From Sulfurospirillum arcachonense DSM 9755 (GTDB lineage: Bacteria > Campylobacterota > Campylobacteria > Campylobacterales > Sulfurospirillaceae): a stretch of DNA of 64,000 nt. The stretch is taken from contig NZ_JFBL01000011.1 of NCBI RefSeq assembly GCF_000597725.1, forward strand, positions 1 to 64,000. The letters are read 5' to 3'. How positions within the stretch are numbered: position 1 is the stretch's first letter; every line of letters begins with the position of its first letter. The translations under genes and the position numbers were made by a program. Positions 1-64,000 of the stretch are shown here, piece by piece. Under the pieces are notes generated by a model, which saw nothing but the letters and a program-made list of their open reading frames with translations, did not search any database and was not told the DNA's origin.

Positions 1-242
1 CGATCTATAACTTTGGTGTAAAAGGCCTTAGTACTCGTTTTAAAATTGCACATTTTGAGCAAGATAATGATGGTAAATTCGATGATACAGATGAAATCAA
101 TATGGATATTAAATATGCATTTAGTGGAGCATTTAAAGGATTAAGTACTCGTCTATGGGCTGGATATACTTCATATGATGATGATAATGCAGATGATGAT
201 GACTTTACTAACTTACGTTTTTATGTAAAGTATAACTTCTAA
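1..242 (+). CDS. C-terminal end of an outer-membrane porin (partial)
   Basis: The reading frame is open from the window edge (first full codon at base 3) and stops at TAA 240-242. The 79 visible residues alternate polar and aromatic/hydrophobic residues in the way beta-barrel strands do (for example STRLWAGYTSYDDDNADDDD), and they end in FYVKYNF. A terminal Phe after an aromatic-rich strand is the usual outer-membrane barrel assembly signal. Asp-rich stretches look like turns. Campylobacterota have OprD-like major porins with such ends; that family assignment is inference because only the last strands are visible. A strong terminator follows. Confidence 0.7.
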   Translation, partial: IYNFGVKGLSTRFKIAHFEQDNDGKFDDTDEINMDIKYAFSGAFKGLSTRLWAGYTSYDDDNADDDDFTNLRFYVKYNF

Positions 243-275
243 TACATTAAAGATTTACAACTCCTTGAAAATATT

Positions 276-309
276 GGAGCTTTGCCTATCATGGTAAAGC
301 TCCTTTTTT
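276..309 (+). terminator. Rho-independent terminator of the porin gene
   Basis: The inverted repeat GGAGCTTTGCC / GGTAAAGCTCC forms an 11-bp stem with one G-U pair and a 6-nt loop. It is followed directly by a run of six T. Confidence 0.85.
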
Positions 310-317
310 ATTAAAGA

Positions 318-350
318 TAAAATAGATAAAATAACTAAAATAGATAAGGC
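318..350 (+). repeat. Tandem TAAAAT-N3 repeats before the response regulator
   Basis: TAAAAT occurs at 318, 327 and 336, each followed by three bases (9-bp period), with a related TAAGGC at 345. It lies directly upstream of the regulator at 358. It may hold the -10 element, a binding site, or both; nothing in the sequence decides this. Confidence 0.4.
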
Positions 351-357
351 TTAGATT

Positions 358-1068
358 ATGAAAATATTACTTCTTGAACCAGATTATGATCTTGGACAAG
401 GTCTTATAGAAACTATGAATTCACACCGTCATACTATAGAGGTAAAACATCTTTTAAAAGAAGAAGAAATTTTTCAGGAAGTTTCTTTTTTGCATGAGTA
501 CTCTCTTTTTATCCTTAATTTAAAAGATCCTACAGACACACGTGCTAAACGGCATCTAAGAAAAAATGGAGGTATTGCCCCTATATTACTTATCTTAGAA
601 AAAACAATAGATCCAAAAATGCTACAAAATGTTTATTATCTTTCTTATGCACATATTATTTATAAAGATTTTTGTTATTCAGAGATTATCTTTCCGATTT
701 ATAAGTTATGTAATGTATGGAATGATGATATCTTTTTTTTATCTAAAACATCTTATTTTGATTTTAAGAATTTAATATTTATCAGTGATGAGAATGAAGT
801 ATATTTAGGGAAAAAAGAGGCACTTTTATTAAAATTTCTTTTTTTAAAATCACCTTATCCTGTTTCTCATGATGAAATTGTTTATTATGTATATGATAAT
901 GAAATAGTAACGCAAGAGAGTGTTAGGTCTTTAGTCCGATATCTAAGACAAAAACTTCCATCTGAAATGATTGAAACAGTCAAGGGATGTGGTTATAGAC
1001 TTTTATACTATAATAGTGATGCCCATAATGTTTTGAATATGAAATCAAATGATAACAAAAACGAATAA
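358..1068 (+). CDS. OmpR/PhoB-type regulator with degenerate receiver domain
   Basis: This 236-residue protein has a receiver-like N-terminal half (about 1-120) and a winged-helix DNA-binding C-terminal half (about 135-220). The latter ends in the typical wing hairpin IETVKGCGYRLLYY. In the receiver, the phospho-acceptor position reads FILNLKDP, so the expected Asp is Asn54. The N-terminal acidic pocket is only partly kept (LLEPDYD), while a Lys near 105 (IIYKD) fits the conserved Lys. This suggests a phosphorylation-independent atypical regulator, as known for some Campylobacterota OmpR-family proteins. No histidine kinase gene is adjacent. It converges with the large sensor-cyclase gene; the two stops are 2 nt apart. 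Target genes are unknown. Confidence 0.8.
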   Translation: MKILLLEPDYDLGQGLIETMNSHRHTIEVKHLLKEEEIFQEVSFLHEYSLFILNLKDPTDTRAKRHLRKNGGIAPILLILEKTIDPKMLQNVYYLSYAHIIYKDFCYSEIIFPIYKLCNVWNDDIFFLSKTSYFDFKNLIFISDENEVYLGKKEALLLKFLFLKSPYPVSHDEIVYYVYDNEIVTQESVRSLVRYLRQKLPSEMIETVKGCGYRLLYYNSDAHNVLNMKSNDNKNE

Positions 1069-1070
1069 AC

Positions 1071-4000
1071 TTAGTGCTTTTTAACACACACTTTATTTCT
1101 TCCACTTTCTTTTGCTTTATAGAGTAACTCATCAGCTTCTTGATATAAGAGCTCTTCATCATAGATAGATTGTGCTTTGGTTATAACTAATCCAAAAGAG
1201 GCAGTAACATATAAACTAGCACTATTCTTTTCATGAGCTATATGTAGATTTTCTACATTAGCACGAATTGTTTCTAAAAATTTTTCAGCTTTATCAGGTT
1301 CTAATCCTCTTAGAAGTATTCCAAATTCTTCACCACCCAATCTAAAAAAGTAGTCATCTGCTCTATGAAGTAAAGCTTGAATTGCTTTTGAAGTTTCTCT
1401 AAGCACATCATCTCCTGCTACATGGCCATAAGTATCATTGTAAAGTTTAAAATAATCTATATCCATTAAAGCAAAACATATATACTCATTTTCACGTTTT
1501 GCACTATTTATGAGTTCCGGTAACTTTTGATTAAAATATCTTCTGTTATAGGCTTGTGTTAACTCATCTGTTATAGATATTTCTTCAAGTTTTTTTCTGT
1601 AAGTGATGTCATTTCTTATAGAGGTATAGCCTATTTTGTTATTTTTATCATCATATATAGTAGATATTTTTGTATCTACCCAGTATTTTTCTCCATTTTT
1701 TCTTTTATTTTTTATTTCTCCTTGCCATGTTCCAGTTTTTTGTATAGTGTCCCACATATTTTTAAAAAAATCTTTAGTCATATCTTGGTGACGGACTATA
1801 GAGTGAGTTTTTTTAATTAATTCTTTTTTTGAATAACCAGAAATTTCACAAAAAGCTGTAGAAACTTTAGTTATTCTTCCTTTTAAATCAGTAGTAGAAG
1901 AGATAATATGTTGATCCATTAAATCAAGATTAGCTTGAAGTTGTTGTTCTATTTTTTTTCTATAAGATATTTCAATATTGAGTTTTCTATTAGTTCTTAA
2001 AATAACAAAGAGTATAAGAAAAAAGAGTGTAGCAATCCCACCAAGCCACTTAAATATTGTATTATATTGTATTGTATTATCATAATTTAGTGATATCCAT
2101 TTATCTGCTATTTTTTGATATTCATAATTAGGAATCAAATTGATAGATTTATTTAATATAGTTAAAAGATAAGGTGCATCATTTCTAACTCCTATAGATA
2201 AATTCCATATGTCATTAAGTTTTCTAGCTATTTTTAATTGGCCAACATAATTCTTTTGTATCTGATAAGCTATAGGAGCGAGAGTTCCTATAAAACCAAA
2301 TAGTTTGTTTTTGTTTACTAGTTTTAATCCTTCACTTTCATTTTTAACTTCAACAAATTGTAGGTTTTGGTATTTGTTTTTTAACATATTTAAATAATCA
2401 TGTCCTTGAGTAATGCCTATTTTTTTATTTTTTATTTGGTTGATATTATTGATAAATGGTGTTTCTATTTTGGTTGCAAGAACAAAAGGCAATTTTAAAT
2501 AAGGAATCGAGAAGTTTAAATACTGCTTTTTTGTATCAGTAGGCGCAATCATAGAGATAATGTCACATTTTCTTTTTTTGCTAAATTCTAATGATTCATC
2601 CCATGTTGTTGTTTTGACTAATTTAATAGGTCTATTTAAACTTTTTTCTATTAAAGATATATATTCAGCAGTAATTCCTATGTGTTTATTATTTTCGATT
2701 TTTTCATAAGGCATCCAATTAGGATTAATACACATGTTGATAATTTTTTTTTCGCTAATATATACTTTTTCATTATTACTGAGTTTTAGCATTGCAGATG
2801 TATCTTTTTCATTCATCCATCTATTTTTTATTTTTTGTATTTCATCATATGCTAATTGAGAATGAGATTTTTCCAATATAGATTTTAAAAGTGCTTTAGA
2901 TTTAGGGACACCTATGTATAAACTTGTAGTCGTAGGTATTTTTAATCCTTCTATTTGTCCAGACTGTAAAGTATTTAACCAATTTTTTTGTATATAATAA
3001 TTGGCTGTAGGAAGACTTCCTATGTAAGCATCAGCTTTATTTGTCAAAAGAGCATTTAGTCCTTCAAGTGAATTTTTTATTTGCAAAAATCTAATGGATG
3101 GAAAATTTTTGTGTAAATGTGAATCTAAAAAAGTACCTTTTGCTACAGCTAAGGTTTTATTAGTAAGTTGTTTCATATTGGTATAGATATTTGTTTGTTT
3201 AGAGACTAAACCAGTTGAAAAATTAATATAATCAAAATCAGTAAATAATATAGATTTTTTTCTATCTTCATTTATCCCAATATGAGGGATGACATCTATT
3301 TCTGCTTTTTTTAACATTTGTAAAAATTCTGCCCATGTTTTACCTGATACTATTTTGATTTTAAGACCAGCTATTTTAGCAAGCATATTTATGTAATCTA
3401 TACTATAGCCTTTTTGTTTATTGTTCTCAATATAACTAAAAGGAGGATAATCTCTCATACCAGCTACTTCTATCACTGGGTTGTTTTTTATATATTTTAT
3501 TTCTTCTTCACTAAACATTTGTCGTTTTTTGTTAAAGTTTTGAAATATGTATTCTGATACTGGAATATCATTTTTGATAAGTCCATACTCTTGGTATAAA
3601 TTTAATGTATATTTCAGTCTTCCTTCATCAAATGTTCCCAATGGAGTAGTTTTTGGCTGGATTATTTGTTCTATTGCATTAGCTTCATACCTTAAATGTT
3701 CAATAGATTTATTTTTTGCATATTTATTTTTTATTAATTGGATGATTTCTTCTTTATGGTTAAGGGCATATTCCCAACCTTTGAGTGTAGCTTCCTTAAA
3801 TTTTAATACTCTATCAGGATGGTTTCTTGCTTCTTTTTCATTTGTAATAAGCATATCGCCATAAAGATCTAAACCATAATTTGATGGATTAATAATATTT
3901 AAATCTATACCTTTTTCCTTAAAATAAAAAGGCTCATTTGTTAAGTAGCCCGCATACGTGTCAGTAATGCCTTTCATTAGAAGGGTATAGTCTGTTTTTT

Positions 4001-4460
4001 GTTTTATTCTAATTAGATTAGGTTTTACATTTAACTTTTTAAACATAGCCAATAAACCAAAGCCATCGGTATCTTTATTGTAAAAAATTGTTTTTTTATT
4101 ATTAAGTTTATAAGGAGAGTCAATACCACTACTTTTTAAGCTAAGTAAAACACTAGGAGAGTGTTGAAATATAGGACTTACAATAACTACAGGCTCTTTT
4201 TTTGCTCTATAAAGTAAAATTACAGAATCTGCTATGCCGTACTGTGCTTCATCATCTATTACTTGTTGAATGTTGTTATATTTTAAATCTCTTTGTTTGA
4301 TTTGCACATCCAAGCCAACTTCTTGGTAAAAACCTTTTTCTTTAGCAGCATAATATCCAGCAAACTGAAATTGATGTAACCATTTTAATTGAAGAGTAAT
4401 TTTTTCATAAGAATGTGCAAAAGTAAATAAAAAAAATATTAAAATGAGTATTTTTGACAT
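1071..4460 (-). CDS. Membrane diguanylate cyclase with three periplasmic substrate-binding-type sensor domains, PAS and GGDEF
   Basis: The 1129-residue protein has a signal or anchor segment (MSKILILIFFLFTFAHS). An NMT1/THI5-like binding domain follows (about 15-310, LQLKWLHQFQFAGYYAA), then two SBP_bac_3-like domains (about 325-560 and 575-810). After these come a membrane helix (about 825-845), a PAS domain (about 860-970, ISGYSKKEL) and a GGDEF domain (about 975-1129). The active-site motif is intact (FRLGGEEFG), so it should make c-di-GMP in response to a periplasmic ligand. I chose the Met at 4460, not the longer frame from 4490, because AAGGAG lies 6 nt upstream and a signal peptide begins there. 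It is divergent from the type I secretion operon, which suggests it controls adhesion. The ligand is unknown. Confidence 0.85.
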   Translation of the reverse strand: MSKILILIFFLFTFAHSYEKITLQLKWLHQFQFAGYYAAKEKGFYQEVGLDVQIKQRDLKYNNIQQVIDDEAQYGIADSVILLYRAKKEPVVIVSPIFQHSPSVLLSLKSSGIDSPYKLNNKKTIFYNKDTDGFGLLAMFKKLNVKPNLIRIKQKTDYTLLMKGITDTYAGYLTNEPFYFKEKGIDLNIINPSNYGLDLYGDMLITNEKEARNHPDRVLKFKEATLKGWEYALNHKEEIIQLIKNKYAKNKSIEHLRYEANAIEQIIQPKTTPLGTFDEGRLKYTLNLYQEYGLIKNDIPVSEYIFQNFNKKRQMFSEEEIKYIKNNPVIEVAGMRDYPPFSYIENNKQKGYSIDYINMLAKIAGLKIKIVSGKTWAEFLQMLKKAEIDVIPHIGINEDRKKSILFTDFDYINFSTGLVSKQTNIYTNMKQLTNKTLAVAKGTFLDSHLHKNFPSIRFLQIKNSLEGLNALLTNKADAYIGSLPTANYYIQKNWLNTLQSGQIEGLKIPTTTSLYIGVPKSKALLKSILEKSHSQLAYDEIQKIKNRWMNEKDTSAMLKLSNNEKVYISEKKIINMCINPNWMPYEKIENNKHIGITAEYISLIEKSLNRPIKLVKTTTWDESLEFSKKRKCDIISMIAPTDTKKQYLNFSIPYLKLPFVLATKIETPFINNINQIKNKKIGITQGHDYLNMLKNKYQNLQFVEVKNESEGLKLVNKNKLFGFIGTLAPIAYQIQKNYVGQLKIARKLNDIWNLSIGVRNDAPYLLTILNKSINLIPNYEYQKIADKWISLNYDNTIQYNTIFKWLGGIATLFFLILFVILRTNRKLNIEISYRKKIEQQLQANLDLMDQHIISSTTDLKGRITKVSTAFCEISGYSKKELIKKTHSIVRHQDMTKDFFKNMWDTIQKTGTWQGEIKNKRKNGEKYWVDTKISTIYDDKNNKIGYTSIRNDITYRKKLEEISITDELTQAYNRRYFNQKLPELINSAKRENEYICFALMDIDYFKLYNDTYGHVAGDDVLRETSKAIQALLHRADDYFFRLGGEEFGILLRGLEPDKAEKFLETIRANVENLHIAHEKNSASLYVTASFGLVITKAQSIYDEELLYQEADELLYKAKESGRNKVCVKKH

Positions 4461-4561
4461 CCTTTTACTCCTTAAATAAATATTATACATCTATTTATTT
4501 TTTTAATCAAATTATGTTAAAAAAAACATTTAATTAGTATTTTGTAAATATTAGGATAAAA

Positions 4562-4582
4562 TTATCGATAATATATCGATAA
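4562..4582 (+). promoter_or_regulatory. Twin TATCGATA palindromes upstream of the secretion operon
   Basis: Two copies of the 8-bp palindrome TATCGATA sit 3 bp apart (11-bp period), ending 12 bp before the ATG at 4595. The region between this gene and the divergent cyclase gene is otherwise A/T-rich. This is a candidate operator, or it overlaps a start site. It is seen in sequence only. Confidence 0.45.
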
Positions 4583-4594
4583 GGAACTATTTCA

Positions 4595-6751
4595 ATGCCC
4601 TTCACTAAATTAAAAGAGATAAAAGATCCATTGTTAGAGTGTTTAGTGATTTTTACAAAACTTCACAATAAACCCTATAGTGCAGAAGCTTTAACCGAAG
4701 GACTTCCTGTCAGTGGAGGTTCTAATAGTATTGAATTGTTTTCAACAGAAGGCTCAAAAGCACTTTTCTCAAGAGCAGCAAAAAGAGCAGGTTTCACATC
4801 AACTTTAATCAAAAAAAGTTTAAAAGATATTTCACCCCTTGTTCTTCCTTGTATTCTTATTTTAAAGGGGAGAAAAGCGTGTATCTTAGAAGAATTTGAT
4901 GTAGTATCAAATACTGTAAAAATAATATACCCAGATATGCCAAGTAGTGAAAACTGGGTAGATATGGAGATGTTAGAAGAACAGTATTTAGGATATGTAT
5001 TTTATTTAAAAAAAGAGTTTGTCTCAGAAGATAGGACAAAAACTCATTTGATCGATAAAGATAATGTACATTGGTTTTGGGGTACTTTAAAACGTTCACG
5101 TGATATTTATAGAGATGTTATTATAGCTTCTTTGGTAATAAATATATTTGTTTTGGCAAGTCCACTTTTTACTATGAATGTTTATGATAGAGTTGTTCCA
5201 AATAATGCTACAGATACGCTTTGGGTATTAGCAATAGGTGTTATTGTTATATACATTATTGATCTTTTTTTAAAACTTACGAGAGCATACTTTTTAGAAA
5301 TAGCTGGAAAAAAGAGTGATATTATAATGTCTTCTATACTTTTTGAAAAAGTATTAGATTTACAAATGGCAAGTCGTCCTAAGTCGATAGGTTCTTTTGC
5401 AAATAACCTAAAAGAGTTTGACTCAATAAGGTCATTTTTTACTTCTACAACAATAGCTGCTTTAGTTGATTTACCTTTTACCATTATCTTTTTAAGTGTT
5501 ATATATTTTATTGCAGGGAGTATTGTTTTTGTACCTATTCTAATCTCTTGTATTATCATCACATATATGTTTTTTGTAAAAGAGCCTCTTCAAAAAAGTA
5601 TAGAGAGTACTTACGAAGCATCTGCAATTAAAAATGGAATTTTAATTGAGACATTAGGAGGCATAGAAACTGTAAAAACTATGAGTGGAAGTGGTTTAGC
5701 TCAATGGAACTGGGAAGAAGCTACAGGAGAAATTGCCAACAGAAGTGTAAAATCAAAAATTCTTACAAGTTCTATTAACACGGTAACAGCTTTCTTAGTA
5801 CAATTAAATACCGTTATAGTTATAGTTATTGGTGTTTATATGATCAAACAGATGGATTTGACTATGGGTGGTTTGATTGCTGCTGTTATACTTTCTTCTC
5901 GTGCAATTGCTCCAATGGGTCAAGTTGTGGGATTGGCCGCAAGTTACGAGCAGACAAAAACAGCGTATAAGACAGTAGATAATATTATGCAAATGCCAGT
6001 AGAGAGACCTGAAGGTAAAAAGTTTGTAAGAAGAGATAGTATGAAAGGTGAAATAGAGTTTAAAGATGTTGATTTTTCATATCCTGATGCTCAAAATGGA
6101 GCTTTAAATAAAGTGTCATTTAAAATAACAGCTGGTGAAAAAGTGGGGATTATTGGGAAAAATGGTTCAGGTAAAACAACTATAGAAAAGTTAATGTTAG
6201 GACTTTATGCACCGGATGAAGGTGCAATACTTGTTGATGGTATAGATATAAACCAAATTGATCCCGTTGATTTGAGAAAAAACATAGGATATGTTCCACA
6301 AGATGTAGTTTTATTTAATGGAACAGTTAAAGAAAATATAGTCTATAAATATCCTGCTATTGATGATGCTTCTATACTTAAAGCAGCGAAGATAAGTGGA
6401 ACAGATGAGTTTATAAATTCACATCCTTTAGGTTTTGATATGCCAGTATATGAAAGAGGAGAAGGGATATCTGGAGGACAAAGGCAAAGTATAGCCATTG
6501 CACGAGCTTTTTTACTTGACTCTCCAATAGTCATTTTAGATGAACCAACGAACTCTTTGGATAATACAACAGAGATGAAAATAAGAGGGCTTTTAAAAGA
6601 AAACATACAAGAAAAAACAGTTATTCTAGTTACACACAAAAGTTCATTACTTTCACTTGTAGATAGATTGATTGTGATGGATGGTGGAAAAGTAGTGATG
6701 GATGGTAAAAAGGATAAGATACTCATGCAACTTCAAAGAGGTGCAAAATGA
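4595..6751 (+). CDS. lapB: Type I secretion ABC transporter, permease/ATPase (LapB-like)
   Basis: The 718 residues follow the order of LapB/RtxB exporters. An N-terminal C39-like domain (about 1-130) is followed by a six-helix ABC transmembrane domain (about 155-440) and an ATPase domain (about 480-715). The ATPase has Walker A GKNGSGKTT near 525, signature SGGQRQS and Walker B VILDEPTNSLD. In the C39-like domain the usual catalytic Cys position reads DPLLEC, with Pro where DCG has Cys. It is therefore probably a non-cleaving, substrate-holding domain as in adhesin and RTX exporters. It overlaps the adaptor gene by ATGA. The likely substrate is an RTX or LapA-type adhesin; a short candidate is encoded at 8793. 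The symbol is by analogy. Confidence 0.88.
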   Translation: MPFTKLKEIKDPLLECLVIFTKLHNKPYSAEALTEGLPVSGGSNSIELFSTEGSKALFSRAAKRAGFTSTLIKKSLKDISPLVLPCILILKGRKACILEEFDVVSNTVKIIYPDMPSSENWVDMEMLEEQYLGYVFYLKKEFVSEDRTKTHLIDKDNVHWFWGTLKRSRDIYRDVIIASLVINIFVLASPLFTMNVYDRVVPNNATDTLWVLAIGVIVIYIIDLFLKLTRAYFLEIAGKKSDIIMSSILFEKVLDLQMASRPKSIGSFANNLKEFDSIRSFFTSTTIAALVDLPFTIIFLSVIYFIAGSIVFVPILISCIIITYMFFVKEPLQKSIESTYEASAIKNGILIETLGGIETVKTMSGSGLAQWNWEEATGEIANRSVKSKILTSSINTVTAFLVQLNTVIVIVIGVYMIKQMDLTMGGLIAAVILSSRAIAPMGQVVGLAASYEQTKTAYKTVDNIMQMPVERPEGKKFVRRDSMKGEIEFKDVDFSYPDAQNGALNKVSFKITAGEKVGIIGKNGSGKTTIEKLMLGLYAPDEGAILVDGIDINQIDPVDLRKNIGYVPQDVVLFNGTVKENIVYKYPAIDDASILKAAKISGTDEFINSHPLGFDMPVYERGEGISGGQRQSIAIARAFLLDSPIVILDEPTNSLDNTTEMKIRGLLKENIQEKTVILVTHKSSLLSLVDRLIVMDGGKVVMDGKKDKILMQLQRGAK

Positions 6752-8139
6752 GTATAGAAAATGAAAATAAAGCTATAAATACAGCACAAAATTTATCAAG
6801 AGTATTAAAAAAAGATTTACATAAAAGTAAGTTTGACGTTCATGATTTAAAATATATGTCAAGTTTAAGTGAAGCAGTTTTGCAAAAATCTCCAAGAAGG
6901 TCTAAGTATATTTTATGGCTCATTGCTCTTTCTATAGGTTGGCTAATATTTTGGGCAAGTCAAGCAGAGCTTGATGAATTGACAAGAGGTGAAGGGAAAA
7001 TTATACCATCACATCAACTTCAAGTGGTCCAAAATTTAGAAGGTGGTATAGTTTCAGATATACTAATCAAAGAAGGTGATATTGTTAAACAAGGGCAAGT
7101 TATCCTAAAAATAAATAATACAAATTTTGCTAGTTCATATGAAGAGGGGAAATTAAAATTAGATGAATTAAAAGCAAAATTTTTAAGACTTGATGCTGAA
7201 GCTAATGAATTAAAATCTTTTAACTATGATAAGACAAAAACATCAAAACAGATAGAATATGAAAAAAGTTTATATGATAGCAATAAAGAACAGCTAACTA
7301 AATCTTTAGATGTTATAAAAGAACAGATAACACAGAAAAATCAGGAGCTTTCTGAGTTATATGCAAAAATAAAACAAGAGCAAAATACTTTGAAACTGAT
7401 GGAAGAAGAAGTAGCCATCACAGAACCACTTGTTAAAAGGGGTTTAGTTTCAGAAGTTGAATTTTTACAATTAAGAAGACAGTTAAATGGAGTAAAAGGG
7501 GATTTAGAGGCTTCGACTTTGTCTATTCCTAGATTAAAATCACAAATTATAGAATTTAATAATAAAATATCAGAAATAAAACTTGAATATAAAAATAAAG
7601 CAAAAGAAGAGTTAAATAAAGTCGTTGCAGAGATATCGAGAATAACAGAAACAAATACTGCCTTGAGCGATCGTGTAAAAAGAACATTAGTACGCTCTCC
7701 TGTTGATGGAACAGTCCAGCAGCTTTTTATAAATACCATAGGAGGAGTTATTCAACCTGGAATGGATTTAGTTGAGATTGTTCCTGCACAAGATACTCTT
7801 TTAGTAGAGGCAAAAATAAAACCGTCAGATATAGCATTTTTAAGACCTCATTTAGATGCTATGGTAAAGTTTAGTGCATATGATTTTGCCATTCATGGTG
7901 GTTTAAATGGTAAAGTGACCAATATTAGTGCTGATACTATTAAAGATGAAAAAGATGAGAGTTATTACCAAGTTAGGATTAAAACAGATAAAAATCATTT
8001 AGGAAGTGAAGAAAAGCCTCTGCCAATTATTGTAGGGATGACTGTTAGTGTTGATATTATAACAGGGAAAAAAACTGTTTTGGATTATTTACTTAAGCCT
8101 ATTTTGAAAGCTAAACAAAGTGCATTAAGAGAGAGATAA
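6748..8139 (+). CDS. lapC: Type I secretion HlyD/LapC-family membrane-fusion protein
   Basis: The 463-residue adaptor has a cytoplasmic N-terminus and one membrane helix (about 53-72, ILWLIALSIGWLIFWAS). A biotinyl-lipoyl-like half motif follows (about 90-125, VVQNLEGGIVSDILIKEGD), then a long coiled coil (about 130-300). The second half motif and beta-barrel close the protein (LVRSPVDGTVQQL, then LVEAKIKPSDIAFL). It bridges the inner-membrane ABC exporter and an outer-membrane TolC-like channel. The ATGA overlap with the upstream gene implies translational coupling. No TolC/LapE gene is in the window, so that partner must be elsewhere. Confidence 0.9.
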   Translation: MSIENENKAINTAQNLSRVLKKDLHKSKFDVHDLKYMSSLSEAVLQKSPRRSKYILWLIALSIGWLIFWASQAELDELTRGEGKIIPSHQLQVVQNLEGGIVSDILIKEGDIVKQGQVILKINNTNFASSYEEGKLKLDELKAKFLRLDAEANELKSFNYDKTKTSKQIEYEKSLYDSNKEQLTKSLDVIKEQITQKNQELSELYAKIKQEQNTLKLMEEEVAITEPLVKRGLVSEVEFLQLRRQLNGVKGDLEASTLSIPRLKSQIIEFNNKISEIKLEYKNKAKEELNKVVAEISRITETNTALSDRVKRTLVRSPVDGTVQQLFINTIGGVIQPGMDLVEIVPAQDTLLVEAKIKPSDIAFLRPHLDAMVKFSAYDFAIHGGLNGKVTNISADTIKDEKDESYYQVRIKTDKNHLGSEEKPLPIIVGMTVSVDIITGKKTVLDYLLKPILKAKQSALRER

Positions 8140-8142
8140 AGT

Positions 8143-8733
8143 TTGAAAATTATTAGTTTTTCTAACAATAAAGAGTATATAAAAAGATACCCTAATTTTT
8201 TACATATAAAGAGTGAAGATGAGTTAGAAATAGAAGATGATTTTATATTTGTTGTAGAGATAGCAAATATAAAATATAATGAAGAAGAGTTTTATGCATA
8301 TGTAAATGACATATCTACATGTAAAGGAATATTTTGTCTTACATGTAAACCAAATTTTACAGAAGGTTCTCACCTTCTTAATCTTGGAATAAAAGGTTAT
8401 GGTAATTTACATATGTCACAAGTACATATGCAAGATGCTTTGAATACTATAGAAAATGGTAATGTATGGTTATATCCAGAATTTGTCCAACTTATGATAA
8501 AAAGTTTTAGTAAAAACATACATGAAGTAAATCATAAAGAACTTGATTTACTATCATTGAGAGAACAAGAAATAGCAAGTTTGGTAAAAGAAGGATTAAG
8601 TAATAAAGAAATAGCACAACAGGCTAATATAACAGAAAGAACGGTAAAGGCACATATGAGTTCTATTTTTACTAAGTTACATGTAAAAGATAGGGTGGCT
8701 TTAGTTATAAAACTTAGTACTAATGTACAATAG
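8143..8733 (+). CDS. LuxR-type transcriptional regulator with degenerate receiver-like N-terminus
   Basis: The 196-residue protein starts with TTG three bases after the adaptor stop, with an AGAGAGA purine stretch as ribosome site. The C-terminal 65 residues are a clear LuxR/GerE helix-turn-helix (LSLREQEIASLVKEGLSNKE and the recognition part ITERTVKAHMSSIF). The N-terminal 125 residues resemble a response-regulator fold in length and layout. However, the acidic pocket and phospho-acceptor Asp are not recognisable (FIFVVEIANIK). It lies in the secretion operon, so control of that operon or of the adhesin-like gene that follows is a fair inference. Confidence 0.8.
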   Translation: MKIISFSNNKEYIKRYPNFLHIKSEDELEIEDDFIFVVEIANIKYNEEEFYAYVNDISTCKGIFCLTCKPNFTEGSHLLNLGIKGYGNLHMSQVHMQDALNTIENGNVWLYPEFVQLMIKSFSKNIHEVNHKELDLLSLREQEIASLVKEGLSNKEIAQQANITERTVKAHMSSIFTKLHVKDRVALVIKLSTNVQ

Positions 8734-8792
8734 AAAAAAAGTTTAAAATTTGATAATATTTATAAAATATAAATTTATGGATGGGATTTAAA

Positions 8793-9407
8793 ATGAGTTT
8801 AGAAGTAGCTTTTGTAAAAAGTATAACTGGTAATGTTAGTGTGGTTGATGGCATTACAGATATTCAAAGAGATATAAAAGCTGGCGATGAATTATTTTTA
8901 AATGATACTATTACTCCTGTTGATGCAACCTCAAGTATAGTAATAGCCATAAATGGAAGAGAAGATATAACACTTAATTCAAATGAAAGTTTATTTTTAG
9001 ATAAAAGTGTTATAGATATTCAAAGTTTTTCTGATGAAGCAGTTGTTTCTAGTGGAAGTGTAGAAGAATTTGTAGCAACACTTAATGTTGATTTTGAAAC
9101 AAATATACTGTTTGAAAGTGATGACTTAGACTTTTCAAATGAACATCTTTTTGGACAAGAAGTTGAACATAATCCTACAAGTAGTTTAAATATAAATGAT
9201 ATTATTGAAATGCCAAATGCAGAAACAAAAATCTTTCATGATGATACGCAAGAGGTATCATTAAATCAAGTTGATTGGATAAAACAAGATGATAAAGTTT
9301 TTGAAGATGGACACTCTTTTGATGTTTATACAAAAGATATAGGTGGACATGAAGTGACAACACTATGGATAGAAGATGATATATCGGTCTTTTATAATCA
9401 TAGCTGA
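8793..9407 (+). CDS. Short LapA-like retention-module protein, probable type I secretion substrate without adhesin repeats
   Basis: I chose the Met at 8793 (204 residues), not the in-frame ATG at 8781, because GGGA lies 6 nt upstream and retention modules begin this way. Residues 1-100 match the layout of the LapA retention module: VAFVKSITGNVSVVDG, GDELFLNDTI, a strand-rich part ending DITLNSN, then SVEEFVATL like the SVEEL segment of LapA. No di-alanine (TAAG-type) LapG cleavage site is visible after it. The last 45 residues (VYTKDIGGHEVTTLWIEDD) look like the C-terminal end of type I secreted adhesins. The usual thousands of residues of repeats are missing. It could be a minimal surface plug, a decoy, or an adhesin reduced by deletion. 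Confidence 0.65.
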   Translation: MSLEVAFVKSITGNVSVVDGITDIQRDIKAGDELFLNDTITPVDATSSIVIAINGREDITLNSNESLFLDKSVIDIQSFSDEAVVSSGSVEEFVATLNVDFETNILFESDDLDFSNEHLFGQEVEHNPTSSLNINDIIEMPNAETKIFHDDTQEVSLNQVDWIKQDDKVFEDGHSFDVYTKDIGGHEVTTLWIEDDISVFYNHS

Positions 9408-9423
9408 GGTCACTTCATATAAG

Positions 9424-10821
9424 TTATGAAAAAAACTGTTTTATTGAAGGCATCTTAGATAATATAAAAATATCTAAAGCTAAAACTATTATTAAGCTAA
9501 TCCCTACTAGTGGGAAAAATAAAGATAAAAACAACATTATAGCCATAGCATTTTTCCAATGAGGAAGTTTTGTTGGCTCACTTGGTGCACACAATCTAAA
9601 ACCTGCATTATTTGGTCTTCTTTTCCACCATACAATAACTCCAGAGATAGTAAGAACTATGATTGATAAACAAATTAGAGTATTGATAATAAGGTTCCAA
9701 ATTGTCACTAATCCCATATGAATAGGGATAGAAACAGCCATTGTTTTACCAGCAATAGAGTAGTCATCAAAAGTGATCTTTGCCAATACTTTTCCTGTAT
9801 AACGGTCTACATGTACTGTTTTATCAGCAAAAGGATTTTTAGCATCGCCATTCATAGTATCTTGATTTATAGTCCATACACCTTTTTCACCTTTAGGAAA
9901 AGAAATTCTATATCTTCCTTTAAAACCTATTCTTTGTGCTAGATTATTAATACTAGTAAGATTGATATTTTCACCTTTAAGTGTCCCTAAAGTACCTTTA
10001 CTTGAACCAGAAGCAGGCAGAGGTGTTTTTTCAATTGCCCAAGGAATACCAGATGATGGACTATGATTTAAAGATGCATGGGTTACATCTGATAGAGGTA
10101 TTTTATCCCATTTTTGTGCAGGAAAAGTACTCCATGTTTGGAAAAGTTTTCCTCCCCAAACTCCTGTCCATGCCATACCTGAGAGTAAAAATAGAAGAAA
10201 AAATATAGAAACATACACGCCTAAAGTCATATGAAATTCTTTCCAAAAGCCTTGAGTACTAGAAAATAATTTTGGTATTAATGACAAAGTTATTTTTTTA
10301 TTTCTAGGCCACCACAAATACATACCAGTAATAATCAAAATAATTGCAAAACCTGCTGCTATTTCTAAAATTCTATCACCAAGTGTTCCTAGTAACAAAT
10401 CACTATGAATACTATCTGTAAGATCATAGAGTCCTTGTCTTCGTAACCAATGATTGATTATTTCTCCTGTATATGGATTAATTGCTACTAGTGTTTGCTT
10501 TTTGTGAGTATCTACTAAACGAAATACATTGACTTTATTAGCATCTGAAGCTTTTATCCACTCTACTAATTTAGATTGAGGATTTGAAGATAAAGCAATA
10601 TCTGATTGTTTATTTATACTAAGAGTAACAGTATCTTTAGGTATAGAAACTTTTATATTCTCACCATCTCGTCCATCAAAATAACCAATATACATCATCA
10701 TCATTCCTGTTACCGCTAAAATAAGCATAAAAGGTGTTACAAATAATCCAGCATAAAAATGCCAGCGCCAAACGGCTTTATAAAATTGGTTCTTTTCTTT
10801 AACATTTAGATCTTTTTTCAT
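9424..10821 (-). CDS. PepSY-associated transmembrane protein (PiuB-like)
   Basis: The 465-residue protein has the PepSY-TM architecture. An N-terminal helix (about 20-48, YAGLFVTPFMLILAVTGMMMM) is preceded by a W-R-W-H-F motif. Two periplasmic PepSY-like regions and further helices near 145-170, 195-220, 365-390 and 425-460 follow. Scattered membrane His residues (WHFY, HMTLG, HMGLV) suit haem binding. Family members are linked to iron or siderophore uptake and periplasmic electron transfer. No TonB receptor is adjacent to confirm an iron role. It converges with the retention-module gene (16 nt apart) and diverges from the LapG-like gene. Confidence 0.8.
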   Translation of the reverse strand: MKKDLNVKEKNQFYKAVWRWHFYAGLFVTPFMLILAVTGMMMMYIGYFDGRDGENIKVSIPKDTVTLSINKQSDIALSSNPQSKLVEWIKASDANKVNVFRLVDTHKKQTLVAINPYTGEIINHWLRRQGLYDLTDSIHSDLLLGTLGDRILEIAAGFAIILIITGMYLWWPRNKKITLSLIPKLFSSTQGFWKEFHMTLGVYVSIFFLLFLLSGMAWTGVWGGKLFQTWSTFPAQKWDKIPLSDVTHASLNHSPSSGIPWAIEKTPLPASGSSKGTLGTLKGENINLTSINNLAQRIGFKGRYRISFPKGEKGVWTINQDTMNGDAKNPFADKTVHVDRYTGKVLAKITFDDYSIAGKTMAVSIPIHMGLVTIWNLIINTLICLSIIVLTISGVIVWWKRRPNNAGFRLCAPSEPTKLPHWKNAMAIMLFLSLFFPLVGISLIIVLALDIFILSKMPSIKQFFS

Positions 10822-10881
10822 TAATAATTTTCCTTTGTGTAGATCAAAAGTATTTTTAGGTGCAAAGGTTATCTAAGAATT

Positions 10882-10916
10882 GTTAATTATGCGTTAATTA
10901 TCACTAAACAATTAAC
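10882..10916. promoter_or_regulatory. GTTAATTAT tandem repeat plus inverted half-site between divergent genes
   Basis: GTTAATTAT occurs at 10882 and 10893 (11-bp period, one helical turn). An inverted partner, ATTAAC, lies at 10911-10916. Direct hexamers 11 bp apart are the typical layout for OmpR/PhoB-family sites. The site lies between the PepSY and LapG-like genes and could serve both. Confidence 0.45.
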
Positions 10917-10928
10917 TTCCTAATAATG

Positions 10929-10934
10929 TATAAT
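10929..10934 (+). promoter_or_regulatory. -10 element of the LapG-like gene
   Basis: TATAAT, preceded by TG, lies 31 nt before the chosen ATG. No good -35 is visible, as is usual for Campylobacterota sigma-70 promoters. Confidence 0.5.
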
Positions 10935-10965
10935 AGAAGAGCTAAGAATATATATGAGGTTAAAG

Positions 10966-11616
10966 ATGAATTTACAAATTATAATTAAAATACTTTTCTT
11001 TTTAGTTCTTTGTTTAACAAATATAAATTCAGCGGAGTTCTATCTTAATCCTTATTTTGAAAAAAAGATACAAAAAGATACAAAAAGTTTTCATATTTTA
11101 AAAAACTATGTTGCTTTTATGAATACTCTTGTCAATTTAGATAAAAACTCACAAATACAAAAAATCAATACGTATCTAAATGCTATTATTCCTAGATATG
11201 ATGCTTATAATTATAAAAATGAAGAATACTGGGCAACACCTTTTGAGTTTTTATCACGAGGTGGTGGAGACTGTGAAGATTATGTTATTGCTAAGAGATA
11301 TTCTTTAAAAAAATTAGGTTTTTCAACAAAAGATATGTATCTTAGTGTAGTCAAAGAAAAATATACAGGAGGTGATCATATGGTTTTGAGTTTACATGTA
11401 AACAAAAACAGCCCACCCTTAGTGTTAGATAATCTTAGTACAAAGGTACTTTCTTTCGATAAAAGAGTAGATTTAAAGTTAAATTTTATGTTTAATGATT
11501 TTGAGTTTTTTACTTTAAAAGATTACAAAACTTTTATTAAAATCAATAAAATAAATCTTCCTGCATATGAAAAAATGAAAACTAGAGATAATCAAGAATT
11601 AATTCTAAAAAGATAA
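10966..11616 (+). CDS. lapG: LapG-like periplasmic transglutaminase-like cysteine protease
   Basis: I chose the Met at 10966 because GAGGT lies 5 nt upstream and a signal peptide follows (about 1-23, ending NINSA), giving 216 residues. The bacterial transglutaminase-like cysteine proteinase triad is visible: Cys in GGGDCEDYVIAK, His in GGDHMVLSL, and Asp in LVLDNLS. LapG proteins release LapA-type adhesins by cutting the retention module when c-di-GMP is low. The nearby LapB/LapC genes and retention-module protein support this role. The c-di-GMP receptor LapD, which normally sequesters LapG, is not in the window. The nearest candidate site-bearing protein lacks a visible di-alanine, so the real target may be encoded elsewhere. 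Confidence 0.82.
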   Translation: MNLQIIIKILFFLVLCLTNINSAEFYLNPYFEKKIQKDTKSFHILKNYVAFMNTLVNLDKNSQIQKINTYLNAIIPRYDAYNYKNEEYWATPFEFLSRGGGDCEDYVIAKRYSLKKLGFSTKDMYLSVVKEKYTGGDHMVLSLHVNKNSPPLVLDNLSTKVLSFDKRVDLKLNFMFNDFEFFTLKDYKTFIKINKINLPAYEKMKTRDNQELILKR

Positions 11617-11645
11617 TTTTGTTACCTTCTGTAACTATTACAAAA

Positions 11646-11663
11646 TTGTCATATGGCTGACAA
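11646..11663. promoter_or_regulatory. TTGTCA-N6-TGACAA palindrome
   Basis: A perfect 6-bp inverted repeat with 6-nt spacer lies about 200 bp upstream of the gene at 11845. A possible -10 (TATGAT at 11689) would place the palindrome centre near -46. The same core with the same spacing occurs before nuoG. The shape is typical of Crp/Fnr-family sites. Confidence 0.45.
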
Positions 11664-11844
11664 AAATGAAACAAAAGTTAAATAACCCTATGATATAGGT
11701 ATCTTTTATAAAAATTTAATAAATTTAACACTTAATTGTTATAGTAAAATTATTTTTTAAGTTCTGTATTAAAAAACTAATACTATATTACTAGCATCAA
11801 AGGTAGTACTTTTAGTATTCCTTTATAAGAATTAGAGGTTTATT

Positions 11845-12066
11845 TTGGCAAAACAAAAATTTGATAGAGAAGTTATTAAAAATGTTATTGAGAAGAGTAA
11901 AACTAAACGTAAGATTGCTCAATTAACTATAAAAATAGATTCAAGACTAGATGATGCATTAGTGAAATTAGCTAAAGCTTTAAACATTTCAAAGAATAAA
12001 CTTATAGAAGAGACTCTTTTTGAAAGTGGAATCATTGAAGAAGTTGAAGAAAATTACTATGATTAA
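11845..12066 (+). CDS. Small ribbon-helix-helix DNA-binding protein
   Basis: The 73-residue protein starts with TTG and has AGAGG 7 nt upstream. The N-terminal third is basic (MAKQKFDREVIKNVIEKSKT). Residues about 25-65 fit a CopG/Arc-type ribbon-helix-helix: beta strand AQLTIKIDSRLDDAL, helix, turn ALNISKNKL, helix. The tail is acidic. Its end overlaps the next gene by 8 nt, so the two are translated together. Such small regulators often repress their own operon, sometimes as antitoxins. No toxin family is recognisable in the partner. Confidence 0.6.
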   Translation: MAKQKFDREVIKNVIEKSKTKRKIAQLTIKIDSRLDDALVKLAKALNISKNKLIEETLFESGIIEEVEENYYD

Positions 12067-12718
12067 ATTTCCAGCACAAGAAGTTGTTATTAAGGCTTTG
12101 TTAAATGGTATGATGAAAGCAGTAAATAATTTTCTTGTATGGACCAATAATAGACTTTTTTTGTCCCATGGTCCTCATAAAATTATATCAATACATGTAG
12201 CGCAGGAAATAGCAACAATAGACAATGCACCGGAGATTTTTATAGATGCTACTATTGCTGATATTTTAAGATGTTCTTTAAATGATAGAGAAGCTTATAA
12301 AGAGTATATGCATGAAAAACAATTATCTCAAGGAAGTTTTGATATTACTTTAGATGATAGATTTGAGCATAAAAATAATAACGATTCTATTTCAAGAGTA
12401 ATTGTCACAGTAAAAAATGGTGTAAGAAATGCAAAACAAGAACACTTAAATGAGATAGAGAAAATTTGCAAAATGTTAGATAGAAAGAATAGTGATGATT
12501 CAACATTAGATTATGGAGTGTTTGCGTTTTATTCTGATTTATCAAATAATGCAAGAAAAAAACTTCATAAAAGATTGCCAGAGATTGAAAAAAAATTTGA
12601 TGAAGTGGTGAAAAATTTTTCTTCTTTAAAATCAAAATTTATTCACAATGAAATACAAAGTATAGCTGATAGCGGAGAATGGGTTGTAGGTTGTTATGTT
12701 ATAGAGCCTGTGAATTAA
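12059..12718 (+). CDS. Unknown protein coupled to the ribbon-helix-helix gene
   Basis: I do not recognise this 219-residue protein. The start at 12059 overlaps the upstream stop by 8 nt. The longer frame from 12020 would overlap it by 47 nt. There is no signal peptide or membrane segment. The N-terminal half is mixed alpha/beta (WTNNRLFLSHGPHKIISIHV, then a strand-rich region). The C-terminal half is helical and Lys/Glu-rich (ARKKLHKRLPEIEKKFDEVV). A cytoplasmic protein whose level is controlled by its small DNA-binding partner is the only inference the context allows. Confidence 0.6.
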   Translation: MIKFPAQEVVIKALLNGMMKAVNNFLVWTNNRLFLSHGPHKIISIHVAQEIATIDNAPEIFIDATIADILRCSLNDREAYKEYMHEKQLSQGSFDITLDDRFEHKNNNDSISRVIVTVKNGVRNAKQEHLNEIEKICKMLDRKNSDDSTLDYGVFAFYSDLSNNARKKLHKRLPEIEKKFDEVVKNFSSLKSKFIHNEIQSIADSGEWVVGCYVIEPVN

Positions 12719-12723
12719 CTGAG

Positions 12724-12756
12724 TTTTTTTAAGATACCACTAGGTATTTTAAAAAA
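12724..12756. repeat. A/T-rich inverted repeat before livK
   Basis: Seven T followed by AAGATACC, a 4-nt loop and GGTATTTT plus six A form a near-perfect 14-bp hairpin. It has T in the left arm and A in the right arm, so there is no free T tract on either strand. It may be a weak bidirectional terminator or a leader hairpin for livK. Confidence 0.5.
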
Positions 12757-12805
12757 GCTTGGAAGCAATTTTAAAGCTCTTCGAGTAAAATTCAAAGGAG
12801 AATAG

Positions 12806-13933
12806 ATGAGAAAAATATTACCAAAGTTAGCTGCATCAGCAGTAGTTTGTGCGGCATTAGTAACAGCAGGAAGTGCTGCTGATGTTATTAAAATCGGTGT
12901 ACAAGCACCTATTACTGGAAAGTATGCAAATGAAGGTCAAAGTATTGATAATGGGGTAAGACTTGTTATTGAACAACTCAATGCGAAGGGTGGAGTTTTA
13001 GGAAAACAAATCGAAGTTATCAGTTGTGATGATGAAGGAAAAGCTCAAAAAGCAGCTATTTGTGCAAGAAAACTTGTAAATGAAAAAGTACTTGCTGTAA
13101 TTGGCTCATATACTTCAGGTGCAACAGAAGCAGCTCAAACAACTTATTATAGAAATAAAACTTTGCAAACAAGTGATGGGACAAGTGATAGTTTAACAAA
13201 ACATAAATATTGGACATTTTTTAGAAATTCATTTCAAAATAGTGCACAAGCAGATTTTACAGCGAAATATTTAGTAAAAGAAAAAGGCTATAAAAAGATT
13301 GTTGTTCTTTCTGATTATTCTTCTTATGCAGTTGGTCTAGCTGATTCAGCAGCAAAATCAATTAAAGCAGAAGGTGGAAATTTAATTTATCAAGGTAAAA
13401 TCAAGTCAGGAACACAAAATTTTACTGCAGTTTTAACAAAAATCAAATCAATGAAACCAGATGCTATTTATTTTAGTGGATATTATACAGATGGTGGTTT
13501 GTTACGTGCGCAACAACAACAATTAGGAATTGATGCTGCATTTATTGGTGGTGATTCAAATGATAATCCAGATTTTATGAAATTAGCTGGAAAAAGTGCA
13601 AAAGGTACTCTACTTGTAAATTTCCCAACACCAGATTTTCTTCCTTATGATGCTGCAAAAAAGTTCTTAAAAGACTACAATGCTAAATATGGTATGGCTC
13701 CAGCTTCAGTTTGGGCACTAATGAATATTGATGGACTTAAAGCTATTATTTATGCAGCTGAGCAAACAAAAAGTTTTGACACTAAAAAAATAAGTGATTA
13801 TTTACATACACTAAAAGATTTCCCAGGAATTACAGGTCCAGTATCATTTAGAGATGATGGTGAAAGAATTAATACTAAATTTAATGTTTATGAAATTCAA
13901 GCAGATAATAGCTATAAAATTGTAAATAAATAA
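12806..13933 (+). CDS. livK: Branched-chain amino acid ABC transporter, periplasmic binding protein
   Basis: The 375-residue precursor has a clear signal peptide (about 1-25, LAASAVVCAALVTAGSAAD). The type I periplasmic-binding fold follows from IKIGVQAPITGKYANEGQSI. The LivK-like GVQAP..G entry and the VIGSYTSGATEAAQTTY hinge region are visible. It captures leucine, isoleucine, valine or a related amino acid and hands it to LivHM. It is the first gene of livKHMGF, with GGAGAATAG as ribosome site. The exact ligand cannot be read from sequence. Confidence 0.9.
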   Translation: MRKILPKLAASAVVCAALVTAGSAADVIKIGVQAPITGKYANEGQSIDNGVRLVIEQLNAKGGVLGKQIEVISCDDEGKAQKAAICARKLVNEKVLAVIGSYTSGATEAAQTTYYRNKTLQTSDGTSDSLTKHKYWTFFRNSFQNSAQADFTAKYLVKEKGYKKIVVLSDYSSYAVGLADSAAKSIKAEGGNLIYQGKIKSGTQNFTAVLTKIKSMKPDAIYFSGYYTDGGLLRAQQQQLGIDAAFIGGDSNDNPDFMKLAGKSAKGTLLVNFPTPDFLPYDAAKKFLKDYNAKYGMAPASVWALMNIDGLKAIIYAAEQTKSFDTKKISDYLHTLKDFPGITGPVSFRDDGERINTKFNVYEIQADNSYKIVNK

Positions 13934-13954
13934 TTTAAAACGAAAGTGTAATAA

Positions 13955-14857
13955 ATGGATATATTTCTTCAACAACTTGTCAATGGTTTGACAATAGGAA
14001 GTCTATATGCTTTAGTTGCCTTGGGTTATACGATGGTCTACGGGGTTATGAAGTTAATTAACTTTGCCCACGGAGACCTCGTGGCCTTATCAGCTTTTGC
14101 AGGACTTACAGTTTATACAAATATTTTTGCTGATGGAGGTACTTCCATCATTGCAGTTATCACAGTATTTATGTTTACTGCAGCAATTATTGCGGTAGTT
14201 GGTGTTCTTCTTGAACGTCTTGCTTACAGGCCTTTACGAACGGCACCACGTCTTAGTGCAGTTGTTTCTGCTTTAGGAGCTGGCCTTGTGATTCAAAATG
14301 CTATTATGTTAATTTGGGGACCAAATATGAAAATATTCCCTTCAGATTTATTTCCGTCTACTATTTGGGATATTAATGGTGTTGTTGTAACATTTACACA
14401 ACTTATGATTTTAGGAATATCTTCTGTTTTAATGATAGCTCTTTATCTTTTTATTAATAAAACAAAAATGGGAACAGCAATTCGTGCAGTTGCTATAGAT
14501 CAAGATGCTGCTAAACTTATGGGTATCAATGTTAATAAAATCATTATGATTATATTTGTTATTGGTTCTGCTCTTGGTGCAGTTGCTGGACTTTTTATCG
14601 GAATTTACTATAGAGGTATTACTTTTGATATGGGATGGATGTATGGTTTAAGTGCATTTGTTGCAGCTATTATTGGTGGTATTGGTAATATCCCAGGAGC
14701 TATGTTTGGTGGTCTTATGTTAGGATTATTTAATGCACTTATTAGTGGTTATATTTCTAGTGCTTGGGCTGAAACATTTACATTTATTCTTCTTATTATT
14801 GTTCTAATTTTTAGACCAACAGGAATACTTGGCGAAAAAGTGGCGGAGAAGGTGTAA
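13955..14857 (+). CDS. livH: Branched-chain amino acid ABC transporter permease LivH
   Basis: The 300-residue inner-membrane permease of the LivH family has about eight hydrophobic segments. It carries typical motifs: GLTIGSLYALVALGYTMVYG near the N-terminus, INFAHGDLVALSAF, the coupling-loop region GTAIRAVAIDQDAAKLMGIN, and the C-terminal FRPTGILGEK. It pairs with LivM to form the membrane channel. Its TAA stop shares an A with an ATG (TAATG) that opens a 32-codon ORF reaching livM. Confidence 0.93.
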   Translation: MDIFLQQLVNGLTIGSLYALVALGYTMVYGVMKLINFAHGDLVALSAFAGLTVYTNIFADGGTSIIAVITVFMFTAAIIAVVGVLLERLAYRPLRTAPRLSAVVSALGAGLVIQNAIMLIWGPNMKIFPSDLFPSTIWDINGVVVTFTQLMILGISSVLMIALYLFINKTKMGTAIRAVAIDQDAAKLMGINVNKIIMIIFVIGSALGAVAGLFIGIYYRGITFDMGWMYGLSAFVAAIIGGIGNIPGAMFGGLMLGLFNALISGYISSAWAETFTFILLIIVLIFRPTGILGEKVAEKV

Positions 14858-14955
14858 TGAAAAATTTATTAAATTTTACTCTTTCTAAGAGAAAAGCTTT
14901 AGTGCGAGGAATTTCTTTGGGTACTTGTTCGCAAAGAAAGGAGACAGTAAAATGA
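14857..14955 (+). CDS. Coupled small ORF between livH and livM (32 codons)
   Basis: An ATG overlapping the livH stop (TAATG) opens a frame that runs to a TGA overlapping the livM start (ATGA). It is thus linked at both ends. The product is 32 residues, basic, with RKALVRGISLGTCSQRKE in its second half. The ALVRGI part is shared with small ORFs before rpsL and argF, and ALV...TCS with one before nuoF. It may be a translated coupling peptide, or a by-product of a conserved RNA element lying in it. No protein family is recognised. Confidence 0.4.
   Translation: MKNLLNFTLSKRKALVRGISLGTCSQRKETVK
14896..14944 (+). promoter_or_regulatory. Leader element copy before livM
   Basis: GCTTTAGT, two bases, GAGGAATT, then a perfect 8-bp stem TTTCTTTG / CAAAGAAA (14912-14919 with 14932-14939) with a loop containing ACTTGTTC. 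GGAG of the livM ribosome site follows directly. Copies lie before rpsL, argF, nuoF and rplL. Confidence 0.6.
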
Positions 14956-15899
14956 GTAAAACAAATATGATAGCACTAGGCTTTTTAGTTATTATGGGAG
15001 TTTTTCCTTTTTTTGCTGATTCTGCTTGGTTAGCAGTTGGAACAACATTTCTTGTCTTTTCTGTAGTTGCTTTTTCACAAGATATTATTTTGGGCCGTGC
15101 AGGGGCATTTCATATGGGACATGCTGCATTTTTTGGAATAGGTGCTTATACAACAGCTATTTTAAATACACATTTTGGATGGCCTATTTTAGCGACTTGG
15201 GCACCAGCAGTTATACTTCCAATGACAGTAGCACTTATAACAATTTCTCCAATTATACATTTAAGAGGAGATTATCTTTTAGTTGCTACTATTGGTATAA
15301 ATATCATTTTTATTCAAGTATTGGAAAATGATTTATTTGGATTAACTGGTGGACCAAATGGAATTTTTGGAATAGATGTTGTAAGAGTTTTTGGATTTGA
15401 ATTTTTTGAACAAACCCATATGTATTATATGGCTTTTATACTTTTAGGTATAACGCTGTTTATTATGAAAAGTTTAGATGGAAGCAAATTTGGTCGTGCA
15501 ATGTTTTATATCAATAAAGATGACGTTGCAGCTCAAAGTATGGGTATAAATATAAGATATTATAAAATGTATGCTTTTGCTATTGGTGCTGGAATTGCTG
15601 GAGCTGCTGGAAGTATGTTCTCAGTACAATATTCAGCAGTTAGTCCTGAAGCATTTAATGTACTGCAATCAATAATGTTTTTTACTATTGTTCTTGTTGG
15701 TGGTTCAGCTTCACTTCCTGGAGTTTTAATAGGAACATTTGTTATGTTTGTTCTTCCTGAAATTTTCCGTGAATTTGAAACAGCACGTTATTTAGTATTT
15801 GGACTAGCGATGATTTTAACAATGATTTTAAGACCTCGTGGTATTTGGCCAGTTAAATTTGGCAATATACCAGCATTCTTGAAAAAGGATGTGAAATGA
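14952..15899 (+). CDS. livM: Branched-chain amino acid ABC transporter permease LivM
   Basis: The 315-residue inner-membrane permease pairs with LivH. I chose the ATG at 14952 because AAAGGAG sits 8 nt upstream; an in-frame TTG at 14925 gives a Lys-rich extension with no ribosome site. Family motifs include GRAGAFHMGHAAFFGIGAYT, HLRGDYLLVATIG, LTGGPNGIFGI and the C-terminal LRPRGIWP. Its last codons overlap the livG start. The usual cytoplasmic N-terminal extension of some LivM proteins is absent; the coupled small ORF upstream occupies that place. Confidence 0.92.
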   Translation: MSKTNMIALGFLVIMGVFPFFADSAWLAVGTTFLVFSVVAFSQDIILGRAGAFHMGHAAFFGIGAYTTAILNTHFGWPILATWAPAVILPMTVALITISPIIHLRGDYLLVATIGINIIFIQVLENDLFGLTGGPNGIFGIDVVRVFGFEFFEQTHMYYMAFILLGITLFIMKSLDGSKFGRAMFYINKDDVAAQSMGINIRYYKMYAFAIGAGIAGAAGSMFSVQYSAVSPEAFNVLQSIMFFTIVLVGGSASLPGVLIGTFVMFVLPEIFREFETARYLVFGLAMILTMILRPRGIWPVKFGNIPAFLKKDVK

Positions 15900-16678
15900 G
15901 TCAATATTTATTAGAAATAAAAAATGTTTCAAAATTTTTCTCTGGACTTACAGCAATTGACGCTTTAAATCTTAAGGTAAAAAAAGGTCAGATTTATGGC
16001 ATTATTGGACCAAATGGAGCAGGTAAAACAACACTTTTTAACTGTATAACAGGAATATATACTCCTGAAGAAGGTGAAATTTTATGGAATGGTAAAGAGA
16101 TAAAAGGAACAGCTCCTGATAAGATTGCTGCACTTGGGATTTTAAGAACATTTCAAACAATTAGACTATTTGCTGAGATGAGTGTCGCTGAGAATATTAT
16201 GTCAGGACGCCATATAAAATCTAACCAAAAGTGGTACAACGGCATAATACCAACACCTGCATATTATAAAGATGAAAAGTATAACTGGGAAAAAGTTGGT
16301 GAATATATGGAGCTTTTTGGACTTAGTGAATATGCAACAACACCAGCAGGTGATTTATCTTATGGTGTGCAAAGAAAAATTGAGATGGCAAGAGCATTAG
16401 CTGCTGAGCCAGAACTTTTGATACTTGATGAACCTGCAGCTGGACTTAATGAGAATGAAACAAAAGAGTTAGCAGAAATTATTCGTAAGATTCAAGATAT
16501 GGGTGTCACAATTATGATGATTGAGCATGACATGGATATGGTTATGAGCTTATGTGAGTACATGACAGTTATTAATTTTGGAGCTTGGATATGCGATGGA
16601 ATTCCTGAACATGTTCAAGATAATCCCGCAGTAATTGAAGCCTATATTGGTGTTGAAGATGAAGATGAGGATGAATAA
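15896..16678 (+). CDS. livG: Branched-chain amino acid ABC transporter ATPase LivG
   Basis: The 260-residue ABC ATPase has Walker A GPNGAGKTT (about 39-47), the LivG-typical GILRTFQTIRLFAEMSVAEN, a signature region LSYGVQRKIEMARAL, and Walker B LLILDEPAAGL. The His switch is IEHDMDMV. The C-terminal end is acidic (GVEDEDEDE). It overlaps livM by ATGA, and its stop TAATG overlaps livF, so the operon is translated as a tightly coupled unit. Confidence 0.94.
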   Translation: MSQYLLEIKNVSKFFSGLTAIDALNLKVKKGQIYGIIGPNGAGKTTLFNCITGIYTPEEGEILWNGKEIKGTAPDKIAALGILRTFQTIRLFAEMSVAENIMSGRHIKSNQKWYNGIIPTPAYYKDEKYNWEKVGEYMELFGLSEYATTPAGDLSYGVQRKIEMARALAAEPELLILDEPAAGLNENETKELAEIIRKIQDMGVTIMMIEHDMDMVMSLCEYMTVINFGAWICDGIPEHVQDNPAVIEAYIGVEDEDEDE

Positions 16679-17400
16679 TGGTTGATCATGAAATACTATT
16701 AGAAGTAAAAAAATTACATGTAGGTTATGGTGCTATTAAAGCTATTAAAGGTATTGATCTATTTGTAAAAAAAGGAGAAGTTGTAACTATTTTGGGTGCA
16801 AATGGTGCAGGAAAAACTACAACTTTAAGAACAATAAGTGGTCTTTTAAAATCAACAGAAGGTTCTATCTTATTTGACAAGGGTGAAATAACAAATACGG
16901 CTGCTCATGATATAGTATCACTTGGTATGAGCCATTCTCCTGAGGGAAGGAAAGTTTTTGGAACATTGAGTGTTGAAGAAAATCTTCTTATGGGAGCATA
17001 TACGTTAAAAAGTCATGATGCGGAAACATTGGCTTGGATTTACAAAATATTGCCAAGACTCAAAGAAAGAGAAAAACAGTTAGCTGGAACATTGAGTGGT
17101 GGTGAGCAGCAAATGCTTGCTATTGGTCGTGCTATTATGAGTAAACCAAAACTTTTGATTTTGGATGAACCAAGTCTTGGTTTGGCTCCTGTTTTAGTAA
17201 AAGGTATATTTAAAGCAATTAAAGAAATTAGTGAAAATGGTGTAACAGTTCTGATTGTAGAACAAAATGCAAAAGCAGCATTAAAGCTAGCTGATCGTGG
17301 TTATGTATTGGAACTTGGAAAAATAACTCATGAAGGAAGTAGTGAAGAATTACTTAATTCAAAAGTTATACAAGAGGCATATTTAGGTAAGAAAAAGTAG
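16678..17400 (+). CDS. livF: Branched-chain amino acid ABC transporter ATPase LivF
   Basis: The 240-residue second ATPase of the transporter has Walker A GANGAGKTT, the LivF-type SPEGRKVFGTLSVEENL, signature LSGGEQQMLAIGRA, and Walker B LLILDEPSLGLAP. It is the last gene of livKHMGF and is followed by a strong terminator. Confidence 0.94.
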   Translation: MVDHEILLEVKKLHVGYGAIKAIKGIDLFVKKGEVVTILGANGAGKTTTLRTISGLLKSTEGSILFDKGEITNTAAHDIVSLGMSHSPEGRKVFGTLSVEENLLMGAYTLKSHDAETLAWIYKILPRLKEREKQLAGTLSGGEQQMLAIGRAIMSKPKLLILDEPSLGLAPVLVKGIFKAIKEISENGVTVLIVEQNAKAALKLADRGYVLELGKITHEGSSEELLNSKVIQEAYLGKKK

Positions 17401-17409
17401 TATAAATTG

Positions 17410-17444
17410 ACCGTTTACCCATTAAGGGTAGACGGTTTTTTTTT
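17410..17444 (+). terminator. Rho-independent terminator of the liv operon
   Basis: ACCGTTTACCC / GGGTAGACGGT forms an 11-bp stem with one G-U pair and loop ATTAA, followed by nine T. Confidence 0.93.
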
Positions 17445-17467
17445 CACATTTTCTATAATTTTTAAAA

Positions 17468-17488
17468 AGTACTACTTTTAGTACTACT
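17468..17488. repeat. AGTACTACT direct repeat in the putA promoter region
   Basis: Two copies of AGTACTACT are separated by TTT (12-bp period), ending 34 bp before the putA start. A partial relative (GTAGTACTTTTAGTA) occurs at 11802-11816, upstream of the ribbon-helix-helix gene. It is a candidate regulator site. Confidence 0.4.
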
Positions 17489-17522
17489 AAAATTTAAAAT
17501 AATAAACTTATAAGGAAAAAAT

Positions 17523-20500
17523 ATGGAAAACAACGAAATTGTAATGAATCGATCAATCGATTTGGCGGAAAAGTGGCAAAAAAGAGCGACTGAGAAAATT
17601 AGTGATTTTGAAAAGAATTTTCATAAAAAAATGCAAAAAATGTTTGCTCGTCCTATGGATAAAGTTCTTTTAATTGATTTAATGGATCAAAGTTTTAGAA
17701 CAAAAAATAATTCTAGAGTAGCAGATCAAGTAGAGTATATCTTTACAAAGTATGGTATGGCAACATTTTTTACGACGCCTGAAAAGTTTTTAATATTTTT
17801 ATTTAGAAATATTGGTATTTATCTGCCAGATATCTCTGTTCCTTTATTTATTAAAAGTGTAAGAGATGATACTGATACAGTAGTACTGAAAGGTGAAGAT
17901 AAACTTTTAAATGCACATCTTCAAAAGAGAAAAAGCGAGGGTACTAGAGTAAATTTAAATATGATTGGTGAGGTTGTTCTTGGTGAAGAAGAAGCTCAAG
18001 AGAGAATAGAAAAATACGTAAATATACTTGAAAATCCAAATATTGACTATATGTCTATCAAAATTTCAACTCTTTTTTCACAAATTAATCCAGTATCTTA
18101 TGAAAATACAGTTGATGAGTTTGTAGAAAGACTTTCAAAAATCTTTGCTCAAGCAAAAAAATACTCTTTTACAAATGTAAAAGGTGAATTAGAAAATAAA
18201 TTTATCAATTTAGATATGGAAGAGTATAGAGATCTTTCACTTACATTTGAAACATTTATAAGAGTTTTAGAAAAACCAGAATTTAAAGATTTTAAAGCAG
18301 GTATTGTTCTTCAAGCATATCTTCCTGATTCTCATTTATGGCAAGTTAAACTAACTGATTGGGCTAAAGAGAGAGTTAAAAATGGTGGAGCTCCAATTAA
18401 AATTCGTTTGGTTAAAGGTGCAAATATGGAAATGGAAGAGACTGAAGCAGGACTTCGTCATTGGGAAACTTGTCCATACACCAAAAAATTAGATACTGAT
18501 AGTAATTATAAAATAATGCTTGAGTATGCACTGCAACCTGAAAATGCCCCATATGTAAATCTTGGAGTTGCTTCTCATAATCTTTTTGAGTTAGCATATG
18601 GTTATGAGACAGCAAAAGCAAATAATGTTATAGAGTATTTTTCAATGGAAATGCTTGAAGGTATGAGTGAATCTGCTAGAGTAGCTATTAAAGAGCTTAG
18701 TGGTGAAGTTATTCTTTATGGACCAGCTGCTAAAAAAGAACAATTTACAAATGCAATTGCATACCTTGTAAGAAGATTTGATGAAAATACAGGTACTGAA
18801 AATTTTATCCGTTATTCATTTGGATTAGAAGCTGGAAGTGCTGATTGGGAAATGTTAAAAGAACAATTTATTGCTTCTTTTGAAAATAAGAAAAATATTT
18901 TTATTGGTGCAAAAAGAAAACAAGATAGACTTACTGAAAATTGGGATAATTTTAAAGGGAGTAGTTTTGAGACTAAAGAGTATCATGGAGAAGCTGATAC
19001 CGATTTTATTTTACCTCCAAATAAACAGTGGGCAAAAGATATTCGTACAAAATGGATGAAAAAAGCAGGAGAAGAAGTAGCAACTGCTCCAGTTATTATT
19101 GGTGGGGTTGATTTAATTGATAAAAGAGACATAAAAGAAGTTAAAGATAAATCTCAATTAAAAGAGGGTGTAATTTGTGGTAAGTACGCAGTGCCAACTG
19201 CTGAAGATTTAAAAAAAGCAGTTGAAGTAGCAAAAGCTGATCCAGACGGATGGAGAAGTGCTACTCATGAATATCGTCATGAAATGCTTTGTAAAGTTGC
19301 AAATGAAGTAAGGAAAAAAAGAGCAGATTTAATAGGTATAGCTTCAGCAGAAGTTGGTAAAATTATCACAGAAACAGATGTTGAAGTAAGTGAAGCGATA
19401 GATTTTCTAGAGTTTTATGCACATAGTATAGACCATTTTAGTCAATATAAAAATTTAAAGTTTAAAGGTAGAGGTGTAGGTGTTATTACTCCTCCTTGGA
19501 ACTTTCCTGTAGCGATTCCTGTTGGTGGTATAAGTGCTGCTCTTGCAGCTGGAAATACAGTTATCGTAAAACCAGCCTCTGTAGCCGCTCTTTGTGCATA
19601 TGAGCTTTGTAAGTGTTATTGGGATGCAGGAATTAGCAAAAATGTATTACAATATGCTCCAGCTCCAGGTGCACTTGCAGGGAAACATTTGATTGAAAAT
19701 CCTGATGTTGATTTTGTCATTTTAACTGGTGGAGAAGATACTGCTTATTCTATGTTAGAAGCTCGTCCAAATTTATACTTAACAGCAGAAACTGGTGGAA
19801 AAGATGCAACTATAGTTACAGCTATGAGTGATCGTGAGCAAGCTATTAAAAATGTAATAGCAAGTGCTTTTAACAATAGTGGCCAAAAATGTTCAGCAAC
19901 TTCTTTATTAGTTCTTGAAGAAGAAGTATATAATGACCCAAGTTTCAAATCAGCCTTAAAAGATGCAGCAGCAAGTGTAGAAGTAGGTTCTGTTTGGAAC
20001 TATGTCAATAGAATAGGAACATTAGCAAATCCAGTGAGTGGAAATCTAAAAAAAGCGATAGAAACACTTGAGCCTGGCGAAGAGTGGTTACTAAAACCAA
20101 CATATGCTGAAGACAATGAGTATATGTTAAAACCTGCTATTAAATGGGGCGTAAAAGAGGGAAGTTTTTGCCATATGAATGAACTTTTTGGACCAGTTCT
20201 TTCTGTAATGAAAGCAAAAGATTTAAAGCATGCAATAGACATTGTTAATCAAACAGGTTACGGATTGACTTCGGGAATAGAATCATTAGATGCTAGAGAA
20301 ACTGATTATTGGAGAGAAAATCTCAATGCAGGTAATTTATATATAAATCGTGGAACAACAGGTGCAATTGTACTTCGTCAACCATTTGGTGGTATGGGAA
20401 AATCTGCAATAGGAGCAGGAAGAAAAGCAGGAGTTTATAGTTATGTCACTCAGTTTATGGATTTTGAAGAAGTTAGTGTACCAAAAGTAGATAAAAAACA

Positions 20501-21122
20501 TTTTCATCCATTAGTTGACATTGTAGATGCATGGAAAAAGGAAACAAATAAAGGTATACATGTAGCTTTTAAAAATGAGTTTTCTAAAATAGAGAGTGCC
20601 TTACAAAGTTATTTGAAGAATTACAAAGAAGAATTTGATGTTGAACATGATTATTTTAAACTTCGTGGAGAAGATAATGTTTTTAGATATCTTCCATTAG
20701 ACAAAGTAGCAGTTCGTGTAAGTGAAAGTGATACTTTGTTTGAAGTATTAGGAAGAATCATGGCCGCTCGTGTAAGTGGGGTATCTTTACATGTAAGTAT
20801 TGATGCAACAGTTGAAAATAATGTAGTGTCATTTATATATGAAAATAAAGATACTCTTTTAAAATCAACAGATGTACTTATTCGAGAAAATGAAAATGAG
20901 TTTGTTCAATGTTTTTCTAACGTAGATAGAATAATATATTCAGACATTTCAAAAGTTAGCGATTTTGTGTTTGCTGAGGCTGCAAAGTTAGCAAAATTTA
21001 TTGTAAGAGGGCAAACAATGATGGAAGGAAGATTAGAACTTCTAAATTACTTTCAAGAGCAAAGTATTTCGCATAGTTATCATAGATATGGAAATATAGG
21101 AGTAAGAGCATTAGAAAAGTAA
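17523..21122 (+). CDS. putA: Bifunctional proline dehydrogenase / glutamate semialdehyde dehydrogenase
   Basis: The 1199-residue enzyme oxidises proline to glutamate in two steps and feeds electrons to the quinone pool and NAD. The proline dehydrogenase domain spans about 130-450 (VLQAYLPDS, RLVKGANME, MEMLEGMSESARVAI). The aldehyde dehydrogenase domain spans about 510-1000, with TPPWNFPVAIP near 657, the general base Glu in TAETGGKDA near 757, and the catalytic Cys in NSGQKCSATS near 790. About 190 C-terminal residues lie beyond the known catalytic core. No N-terminal ribbon-helix-helix DNA-binding domain is visible, so it is not an autoregulatory PutA. It stands alone between two terminators. 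Confidence 0.95.
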   Translation: MENNEIVMNRSIDLAEKWQKRATEKISDFEKNFHKKMQKMFARPMDKVLLIDLMDQSFRTKNNSRVADQVEYIFTKYGMATFFTTPEKFLIFLFRNIGIYLPDISVPLFIKSVRDDTDTVVLKGEDKLLNAHLQKRKSEGTRVNLNMIGEVVLGEEEAQERIEKYVNILENPNIDYMSIKISTLFSQINPVSYENTVDEFVERLSKIFAQAKKYSFTNVKGELENKFINLDMEEYRDLSLTFETFIRVLEKPEFKDFKAGIVLQAYLPDSHLWQVKLTDWAKERVKNGGAPIKIRLVKGANMEMEETEAGLRHWETCPYTKKLDTDSNYKIMLEYALQPENAPYVNLGVASHNLFELAYGYETAKANNVIEYFSMEMLEGMSESARVAIKELSGEVILYGPAAKKEQFTNAIAYLVRRFDENTGTENFIRYSFGLEAGSADWEMLKEQFIASFENKKNIFIGAKRKQDRLTENWDNFKGSSFETKEYHGEADTDFILPPNKQWAKDIRTKWMKKAGEEVATAPVIIGGVDLIDKRDIKEVKDKSQLKEGVICGKYAVPTAEDLKKAVEVAKADPDGWRSATHEYRHEMLCKVANEVRKKRADLIGIASAEVGKIITETDVEVSEAIDFLEFYAHSIDHFSQYKNLKFKGRGVGVITPPWNFPVAIPVGGISAALAAGNTVIVKPASVAALCAYELCKCYWDAGISKNVLQYAPAPGALAGKHLIENPDVDFVILTGGEDTAYSMLEARPNLYLTAETGGKDATIVTAMSDREQAIKNVIASAFNNSGQKCSATSLLVLEEEVYNDPSFKSALKDAAASVEVGSVWNYVNRIGTLANPVSGNLKKAIETLEPGEEWLLKPTYAEDNEYMLKPAIKWGVKEGSFCHMNELFGPVLSVMKAKDLKHAIDIVNQTGYGLTSGIESLDARETDYWRENLNAGNLYINRGTTGAIVLRQPFGGMGKSAIGAGRKAGVYSYVTQFMDFEEVSVPKVDKKHFHPLVDIVDAWKKETNKGIHVAFKNEFSKIESALQSYLKNYKEEFDVEHDYFKLRGEDNVFRYLPLDKVAVRVSESDTLFEVLGRIMAARVSGVSLHVSIDATVENNVVSFIYENKDTLLKSTDVLIRENENEFVQCFSNVDRIIYSDISKVSDFVFAEAAKLAKFIVRGQTMMEGRLELLNYFQEQSISHSYHRYGNIGVRALEK

Positions 21123-21136
21123 TAGAGTGTTATTAG

Positions 21137-21158
21137 AGTAAGGGAGAAATCCCTTACT
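21137..21158. terminator. Hairpin between convergent putA and the coiled-coil gene
   Basis: AGTAAGGGA / TCCCTTACT is a perfect 9-bp stem with loop GAAA. It overlaps the stop codon of the minus-strand gene. Its T tail is short on the plus strand, so it is probably a shared bidirectional terminator. Confidence 0.7.
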
Positions 21159-21432
21159 TTAATTCTTCAATCATAGCTTGATTAAGATCTAGTATTTTTT
21201 TATTTTTAGTAATACCTGTTTTATTTTTTGTTATATTAGTTTTGTTTACAGTAATACTTGATTTATTATCTTCTATACCATCTTTGTTTATTTTAATTTT
21301 TTCTTTATTTTCCTCGATTTGCTCTCTATTTAATTCTATTAATTTAGTCAACGTATCAACACGTTTTTCATATTTGTTGATAAGATAATAAATGATATAG
21401 ATTAAAATCGCAACGATAACCCACTGTAGCAT
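21154..21432 (-). CDS. Small membrane-anchored coiled-coil protein with strict 7-residue repeats
   Basis: The 92-residue protein has one N-terminal membrane helix (about 3-18, QWVIVAILIYIIYYLI). A coiled coil (about 25-92) of near-perfect heptads follows: IEENKEK, IKINKDG, IEDNKSS, ITVNKTN, ITKNKTG, ITKNKKI. Ile recurs at position a and Asn at position d. Asn at d is known from trimeric coiled coils such as autotransporter stalks. AAGGAG precedes the start by 6 nt. It is downstream of yaaA on the same strand. No function is recognised; a trimeric membrane-attached rod is the structural inference. Confidence 0.75.
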   Translation of the reverse strand: MLQWVIVAILIYIIYYLINKYEKRVDTLTKLIELNREQIEENKEKIKINKDGIEDNKSSITVNKTNITKNKTGITKNKKILDLNQAMIEELK

Positions 21433-21469
21433 AATTATTCTCCTTAAAAGTTTTTATAATTGTACTCTT

Positions 21470-22213
21470 TTATTCGCTAATTTTAAAGACATATTCTTTT
21501 TTTAATTTTTTTTCTATAATTTCTTCTATATTTAGAGCTGAAAAATTGATATTTTCAAACTCTTCTATAGTATTTGGTTGGTATTTTGCTAATTCTCTTA
21601 AAACTATACCTCTATAAGCTTTTGCCCAATGGCTAACAACCTTACCATTTTTTATAAATTTCATTGTTATATGTTCTTTTTTTATAGTATAAAATTTTTC
21701 ATAAAAACCTGCTCTTAAATCTATAATCAAATCATTACCTATATAATGGTCTATTGCATCAGTGAATTTTTCTTTATAAAATAGCTCAGGTTTTAGACCA
21801 TTTATTGTGGATCCTTGTTTAAATTTATAGTATGGAATTTCATCTTTTGCTAAAATAGGTCCAAAGAGGTTAGAAAAAATAAGAGTGTTATCGTAAATCC
21901 AGTTTTGATTTTCTTGTGATAATGTATCAAAATTTAAATATTTATAAGCAACACCTGTATATCTTTGAATAGCTTTACATGTAGAAGACGAAAATAAATT
22001 TAATTGTTGAAGTTTTGTACACTCTTTTTCATCTTTAATTCCAAAGACCTTTTGTAATTCCGGCAGAGTAGCATTGTTTAAAAAATCCGTAAATTTTTTA
22101 AGAATAGATAATCTATCTTCAAAATTTCTTGGAAAAGATAATGACTTGTCACTGAATGATATAGAGCCTGAAATATCGGACTTTGCTTCACTTGGGGAGA
22201 ATAAGATTTTCAT
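21470..22213 (-). CDS. yaaA: YaaA-family peroxide stress protein (DUF328)
   Basis: The 247-residue cytoplasmic protein has the family hallmarks: N-terminal MKILFSPSEAK, the central RYTGVAYKYLNFDTL with Ile-Tyr-Asp-Asn downstream, SNLFGPILAKDEIPYYKFK, and LIIDLRAGFYEKF. The E. coli homologue limits free iron and oxidative damage during peroxide stress. AAAGG precedes the start. It may be co-transcribed with the coiled-coil gene. Confidence 0.88.
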   Translation of the reverse strand: MKILFSPSEAKSDISGSISFSDKSLSFPRNFEDRLSILKKFTDFLNNATLPELQKVFGIKDEKECTKLQQLNLFSSSTCKAIQRYTGVAYKYLNFDTLSQENQNWIYDNTLIFSNLFGPILAKDEIPYYKFKQGSTINGLKPELFYKEKFTDAIDHYIGNDLIIDLRAGFYEKFYTIKKEHITMKFIKNGKVVSHWAKAYRGIVLRELAKYQPNTIEEFENINFSALNIEEIIEKKLKKEYVFKISE

Positions 22214-22272
22214 TTTTCAACCTTTAGTCTGTAAATATTTTAGTATTTTAACTAAAAATATTAAAAAAACCA

Positions 22273-22301
22273 TTGACATTGTATTTCTTTTGAGATATAA
22301 T
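22273..22301 (+). promoter_or_regulatory. Consensus sigma-70 promoter of the tRNA-tuf operon
   Basis: TTGACA (22273-22278) and TATAAT (22296-22301) are separated by exactly 17 bp, and tRNA-Thr begins 19 nt after the -10. A perfect -35 is uncommon in Campylobacterota, which fits a very strong stable-RNA promoter. Confidence 0.85.
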
Positions 22302-22320
22302 TTCACCTCACAAACAAGGT

Positions 22321-22396
22321 GCTGGTGTAGCTCAGTTGGTAGAGCAGCTGTCTTGTAAACAGCAGGTCGGCGGTTCAAGTCCGTTCACCAGCTCCA
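22321..22396 (+). tRNA. tRNA-Thr (anticodon TGT)
   Basis: A 76-nt cloverleaf with acceptor GCTGGTG / CACCAGC, encoded CCA, anticodon stem GCTGT / ACAGC with loop CTTGTAA, and T arm GGTTCAAGTCC. It is the first of the Thr-Tyr-Gly-Thr-tuf cluster also found in E. coli. Confidence 0.96.
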
Positions 22397-22458
22397 TTTT
22401 GTTGTGTACATGTAACAGTGTTTGACCAGGAATAAAATGGTAATGCATTAAAAAATAG

Positions 22459-22544
<86 letters not shown>

Positions 22545-22554
22545 TTAATTTAAT

Positions 22555-22630
<76 letters not shown>

Positions 22631-22770
22631 AGATTTTATTTAGCTGGGAGCTGTTGAATTTTTTCTGCTATTACTTAATAACTACAGAAACAGTTCAGTG
22701 GACTCACTCTTTGCCTATGAAATCATTTGTTACAATTTGTTGCTATGATGTGCTATGCATTATGCATTAT
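22631..22770 (+). other. Long tRNA spacer with hairpin and ATGCATT repeats
   Basis: These 140 bases separate tRNA-Gly from the second tRNA-Thr; the other spacers are 10 and 62 nt. GAGCTGTT pairs with AACAGTTC across a 35-nt loop. Just before the tRNA, TATGCAT is tandemly repeated. No ORF or tRNA is seen. It may be an RNA-processing spacer. Confidence 0.4.
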
Positions 22771-22845
<75 letters not shown>

Positions 22846-22915
22846 TAAATGTTGTCTAAATAAAAGACTTTGAACTAAAATAAAAATAAAAATAAAAACT
22901 CATACGGAGGAAGAT

Positions 22916-24115
22916 ATGGCTAAGGAAAAATTCGAGAGAACCAAACCTCATGTTAACATAGGTACTATAGGTCACGTTGATCATGGTAAAACTACACTTA
23001 CAGCAGCAATTTCAGCGGTACTTGCATCAAAAGGTCTTGCAGACTTTAAAGATTTTGATGGTATTGATAATGCTCCTGAAGAAAGAGAGCGTGGTATTAC
23101 TATCGCTACTTCACACATCGAATACGAAACAGAAGGTCGTCACTACGCACATGTAGATTGTCCAGGCCATGCTGATTACGTTAAAAATATGATTACTGGT
23201 GCTGCACAAATGGATGGTGCTATCTTAGTTGTTTCTGCAGCTGATGGTCCTATGCCTCAAACTCGTGAGCATATCCTTCTTTCTCGCCAAGTTGGTGTTC
23301 CATATATCGTTGTTTTCATGAACAAAGCTGATATGGTTGATGATGAAGAATTATTAGAGTTAGTTGAAATGGAAATTAGAGAATTACTTTCTGAATATGA
23401 TTTCCCAGGTGACGATATTCCTATCGTAGCTGGTTCAGCTCTTAAAGCTCTTGAAGAAGCTAAAGCTGGAACAGTTGGTGAGTGGGGCGAAAAAATCATG
23501 TCTCTTATGGCTGAAGTTGATGCTTATATTCCAGAACCAACTAGAGAAACAGATAAAGAATTTTTAATGCCAGTTGAAGATGTTTTCTCAATTTCAGGTC
23601 GTGGTACAGTTGTAACAGGTAGAATTGAAAGAGGCGTTGTAAAAGTTGGTGAAACAATTGAAATCGTAGGTATCAAAGATACTCAAACTACTACTGTAAC
23701 TGGTGTTGAAATGTTCCGTAAAGAAATGGAACAAGGTGAAGCTGGTGATAACTGTGGTATTTTACTACGTGGTACTAAAAAAGAAGAAGTTGAAAGAGGT
23801 ATGGTTCTTTGTAAGCCAGGCTCAATCACTCCTCATACACAATTTACAGCTGAAATCTATGTATTAAGTAAAGACGAGGGTGGTAGACATACTCCTTTCT
23901 TTAATAACTATAGACCACAATTTTATGTAAGAACAACAGACGTTACAGGTTCAATCACATTACCAGAAGGTACTGAGATGGTTATGCCTGGTGATAACGT
24001 AAAAATTTCTGTAGAATTGATCGCACCGATCGCTATGGAAGAAGGTACTAGATTTGCTATCCGTGAAGGTGGTAGAACTGTTGGTGCTGGTGTTGTTTCT
24101 TCAATCGAAAAATAA
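22916..24115 (+). CDS. tuf: Elongation factor Tu
   Basis: The 399-residue GTPase delivers aminoacyl-tRNA to the ribosome. Its motifs are G1 GHVDHGKT (about 19-26), the switch region [26 protein letters not shown], and the C-terminal barrel ending [21 protein letters not shown] gives a strong ribosome site. It follows the tRNA cluster, as in tufB of E. coli, and is closed by a small terminator. Confidence 0.98.
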
Positions 24116-24129
24116 TTAAAAGCAAACAG

Positions 24130-24151
24130 GGAAGAGTAATCTTCCTTTTTT
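24130..24151 (+). terminator. Short terminator after tuf
   Basis: GGAAGA / TCTTCC with loop GTAA is followed by six T. It probably attenuates reading into rpmG. Confidence 0.75.
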
Positions 24152-24165
24152 ATAAGGCAAGTTAA

Positions 24166-24324
24166 ATGACTATTAAAATAGGATTAAAGTGTACTGAGTG
24201 TGGTGATATTAACTACACAACAACAAAAAATTCTAAGACAAATACTGAAAAGTTTGAAGCTAAGAAGTATTGTCCAAGATTAAAGAAACATACAGTTCAC
24301 AAAGAAGTAAAACTAAAAAGTTAA
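24166..24324 (+). CDS. rpmG: 50S ribosomal protein L33
   Basis: The 52-residue protein [19 protein letters not shown]... has the L33 core CTEC. The second pair is reduced to one Cys ([10 protein letters not shown]), the form usual in Campylobacter L33, so it probably does not bind zinc through four Cys. It ends in KEVKLKS. It lies between tuf and tRNA-Trp, as expected. Confidence 0.95.
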
Positions 24325-24350
24325 TTATTTCCCTCAAAAGAGGGAAATAA
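24325..24350 (+). repeat. Inverted repeat before tRNA-Trp
   Basis: TTATTTCCCTC / GAGGGAAATAA is a perfect 11-bp stem with loop AAAA and no T tract, directly after the rpmG stop and 7 nt before tRNA-Trp. It is more likely a processing signal or weak terminator than a full stop. Confidence 0.6.
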
Positions 24351-24357
24351 TATAATT

Positions 24358-24433
24358 AGGGCAGTAGCTCCAACGGTAGAGCACTGGGTTCCAAACCCAG
24401 GTGCTGGGGGTTCGAATCCCTCCTGCCCTGCCA
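24358..24433 (+). tRNA. tRNA-Trp (anticodon CCA)
   Basis: A 76-nt cloverleaf with acceptor AGGGCAG / CTGCCCT, anticodon stem CTGGG / CCCAG with loop TTCCAAA, T loop TTCGAAT and encoded CCA. Its place between rpmG and secE is conserved in Campylobacterota. Confidence 0.96.
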
Positions 24434-24452
24434 CTATTCAAGGTGAAACATT

Positions 24453-24632
24453 ATGGAAAAATTGGTAACTTATTATAATCATTCAAAAGCTGAGCTATCT
24501 AAAGTTATTTTCCCAATTAAAGAACAGATTAGAAATGCTTTTATATCTGTTTTTGTTGTTGTTACTGTGGTATCACTGTTTCTTGCACTAATTGATGTGA
24601 TTATGTCATATTCTTTATCTTCATTGATATAA
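24453..24632 (+). CDS. secE: Preprotein translocase subunit SecE
   Basis: The 59-residue single-helix form of SecE has an amphipathic N-terminal part (YYNHSKAELSKVIFPIKEQ) followed by one membrane helix (AFISVFVVVTVVSLFLALID). It clamps SecY in the translocon. GGTGAAACATT precedes the ATG, and nusG follows 8 nt later. Confidence 0.93.
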   Translation: MEKLVTYYNHSKAELSKVIFPIKEQIRNAFISVFVVVTVVSLFLALIDVIMSYSLSSLI

Positions 24633-24640
24633 GGAATATT

Positions 24641-25171
24641 ATGGATCACAGATGGTATGCAATCCAGACTTATGCTGGAAGTGAACAAGCAGTTAAAAGA
24701 GCAATCGAAGAGATTGTTGTTAACAACTCAATTGAGGAAAAACTTAAAGAGATCATCGTTCCGACTGAAGATGTGATTGAAGTTAAAAATGGTAAGAAAA
24801 AAATTACTGAAAGAAGTCTTTATCCTGGTTATGCATTTGCACATCTAGATCTTGACACAAGACTTTGGCATATGATTCAATCTTTGCCTAAAGTTGGTCG
24901 TTTTATTGGTGAGTCTAAAAAGCCTACACCATTAAGTGAAAAAGATATTCAGTTAATTTTAGAAAAAGCAGAGAAAAAAGGTGCACCAAAACCAAAAATC
25001 TTCTTCGAAACAGGAGAGAGCGTTAGGATTACAGAAGGTCCATTCGCTAACTTTACGGGTGCAGTTGAAGAGTATGATATGGAACATGGAAAATTAAGAT
25101 TAAATGTTTTAATCTTTGGTAGAAGTACACCAGTAGAGATACTCTATTCACAAGTAGAAAAAATAGTTTAA
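24641..25171 (+). CDS. nusG: Transcription termination/antitermination protein NusG
   Basis: The 176-residue protein has the NGN domain (HRWYAIQTYAGSEQAVKRAI, LYPGYAFAHLD) and a C-terminal KOW domain (GESVRITEGPFANFTGAVEE). It binds RNA polymerase and couples it to Rho or the ribosome. It precedes rplK. Confidence 0.97.
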   Translation: MDHRWYAIQTYAGSEQAVKRAIEEIVVNNSIEEKLKEIIVPTEDVIEVKNGKKKITERSLYPGYAFAHLDLDTRLWHMIQSLPKVGRFIGESKKPTPLSEKDIQLILEKAEKKGAPKPKIFFETGESVRITEGPFANFTGAVEEYDMEHGKLRLNVLIFGRSTPVEILYSQVEKIV

Positions 25172-25182
25172 AGGATATTTAA

Positions 25183-25608
25183 ATGGCTAAGAAAGTAACT
25201 GGCGAAATAAAATTACAAATTGCTGCCGGTAAAGCAAATCCATCACCACCAGTTGGTCCAGCTCTTGGGCAAAAAGGTGTTAATATTATGGAATTTTGTA
25301 AAGCATTTAACGAAAAAACAAAAGATATGATGGGTTTTAATATTCCTGTTATTATTACTGTTTATGCAGATAGAAGTTTTACATTTATTACAAAACAACC
25401 ACCAGCAACTGATTTAATCAAAAAAGCATCAGGTATCAAAAAAGGTACTGATAACCCATTGAAAAATAAAGTAGGAACATTAACAAAAGCTCAAGTATTA
25501 GATATTGTAGAGCAAAAAATTGTTGATTTAAATACTAATGATAAAGAACAAGCAGCTAAAATTATTGCTGGTTCTGCAAGAAGTATGGGCGTAGAAATAG
25601 TAGATTAA
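25183..25608 (+). CDS. rplK: 50S ribosomal protein L11
   Basis: The 141-residue protein begins [20 protein letters not shown], with the [22 protein letters not shown] core and C-terminal [16 protein letters not shown]. It forms the GTPase-associated centre with 23S rRNA. AAAGGAT lies before the ATG. Confidence 0.98.
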
Positions 25609-25664
25609 TTTTTCCCTTAACCGCTTAGGGTATAAAGCGGAAGCAAAATTGTGCGGAGATGATA

Positions 25665-26366
25665 ATGGCAAAAGTAACAAAAAGATTTCAGGAACTACTG
25701 AAAAAAGTTGATGCTGAAAAAAAATATTCAGCAGCAGAAGCTTTAACTACAGTAAAAAGTTTAGCTTCAGCAAAATTTGATGAAACGGTTGAGATTGCAT
25801 TAAAACTTAATGTTGATCCAAGACATGCTGATCAGATGGTACGTGGTTCTGTTGTATTACCAGCAGGAACAGGTAAAACTGTTAGAGTTGCAGTTGTAGC
25901 AAAAGATGCAAAAGCAGACGAAGCAAAAGCAGCTGGTGCTGACATAGTTGGCGCAGAAGAACTAATTGATGATATTCAAGCTGGTAAAATTGACTTTGAT
26001 GTTTTAATAGCTACACCTAATATGATGGGTTTAGTTGGTAAAGTAGGACGTATATTAGGACCAAAAGGTATTATGCCTAATCCTAAAACAGGTACTGTAA
26101 CTATGGATGTAGCAAAAGCAGTTGAAAATTCTAAAGGTGGACAAGTAAACTTCCGTGTTGATAAACAAGGTAATGTTCATGCTGGAATTGGAAAAGTAAG
26201 CTTTGATGAAGCGAGTTTGACTGATAACTTTATGACATTCATGAGAGCAATCAACAAACAAAAACCTGCTTCGTCAAAAGGTAAATATATTAAAACTGCG
26301 GCACTTTCATTAACAATGAGTCCATCTATAAATATGGATAACCAAGAATTAATAGATTTAAAATAA
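25665..26366 (+). CDS. rplA: 50S ribosomal protein L1
   Basis: The 233-residue protein forms the L1 stalk. Motifs are [53 protein letters not shown] and [11 protein letters not shown] chose the second ATG (25665) because GCGGAG lies 6 nt before it; the ATG two codons earlier would sit on that site. The spacer holds a CCGCTT / AAGCGG hairpin (25621-25640) that could be part of an L1 autoregulatory leader; this is inference. Confidence 0.97.
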
Positions 26367-26384
26367 TAAAATAGATATCTAAAA

Positions 26385-26519
26385 TTTAGCTCGAACAGTT
26401 TCGAGCTAAAAAATTTAAATGTAATAAAATCTTGATTGGAGATAGTTGAGACCTTAGGGTTTAATTTAAAAGGAGACTTTTAACTCCACTTGAAATCACC
26501 GGTCGGAAAGGAGAAAAAA
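26385..26519 (+). promoter_or_regulatory. Structured leader of rplJ (candidate L10 leader)
   Basis: A perfect 10-bp hairpin TTTAGCTCGA / TCGAGCTAAA (26385-26410) follows rplA. The next 100 bases hold GGAG...CTCC pairings and the final AAAGGAG of rplJ. An autoregulatory L10 leader is known at this position in many bacteria. The fit to that family was not computed. Confidence 0.5.
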
Positions 26520-27005
26520 TTGACTAGAAATGAAAAAGTTGAAATTGTTAGTTCACTAACAGAAGAATTTAAAACTTCCGACGCATTAGTTGTTTGTGAA
26601 TACAAAGGATTAAACGTACCTGCGCTTGAAGAGCTTAGAATAGCTGCTAAAGAAGCGGGCGTTAATGTTAGAGTAATCAAAAACACATTAGCAGGTATTG
26701 CTATGAAAAATGCTGACATTGAAGGAATTGAGCTTAAAGACACAAACATTTTTGTTTGGGGCGAAGATCAATTAAATGTAACAAAAGTTGTATCTAAATT
26801 TGCTGAAAAATCAGATATATTTGCTATTAAAACAGCATTTATCGCTGGTGAAATTGCAACTGCTGCAACTGTTGAAGCACTATCTAAAATGCCATCTCGT
26901 GATGAGCTTATTGGAATGTTACTTCAAACTTGGATGGCTCCTGTTACAAACTTTACTATCGGACTTGATGCTCTTAGAGCAAAAAAAGAAGAAGAATCTG
27001 CATAA
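26520..27005 (+). CDS. rplJ: 50S ribosomal protein L10
   Basis: The 161-residue stalk base protein begins [20 protein letters not shown], with [13 protein letters not shown] and [13 protein letters not shown] chose TTG 26520, not the in-frame TTG at 26490, because AAAGGAG lies 6 nt upstream and family members begin MTR.EKVE. It anchors L12 dimers. The leader upstream is likely its autoregulation site. Confidence 0.95.
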
Positions 27006-27078
27006 TTCCTTTTACATGTAAAGGAAACAGATTGTTAATGTAAAGAAAATTAGGCTTAAGTTCAAGGCGTTTGCCTTA

Positions 27079-27140
27079 GCTTTAGAAAGAAGAATTTTAA
27101 AGGACTTATTCCCTTTAAAATAAGAAATAAATATATAGGA
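27079..27140 (+). promoter_or_regulatory. Leader element copy before rplL (diverged)
   Basis: GCTTTAGA, two bases, GAAGAATT, then a perfect 9-bp stem TTTTAAAGG / CCTTTAAAA (27095-27103 with 27112-27120) with loop ACTTATTC. The AGGA ribosome site comes 17 nt later, further than in the other copies. Upstream, AAGGC / GCCTT forms a small hairpin (27064-27077). Confidence 0.45.
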
Positions 27141-27146
27141 AATGAA

Positions 27147-27521
27147 ATGGCAATTTCAAAAGAAGACGTATTAGAATATATTTCAGGTCTAAGTGTACTT
27201 GAATTAAGTGAATTAGTAAAAGAATTTGAAGAGAAGTTTGGTGTATCTGCTGCTCCAGTTATGATGGCTGGTGGTGCTGGTGGAGATGCTGGTGCTGCTG
27301 CTGAAGAAAAAACTGAGTTTGACGTAATTTTAGTAGACGCTGGTGCTAAGAAAATTAACGCTATTAAAGCTGTTCGTGCTATTACAGGTCTTGGACTTAA
27401 AGAAGCAAAAGAAGCAGTTGAAGGCGCTCCAACTACACTTAAAGAAGGTGTATCTAAAGAAGACGCTGAAGAAGTTGCTAAGCAATTAGAAGAAGCTGGT
27501 GCAAAAGCTGAAATTAAGTAA
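27147..27521 (+). CDS. rplL: 50S ribosomal protein L7/L12
   Basis: The 124-residue stalk protein has an N-terminal dimer domain ([20 protein letters not shown]), an Ala/Gly hinge ([14 protein letters not shown]) and the C-terminal factor-binding domain ([20 protein letters not shown]). It recruits translation GTPases. It is the last gene before the rpoB attenuator hairpins. Confidence 0.98.
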
Positions 27522-27538
27522 TTTCAAAACTTGCAATA

Positions 27539-27560
27539 TTGGGGAGTGTATGCTCCCCAA
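27539..27560 (+). terminator. Attenuator-like hairpin between rplL and rpoB
   Basis: TTGGGGAG / CTCCCCAA is a perfect 8-bp stem with loop TGTATG and only a mixed A-rich tail. A partial terminator at this spot is known in E. coli, where it sets the ratio of ribosomal protein to polymerase expression. Confidence 0.7.
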
Positions 27561-27594
27561 CAAAATAAGTAAAAATAGACTAGTCGTGAAAAAA

Positions 27595-27612
27595 GCTGTC
27601 AATAATGACAGC
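27595..27612 (+). repeat. Second hairpin in the rpoB leader
   Basis: GCTGTCA / TGACAGC with loop ATAA lies 41 nt before rpoB, 35 nt after the first hairpin. It may be a processing site or attenuator. Confidence 0.5.
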
Positions 27613-27631
27613 AAAAATACTTTCCTTTTAA

Positions 27632-36306
<8,675 letters not shown>

Positions 36307-36308
<2 letters not shown>

Positions 36309-36330
36309 GTTAAGGGGTTTCCCTTAACTT
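36307..36330 (+). terminator. Terminator of rpoBC
   Basis: AAGTTAAGGG / CCCTTAACTT is a perfect 10-bp stem with loop GTTT that begins inside the rpoC stop codon, followed by T-rich AATCTTTATTT. Confidence 0.75.
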
Positions 36331-36463
36331 AATCTTTATTTAATCTAAATTTAAGTAAAATATCGGTTCTCTAAAATCTATTTACACATTAGTACAGTAT
36401 TTTTTAGTGAATCGATATTTTATGTAATTACTTAAAAATCGATAAATAGCAGTAAAAGTTTTC

Positions 36464-36511
36464 ATGATATGTGAAGCTTTAGTAAGAGGAATTGTGTTTG
36501 GATTAGTCTAA
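36464..36511 (+). CDS. Tiny ORF in the rpsL leader (15 codons)
   Basis: ATG to TAA encodes MICEALVRGIVFGLV. EALVRGI is shared with the small ORF before livM (KALVRGI), where the two base differences in A-L-V-R-G-I are both silent, and with the argF leader ORF (EASVRGI). No ribosome site precedes it. It may be a leader peptide, or a chance reading of the RNA element within it. Confidence 0.35.
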   Translation: MICEALVRGIVFGLV

Positions 36512-36522
36512 ATACAAGGAGA
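36476..36522 (+). promoter_or_regulatory. Leader element copy before rpsL
   Basis: GCTTTAGT, two bases, GAGGAATT, then a 10-bp stem TTGTGTTTGG / CTAAATACAA (36492-36501 with 36508-36517, two G-U pairs) with loop ATTAGT. GGAGA follows at once. A second purine stretch, AAGGA, lies nearer the GTG start. Confidence 0.6.
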
Positions 36523-36545
36523 AATTAAATAATTAAGGAAAAATC

Positions 36546-36917
36546 GTGCCAACTATCAACCAATTGGTAAGAAACAACAGAAAAAAGGTGATTAAAAAAT
36601 CAAAATCACCAGCACTTGATAAGTGTCCTCAAAGAAGAGGTGTTTGTACAAGAGTTTATACTACAACTCCAAAAAAACCTAACTCGGCTTTAAGAAAAGT
36701 TGCAAAAGTTAGATTAACTAGTGGATTTGAAGTAATTAGTTATATCGGTGGTGAAGGCCATAACTTACAAGAGCATTCAATTGTTTTAGTTCGTGGCGGT
36801 AGAATCAAAGATTTACCAGGTGTTAAGTATCATATCGTTCGTGGTGCACTTGATACTGCTGGTGTTGCTAATAGAAAAGTTGCAAGAAGTAAATACGGTA
36901 CTAAGAGACCTAAATAA
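36546..36917 (+). CDS. rpsL: 30S ribosomal protein S12
   Basis: The 123-residue decoding-centre protein starts at GTG with AAGGA 6 nt upstream. Motifs are [32 protein letters not shown] (the streptomycin-site Lys is present), [11 protein letters not shown] and [15 protein letters not shown]. It begins the rpsL-rpsG-fusA unit. Confidence 0.98.
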
Positions 36918-36992
36918 TTTTTGCTAAAACAGGTGTTACCCCTTGATTTGGTAACATTTGAGTAAAATTTTAAAATTTGAAGGATTTTATAA

Positions 36993-37463
<471 letters not shown>

Positions 37464-37473
37464 GATGGTGTTT

Positions 37474-37498
37474 GGGATGTTTGTAAAACAAATGTCCC
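37474..37498 (+). repeat. Hairpin between rpsG and fusA
   Basis: GGGATGTTTGT / ACAAATGTCCC pairs over 11 bp with two G-U pairs and loop AAA, without a T tract. A second small stem, CTCTT / AAGAG, follows before the fusA ribosome site. S7 is known to autoregulate at the S12-S7 junction in E. coli; whether this hairpin plays such a part is open. Confidence 0.5.
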
Positions 37499-37544
37499 TC
37501 CCTCTCTCTTTCTCGTAAGAGATTATAAACTCAAGGAAATAATT

Positions 37545-39623
37545 ATGGCAAGAAGTCATCCTATACAAAAAGTAAGAAACATTGGTATTGCTGCTCATAT
37601 TGATGCAGGTAAAACAACTACAACAGAAAGAATTTTATTCTATACAGGAATTTCACATAAAATTGGTGAAGTACATGATGGTGCTGCAACAATGGATTGG
37701 ATGGAACAAGAAAAAGAGCGTGGTATTACAATTACTTCAGCTGCTACAACTTGTGAATGGAGAAATCACCAAATAAACATTATTGACACTCCGGGTCACG
37801 TTGACTTTACTATTGAAGTTGAAAGATCTATGCGTGTTCTTGATGGTGCTGTTGCAGTTTTTTGTGCAGTTGGTGGAGTTCAACCTCAATCTGAAACAGT
37901 TTGGAGACAAGCAAATAGATACGAAGTACCAAGAATGGTTTTTGTTAATAAAATGGACCGTACAGGTGCAGATTTTTATGAAGTTGAAAAACAAATTAAA
38001 ACAAGACTAAAATCAACACCAATTCCTATTCAGATTCCTATTGGAGCTGAAGAGAACTTTAAAGGTGTTGTAGATTTAGTTAAAATGAAAGCACTAATGT
38101 GGGAAGATGAAGCTGCAATGGGTTCTGCTTATGAAGAGCAAGAAATTCCAGCTGATTTAGTAGAAAAAGCAAATGAATATAGAGATAGAATGGTTGAAGC
38201 AGTATCTGAGACAGATGATGCACTTATGGAAAAATTTCTAGAGGGTGAAGAATTAACTAATGAAGAAATTGCTGCTGGTATTAAAGCTGGTTGTCATGCA
38301 ATGACTTTTATTCCTATGCTTTGTGGAACTGCATTTAAAAATAAAGGTGTTCAGCCTTTACTTGACGCAGTTGTAGATTATATGCCTTCTCCAACTGAAG
38401 TTCATGCAATCAAGGGTGAATATGAAGATGGAAAAGAGTGTGTTGTAGAATCAAGTGATGATGGCGATTTCGCTGCATTAGCATTTAAAATTATGACAGA
38501 TCCATTTGTTGGGCAACTTGCATTTGTTAGAGTTTACCGTGGTAGTTTAGATAGCGGTAGTTATGCGTATAACAGCTCAAAAGAGAAAAAAGAGAGAGTT
38601 GGTCGTCTTCTTAAAATGCATGCAAATAAAAGAGAAGAAATTAAAACACTTTATGCTGGTGAAATAGGTGCTGTTGTTGGTCTTAAAGATACACTAACAG
38701 GTGATACACTAACAGGTGAAAAAGATAAAGTAATTTTAGAAAGAATGGACTTTCCAGATCCAGTTATTTCTGTTGCAGTTGAGCCAAAAACAAAAGCTGA
38801 TCAAGAAAAAATGGGTGTTGCACTTCAAAAACTAGCTCAAGAAGATCCTTCTTTTAGAGTTGAAACTGATGAAGATAGTGGACAAACTATTATTTCAGGT
38901 ATGGGTGAATTACATCTTGAAATTCTAGTTGATAGAATGATGAGAGAATTTAAAGTAGATGCTGAAGTAGGGCAACCTCAAGTTAGTTATAGAGAAACAA
39001 TTAAAAAGAGTGTTGAGCAAGAATACAAATATGCTAAACAATCTGGTGGTCGTGGACAGTATGGTCATGTTTATCTTAAACTTGATCCAATGGAAGCGGG
39101 TTCTGGTTTTGAATTTGTTAATGCAATTAAAGGTGGATCTGTTCCAAGAGAATTTATTCCAGCTGTTGAAAAAGGTTGTATTGAAGCAATGCAAGGTGGT
39201 GTATTAGCTGGTTATCCTGTTGAAGATGTTAAAGTAACACTTTATGATGGAAGCTACCATGATGTTGATTCATCTGAAATGGCATTTAAACTTGCTGCTT
39301 CTATGGGTTTCAAAGAAGGTGCTAGAAATGCAAATGCTATTATTCTTGAACCTATGATGAAAGTAGAAGTTGAAACTCCTGAAGATTTTATGGGTGATGT
39401 TATTGGTGACCTTAATAGAAGACGTGGACAAATAAATTCAATGGAAGATAGAAGTGGAAATAAGATTGTTAATGCATTCTGCCCACTTTCAGAAATGTTT
39501 GGTTACTCAACTGATTTAAGAAGTCAGACTCAAGGTCGTGCTTCTTATTCTATGGAATTTGATCATTATGAAGAAGTTCCTAAGAATGTTGCTGAAGAAA
39601 TTATCAAAAAGAGAAATGGATAA
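37545..39623 (+). CDS. fusA: Elongation factor G
   Basis: The 692-residue translocation GTPase has the P-loop [15 protein letters not shown] (about 18-32), switch [40 protein letters not shown], and domain [14 protein letters not shown]. It is followed by a very strong terminator. Confidence 0.98.
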
Positions 39624-39644
39624 TTTAAATCTATATTGACTCTT

Positions 39645-39681
39645 AGCCAGATACACTTTTTGTGTATCTGGCTTTTTTTTT
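39645..39681 (+). terminator. Terminator of the rpsL-fusA operon
   Basis: AGCCAGATACAC / GTGTATCTGGCT is a perfect 12-bp stem with loop TTTTT, followed by nine T. Confidence 0.96.
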
Positions 39682-39696
39682 GTATATATTTTATAT

Positions 39697-39773
39697 GTCC
39701 CGGTAGCTCAGCTGGATAGAGCACTTGATTCCTAATCAAGAGGCCATGCGTTCGAATCGCATTCGGGACACCA
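39697..39773 (+). tRNA. tRNA-Arg (anticodon CCT)
   Basis: A 77-nt cloverleaf with acceptor GTCCCGG / TCGGGAC (one G-U pair), anticodon stem CTTGA / TCAAG with loop TTCCTAA, T arm GCGTTCGAATCGC and encoded CCA. It reads AGG. Confidence 0.95.
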
Positions 39774-39833
39774 CTACTTTTATAAAAAATTATTTGCTTT
39801 TCTAACCTTTTATTCCTATTAAAAAACACTATG

Positions 39834-39849
39834 TGTCATTTATATGACA
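39834..39849. promoter_or_regulatory. TGTCA-N6-TGACA palindrome upstream of nuoG
   Basis: A perfect 5-bp inverted repeat with 6-nt spacer is centred about 43 bp before the expected nuoG start site. That is the usual position for a class II Crp/Fnr-type activator. A Crp/Fnr-family gene lies at the far end of the nuo region, and a second such palindrome is at 11646. Confidence 0.5.
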
Positions 39850-39872
39850 GCTACTTTAAAGAAAGATAGGAG

Positions 39873-39878
39873 TAAAAT
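39873..39878 (+). promoter_or_regulatory. -10 element of the nuoG-N operon
   Basis: TAAAAT lies 34 nt before the nuoG ATG, leaving room for the ribosome site TAAGGA. There is no consensus -35, consistent with activator dependence. Confidence 0.45.
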
Positions 39879-39911
39879 TATATCAATTTCCTTCTAAGGA
39901 TTACTGAACAT

Positions 39912-41420
39912 ATGGCAACCATCATAGTTGATAATAAAGAAATTACAGTTGAAAATGGCGCATTACTTATTGAAGAATTGCTAAAGAATGGTATTGAGAT
40001 TCCTCATTTTTGTTATCATCCAGCTTTGGGAAAAGATGGAAATTGTCGTATGTGCATGGTTGAAATAGAAGGTAAAAAAAGACCACAAATCGCCTGTGAC
40101 ACTCCTATAACTGAAGGTATGATTATTCGTACAAAAGGTGAAAAAATCCAAAAAGTAAAAAGACAAATTTTGGAGATGGAGTTAATAAACCATCCTATTG
40201 ATTGTCCTATCTGTGATCAAGCTGGTGAGTGTTCATTACAAAATTACTATATGGATGTTGGGTTATATGAGAATAGGCTTAGTACTCCTAAAACACATGG
40301 AAAAAAAAATATAGATATTGGTGCTAATGTAGTATTAGATCAAGAACGTTGTGTATTATGTACCCGTTGTGTTAGATTCACAAAAGATATCACAAAAACA
40401 AAAGAGTTGGGTGTTTTAAATAGAACAGACCACTCTGTAATTAGTATATTCCCAGGACGTCCCTTATCAAATCCATACGCAATGAATGTAGTAGACTTAT
40501 GTCCTGTTGGAGCGCTTACAAGTAAAGATTTTAGATTTCATAAAAGAGTATGGTTTTTAGAGCCAGCTGAAGCAATTTGCAATGGCTGTTCAAAAGGTTG
40601 TTCTATATATGTAGATCATCATAAAGCTAAATATGAAGATGATTCTATTTTTAGATATAGGCCAAGATTTAATGATCAAATAAATGGATATTTTATCTGT
40701 GATGTTGGTAGACTCAGTTATAAAGTAGAGAATAAAAATAGAGAATCAGTTGCTAAAATAAGAGGTAAAGAGAGTGAGTATGAGTATGCAAGTGGTAAAC
40801 TTTTACGGCTTTTAAAAAGACATCAAGGAAAAATTTTATTTTTAATTTCTCCTTCTCTTTCTTTAGAAGAAATGGCACAAGTAAAAAAATTATCTATTAA
40901 ATATGGTGCTAAATTAAGCGGTTATGATATTTGTGAATATGATAAAACATTTGGTGATGATTATCTTAAATGCAATGATTTATCAACCAATAGGAGAGGA
41001 TTGAATCTTTTAGATATTGATGAAAGTGAATTAGGTGAATCAGTAGAAAATATTGATTTGGCTGTTCTTATTGGAAGAGATGATATAGAAACAATTAAAA
41101 ATTATGAGCAGATTGAGGTAAAAGTTCTTGTTCATCCATCTATGCCAAAAGATAACGACATATATAATTTATACCTACCAATGTTAACACATACAAGTCG
41201 TCAAGGCTCTTTTATAAATATAGATGGGTATTTACAATTTAGTAAATCAAATGTTGAATATGCAAAAGAGACTCAAAGTTTATTACAAATTATATCAATC
41301 CTTTTAAATGATAATGCAACTACATGTAAAGAAATTTGGGATGAAAGTTTGAATAAAATTATTAAAAATATTCATTTTGAAGATATACAAAAACGCTCTG
41401 TGAAAATGGATGAGTCATGA
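39912..41420 (+). CDS. nuoG: NADH dehydrogenase I subunit G, short form
   Basis: The 502-residue complex I subunit carries the Fe-S chain from NuoEF. The N1b ligands are in HFCYHPALGKDGNCRMCMVE and IACDTP. N5 is HPIDCPICDQAGEC. N6a is ERCVLCTRCVRF with the later VDLCPVGAL. N7 is ICNGCSKGCS with YFICDVG. All are present, including the optional N7. The molybdopterin-like C-terminal domain is much shorter than in E. coli NuoG (about 900 residues). Only a degenerate 240-residue remnant follows, yet the frame is clean and coupled to nuoH. It is a reduced, not a broken, subunit. Confidence 0.93.
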   Translation: MATIIVDNKEITVENGALLIEELLKNGIEIPHFCYHPALGKDGNCRMCMVEIEGKKRPQIACDTPITEGMIIRTKGEKIQKVKRQILEMELINHPIDCPICDQAGECSLQNYYMDVGLYENRLSTPKTHGKKNIDIGANVVLDQERCVLCTRCVRFTKDITKTKELGVLNRTDHSVISIFPGRPLSNPYAMNVVDLCPVGALTSKDFRFHKRVWFLEPAEAICNGCSKGCSIYVDHHKAKYEDDSIFRYRPRFNDQINGYFICDVGRLSYKVENKNRESVAKIRGKESEYEYASGKLLRLLKRHQGKILFLISPSLSLEEMAQVKKLSIKYGAKLSGYDICEYDKTFGDDYLKCNDLSTNRRGLNLLDIDESELGESVENIDLAVLIGRDDIETIKNYEQIEVKVLVHPSMPKDNDIYNLYLPMLTHTSRQGSFINIDGYLQFSKSNVEYAKETQSLLQIISILLNDNATTCKEIWDESLNKIIKNIHFEDIQKRSVKMDES

Positions 41421-42700
41421 ATAGTGTTTTAATAAGTGTTATTGTAATTAATATTGTTATTTCTCTTCTTTTATCTTTAGGTTCGGCTCCTATTCTTGTT
41501 TGGATGGAAAGAAGAGTTGCTGGTTTTATTCAAGATCGATTAGGACCAAATAGATGTAATATTGGTGGAGTAAGACTAGGTGGCTTGATTCAATCATTTG
41601 CAGATATGTTAAAACTGGTTTTTAAAGAAGATTATAGACCAAATTCTATTAAAGAAAAAATGTTTTTTACTATGGCACCAATGATAGTTTTTGCAACAGC
41701 ATATCTTACATACATGGTGATTCCTTTTGCAGATGATTTAACTATTGGGAATCAAACTTTTATGATGCAAGGATTACCTTTTGATTTAGGAATACTTTGG
41801 TTTTTAGCCTTTGCAGGACTTAGTGTATATGGAATTATTTTGGGTGGTTGGGCAAGTAACAATAAATATTCATTATTAGGTGGAATAAGAGCTGCTGCAC
41901 AAATGGTTAGTTATGAAGCAGCGATGGGTTTATCGCTTATTTCTATTTTAATAGTATATGGTTCTGTTCATTTAGGAGATATGGTTCGATTTCAAGGAGA
42001 ACTAATTTTTGGTTTTATTCCAGCTTGGGGAGTTATTATTCAACCGCTTGCTGCAATTTTATTTATCATAACTTCTTTTGCCGAAACAAATCGTGCACCA
42101 TTTGATATAGCTGAGGGTGAGAGTGAAATAGTGGGTGGATTTCATACAGAATACAGTGCTATGAGATTTGGACTGTTTTTTGTAGGTGAATATGTAGCAA
42201 TGTGTGCAGCAAGTGCATTAATTGTTACTCTGTTCTTTGGTGGTTATCAAATTCCCTGGTTAAATACTGTAGCTTTGAAAGAATATTTTGATTTTGTGAT
42301 TATTACTATTGTTGTAGTATTACCAATTATAAGTTTTTATTTTTCTAAATGGATTAAAAAAAATAATATATGGCCTCAAGCAGATGATGCAAGAAATATG
42401 GAAGCAAAATGGCTAATTAATATTTTAATAGGCATAAATGTAGTGCTTATTGCTTTAGCGGTGGGATATTTTGTTTTTGGACTAAGTCAAAATGGGCTGA
42501 ACATCTGTGTAGCTATTTTACAAATAATAACATTTTTTGTAAAGCTATATATGATGAATTTTGTATTTATATGGGTTAGATGGACACTTCCTAGATTTAG
42601 ATATGATCAGTTACAAAATTTGGGTTGGAAAATACTTTTACCAATAGCTTTAATGAATATATTTATTACAGCTATAGTTGTAGTGGTCTTAGGAGTTTAG
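41417..42700 (+). CDS. nuoH: NADH dehydrogenase I subunit H, long form
   Basis: The 427-residue membrane subunit forms the quinone-chamber entry. Motifs are WMERRVAGFIQDRLGPNR, GLIQSFADMLKLVFKED, the SFAETNRAPFDIAEGESEIV loop and the C-terminal WVRWTLPRFRYDQL. Usual NuoH proteins are about 330 residues. The excess lies in additional hydrophobic segments around 270-390 and a polar stretch (WIKKNNIWPQADDARN). It overlaps nuoG by ATGA. Confidence 0.95.
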   Translation: MNSVLISVIVINIVISLLLSLGSAPILVWMERRVAGFIQDRLGPNRCNIGGVRLGGLIQSFADMLKLVFKEDYRPNSIKEKMFFTMAPMIVFATAYLTYMVIPFADDLTIGNQTFMMQGLPFDLGILWFLAFAGLSVYGIILGGWASNNKYSLLGGIRAAAQMVSYEAAMGLSLISILIVYGSVHLGDMVRFQGELIFGFIPAWGVIIQPLAAILFIITSFAETNRAPFDIAEGESEIVGGFHTEYSAMRFGLFFVGEYVAMCAASALIVTLFFGGYQIPWLNTVALKEYFDFVIITIVVVLPIISFYFSKWIKKNNIWPQADDARNMEAKWLINILIGINVVLIALAVGYFVFGLSQNGLNICVAILQIITFFVKLYMMNFVFIWVRWTLPRFRYDQLQNLGWKILLPIALMNIFITAIVVVVLGV

Positions 42701-42701
42701 C

Positions 42702-43205
42702 ATGGGTATAAAAGTTGTCCCAAGACATGGTAAAAGTTTAAAAGAAAAAATGTATCTTCCTGCAATTGTAGGTGGATTAAAAGTTACTTTTTCTCATTTT
42801 TTTACAAATTTAAAAGATACGTCTAATATACAAACACTTAATTATCCTGAAGAACAACCTAAAGATATTACTGAAAGATATAGAGGGGTACATAGGCTAA
42901 CAAAAAGAGAAGATGACTCTGTTAGATGCGTTGCTTGTTTTATGTGCTCTACTGCCTGTCCTGCTGAATGTATTTTTATAGAAGCAACTGAGAGAGAAGA
43001 TAACGTCGATGAAAAAATGCCAAAAAAATTTAGCATAGATCTTTTAGAGTGTGTATTTTGTGGAGGTTGTGTTGAAGCTTGTCCTTGTGATGCCATTCGT
43101 ATGGATACAGGTATTTTTAGTTTCGTAAAAGAAAAAAGAGAAGATTTTGTTGTTGACATAGATACTCTTTTATCACACAAACCTATGAAAGGTGGTAAAA
43201 AATGA
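42702..43205 (+). CDS. nuoI: NADH dehydrogenase I subunit I
   Basis: The 167-residue peripheral-arm protein has two 4Fe-4S motifs, CVACFMCSTACPAEC and CVFCGGCVEACPCDA (clusters N6a/N6b type). They link NuoG to the terminal cluster in NuoB. An N-terminal amphipathic stretch lies on the membrane arm. It starts one base after the nuoH stop and overlaps nuoJ by ATGA. Confidence 0.96.
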   Translation: MGIKVVPRHGKSLKEKMYLPAIVGGLKVTFSHFFTNLKDTSNIQTLNYPEEQPKDITERYRGVHRLTKREDDSVRCVACFMCSTACPAECIFIEATEREDNVDEKMPKKFSIDLLECVFCGGCVEACPCDAIRMDTGIFSFVKEKREDFVVDIDTLLSHKPMKGGKK

Positions 43206-43708
43206 TAGATATAATATTTATAGTTTTATCTATTATTGCTATTAGTGGGGCTATGGGAATGATACTTTTTTCTCAAACTATCTATTCTGCATTAAGCCTT
43301 ATAGTGACAATTCTTGCACTTGCAGGGGTATTTGCACTTTTGAGTGCACCTTTTTTGTTTATGGTTCAAATAATTATATATGCAGGAGCTATCATAACAC
43401 TTCTTTTGTTTATTATAATGTTTTTAAATATCAAGGATGATAATTTACCAAGTGAACCTAACAAAATGACTACTATTTTTATAGGAGCGGCTCTTCTTTT
43501 ACCTTTTAATATACTAGTTCTTAAAGCTTTTTATACACTTCCTAGTAAACCAATGCATATTTTGGGAAAAGATTTTGGCTCAATCAATGATTTTGGAATG
43601 GAGCTTTTTAGAAGTTGGTTAGTGCCGTTTGAGCTGATATCAATGCTTCTTTTAGCAGCTCTCATTGGAGCTGTAGTATATGCAAGAAAGGAGAAAGCTA
43701 ATGATTGA
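43202..43708 (+). CDS. nuoJ: NADH dehydrogenase I subunit J
   Basis: The 168-residue protein has five membrane segments, with the conserved FLFMVQIIIYAGAIITLLLF core and an AARKEK-like cytoplasmic end. It is part of the proton-translocating arm and overlaps nuoK by 8 nt. Confidence 0.94.
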   Translation: MIDIIFIVLSIIAISGAMGMILFSQTIYSALSLIVTILALAGVFALLSAPFLFMVQIIIYAGAIITLLLFIIMFLNIKDDNLPSEPNKMTTIFIGAALLLPFNILVLKAFYTLPSKPMHILGKDFGSINDFGMELFRSWLVPFELISMLLLAALIGAVVYARKEKAND

Positions 43709-44021
43709 TTCGCTTCTTGCGTATATAACACTCGCTATGATACTGTTTTCTATTGGATTTTTAGGAGTAGTGAGTAGAAAAAATATATTTGTAATTTATA
43801 TGTCTATAGAGTTAATGTTAAATGCTATAAATTTAATATTTGTTAGCCTTGGAAGATATTATGAGTCTATGCAACCTCAAGTTATAGCAATGATAATTAT
43901 AGCCATTGCAGCAGCAGAAGCTGCGGTCTTTTTATCTTTAATTGTTGTTTTATATAGAAGAAAAAAATCATTAAATTCTGATATATTTACGATTTTGAGC
44001 CAAAAGGATTCCCATGAGTAA
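43701..44021 (+). CDS. nuoK: NADH dehydrogenase I subunit K
   Basis: The 106-residue, three-helix subunit carries the conserved membrane glutamates in YMSIELMLNAINL and AAAEAAVFLSL. I chose Met 43701, with AAAGGAG 8 nt upstream, not the longer frame from 43680 lying inside nuoJ. It overlaps nuoL by 8 nt. Confidence 0.95.
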   Translation: MIDSLLAYITLAMILFSIGFLGVVSRKNIFVIYMSIELMLNAINLIFVSLGRYYESMQPQVIAMIIIAIAAAEAAVFLSLIVVLYRRKKSLNSDIFTILSQKDSHE

Positions 44022-45900
44022 TTTTTTATTGGCATGGATTGTATTAATACCTTTTATAAGTTCTTTTATTATTGGTGTTATGTATTTATACTCAATTAAA
44101 GTAGCAAGAGTTCCTAATTTTGTTTTTTCATTATTTGGCTTAAGTGCACCACTTTTGAGTTTTTTATTGGGATTTTCATTTTTTCTTCAAATGATTGGTA
44201 ATGATGAAATATTTTTATATAAAGCATATAGATGGCTAGAAATAGATGGATATGACATAGATATGGGGTTTATGGCAGATAAATTGTCAATTTTTATGGT
44301 TTTATTTATTACTTTTGTAGGGTGGTTAATTCATATTTATGCATCTGGTTATATGAAAGATGATAAGGGCTATGGAAAATTCTTTTTTTATTTTAATTTC
44401 TTTTTAGCTTCAATGTTACTTTTAGTTTTAGGACATGGTCCTATTATTATGTTTATGGGTTGGGAAGGTGTTGGTTTTTCATCCTATCTTTTAATTAGCT
44501 ATTATTATGAAGATGGAGAAAATGTAAAAGCAGGAAATAAAGCTTTTATTGCTAATCGTGTAGGTGATTTTGGCTTTATTGTAGCTATGGTTACTATGTT
44601 TTATTATGCAGGAAGTAATGGTTTTGATTTTCTTAATTTAAAAGAAAGTTTGCTTAGTGTACCAGTTCCAGTATTAACTTTTATAGGTTTTTCTTTATTT
44701 GTTGGAGCGATAGGAAAATCAGCACAAATACCTTTGTTTGTTTGGTTACCTGATGCTATGGCAGGGCCTACACCTGTTTCAGCACTTATTCATGCTGCTA
44801 CTATGGTAACAGCAGGTGTTTACATGGTTGCACGATTTCATTTTTTATATGATTTGATTCCTCATGTAGGACTTTTTATAGCTTATGTTGGTGCAATTTC
44901 TGCGCTTTTTGCTGCGATAATCGCAACAAAACAGACAGATATTAAAAAAATACTAGCATACTCTACTATGTCACAATTAGGTTATATGTTTATAGCAGTT
45001 GGACTTGGTGGGTACAGTGTAGGAATTTTTCATGTATTTACACATGCATTTTTTAAAGCACTTCTTTTTATGGGTGCAGGAGCAGTTATAGTAGCTCTTC
45101 ATCATGAACAAAATATATTTAAAATGGGTGGTATGAAGAAAAAAACTCCTTTAGTTTATTTTACTATGCTAATAGCAACACTTGCTATATCTGGAATCCC
45201 TCCTTTTGCAGGATTTTTTAGTAAAGATGAGATTTTACTTACAGCGTTTAGTTCAGGAGAATACTTACTTTGGATTATTGGTGTTTTTACAGCTATCTTA
45301 ACAGCTTATTATATGTTTAGACTTTTATTTGTTGTGTTTTATGGTAAAAATTATAAAGAAGATAAAAAGCTTCATTTTTTACCAAAAAGTATGACTACTC
45401 CTTTAGTTATTTTAGCTATTGGTTCAATATTAGCAGGGTTTATTGGAATCCCAGAATTGCTGGGTGGAGAAAACTTGATAGGCAGTTGGTTAGGAAATTG
45501 GAAAAATAGTTCTTTACATGTAACACACAGTACAGAGATAATACTTATGGTAATAAATATTTTTGCAGCACTTCTTGGTATCTTTATTGCGTATAAAAAG
45601 TTTTACATGTATGATATGAAAGAAGTACCAATTTTTACTGGAATTGTTTGGAATAAATTTTATATTGATGAAATATATGATACGTTAATTGTCCATAAAA
45701 TAAAACAATTAAGTATCTTTATATCATATAAAATAGATGTTCATTTTATAGATAAAATAGTGATGGGACTCTCACGAGGCTTTATTAGAAGTGGGCATTA
45801 TATTGCAAAGATGCAAAATGCAAATACAAGATTTTATGCATTTACAATGTTAATTGGTATTAGTGTGATATCAACTTATTTAATAATGGTGTTAAGGTAG
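44014..45900 (+). CDS. nuoL: NADH dehydrogenase I subunit L
   Basis: The 628-residue antiporter-like proton pump has about 16 membrane helices. Conserved elements are GWEGVGFSSYLLI, NKAFIANRVGDFGF, the KSAQIPLFVWLPDAMAGPTP Lys region, SALIHAATMVTAGVY, and the long C-terminal lateral helix region ending in a final anchor helix. Confidence 0.96.
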   Translation: MSNFLLAWIVLIPFISSFIIGVMYLYSIKVARVPNFVFSLFGLSAPLLSFLLGFSFFLQMIGNDEIFLYKAYRWLEIDGYDIDMGFMADKLSIFMVLFITFVGWLIHIYASGYMKDDKGYGKFFFYFNFFLASMLLLVLGHGPIIMFMGWEGVGFSSYLLISYYYEDGENVKAGNKAFIANRVGDFGFIVAMVTMFYYAGSNGFDFLNLKESLLSVPVPVLTFIGFSLFVGAIGKSAQIPLFVWLPDAMAGPTPVSALIHAATMVTAGVYMVARFHFLYDLIPHVGLFIAYVGAISALFAAIIATKQTDIKKILAYSTMSQLGYMFIAVGLGGYSVGIFHVFTHAFFKALLFMGAGAVIVALHHEQNIFKMGGMKKKTPLVYFTMLIATLAISGIPPFAGFFSKDEILLTAFSSGEYLLWIIGVFTAILTAYYMFRLLFVVFYGKNYKEDKKLHFLPKSMTTPLVILAIGSILAGFIGIPELLGGENLIGSWLGNWKNSSLHVTHSTEIILMVINIFAALLGIFIAYKKFYMYDMKEVPIFTGIVWNKFYIDEIYDTLIVHKIKQLSIFISYKIDVHFIDKIVMGLSRGFIRSGHYIAKMQNANTRFYAFTMLIGISVISTYLIMVLR

Positions 45901-45903
45901 ATT

Positions 45904-47379
45904 ATGGATTTTGGAATACTCTCAGTAATTATATTTTTACCTATGTTTGTGGCTTTCTCACTTTTACTTTTACCAGTGAGTTCAAAGATAACAAGAAATA
46001 TTGCTTTTATGACGGCTATAGTTATATTATTGCTTGCAGGAATGGTATATTATAATTTTGAACTTACAGGATATATGCAATTTCGTGAACATCATTCATG
46101 GATTAGTAGTTATGGAATCAACTATAGTTTAGGAATTGATGGGTTATCGTTGATTATTTTGATGTTAATTGCTACTTTAATACCTTGTGCATATCTTTGG
46201 TTATGGGATGGAAGAACAAAGGGTTATTGGGTAAGTATGTTACTTATTCAAACAGGAATTACAGGAACACTTTTTTCTCAAGATTTAATTCTATTTTACT
46301 TCTTTTGGGAAGCTATGTTACTTCCAGTTTTTATGATTATAGGTATGTTTGGAACAGGAAATAGAGTTTTTTCAACAATTAAAATTACAGTATATACTAT
46401 TATGGGCTCTTTGTTTATGTTGATTTGTATTCTTTATTTAGGTGTAGCATTTTTCTATGAGTTTGGTTCATGGAGTTTTGCTTTAAATGATCTTATCCAA
46501 ATAACAACATTAAGTAGAGCAGAGCAAATATGGTTATTTGCAGGTTTTATGTTAGCTTTTGCTATTAAAATTCCACTTTTTCCATTCCATACTTGGTTAC
46601 TTGAAACATATTCCAATTCGCCTACAGGGGGAGTTTTTTTACTTTCATCTATTATGGCTAAATTAGGCGTTTATGGAATAGTCCGTTTTGTGATGCCTCT
46701 TTTTCCAGAACTTTATAAAGAGTTTGCTCCTTATTTTGTTTGGATTGGTATTTTTGGACTTTTATATTTTGGAATTGCCGCGTTAATGCAAATAAATATA
46801 AAAAAGATGTTTGCATACTCTTCTGCTTCACATTTAGGTTTTATTGTAACAGGTATATTCTCTTTAAATGCTTATGGTATGACAGGTGCAGCATATTTAA
46901 TTATTGCACATGCTATGGCTACTGGAGGGCTATTTTTGCTAATAGGAAAATTAGAATATGATTTAGGTATTAAATCTATTTTAGCTCTTGGTGGGATAGC
47001 TAAAAAAGCTCCACTATTTACGGTGTTTTTTGCAATTATGCTTCTTTGTATTGTTGGGCTTCCTGGAACAAATGGATTTGTGAGTGAATTTTTGATTATA
47101 TTGGGAACTTTTGGATTTAGTCAAAGTGCAGGTATTGTTTCTGCCTTAACAGTTTTAGTTGCAGCAAGTTTTATGTTTTGGTTATTTCAAAGAGCTATTT
47201 TACAAGACAATGGTAATGATGTTTCACAAATGAAAGATTTGAATCTCAGAGAAGTTTTAGGAATGTTACCTTTAATCTTTTTAATTATAGGCATGGGTGT
47301 ATATCCTGATTGGTTTTTTTATAAAATAGAACCAACTATACAGCACTATTTAATTGATATTTTAGAGATAAGGACATAA
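45904..47379 (+). CDS. nuoM: NADH dehydrogenase I subunit M
   Basis: The 491-residue proton-pumping subunit contains SLGIDGLSLIILML, FYFFWEAMLLPVFMIIG, FAIKIPLFPFHTWLLETYSN, PTGGVFLLSSIMAKLGVYG and SASHLGFIVTGIF. It lies 3 nt after nuoL. Confidence 0.96.
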   Translation: MDFGILSVIIFLPMFVAFSLLLLPVSSKITRNIAFMTAIVILLLAGMVYYNFELTGYMQFREHHSWISSYGINYSLGIDGLSLIILMLIATLIPCAYLWLWDGRTKGYWVSMLLIQTGITGTLFSQDLILFYFFWEAMLLPVFMIIGMFGTGNRVFSTIKITVYTIMGSLFMLICILYLGVAFFYEFGSWSFALNDLIQITTLSRAEQIWLFAGFMLAFAIKIPLFPFHTWLLETYSNSPTGGVFLLSSIMAKLGVYGIVRFVMPLFPELYKEFAPYFVWIGIFGLLYFGIAALMQINIKKMFAYSSASHLGFIVTGIFSLNAYGMTGAAYLIIAHAMATGGLFLLIGKLEYDLGIKSILALGGIAKKAPLFTVFFAIMLLCIVGLPGTNGFVSEFLIILGTFGFSQSAGIVSALTVLVAASFMFWLFQRAILQDNGNDVSQMKDLNLREVLGMLPLIFLIIGMGVYPDWFFYKIEPTIQHYLIDILEIRT

Positions 47380-47381
47380 TA

Positions 47382-48890
47382 ATGCAAACACCAGATATTA
47401 CATATCTTTTACCACTTTTTTTTGTAGGCGTTGGTGCAATATTATTAATGATACTGAGTACTTTTAAAAATATCAATATAAAAAAGGGAGCTATTGCTTC
47501 CTTAGTATTTTTAACTTTGGCAATTGTTTCTAATATTTATAATTTAAATACCCTAGGAGACATTTACTCAGTGTATCCTTTTTCTGATGTTTTTAATAAT
47601 ATGATAGTGGTGGATACCTATGCAAGTTATTTTAGCACTATATTAATTTTAGGTGGTATTTTAACTATTCTAATAGGATTACATTATTTTCAAAGGCGTA
47701 AAGAATTCACTGTAGAATTTTTTTCACTTCTTCTATTTTCTGTTTTTGGGATGATGTTATTAGTTCATGCAAATGAGTTAATTACTGCATTTATTGCTTT
47801 GGAAATAGCTTCAATATCACTATATATAATGATTGGTTTTGAAAAGGTAATAGATAAAAGAATTGAAGCTAGTTATAAATATTTGGTCTTAGGTTCACTA
47901 GCTGGAGTATTTTTTCTTTTAGGAAGTTCTTTTATTTATGGAGCAACTGGAACTACTAGTATTGGAGAAATAGGCATTTTTGTTAGTAACAACATAGATA
48001 GTAATATGAGTCTGATAATTCTTGGTGGAACAATGATTTTAATTACTTTTCTTTTTAAAATTGCAGCTTTTCCTTTTCAAAATTGGGCGATAGATGTATA
48101 TGATGGAGCATCTCTTCCTGTTACTGCTTTTATGGCTGCAACATTTAAAGCTGCAGTTTTTGGTTTCATTCTTCGTCTAGTTTTAGTTGATTTTGATTTG
48201 ATTCGTGATTTTTGGGATGATATGTTTGTATATATTATTATCTTTACTTTAGCATATGGTAGTTTTCTCGCTATTATTCAAAAATCACTAAAAAGAATGT
48301 TGGTATCATCAAGTATCGTTCATACTGGATATCTTCTTATAGCATTTGTATCAATTGGAGTTATTGGAGAAAATGCAGCAAGCTCAATTATATTTTATTT
48401 AGTGGCGTACTTTTTATCAGCACTTGGAGCATTTGGTCTTATCGCTTATATCTCTTCAGAAGATCAATTAAGAATAACTTATGATGACTTTAGAGGTTTT
48501 TCTCACATAAGACCATATATGGCTGCAATGCTAAGTGTATTTATGCTTTCATTAGCAGGTATTCCTTCAACGATAGGATTTATTGGAAAGTTTTATATTT
48601 TTACAGGAGCAATTGAATCAGGAAATGAAATATTAGCAATAGTAGGTATTACCGCTACATTTGTATCTGTATATTATTATTTTAAATTGATTGCCGTAAT
48701 GTACTTTTATAGAAGTCCAGAAATGACAGATGTTCCTCCTTTAAAAGGCATAGCACCTTTGGTTATTGCAGTTATTGCTTTAATGATTATTTGGGGAGGT
48801 ATAGGAAATACACTTATTGCATATTTCCCTGGAGTTGATTTTTTAATAGATATGGCTAAATTATCTTATAAATCATTATTTATATTATGA
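47382..48890 (+). CDS. nuoN: NADH dehydrogenase I subunit N
   Basis: The 502-residue third pump subunit has the pattern IALEIASISLYIMIG, EASYKYLVLGSLAGVFFLLG, FKIAAFPFQNWAIDVYDGAS, and LAGIPSTIGFIGKF. It ends the plus-strand nuo operon. Its stop overlaps the stop of the convergent Crp/Fnr-family gene by 6 nt, and no terminator lies between them. Confidence 0.95.
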   Translation: MQTPDITYLLPLFFVGVGAILLMILSTFKNINIKKGAIASLVFLTLAIVSNIYNLNTLGDIYSVYPFSDVFNNMIVVDTYASYFSTILILGGILTILIGLHYFQRRKEFTVEFFSLLLFSVFGMMLLVHANELITAFIALEIASISLYIMIGFEKVIDKRIEASYKYLVLGSLAGVFFLLGSSFIYGATGTTSIGEIGIFVSNNIDSNMSLIILGGTMILITFLFKIAAFPFQNWAIDVYDGASLPVTAFMAATFKAAVFGFILRLVLVDFDLIRDFWDDMFVYIIIFTLAYGSFLAIIQKSLKRMLVSSSIVHTGYLLIAFVSIGVIGENAASSIIFYLVAYFLSALGAFGLIAYISSEDQLRITYDDFRGFSHIRPYMAAMLSVFMLSLAGIPSTIGFIGKFYIFTGAIESGNEILAIVGITATFVSVYYYFKLIAVMYFYRSPEMTDVPPLKGIAPLVIAVIALMIIWGGIGNTLIAYFPGVDFLIDMAKLSYKSLFIL

Positions 48891-49541
48891 TTTATTAAAA
48901 TTGGGGCAACAAGCAAATAGTTCGCTTAGTGCCTCTTTATCTTTTATTTCAAAGTGGTTTTTATCATAAGAAATAATTTTATCTTTTTGTAGTTTTTTAA
49001 GATTTCTAGAAAAAGTTTCAGGAGCCATATTTAAAATCTCTGCTATTTTATATTTTTTGACTTTTATAAAAATTTCATGATTATCAAAAATGAGTTGAGC
49101 GAGTTTTTGCATAGATGTTTGTTGCATATTCGTATTCATTAAAGATTTTATTTTACCTACTAATTGCATAATTAACCCAAGAGCAATTTCTGGATCCCTT
49201 AAAAAGTCTTTTTCAAAATCATCAAAAGAGACAACTAAAATAGTAGATTCTATTTCACATTCTGCTGTTATTTGATGAGGTGTTCTTTGTAGCGTTGCTG
49301 CTTCACCAATAAGAGATTGTGTATAATAATAAGTTAATATATTTATATTGTCATTTTTGTCATAACGGTATAGTTTTATTAAACCATCTAATAAAAAATA
49401 GAGATTTTTAGGCTCATCACCTTCATAAAAAAGTATATTTCCTGGTTTTAATTTTTTTATTGTGCTTATATTTTCAAGTTTTTTTAATTGATTGTTATCT
49501 AGTGATCCAAATAAGCATATCTCTTTTAATGTATGTTTCAT
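48885..49541 (-). CDS. Crp/Fnr-family transcriptional regulator
   Basis: The 218-residue protein has a cyclic-nucleotide-binding-like domain (about 5-120, LKPGNILFYEGDEPKNLYFL, GEAATLQRTPHQITAECE), a dimer helix, and a Crp-type winged helix (KKYKIAEILNMAPETFSRNL). The recognition helix keeps the E-x-x-S-R pattern of Fnr/Dnr proteins. Fnr-type N-terminal Cys clusters are absent, but it ends in ACCPN. I chose Met 49541; the upstream TTG frame from 49571 lies inside nuoF. It is the last gene after nuoF, so it should be co-transcribed with nuoA-F. It may act on the TGTCA-N6-TGACA site before nuoG. Confidence 0.85.
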   Translation of the reverse strand: MKHTLKEICLFGSLDNNQLKKLENISTIKKLKPGNILFYEGDEPKNLYFLLDGLIKLYRYDKNDNINILTYYYTQSLIGEAATLQRTPHQITAECEIESTILVVSFDDFEKDFLRDPEIALGLIMQLVGKIKSLMNTNMQQTSMQKLAQLIFDNHEIFIKVKKYKIAEILNMAPETFSRNLKKLQKDKIISYDKNHFEIKDKEALSELFACCPNFNKS

Positions 49542-49548
49542 CTGTTTA

Positions 49549-50796
49549 TTACTCTTTGCATAAAACGTCAAATTCGTTTTTAAATTTTGCTAAATAACTA
49601 TCTGCTATATACGCAACTGACGGAGCAAATACACAGATTGTTTTTCCATTGAGCATTTCACAAGCATCAAGCATTGTATCATAATCCTTTAAAGAGCCTT
49701 TGCCTTTTAAAATTTTCCCTAATATTTTATCTACCCAACCACATCCTTCACGACATGGTGTACATTGTCCACAAGATTCATGATGATAAAATTCAAAAAG
49801 ATTTTTCATAGATTCTGGTATTGAAGTATCTTCATCGATAAAAATCATTCCTCCTGTTCCTAAACTTGAGCCGTGTTCTTGTAGAGATTCATAATCAAGT
49901 GTTATATCATTAATTTCATCAGCTCTGAGAATTGCACAAGAAGAACCGCCAGGGATAACTGCTTTAAGTTTTTTACCATCTTTTACACCACCACCAATTT
50001 TTTCAATAACTTCTGTCATACTTACACCAAAAGGTAACTCATAAACTCCTGGATTCTTAATGTGGCCACTAAGTCCAAAAAGCATAGTTCCAGGACTACA
50101 ATCAGTACCATGTGCTCTGTAAGCTTCAAATCCTTCATTGATAATATAAGGAACACTTGCTATCGTTTCAACATTATTGACAACAGTTGGTCCACCAAAA
50201 AACCATTCTGGTTCTTTTTGTTGAGGTTTAAGTCTAGGATGTCCACGTTTGCCTTCAAGAGATTCAAGAAGGGCACTTTTTTCTCCACATATATATGCTC
50301 CAGCACCTCTGTGAAGTGTTAAATCAAGTGCATAGTCATGTCCTGCTATTTTTTCTCCTAGGTATCCTACTTCATATGCTTCATCAATGGCCTCTTGCAT
50401 TCTTTTTGCCCAAAATACATACTCACCTCTTATATAGATGTAGGCATGGTGAGCACCGATAGCATATGATGAGTTAATAATCCCTTCTATTAAAAGATGA
50501 GGGTCATACTCCATAATCTGTCTATCTTTAAACGTTCCAGGCTCACTCTCATCTGCATTAATAACAAGGTACGTAGGTTTTTCATGTTCATCTGGAATGA
50601 GTTGCCATTTATTTCCTGTAGCAGCACCACCACCACCTTTACCTCGAAGTCCACTTGCAATTACTTCTTTAGTTACTTCTTCTGGAGTCATAGTAAAAAG
50701 TTTATTTAAAGAAGAATATCTACCGTTTTTAACGGCAACTTCTAATTTATGTGAATTTTCTATATCAAAGTTCTTACTTACTATTTTAACTATCAT
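49549..50796 (-). CDS. nuoF: NADH dehydrogenase I subunit F
   Basis: The 415-residue FMN- and NADH-binding subunit includes GLRGKGGGGAATGNKW, NADESEPGTFKDR, GAGAYICGEKSALLESLEGK, and the N3 cluster ESCGQCTPCREGC with the fourth Cys in NGKTICVFAP. Many Campylobacterota complex I enzymes lack a true NuoE/NuoF pair. Here both are canonical, so electrons should come from NADH. AGAGGA, the leader element and a 26-codon ORF precede it. Confidence 0.97.
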   Translation of the reverse strand: MIVKIVSKNFDIENSHKLEVAVKNGRYSSLNKLFTMTPEEVTKEVIASGLRGKGGGGAATGNKWQLIPDEHEKPTYLVINADESEPGTFKDRQIMEYDPHLLIEGIINSSYAIGAHHAYIYIRGEYVFWAKRMQEAIDEAYEVGYLGEKIAGHDYALDLTLHRGAGAYICGEKSALLESLEGKRGHPRLKPQQKEPEWFFGGPTVVNNVETIASVPYIINEGFEAYRAHGTDCSPGTMLFGLSGHIKNPGVYELPFGVSMTEVIEKIGGGVKDGKKLKAVIPGGSSCAILRADEINDITLDYESLQEHGSSLGTGGMIFIDEDTSIPESMKNLFEFYHHESCGQCTPCREGCGWVDKILGKILKGKGSLKDYDTMLDACEMLNGKTICVFAPSVAYIADSYLAKFKNEFDVLCKE

Positions 50797-50797
50797 T

Positions 50798-50878
50798 TTA
50801 ATGTCCTCTTTTCACTGAACAAGTCCAGCAAAAATTTCTCGCGACTAAAGCACGAAGTCTAACTTCTGTACATTTCAT
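50798..50878 (-). CDS. Coupled small ORF between nuoE and nuoF (26 codons)
   Basis: Its ATG overlaps the nuoE stop (ATGA) and its TAA ends one base before the nuoF ATG, so it fills the gap exactly. The 26-residue product is basic, with three Cys, two of them in CWTC. Its RALVARN...TCS pattern resembles the ORF between livH and livM (KALVRG...TCS), in the same frame and with the same codon count from Ala to Ser. It could be translated for coupling, be a real small protein, or mirror the RNA element that overlaps it. Confidence 0.4.
   Translation of the reverse strand: MKCTEVRLRALVARNFCWTCSVKRGH
50803..50851 (-). promoter_or_regulatory. Leader element copy before nuoF (diverged)
   Basis: On the minus strand: GCTTTAGT, three bases, GAGAAATT, then a 9-bp stem TTTTTGCTG / CAGTGAAAA (two G-U pairs) with loop GACTTGTT. 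GAGGA, the nuoF ribosome site, follows directly. Confidence 0.5.
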
Positions 50879-51351
50879 TTTAATGTATCCAATAATTCAT
50901 CTATTTTTTCAACTGTGAGGTTTTCGACATAATCATCATTAAAGCTCATTGCTGGAGCTGTTCCACATGAGCCTAAACATTCTACTTCTGTAAGAGTAAA
51001 TTTCATGTCTTTTGTAGTTTCCCCAAATTTAACGCCTAGTTTATTTTCTATGTGTGATTTTATTTTTTCACTGCCGCAAAGTTTGCAAGAGAGAGTTTTA
51101 CATACTTGGATATGATACTTACCAATAGGTTCTAAATTAAACATAGTATAAAAAGAGGCTATCCCTTGAATATCCATAGGACTCGTACCAAGTTTATCTG
51201 CTAAAAAAACCATTGCTTCTTCACTAATCCAACCCTCTTGGTATTGAATCATCCATAACGAAGGTAGAGATAAAGAAGCACGATCAGGATATCTTTTTAA
51301 AAGTTCTTGAAATTTTTTTTCATTTTCTTCACTAAATTTAAATTCACTCAT
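50875..51351 (-). CDS. nuoE: NADH dehydrogenase I subunit E
   Basis: The 158-residue thioredoxin-like subunit holds the 2Fe-2S cluster N1a. Its ligands are CKTLSC and CLGSC, in the classic C-x4-C and C-x3-C pattern. An N-terminal helical domain (RASLSLPSLWMIQYQEGWIS) is complete. It overlaps nuoCD by ATGA and the downstream small ORF by 4 nt. Confidence 0.96.
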   Translation of the reverse strand: MSEFKFSEENEKKFQELLKRYPDRASLSLPSLWMIQYQEGWISEEAMVFLADKLGTSPMDIQGIASFYTMFNLEPIGKYHIQVCKTLSCKLCGSEKIKSHIENKLGVKFGETTKDMKFTLTEVECLGSCGTAPAMSFNDDYVENLTVEKIDELLDTLK

Positions 51352-53027
51352 CTATCTAGCTCCCCAGCAACAATATTTAAACTTCCTAAACTTAAAACAG
51401 AATCAGCTACCATACCACCTTCTAATAAATCAGGTAGAGCAGACATAGCAGGAAAACATGGAGGCCTTACTTTTAATTTATAAGGAGTTCCACTTCCATC
51501 ACTTACAATAAAAAAGCCAAGTTCCCCATTTCCTGCTTCAATAGCTCTATAAAATTCACCTTTTGGTACTTTTACACCTTCATAAACTAATTTAAATTGG
51601 TTCATAAGTCCTTCAATGTTGTTGTATACATCTTCCTTTTTTGGAAAAGATATTGCTCTGTCATTGACTACAATTTCTCCACCAGGAAGAACTTTCATAG
51701 CTTGTTTAATTATTCTGATACTTTGTCGTATCTCTTCAAATCTTACCATGAGCCTGTCATATACATCGCCAACACTGCCCACTGCAATATCAAAATCAAA
51801 TGATTCATAAAAGTAATAAGGATTAGTTTTTCTCAAATCATAAGCCACACCACTTGCTCTAAGATTTGGTCCAGTAAAACCTTTATTGATAGCATCTTGG
51901 GCATTTATTACTCCAATATTTTGTGTTCTATCATGAAAAATTCTATTGTGCTCTACTAAAGAAAGAGCATCACCCATACCTTTTTCGATCGATTTTATAC
52001 AATCTTGTAAGTCATTTTCAAAACCATCATAAAAATCATGAGCCACTCCACCAATTCTCATATAAGAGTTTGTAAGTCTAGCTCCAGTAAGTTTTGAAAG
52101 TAAATCATAAACAGCTTCTCTAGGATTATATAAATACCAATAGTTTGTTAATGCCCCCATGTCTACTAAACCAGCAGCTAAACAAACAAGGTGATCAATG
52201 ATGCGAGAAAGTTCACCTATAATAACCCTTATAAATTGAGCACGTTCAGGTACAGTAACATTTAACATACCTTCTACAGTATGAGCAAAAGCTGTGTTAT
52301 TGAGAATTGCTGAACAGTAGTTTAGTCTATCGGTATAAGGAATTATTTGATTATAAGTATGATTTTCACAAGATTTTTCAAATCCTCGGTGAAGATAACC
52401 AATTTCACTTACAGCACTTATAATATTTTCACCATCAAGTGCTACAAAAGTTCTTATTGTCCCATGACTTGCAGGGTGTGCAGGACCTAAGTTTAAGAAC
52501 ATTAAATCATCATGAGATTTATATCCTTTTTGCTCTAACCTAGGAATCATTTCATCCATGAGATCATCAGTTTTTGTGCACAGTTGACCTTTTGTAATAG
52601 GATAATCTTTTCTTAGAGGATGGCCATCAAACTCTTTATGGTTTAAAACTCTTTTTAAATTCGGATGATTTAAAAATTTAATACCATATTGATCCCAAAC
52701 TTCTCTTTCTGCCCAGTTTGCTGAAAAAAATAGATCAGATATACTTTCTACATGTAAATCTCCATCTTCTTCTTCAACAAATACTTTTAGTTTTATAAGG
52801 TTTTTAAATTCTGTATCTCTTAAGAGATAAACTACGGCAAATCTACTTGGCATTGGTTTATTATATTTATAATAGTCAATAGCTGTGATGTCTGCTAAAA
52901 AGTGAAAATTATCTTCTTCTTTTAAACATTTTATTGCAGCTTTTAAAAATGTTTGTTCTAATATATAAATACCATTTTCATCTATTTTATAAAGATCTTT
53001 AAATTTTTTTTCAAAATGGCTATCCAT
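51348..53027 (-). CDS. nuoCD: Fused NADH dehydrogenase I subunits C and D
   Basis: The 559-residue fusion has a NuoC part (about 1-165, [28 protein letters not shown]) joined to NuoD (about 175-559). NuoD has [44 protein letters not shown], and a C-terminal [14 protein letters not shown]. The NuoD face forms the quinone site. A C-D fusion is known from E. coli and others. It overlaps nuoB by 8 nt. Confidence 0.96.
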
Positions 53028-53541
53028 CTAGCCTTCCTTTAAAATCAGTGTTTACTCTATCTTTAACGATACTTTCATTTCTTGCTTGTTTAGCTTGGAT
53101 TTGAAGTAGTGCATCAAGAAGTGCTTCTGGACGAGGAGGGCAGCCAGCGACATATACATCAACAGGGATAATTGAATCAATCCCTTGAAGTGTTGTATAG
53201 TTATCATAAAACCCACCACTACAGGCACATGCCCCCATGCTAATAACCCATTTAGGCTCTGTCATTTGGTCATAAATTCTTTTTAGAACAGGAGCTTGTT
53301 TATAACTTATAGTTCCTGCAACCACCATAAGGTCTGCTTGTCGTGGAGAAAAGCGAACAACTTCAGCACCAAATCTGGAAATATCAAACTTACTTGAAGC
53401 TGCACTCATAAATTCTATAGCACAACATGCTGTTCCAAAAACATAAGGCCACATTGAAGATTCACGTGCCCAACTTATGGCATCATCTAATTTTGTAGTA
53501 ATTACACTATCACCAAAAACTGCTTCTGCTCCTACTGCCAT
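53020..53541 (-). CDS. nuoB: NADH dehydrogenase I subunit B
   Basis: The 173-residue subunit carries the terminal 4Fe-4S cluster N2. Its ligands are the adjacent pair in [11 protein letters not shown], the Cys in [13 protein letters not shown] and the Cys in [16 protein letters not shown] chose Met 53541 ([12 protein letters not shown]); the open frame continues upstream to 53652 but that part is nuoA in another frame. It overlaps nuoA by 10 nt. Confidence 0.96.
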
Positions 53542-53894
53542 TTGAGTGCCTTTATACGGTATACATAGATAAGACCAGCTATAAGAAGAATCATAAATGA
53601 AAACATCTCTGCTAATCCAAAAAAACCAAGCTCTCGTACATTTACGGCCCATGGGAACATAAATATGATTTCTACATCAAAAAGTACAAAAAGTATGGCA
53701 ACTAAATAAAATTTGACACTAAAGCGGCTATCAGATCCCCCAATAGGGTTTGTAACACCACTTTCATAAGATAGATTCTTCTGTTTATTTCCTTGTGAAT
53801 TTGGTCCAAGTTTTTTGGATAAAACAAAAAGTATTGGAATCGTAATTGCCAACACAAAGATAATAGACGAAGCAAGTATTAATTCGAGTGACAC
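53532..53894 (-). CDS. nuoA: NADH dehydrogenase I subunit A
   Basis: The 120-residue, three-helix membrane subunit starts at GTG with GAGAGGT 10 nt upstream. Motifs are [20 protein letters not shown] and [21 protein letters not shown]. It opens the minus-strand operon nuoA-B-CD-E-F-regulator. Its promoter should lie in the 177 bp shared with the divergent peptidase gene. Confidence 0.95.
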
Positions 53895-54045
53895 AAGCGT
53901 ACCTCTCTCTAAGATTTTTTATATAGTATCCTATAAAGTATAAAATAAAAGTAAATATTTTAAACCAAATTTTCTTTTCAAATAATCTTCTAAGCGAGAT
54001 TTACATATAATAATTTTTCTTACATGTAAAGACTTTACATAGGAA

Positions 54046-54051
54046 TATAAT
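54046..54051 (+). promoter_or_regulatory. -10 element of the cell-shape peptidase gene
   Basis: TATAAT lies 20 nt before the TTG start, with GAAAGG between them. One copy of the TACATGTA palindrome lies 25 bp upstream. Confidence 0.5.
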
Positions 54052-54071
54052 GAATCATAGAAAGGTATTGA

Positions 54072-55034
54072 TTGTATAAATTATTAGTATTTGTTTTATT
54101 GCAAACTTTTTTGTTAGCAAATCCTGTAGTAGATATATATAGAGATGGTGGAATAAACGCAGTTGAGCAGTATATAAAAAAGCAACTCCAAACGAAAAGT
54201 TATTGGGAAGAAAAAATTGAAACAATAGATGTATCTTTGGGATATTATGAAGATTTAGATACGTTACTAATTGCAAGTAAAAAAAATAAAGAGTTAAGAG
54301 TATATCAAAGTAGTAAAAATCAAATTAAGCATTTATCTACATATGAAAATGTTATTGTTGGGGCAGATGGTGATAAATATAAAGAAGGTGATTTAAAGAC
54401 ACCTTTAGGCGTTTATAGAATCAAACAGCGTTTTATCCCACCCGATCAGTTTTATGGTCCCTTAGCATTTGTTCTATCTTATCCAAATACATTTGATAAA
54501 GTTCAAGGAAAAAATGGTCATGGAATTTGGATACATGGTTCACCCCTTGATGGAAGTCCAAGAGATCCTATGAGTAAAGGCTGTATAGTTTTAGACAATA
54601 ATACTATAGAGTTATTAGATAAAAAAATTATGCCTAAAAATAGTATAACAATAGTAAGTGAAAATGGTATAAAAGCAGTTGATAAATCTGAAATAAGTAC
54701 TATTTTAGCAAATTTATTTCAATGGAAAAATGCTTGGAAAAATAGTGATATAAAAACATATTTGAGTTTTTATAGTGATGAATTTAAAAGATATGATGGA
54801 CTTAAAAAGAAGAATTTTGCTCGTATGAAAAAAAGTATATTTGCTAGAAAAGAGGCAAAAACAATTATTTTTAAAGGTATAAATATTTCTCCTTATCCTA
54901 ATGAAAAAGGCAAAAGGATATTTAAAGTTTCATTTCATGAGAATTATAAAACAAAAAGGTATAGTTTTAATGGAAATAAAGAGCTTTTTGTAGAATTGAA
55001 CGAGAAAAATTTTTTAATACTATCAGAAAAATAA
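54072..55034 (+). CDS. csd6: Csd6/Pgp2-like L,D-carboxypeptidase, cell-shape peptidoglycan hydrolase
   Basis: The 320-residue precursor starts at TTG (GAAAGG 6 nt upstream). It has a signal peptide (about 1-16, LLVFVLLQTFLLANP), a YkuD catalytic domain with GIWIHGSPLDG and the SKGCIVLDN Cys (about 140-185), and a C-terminal NTF2-like domain (about 215-320, FQWKNAWKNSDIKTYLSFY). This two-domain layout and length match Csd6 of Helicobacter and Pgp2 of Campylobacter, which trim tetrapeptides to tripeptides and set helical shape. Its neighbour alr makes D-alanine, the residue that is removed. Confidence 0.85.
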   Translation: MYKLLVFVLLQTFLLANPVVDIYRDGGINAVEQYIKKQLQTKSYWEEKIETIDVSLGYYEDLDTLLIASKKNKELRVYQSSKNQIKHLSTYENVIVGADGDKYKEGDLKTPLGVYRIKQRFIPPDQFYGPLAFVLSYPNTFDKVQGKNGHGIWIHGSPLDGSPRDPMSKGCIVLDNNTIELLDKKIMPKNSITIVSENGIKAVDKSEISTILANLFQWKNAWKNSDIKTYLSFYSDEFKRYDGLKKKNFARMKKSIFARKEAKTIIFKGINISPYPNEKGKRIFKVSFHENYKTKRYSFNGNKELFVELNEKNFLILSEK

Positions 55035-55044
55035 AGAGGATAGC

Positions 55045-55275
55045 ATGGATAAAAAAATGGTAAAAGAAGAGTTATCAAAACTTACAGATATAAGAGAAGA
55101 TTTTTTAAATTACTTTGATGAAAGTATTCCTAAGAAAAATAATAATATAGAATTTGACTTTGAAAATAATCCAACTATCGATGCAAAAAAAGTTTATGAA
55201 CATTTTTTTAAATTAGATTATCAAGCTAGAAAACTAAGAAGCTTTATAGTAAAAGAATTGGAACTGAAAGCTTAG
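55045..55275 (+). CDS. Small conserved-looking protein between csd6 and alr
   Basis: I do not recognise this 76-residue acidic protein. It has AGAGGA 5 nt before the ATG and sits in the operon, 10 nt after csd6 and 2 nt before alr. It is predicted helical at both ends (KKMVKEELSKLTDIREDFLN and YQARKLRSFIVKELELK), with no signal peptide or Cys. Codon use matches its neighbours, so it is probably real. Confidence 0.6.
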   Translation: MDKKMVKEELSKLTDIREDFLNYFDESIPKKNNNIEFDFENNPTIDAKKVYEHFFKLDYQARKLRSFIVKELELKA

Positions 55276-55277
55276 TC

Positions 55278-56321
55278 ATGGCATATATACAAATATCAAA
55301 AGCAAATTACAAACATAATATTGACCTACTTTGTAAAAGAGTAGGAGGTAAAGATAAGTTAATGGTTGTTTTAAAAGACAATGCTTATGGACATGGTTTG
55401 AAAGTTATGGCTGAACTTGCAGCAAGTTTTGGCATAAAAAAGTCGGCTGTTAAAAATATAGATGAAGCAATACAAATAAATAATTTGTTTGAAGAAACTC
55501 TTATATTAGCTGATCATCCTCCTTTAAGTAAACAAGATGATAATATTTCGTTTGCTGTTCATTCTATAGAAGGTTTGAAGAAATTTCCTCCAAAAAGCTC
55601 TATACATCTAGGGACCGATACAGGAATGCATAGAAATGGGATTCAGTATGAAGAACTTGAAAATGCTTTTGAAATTATTGTAAAAAATGATCTTGTGTTA
55701 AAAGGTGTTTTTACTCATCATAAAAGTGCTGATGATTTAAACTGTGAAGTATTTTGGCAAGCGCAAAATTATAATAAATTTGTTCAAAAAGCAAAAGAAT
55801 TGGTAGAAAAACATAATTTAAAAATGCCAAATTTTCACTCGTGTAATTCAGCAGCAGTATTGAGAAAACAAAGTAAATTTAAAGATGATTTTGCAAGATG
55901 CGGAATAGCAACATATGGATATACTCATGTAGATAAAAGTTTTCTTACTCAAAATGATCAAGAAAACTTTGGGTTGAAACCAGTTATGTCTCTTTGGGCT
56001 GAAAAACTAGGTTCAAGAAACTTGAAAATTGGTGATAGAGTAGGCTATGGCGGAATATATGAAATAAAAAGTCCACAAATAGTATCTACTTATGATATTG
56101 GTTATGGTGATGGTTTTTTTAGGTACGATGGACTAGGTGACTTATCTATTGATGATGGAAAGATTTTAGGAAGGTTATCAATGGATAGTTTTTCGCTCAG
56201 TGGAGATAAGCCTAAAGTTTGTCTTTTTAGAGATGCTACTGAAATTGCTAAGTATTTTAATACCATTACATATGAGGTAATGACTAAATTATCTCCGTAT
56301 ATAAGAAAAGAAATAGTTTAA
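55278..56321 (+). CDS. alr: Alanine racemase
   Basis: The 347-residue PLP enzyme makes D-alanine for peptidoglycan. The PLP Lys is in MVVLKDNAYGHG (about 32-39) and the catalytic Tyr in GDRVGYGGIYE (about 257). FHSCNSAAVLR and the RLSMDS motif are conserved. It is the last gene of the operon. Its stop overlaps the convergent GGDEF-like gene by 4 nt. Confidence 0.94.
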   Translation: MAYIQISKANYKHNIDLLCKRVGGKDKLMVVLKDNAYGHGLKVMAELAASFGIKKSAVKNIDEAIQINNLFEETLILADHPPLSKQDDNISFAVHSIEGLKKFPPKSSIHLGTDTGMHRNGIQYEELENAFEIIVKNDLVLKGVFTHHKSADDLNCEVFWQAQNYNKFVQKAKELVEKHNLKMPNFHSCNSAAVLRKQSKFKDDFARCGIATYGYTHVDKSFLTQNDQENFGLKPVMSLWAEKLGSRNLKIGDRVGYGGIYEIKSPQIVSTYDIGYGDGFFRYDGLGDLSIDDGKILGRLSMDSFSLSGDKPKVCLFRDATEIAKYFNTITYEVMTKLSPYIRKEIV

Positions 56322-57550
56322 ACTAATATTTTTATTTCTATAGAATTTCCACCTCTTGAAATAGCTTCTTTCAAAGCATTTTCAGCTCTTTGTCTAAAGG
56401 TACCTAGCGTATCTTTTGCACAAAATGATGTAATGCCATAACTACATGTAATTTTTCCTACTTTCGCAAAACGATGTGTTTGGAGTCTTTGGTTTAATTT
56501 ATTTGCAAAACTTTTTGCTTCTCTGAAATCTATATCCGGTGCAATTATAGCAAAATGGTTTTCTGTCCATTTTCCAAATAAGTCTGTTTCTCTAACACCT
56601 TTTTTTAATAAAGAAGTTATATCTTTTTGTAGAGTAAAAGTTTCTTTTTCAGTAAAAATATTTGTTAGGTTTTGCATGTAATCAATTTCTATAAGAATAA
56701 GTGATAACTCTGTTCCATATCTTTGAGACCTTTTCATCTCATGCTCAATCATCTCTTGAAGTTTAACATAATTAGGTATGTGAAGCTCCGTATCCATAGT
56801 TGAAAATATAGTATTGTATTTGCTTTGTGCTTCAATAGTTTCTTTTTTCTTTTGATCGAGATTTATTGTAAAAGCAATTTGTTCACATGTCTTTAAAACA
56901 AAATTTGTATAATCTTTTTTATCATTTTCATCTAATAAAAGAGTAAAAAGTCCTAGAGGTTTTGTAGAGTGACTACCTTTGTATGCATGTATAATAGCTC
57001 TATACTTTATACCATGTATGTTTATAATTTCATCAAGAAATTCTCTTTTTTCTAAATAACCAATAGATAATAAATTATCCAAACTGTTTTTTTCTAATTC
57101 ATTATGATAAGGTAAATATTTTTCTTTGATTCCCATTGCTTGTAGAGAGTCATTTGTATTTAATAATAAAATTGTATCATTTTGAAAAGAGCTAATAAAA
57201 GCTGTTTTTACTTTTAATCTTTTTTCCAATACTGTAACAATATCATTTAATTGTTTATGTAAAGGGATTGGAGAAAATACAATATCTGATATTTTATGCA
57301 TTGTGCTAAATTGTTCAGGAAGAAGTGTTGTTTCTTGTTGATTTTCACTAGCATTAAATTGGGTTACTTTTGGAGTTATTAAAGAGAGTAAAAAAATAGA
57401 GACTGCTAAAGTAATTTTTATAAAAGGATTTACCTGTGCATAATCTAAAAACAATGCTTGAATAAAAGAGATATTAAAGTTTGTAACATCTTGATAAGCA
57501 TCTAAAGACCAGTAAATTAGAACAATTAATAAGGATAAAAATATCTTCAT
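56318..57550 (-). CDS. Membrane protein with degenerate GGDEF domain
   Basis: The 410-residue protein has two N-terminal membrane helices (about 1-18 and 44-62), a GAF-like middle (about 85-235) and a C-terminal GGDEF-fold domain (about 260-410). The signature place reads GKWTENHFAII instead of RYGGDEF, so catalysis is very unlikely. It may instead be a c-di-GMP or GTP sensor. I chose Met 57550, with AAGGAG 6 nt upstream; the longer frame from 57595 overlaps the preceding gene. It follows the 124-residue gene by 10 nt. Confidence 0.75.
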   Translation of the reverse strand: MKIFLSLLIVLIYWSLDAYQDVTNFNISFIQALFLDYAQVNPFIKITLAVSIFLLSLITPKVTQFNASENQQETTLLPEQFSTMHKISDIVFSPIPLHKQLNDIVTVLEKRLKVKTAFISSFQNDTILLLNTNDSLQAMGIKEKYLPYHNELEKNSLDNLLSIGYLEKREFLDEIINIHGIKYRAIIHAYKGSHSTKPLGLFTLLLDENDKKDYTNFVLKTCEQIAFTINLDQKKKETIEAQSKYNTIFSTMDTELHIPNYVKLQEMIEHEMKRSQRYGTELSLILIEIDYMQNLTNIFTEKETFTLQKDITSLLKKGVRETDLFGKWTENHFAIIAPDIDFREAKSFANKLNQRLQTHRFAKVGKITCSYGITSFCAKDTLGTFRQRAENALKEAISRGGNSIEIKILV

Positions 57551-57560
57551 GATAACTCCT

Positions 57561-57935
57561 TTATTTAATTCCTTTTTTAAACACAACTCCATCAATAGAT
57601 TTTTTTGCAGCTATTTCTATTTGATTTTCATCTTCTACATGTAGAAGAATTTTAGCATCAAATAAATACTCTGTTGCAATATCTTGTATCTCTTTCGCTA
57701 AAGAACTTTCTGTTAAAATATATTTTGCTCCCAATGCATTTGCAAAGCAAGCTTCTTTTATATCTTTAACACATAAAGCAAAAGCTATATCTTGCCTCTT
57801 ACAATATTCTAGCACTTCTTCGTTAATAAAATCAAATAAAATAGTACTATTGGATGGAGTTCTTTTAATATCTTCAATATTTGTAACTTTATAGAAAGGT
57901 TTAAAAGGAATTAGTTTGTGTCCTATAATAATCAT
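57561..57935 (-). CDS. Conserved-looking 124-residue protein of unknown function
   Basis: I do not recognise a named family. The protein is a compact alpha/beta design without signal peptide (MIIIGHKLIPFKPFYKV, STILFDFINEEV, IAFALCVKDIKEACFANALG, AKYILTESSLAKEIQ, DGVVFKKGIK). The alternating strands and helices look like a small barrel-type or half-Rossmann fold. It lies 3 nt from the zinc-ribbon gene in the rsmG operon. Confidence 0.65.
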   Translation of the reverse strand: MIIIGHKLIPFKPFYKVTNIEDIKRTPSNSTILFDFINEEVLEYCKRQDIAFALCVKDIKEACFANALGAKYILTESSLAKEIQDIATEYLFDAKILLHVEDENQIEIAAKKSIDGVVFKKGIK

Positions 57936-57938
57936 GAG

Positions 57939-58169
57939 TTACCTTAACTGGGCACATTGCTTAGAGCAGTAAAATTTTCCATCTTTGATGATAGCATCGT
58001 CTTCACTCACAAAAGTTTGGCATTGTTGACATTCCATCATAATATCACCTTTTGGCTGAGGTTTTTTCTTTTCTTTTCTTTTTGTCTTTATTGTAGTATT
58101 TGGTTTTTTAAAAAATACTATGTAAATTATAAAAAATATAGCAGCAAGTGCTAAGGCCTTAAATAACAT
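57939..58169 (-). CDS. PP0621-type membrane-anchored zinc-ribbon protein
   Basis: The 76-residue protein has an N-terminal membrane helix (about 4-20), a basic linker (KTKRKEKKKPQPK) and a C-terminal treble-clef-like zinc motif CQQC...CSKQC. These match the small PP0621 family. It overlaps the end of rsmG by 11 nt. Function unknown. Confidence 0.75.
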   Translation of the reverse strand: MLFKALALAAIFFIIYIVFFKKPNTTIKTKRKEKKKPQPKGDIMMECQQCQTFVSEDDAIIKDGKFYCSKQCAQLR

Positions 58170-58728
58170 TTACATCCTTTATAAGAAGATAATTTCTTTT
58201 ATCTTTTTTAAATATTTCAAAATTTGTTAGATCCATAACTTCTTCATCAACTCTTTCACCTTTATAAAAAAGAAGTAGGGAGGATGGAGTGATGTACTTT
58301 TTACAGAGATTTATTAACATATTGGTATTTGTCACAGCTCTAGAGCATATTAAGTCTGCTTCAAAAGCTTGTGCTTTCTCAACTCTTTTTGTCGATACAA
58401 TAACGTTTTTTAGTTTTAGAGTTGTTTTTATTAGGTGCAAAAATGAACTTTTTTTTGCAATTGGCTCAAATAGTGTAAATTGTATATTTGGTAAAGCCAT
58501 AGCTAAAATGAGTCCAGGAAAGCCTGCTCCTGTCCCTATGTCAATTGCTGTTTTTATATTTTGCATTGGCAAAAATTCTATTGGATATATACTATCATTT
58601 ATATTTTCATATACCGCATGTTTATCTTTTGCGCCTGTAATATTATGAGTTTTATTGTATTTTAAAATTAGTTCGCAAAAAATTTCACAATTTTCAGAGA
58701 AATCTTTTGGTAAAGACGCTATATTCAC
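58159..58728 (-). CDS. rsmG: 16S rRNA (guanine-527-N7) methyltransferase
   Basis: The 189-residue SAM enzyme has the motif I sequence TAIDIGTGAGFPGL (about 62-75), FTLFEPIAKKSSFLH, and the RsmG-type SRAVTN. It methylates 16S rRNA in the streptomycin region. It is the first gene of a four-gene minus-strand unit. Confidence 0.93.
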   Translation of the reverse strand: MNIASLPKDFSENCEIFCELILKYNKTHNITGAKDKHAVYENINDSIYPIEFLPMQNIKTAIDIGTGAGFPGLILAMALPNIQFTLFEPIAKKSSFLHLIKTTLKLKNVIVSTKRVEKAQAFEADLICSRAVTNTNMLINLCKKYITPSSLLLFYKGERVDEEVMDLTNFEIFKKDKRNYLLIKDVNVI

Positions 58729-58795
58729 TTGTTACCTTTTTTGTATTAAAGTGCCTCATTATAGCTAATATAGTTTTAATTTTTACTAGAACTAA

Positions 58796-58817
58796 GCAAA
58801 ACTATCTCTAGTTTTGC
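58796..58817 (-). terminator. Hairpin downstream of ribA
   Basis: GCAAAACTA / TAGTTTTGC is a perfect 9-bp stem with a 4-nt loop. On the minus strand it lies 18 nt after the ribA stop and is followed by TTAGTTCTAGT, a weak tail. Confidence 0.65.
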
Positions 58818-58834
58818 CAATTAAAGAGTAGCTT

Positions 58835-59398
58835 TTAAAGCATATGTCCCATTTGTTCTTTTTTAGTTTTTAAATAACCAGCATTATGTTTATTAGATTC
58901 AATAACCACAGGGCGTCTTTCAACAATATCTATATGGGTTAATGATTCCATCTTTTTAGGATTATTTGTTAAAAGCTTTATGGCTTTTATACCAAAGTGT
59001 TCTAAAATAAATTCTACTATTTCATAACTTCTTTCATCAGTTTGAAATCCTAATTGATGATTGGCCTGAATAGTATCTAATCCTTGGTCTTGAAGTGCAT
59101 AAGCATTAACTTTATTTAAAAGGCCTATGTTTCTACCTTCTTGACGAAGGTAAATCACCATGCCACCTTCTTTTGAAATTGCTTCAAGAGCATATTCTAA
59201 CTGATCTCTACAATCGCATTTAAGACTTCCGATAGCATCACCTGTAAGACATTCACTATGAACTCTTACTAGAGGAACTTCGGCTATTGATTCTGTGAAT
59301 ATCACTAAATGTTCTTTTATGCCTTCTTGGAAAGTTTGTATTTTAAATTGTCCAAAACGTGACGGTAAATTGGCAATATTTGAAATATTAATTCTCAT
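58835..59398 (-). CDS. ribA: GTP cyclohydrolase II
   Basis: The 187-residue enzyme performs the first step of riboflavin synthesis. The zinc ligands are in [19 protein letters not shown], the catalytic region is [15 protein letters not shown], and [11 protein letters not shown] and the C-terminal [12 protein letters not shown] are present. It is a stand-alone RibA, not fused to RibB. It diverges from hemB across 56 bp. Confidence 0.95.
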
Positions 59399-59454
59399 TT
59401 ATAATCTTTATGGTAAAATGTTTTTTTTAATTATAGCTAGATAAGGACTAAAAA

Positions 59455-60429
59455 ATGTTTAAACGGTTTAGAAGACTTAGAATTAATAAAACTTTAAGAG
59501 GATTAGTAAGAGAAACTTCTTTACATGTAGAAGATTTAATTTATCCATTATTTGTTAAAAGTGGCGAAAAAATTAAAAAAGAGATAACTTCAATGCCAGG
59601 TGTTTTTCAAATGAGTATTGATGAAGTATTAAAAGAGTGTGTAGAGTTACAAAAGCTTGGTATCAATTCTATTATACTTTTTGGTATTCCAGCTGTTAAA
59701 GATAGCGTAGGAAGTGACGCACTTTGTGAACACGGTATTATTGCAAGTGCAATAAAAGCAATAAAAAAAGAGTTCCCAGATATGTTTGTAGTGAGTGATT
59801 TATGTTTTTGTGAATTTACAGACCATGGACATTGTGGAATATTAGATATGGAAAATGAAACAGTAGATAATGATGCAACATTAGAAATTTTAGTAAAACA
59901 AGCCATTGTTCATGCAAAAGCTGGAATCGATATGATAGCTCCAAGCGGTATGATGGATGGAACTATAGAGGTTTTAAGAGAAGGGCTTGATGAAGTAGGA
60001 TATGAAAATCTTCCAATCATGAGTTATTCGACAAAATTTTCAAGTGCTTATTATGGACCATTCCGTGATGTGGCTGAATCTGCTCCAAGTTTTGGAGATA
60101 GAAGAAGTTATCAAATGGATCCAGCAAATAGACGTGAAGCTTTAGCTGAATCTATAGAAGATGAGATGCAAGGAGCTGATATCCTTATGGTAAAACCTGC
60201 TCTTGCTTATCTTGATATAGTCAGAGAAATAAAAGACAATACTTCAGTACCAATGGCTATTTATAATGTAAGTGGAGAGTATGCTATGCTTAAAGCTGCT
60301 GGAAATGCAGGAGTTATTGATTATGATAGAGTCATGATGGAAACGATGATAGCATTTAAAAGAGCTGGTGCTGATATAATCATTACATATCATGCAAAAG
60401 AAGTAGCGCAGATTTTAAATAAAAAATAA
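59455..60429 (+). CDS. hemB: Porphobilinogen synthase (delta-aminolevulinate dehydratase)
   Basis: The 324-residue enzyme of haem synthesis has the zinc-type site [14 protein letters not shown] (about 120-133) and both active-site Lys regions, [17 protein letters not shown] and [28 protein letters not shown] is conserved. hemN, another haem gene, lies 1.6 kb downstream. Confidence 0.96.
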
Positions 60430-60449
60430 AATAAAGATTTCTCCACTAA

Positions 60450-60491
60450 GTGGAAGCTTCAGTGAGAGGAATTTTACTTGAAATTTATTAA
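60450..60491 (+). CDS. Tiny ORF in the argF leader (13 codons)
   Basis: GTG to TAA encodes MEASVRGILLEIY. EASVRGI matches EALVRGI of the rpsL leader ORF except for Leu to Ser. The stop directly precedes the GGAG of argF. No ribosome site is seen for it; a palindrome TCCACTAAGTGGA (60442-60454) covers its start. Confidence 0.3.
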   Translation: MEASVRGILLEIY

Positions 60492-60496
60492 GGAGA
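60456..60496 (+). promoter_or_regulatory. Leader element copy before argF
   Basis: GCTTCAGT, two bases, GAGGAATT, with one change from the livM and rpsL copies. A weak 6-bp stem GAATTT / AAATTT with loop TACTTG follows, then ATT, AA and GGAGA. Confidence 0.55.
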
Positions 60497-60503
60497 CAAT
60501 CAA

Positions 60504-61430
60504 ATGAAACACTTTTTATCGATATATGACCATAGTAAAGAAGATATTTTAGAAATTATAGAACTTGCATCAAAAATAAAAAAAGAAGCAAAAGTTAAAA
60601 ATTATATTCCATATCTTCAAAACCAATCACTTGGTATGCTTTTTGAAAAAAGTAGTACAAGAACACGCATTAGTTTTGAAGTAGGAATTCATCAGCTAGG
60701 TGGTCAAGGACTTTTTCTTTCATCAAATGATTTACAACTTGGACGTGGTGAGTCTATGAAAGATTCTGCTCGCGTTATGGGACGTATGATAGATATGATT
60801 ATGATTCGTACCTTTGATCAAAAAGTACTTGATGAGTTTGCAAAATATTCTGGTGTGCCTGTTATTAATGGTCTTACCGATAAATACCATCCTGTACAAC
60901 TTATGGCAGATTATCTTACTATGAAAGAACATGGCAAAACGGATAATCCAATAGTTGCTTATATAGGTGATGGAAACAATATGACTCACTCATGGATGAT
61001 GCTTGCTGGAAAGCTTGGGTTTGAGCTGAGAATTGCTACTCCTAAAGGTTATGAACCTTGGCAAGAGATTATTGACGATGCTAATGAGCTTGCTAAAATT
61101 AGTGGAGCAAAAATAACTTATACAAATGATCCTAAAGTTGCTGTGAATGGTGCTGATGTAGTTACAACAGATACATGGATTTCTATGGGACAAGAAGAAG
61201 AAAAAGAAGAAAGAGTTAAAGCTTTTGATGGTTATATGGTTGATAGAGATTTGATGAGTTTAGCAAAAAATGATGCTATCTTTTTACATTGTCTACCTGC
61301 ATACCGTGGATATGAAGTGAGTGATGAGGTATTTGAATCACATGCAAATGTAGTGTTTGATGAGGCTGAAAATAGACTTCATGCACAAAAAGGTATTATG
61401 GTTTGGTTAAACGCACAAAAAGATAAATAA
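60504..61430 (+). CDS. argF: Ornithine carbamoyltransferase
   Basis: The 308-residue enzyme makes citrulline from ornithine and carbamoyl phosphate. Motifs are the carbamoyl phosphate site [13 protein letters not shown] (about 50-62), [23 protein letters not shown] and [16 protein letters not shown] precedes the ATG and the leader element overlaps that site. Confidence 0.95.
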
Positions 61431-61536
61431 TTGACTTTCTAAGAATTTGTTTAAAAAAAAATGATATAGTTTGTGACAATTTGATTAAAAGGAAAAATTC
61501 TTCGTGAAGTTGTTGTTTTAAAAATAAGACAACACT

Positions 61537-61584
61537 ATGGAAGAGAAGTTTTTGAGGAATGTATTCCTTAAGAAGGAGAGATGA
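61537..61584 (+). CDS. Tiny ORF before the UPF0763 gene (15 codons)
   Basis: ATG to TGA encodes MEEKFLRNVFLKKER, and its stop sits 1 nt before the ATG of the next gene (ATGAAATG). It contains an AGGAAT / ATTCCT hairpin and the AAGGAG site. It may be a distant sixth version of the leader ORF (LRN against VRG), but the match is weak. Confidence 0.25.
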   Translation: MEEKFLRNVFLKKER

Positions 61585-61585
61585 A

Positions 61586-62062
61586 ATGAGTAAAAAAGAA
61601 TTAACAGTATTTGAAATGATAAATGTAATATCAAAAGATATTGGTTTAAATGGAGATAAAACTGTCATAGAAATTGAAAAAACAGATAACCCAGAAGTAA
61701 AAAAGTTAAATTTAAAAAGTGGAAGTTGGAATGCAAGTGAGCCATGGTTTATTGTAGATGAAAATAAAAAACTTCACACTATGATGTCTATGAGTTCAAT
61801 AAATAAAATTATAGATAAGTTTAGAGCAACACAAGAAGAAAATTTTAATTTAAAGTTAGAAAAAACAATATGGCAAAATATCCCTATAGACTTTAAAGAT
61901 GTGTGGGCAGTTGCTATGGATCATATAAAACATATGGCAAACCATGAACAAAATGGTGCAAAAGTTATTAATGTTGATTTAGAAGAGTTAGTATCAAAAA
62001 TAAAACAAGAACATCCAAATCTTTTTTTAGATTTAAAAGATTTACACGTAGTTCCTAGATAA
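61586..62062 (+). CDS. UPF0763 (DUF2603) family protein
   Basis: I chose Met 61586 (AAGGAG 8 nt upstream), giving 158 residues. The family trait GSWNASEPWFIVDENKKLHT is clear, and the C-terminal half is helical with VDLEELVSKIKQEHPNLF. The family is restricted to Campylobacterota and has no known role, so it is a good lineage marker. It lies 10 nt before hemN. Confidence 0.85.
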   Translation: MSKKELTVFEMINVISKDIGLNGDKTVIEIEKTDNPEVKKLNLKSGSWNASEPWFIVDENKKLHTMMSMSSINKIIDKFRATQEENFNLKLEKTIWQNIPIDFKDVWAVAMDHIKHMANHEQNGAKVINVDLEELVSKIKQEHPNLFLDLKDLHVVPR

Positions 62063-62072
62063 AAGGTAAATA

Positions 62073-63440
62073 ATGATAGATTTTGACAAATTTTCTAAGT
62101 ATTCAAAGCCAGGACCAAGATATACAAGCTATCCAACAGCTCCTGAGTTTAATGAAAATTTTACAGAAAAAACATATATAAATATATTAGAAAATCAAGA
62201 TAAAAGTAGAAAAATTTCGTTGTATTTTCACCTTCCATTTTGTAGAAGTGCTTGTTACTTTTGTGGATGTAATGTTGTATTTACAAGTAAAGAAGATAAG
62301 AAAGAGAGATATATTGGATATCTTGAAAAAGAGTTAGAAATACTCTCACGTCATCTTGATACAAGTAGAGAAGTTTTACAAATGCACTTTGGTGGAGGAA
62401 CTCCTACATTTTTTAATGCAGATCAACTTGATAGAATTATAAAACTAATAAAAAAGTATTTTAAAAACTTTAGTGATGAAGCTGAAATAAGTTGTGAAAT
62501 AGATCCAAGATTTTTAAACCAAGAACAAACTGACATTCTTGTTTCGCATGGATTTAATCGTGTAAGTTTTGGTGTACAAGACTTTAATGAAAAAGTTCAA
62601 AAGACTATTCATAGAATCCAGCCATTTGAAGTGACTAAAAATGTAGTAGATATGGTAAGAGCCGCTGGAATAAAATCTGTCAATATGGATTTAATTTATG
62701 GTTTACCTTACCAAACACTTGATACTTTTAAGAAAACTTTAGAGATGTCTTTAAAACTAGACACTGATAGATTTGCTGTATTTAATTATGCTCATGTTCC
62801 TTGGATGAAAAAAACTATGAGGAAGATAGATGAGACAACTCTTCCAGTTCCAAGTGAAAAACTTGCGATTATGAGATATACGATTGATTATCTTGAATCA
62901 AATGGTTTAAGAATGATAGGAATGGATCATTTTGCAAAACCTGATGATGAACTTTTTTTAGCGATTGAAAAAGGTGAATTACACCGTAACTTTCAAGGGT
63001 ATACTACTAAAGGTGGTGCTGACTTGATAGGAGTTGGACTTACAAGCATTGGTGATGGTGAAGCTCACTATGTTCAAAATGTTAAAGAGATGAAAGATTA
63101 TGAAGCTCTTTTAGATGCTGGACATTTACCAGTTCATAGAGGACTTACACTCAGTGATGATGATGTGCTTAGAAAAGCAGTTATTATGGAAATGATGAGT
63201 AATTTTAAACTCAATATTACAAAAATTGAACGTGAATTTGGAATTAATTTTAGTGAGTATTTTGCTGATGCATTAGATAAACTAAAAGTTTTTGAAGAAG
63301 AGGGATTAGTTGAAGTGCATGAAGATAAGATTTTAGTAAATACTACAGGAACCTTGTTAATTAGAAATATTGTTATGCCATTTGATGCTTATTTACAAAA
63401 GATTCCAGAATCAAAACGTAGATTCTCCAAGACTGTTTAA
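62073..63440 (+). CDS. hemN: Oxygen-independent coproporphyrinogen III dehydrogenase
   Basis: The 455-residue radical SAM enzyme of haem synthesis has the cluster motif LPFCRSACYFCGCNVV (C-x3-C-x2-C-x-C, about 53-62). HFGGGTPTFF, EIDPRFLNQEQ, FGVQDFNEKVQKTIHRIQP and GMDHFAKPDDEL are typical of HemN. It shares its operon with the UPF0763 gene and the Fe-S protein that follows. Confidence 0.95.
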   Translation: MIDFDKFSKYSKPGPRYTSYPTAPEFNENFTEKTYINILENQDKSRKISLYFHLPFCRSACYFCGCNVVFTSKEDKKERYIGYLEKELEILSRHLDTSREVLQMHFGGGTPTFFNADQLDRIIKLIKKYFKNFSDEAEISCEIDPRFLNQEQTDILVSHGFNRVSFGVQDFNEKVQKTIHRIQPFEVTKNVVDMVRAAGIKSVNMDLIYGLPYQTLDTFKKTLEMSLKLDTDRFAVFNYAHVPWMKKTMRKIDETTLPVPSEKLAIMRYTIDYLESNGLRMIGMDHFAKPDDELFLAIEKGELHRNFQGYTTKGGADLIGVGLTSIGDGEAHYVQNVKEMKDYEALLDAGHLPVHRGLTLSDDDVLRKAVIMEMMSNFKLNITKIEREFGINFSEYFADALDKLKVFEEEGLVEVHEDKILVNTTGTLLIRNIVMPFDAYLQKIPESKRRFSKTV

Positions 63441-63455
63441 ATGAGGAGAATATAA

Positions 63456-64000
63456 ATGTTTGATTATGATAGCATAAGTGATACCTGTATAAAGTGTGGT
63501 AAATGTATACCTGTTTGTACTATTCATGATGTAAATGGTGATGAAGCTACATCTCCTCGTGGATTTTTAGAATTGCTTGGAGCGTATAAAAAAGGTCATT
63601 TAGAGTTAGATAAAAATGTAAAAAGTATTTTTGAGAGTTGTTTTCTTTGTACAAATTGTGTTGATATTTGTCCAAATGACTTACCAGTAGACATGCTTAT
63701 TGAGCAAGCAAGAAATGATATAAGAAAAAAATATGGTTTGGCTTGGTATAAAAAGCTTGCATTTTTTCTCCTTCGCAATCGTAAGATTATGGATATAGGT
63801 GCAAAATTGGGATTTGTATTTCAAACTTGTGCATTTAAAAAAGATGACAAACGAAGTTCAATGTTTTTACGAAATTTTCCTCTTATAAAGTATGATAGAC
63901 TTTTTCCAAGTTTAGCAAGGAAAAGTTTTTTAAACTCTCATCCGGATGTTATAAAAAATGGGGGAAAAGGAAAAGTTGGAATTTTCATAGGATGTCTTGG
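63456..64000 (+). CDS. Fe-S oxidoreductase, GlcF/GlpC/LldE-like (partial, runs off the window)
   Basis: ATG 63456 (GAGGAGAA upstream) opens a frame that is still open at the window end. Two 4Fe-4S motifs are visible, CIKCGKCIPVC and CFLCTNCVDIC, with PVDMLIEQARND. The last visible residues GIFIGCLG fit the start of the CCG domain of heterodisulfide-reductase-like proteins. Such subunits pass electrons from glycolate, lactate or glycerol-3-phosphate oxidation to quinones. The substrate cannot be told from this part. Confidence 0.8.
   Translation, partial: MFDYDSISDTCIKCGKCIPVCTIHDVNGDEATSPRGFLELLGAYKKGHLELDKNVKSIFESCFLCTNCVDICPNDLPVDMLIEQARNDIRKKYGLAWYKKLAFFLLRNRKIMDIGAKLGFVFQTCAFKKDDKRSSMFLRNFPLIKYDRLFPSLARKSFLNSHPDVIKNGGKGKVGIFIGCL

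Follow-up and report, generated by a model that had tools for sequence, protein, structure and literature searches.

A small gene beside a type I secretion exporter

The window, a 64,000-nucleotide stretch of the Sulfurospirillum arcachonense DSM 9755 genome, contains on its forward strand a type I secretion block made up of an LssB-type permease/ATPase (positions 4595–6751; TIGR03375, 934 bits, cut-off 693), an HlyD-type adaptor (6748–8139; TIGR01843, 412 bits, cut-off 209) and a LuxR-type regulator that accompanies the exporter (8143–8733; GerE domain, E 7e-18) and occupies the same position in relatives. These three genes lie, in that order, 5' of an open reading frame on the same strand that runs from an ATG at 8793 to a stop at 9407 and encodes 204 residues: a retention module (NCBIfam retention_LapA, NF033682, E 3.3e-4), a linker and a type I secretion-type C-terminus. 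Relatives encode proteins homologous to it along the entire length, and we refer to these short proteins as minis. A likely ribosome-binding site, GGATGGG, can be read at 8779–8785 (forward strand); a second in-frame ATG at 8781, upstream of the assigned start, is the less likely start because the starts of relatives match 8793. The open reading frame is a real gene: 204 open codons would occur by chance at the composition of the window with a probability of ~1.6e-8, and its GC content at the three codon positions (0.48/0.29/0.10) follows the same pattern as that of the adjoining genes. A promoter scan of the mini gave a result no better than shuffled sequence.

Directly after the mini, a PepSY protein is encoded on the opposite strand (9424–10821), and 1.5 kb downstream lies a gene for a paralogue of the periplasmic protease LapG (LapG2; 10954–11616, forward strand; Peptidase_C93, E 1e-18), in which conserved columns show the C107-H142-D159 triad to be intact. 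LapG2 extends the neighbourhood described in an earlier note on this DNA, from which it was absent. That note had placed the mini next to its exporter genes, which is correct for LssB and HlyD; TolC, LapD and LapG1 are located elsewhere in the genome. The exporter block is also adjoined by a 1139-residue fusion (1071–4490) that, judged by eye, joins substrate-binding-like segments to a diguanylate cyclase C-terminus.

The N-terminal region is modelled as a retention module

Residues 1–80 of the mini (8793–9032, forward strand) carry a retention-module fold according to structure prediction. In our AlphaFold2 model, block-mean pLDDT is 87–97 over residues 1–70 and the confident fold reaches to about residue 76. 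A Foldseek comparison returned 5ix9, solved as a "cell surface anchoring domain" and listed in the PDB as an antifreeze protein, as the top PDB match (TM-score 0.82 by target, rmsd 1.6 Å, 73 columns) and as the sole structural match with E < 0.001. At the sequence level, the NF033682 profile matches residues 5–76, yet its 20.8 bits fall below the cut-off of 50 bits, which clear adhesins of relatives exceed. A search of PDB sequences with the mini sequence alone gave no match and a Pfam search matched no domain, while a profile of the family matched 5ix9 at E 9e-16. The resemblance to the LapA retention module proposed in the earlier note is thus retained, over nearer 80 residues than the ~100 it gave. 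A model of a mini from the related genus g15 reached a pLDDT of 40, too low for use.

An acidic linker in place of the LapG site

Residues 87–96 (9051–9080, forward strand) could be what is left of the LapG "targeting helix", as judged by sequence comparison (SVEEFVATL in the mini, SVEELQAAL in adhesins) and by a low-confidence helix in the model. In adhesins this helix is followed by a TAAG motif, which is absent at that place in the mini. Instead, residues 97–129 (9081–9179, forward strand) form an acidic, probably disordered linker (pLDDT mostly < 50) that replaces the LapG site and the repeats; the charge over residues 97–145 is -12, and pLDDT in that stretch is likewise mostly < 50. The whole protein is free of di-alanine and, at 204 residues, contains no extender repeats and no ligand-binding or RTX region, bearing out the earlier statements that both the LapG site and the repeat region are missing.

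Counted after removal of three signal-peptide proteins (L003, L098, L099), 42 of 45 adhesin N-termini with a retention module contain a [TAP]AAG motif, two of the three exceptions being cut by contig ends, compared with 0 of 14 minis. The corresponding Fisher p of 5e-11 is too small because the sequences are related, and the argument from independent origins given below is safer. Every mini-bearing genome checked has a LapG. Short retention-module proteins that keep TAAG do exist (421–464 residues; loci L176 and L179), so shortness alone does not explain loss of the site in minis.

A secretion-type C-terminus

Residues 130–204 (9180–9404, forward strand), ending in EVTTLWIEDDISVFYNHS, show a modest sequence resemblance to adhesin secretion ends. 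A profile of adhesin C-termini scores 14.9 bits against the mini (best of 200 shuffles, 9.0), and alignment to the C-terminus of an adhesin from the same genome gives 28% identity over 76 residues (BLASTP E 6e-4), with 9 of 1000 shuffles as good. The TIGR03661 model (T1SS_VCA0849 C-terminal class) has no match genome-wide, true adhesins also being unmatched. The earlier note had likened the last 45 residues to the end of type I secreted adhesins; the secretion-type end stands, and its length is ~75 residues.

Adhesin genes lie elsewhere in the genome

Two further retention-module adhesins are encoded outside the window. One, of 2134 residues, lies on contig C6 with TolC, LssB, HlyD and LuxR genes. 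The other has its N-terminus, with a TAAG site, on contig C12 and its C-terminus on contig C21; the two contigs (L042:1-772, L117:1-2850) overlap by 97 identical bases within a repeat, and the two ends, joined through that repeat, are likely to be one gene. This split adhesin adjoins LapD, LapG1 and TolC, an arrangement of adhesin end and LapD-LapG1-TolC also found in Sulfurospirillum sp. UBA12182. Because the adhesin ends of the genome lie elsewhere, the mini of the window is neither its sole adhesin copy nor a broken one. A search ahead of the C12 adhesin for a remnant of a mini found none.

Distribution of minis among relatives

Our survey, which covered a single phylum, found minis in four Sulfurospirillaceae genomes (that of the window included), in one further genome, G283, and in 27 of 48 genomes of g15. 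Matches of 144–146 residues with a signal peptide were left out of the counts as another kind of protein. These small proteins, at L003:1330-1764, L098:6073-6513 and L099:5850-6290, occur in several relatives and have a retention-module-like, perhaps FecR-like, N-terminal part.

When relatives were checked at the window locus, UBA12182 was found to have the order LssB-HlyD-LuxR-mini-adhesin, with the adhesin starting 3 bases past the mini stop and grouping in the tree with the C12 adhesin (support 100/99). The mini of UBA12182 thus sits between LuxR and a separate adhesin, rather than forming a fragment of an interrupted one. The LssB-HlyD-LuxR block precedes the mini in both genomes, at differing genome places, while G038, a genome of the same genus as that of the window, has the exporter block beside an adhesin and no mini. 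In G036, G038 and G039, LapG2 occurs without an exporter block; the first two carry ahead of it a GGDEF-EAL gene, devoid of a LapD_MoxY_N domain, that is absent at the window locus. The placement of exporter block and mini across relatives therefore indicates that the mini of the window travels with the exporter block. Minis were not found in the remaining genomes of the genus, indicating that the mini is dispensable.

Elsewhere, the minis of G033 and G021 follow an adhesin. Those of g15 have 170–190 residues; the genes before them encode a histidine kinase, a regulator and, in a subset of genomes, an adhesin, and their neighbourhoods showed no exporter gene. We also considered an association between minis and LapG2 as a rule and rejected it, since G021 and UBA12182 have one LapG and several genomes without a mini have two. 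A search of plasmids for the retention module gave no match. In G014, an adhesin retention module is broken by one TGA stop (G014:C1:792966-793220, L029).

Minis arose more than once and are under selection in g15

In a tree of retention modules, which has few columns and some long branches, a single clade of minis is rejected (AU test, p 0.005). Minis therefore arose more than once, and the LapG site is missing in the minis of each origin. The minis of G033 and G021 are sisters of adhesins of their own families, on long branches, and quite plausibly originated as adhesin copies with an internal deletion. The position of the window mini becomes unstable once UBA12182 is omitted; we treat only the pair from the window and UBA12182 as orthologous, because gene order and full-length similarity back it. 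An alignment that included adhesin C-terminal pieces (A3) was misaligned and was left out.

The g15 minis are under purifying selection: dN/dS is 0.05–0.29, and both ends are conserved while the linker varies in length and sequence. Synonymous sites between the window and UBA12182 minis are near saturation, and our dN/dS figures thus cover g15.

A possible role in the outer-membrane channel

In the reading that we tentatively favour, at a little less than even probability, the mini permanently occupies the outer-membrane channel without being adhesive, as a small LapA-type type I secretion substrate that tunes adhesin display. LapG is known to cut LapA between alanines 108 and 109 (PMC3032545), and the retention module contacts the protease, with the [T/A/P]AAG motif holding the scissile bond (PMC13090378). 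Set beside these studies, the presence of both ends and the absence of the site would lead one to expect export, stalling and resistance to release by analogy. Guided by its C-terminus, the mini would enter the LssB-HlyD-TolC exporter. Its retention module would then fold in the periplasm and stall the protein, so that, as in retained LapA, the C-terminus would be outside the cell and the acidic linker would lie within the channel. With [T/A/P]AAG gone, LapG would be unable to release the mini when c-di-GMP falls, and the channel would stay filled, such that the amount of mini relative to adhesin would set the number of adhesin-carrying channels. The mini may also keep emptied channels shut. 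Of these steps, which we infer, resistance to LapG is not certain, because in P. fluorescens the LapA substitution AA108-109RR, which raised surface LapA, blocked cutting in vitro and partly in vivo (PMC3032545).

This proposal is consistent with the observed anatomy, in which the ends needed for export and retention are kept and the dispensable parts are gone, and with the genomic linkage, minis adjoining the exporter block (window, UBA12182) or coming after an adhesin (other minis). It is further favoured by the repeated origin of minis without the LapG site in genomes that have LapG, by purifying selection on the g15 minis, and by the engineered Mini-LapA, which is built from the two termini and is secreted yet non-adhesive. 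Against it stand the weak retention match of the window mini, well under the profile cut-off, its modest C-terminal match, the lack of an exporter gene next to the g15 minis, the dispensability of the mini within the genus and the much greater size of the engineered Mini-LapA. Among the three readings offered in the earlier note, those of a channel plug and of a regulator of adhesin retention fit best. A broader version, which we hold more loosely, is that Campylobacterales repeatedly evolved LapG-proof mini retention proteins as dedicated display regulators that compete for channels, giving retention that is partly independent of c-di-GMP.

The main rival, which we consider unlikely, is that a mini delivered to the periplasm by the type I system acts as a decoy, binding LapG uncut through its retention module and any targeting helix, so that LapG is titrated and the adhesin is retained longer. 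In its favour, the LapG-type protease DvhG is contacted by retention domains and made more efficient by them (PMC13090378), the helix ahead of the absent site looks kept in the window and g15 minis, and the minis of both the window and G033 have a LapG paralogue close by. However, sequence comparison reveals no recognisable helix in the G033 and G021 minis, and possession of a second LapG does not track with carrying a mini.

Decay, the third reading of the earlier note, is less probable again. Here, duplication of an adhesin followed by internal deletion would have left the two termini fused in a non-functional gene undergoing loss, as the sister relationships and long branches of the G033 and G021 minis and the patchy occurrence of the window mini across its genus might suggest. 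It is disfavoured by the gene order in UBA12182, by adhesin ends elsewhere in the mini's own genome, by full-length open frames at 36–38% identity and by conservation in over half of the g15 genomes under purifying selection; moreover, neutral decay alone does not predict that the LapG site should be lost every time.

Slightly less probable still is a small surface-anchored protein that displays its C-terminal segment, for example as an adhesin cap or assembly partner, with channel occupancy incidental. Mini C-termini do resemble those of adjoining adhesins (TIYIEIDNDLNKLS in the mini and TIYIDVDNDINKQLV in the adhesin in g15) and, in the window's genome, IEDDIS in the mini corresponds to IEEDIT in the adhesin, but minis have no extra folded domain, the C-terminus resembling a secretion end only and the linker being disordered. 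Least probable is a released effector whose C-terminal part is freed by the nearby, divergent LapG2, whose triad is intact, or by another protease cutting the linker at a different sequence, since no conserved motif was seen in the mini linkers.

Returning to the proposed channel occupant, current accounts of LapA-type adhesin control rest on a single switch, cleavage by LapG governed by c-di-GMP. If the proposal is true, a natural, conserved substrate without the site would constitute a second layer of control, exerted through the supply of channels or through LapG itself. Minis make it possible to test whether channel number limits adhesin display, how a retained substrate affects a TolC-type pore, and whether LapG is titrated and, unlike giant adhesins, they are small enough for purification, structure determination and reconstitution.

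Comparison with known systems

The mini shares with LapA of Pseudomonas fluorescens and other retention-module adhesins a retention module, a type I C-terminus, LssB/HlyD and the presence of LapD/LapG in the genome; it differs in having 204 residues rather than thousands, and in being without repeats, a ligand-binding or RTX segment and [T/A/P]AAG. The retention-module fold is likewise common to the mini and 5ix9, which comes from the ice-binding adhesin of Marinomonas primoryensis; 5ix9 is the N-terminal domain of a giant adhesin, whereas the mini is a stand-alone small protein. In another family, the proteins at L176:6777-8039 (421 residues) and L179:5545-6936 (464 residues) are, like the mini, short, located beside LssB-HlyD and without large repeats; they differ from it in keeping TAAG and in having long acidic, low-complexity Asp-Thr/Asp tails, with poly-(Asp-Thr) runs, and another C-terminus. 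We found no published description of a natural mini without the LapG site in the literature, which we covered in part. The closest counterpart is the engineered Mini-LapA (Newell et al. 2011, PMC3032545), which also consists of both termini with the repeats removed and is secreted and non-adhesive. Mini-LapA is man-made, ~145 kDa in size and retains a LapG site that is cut, whereas the mini of the window is natural, far smaller and siteless.
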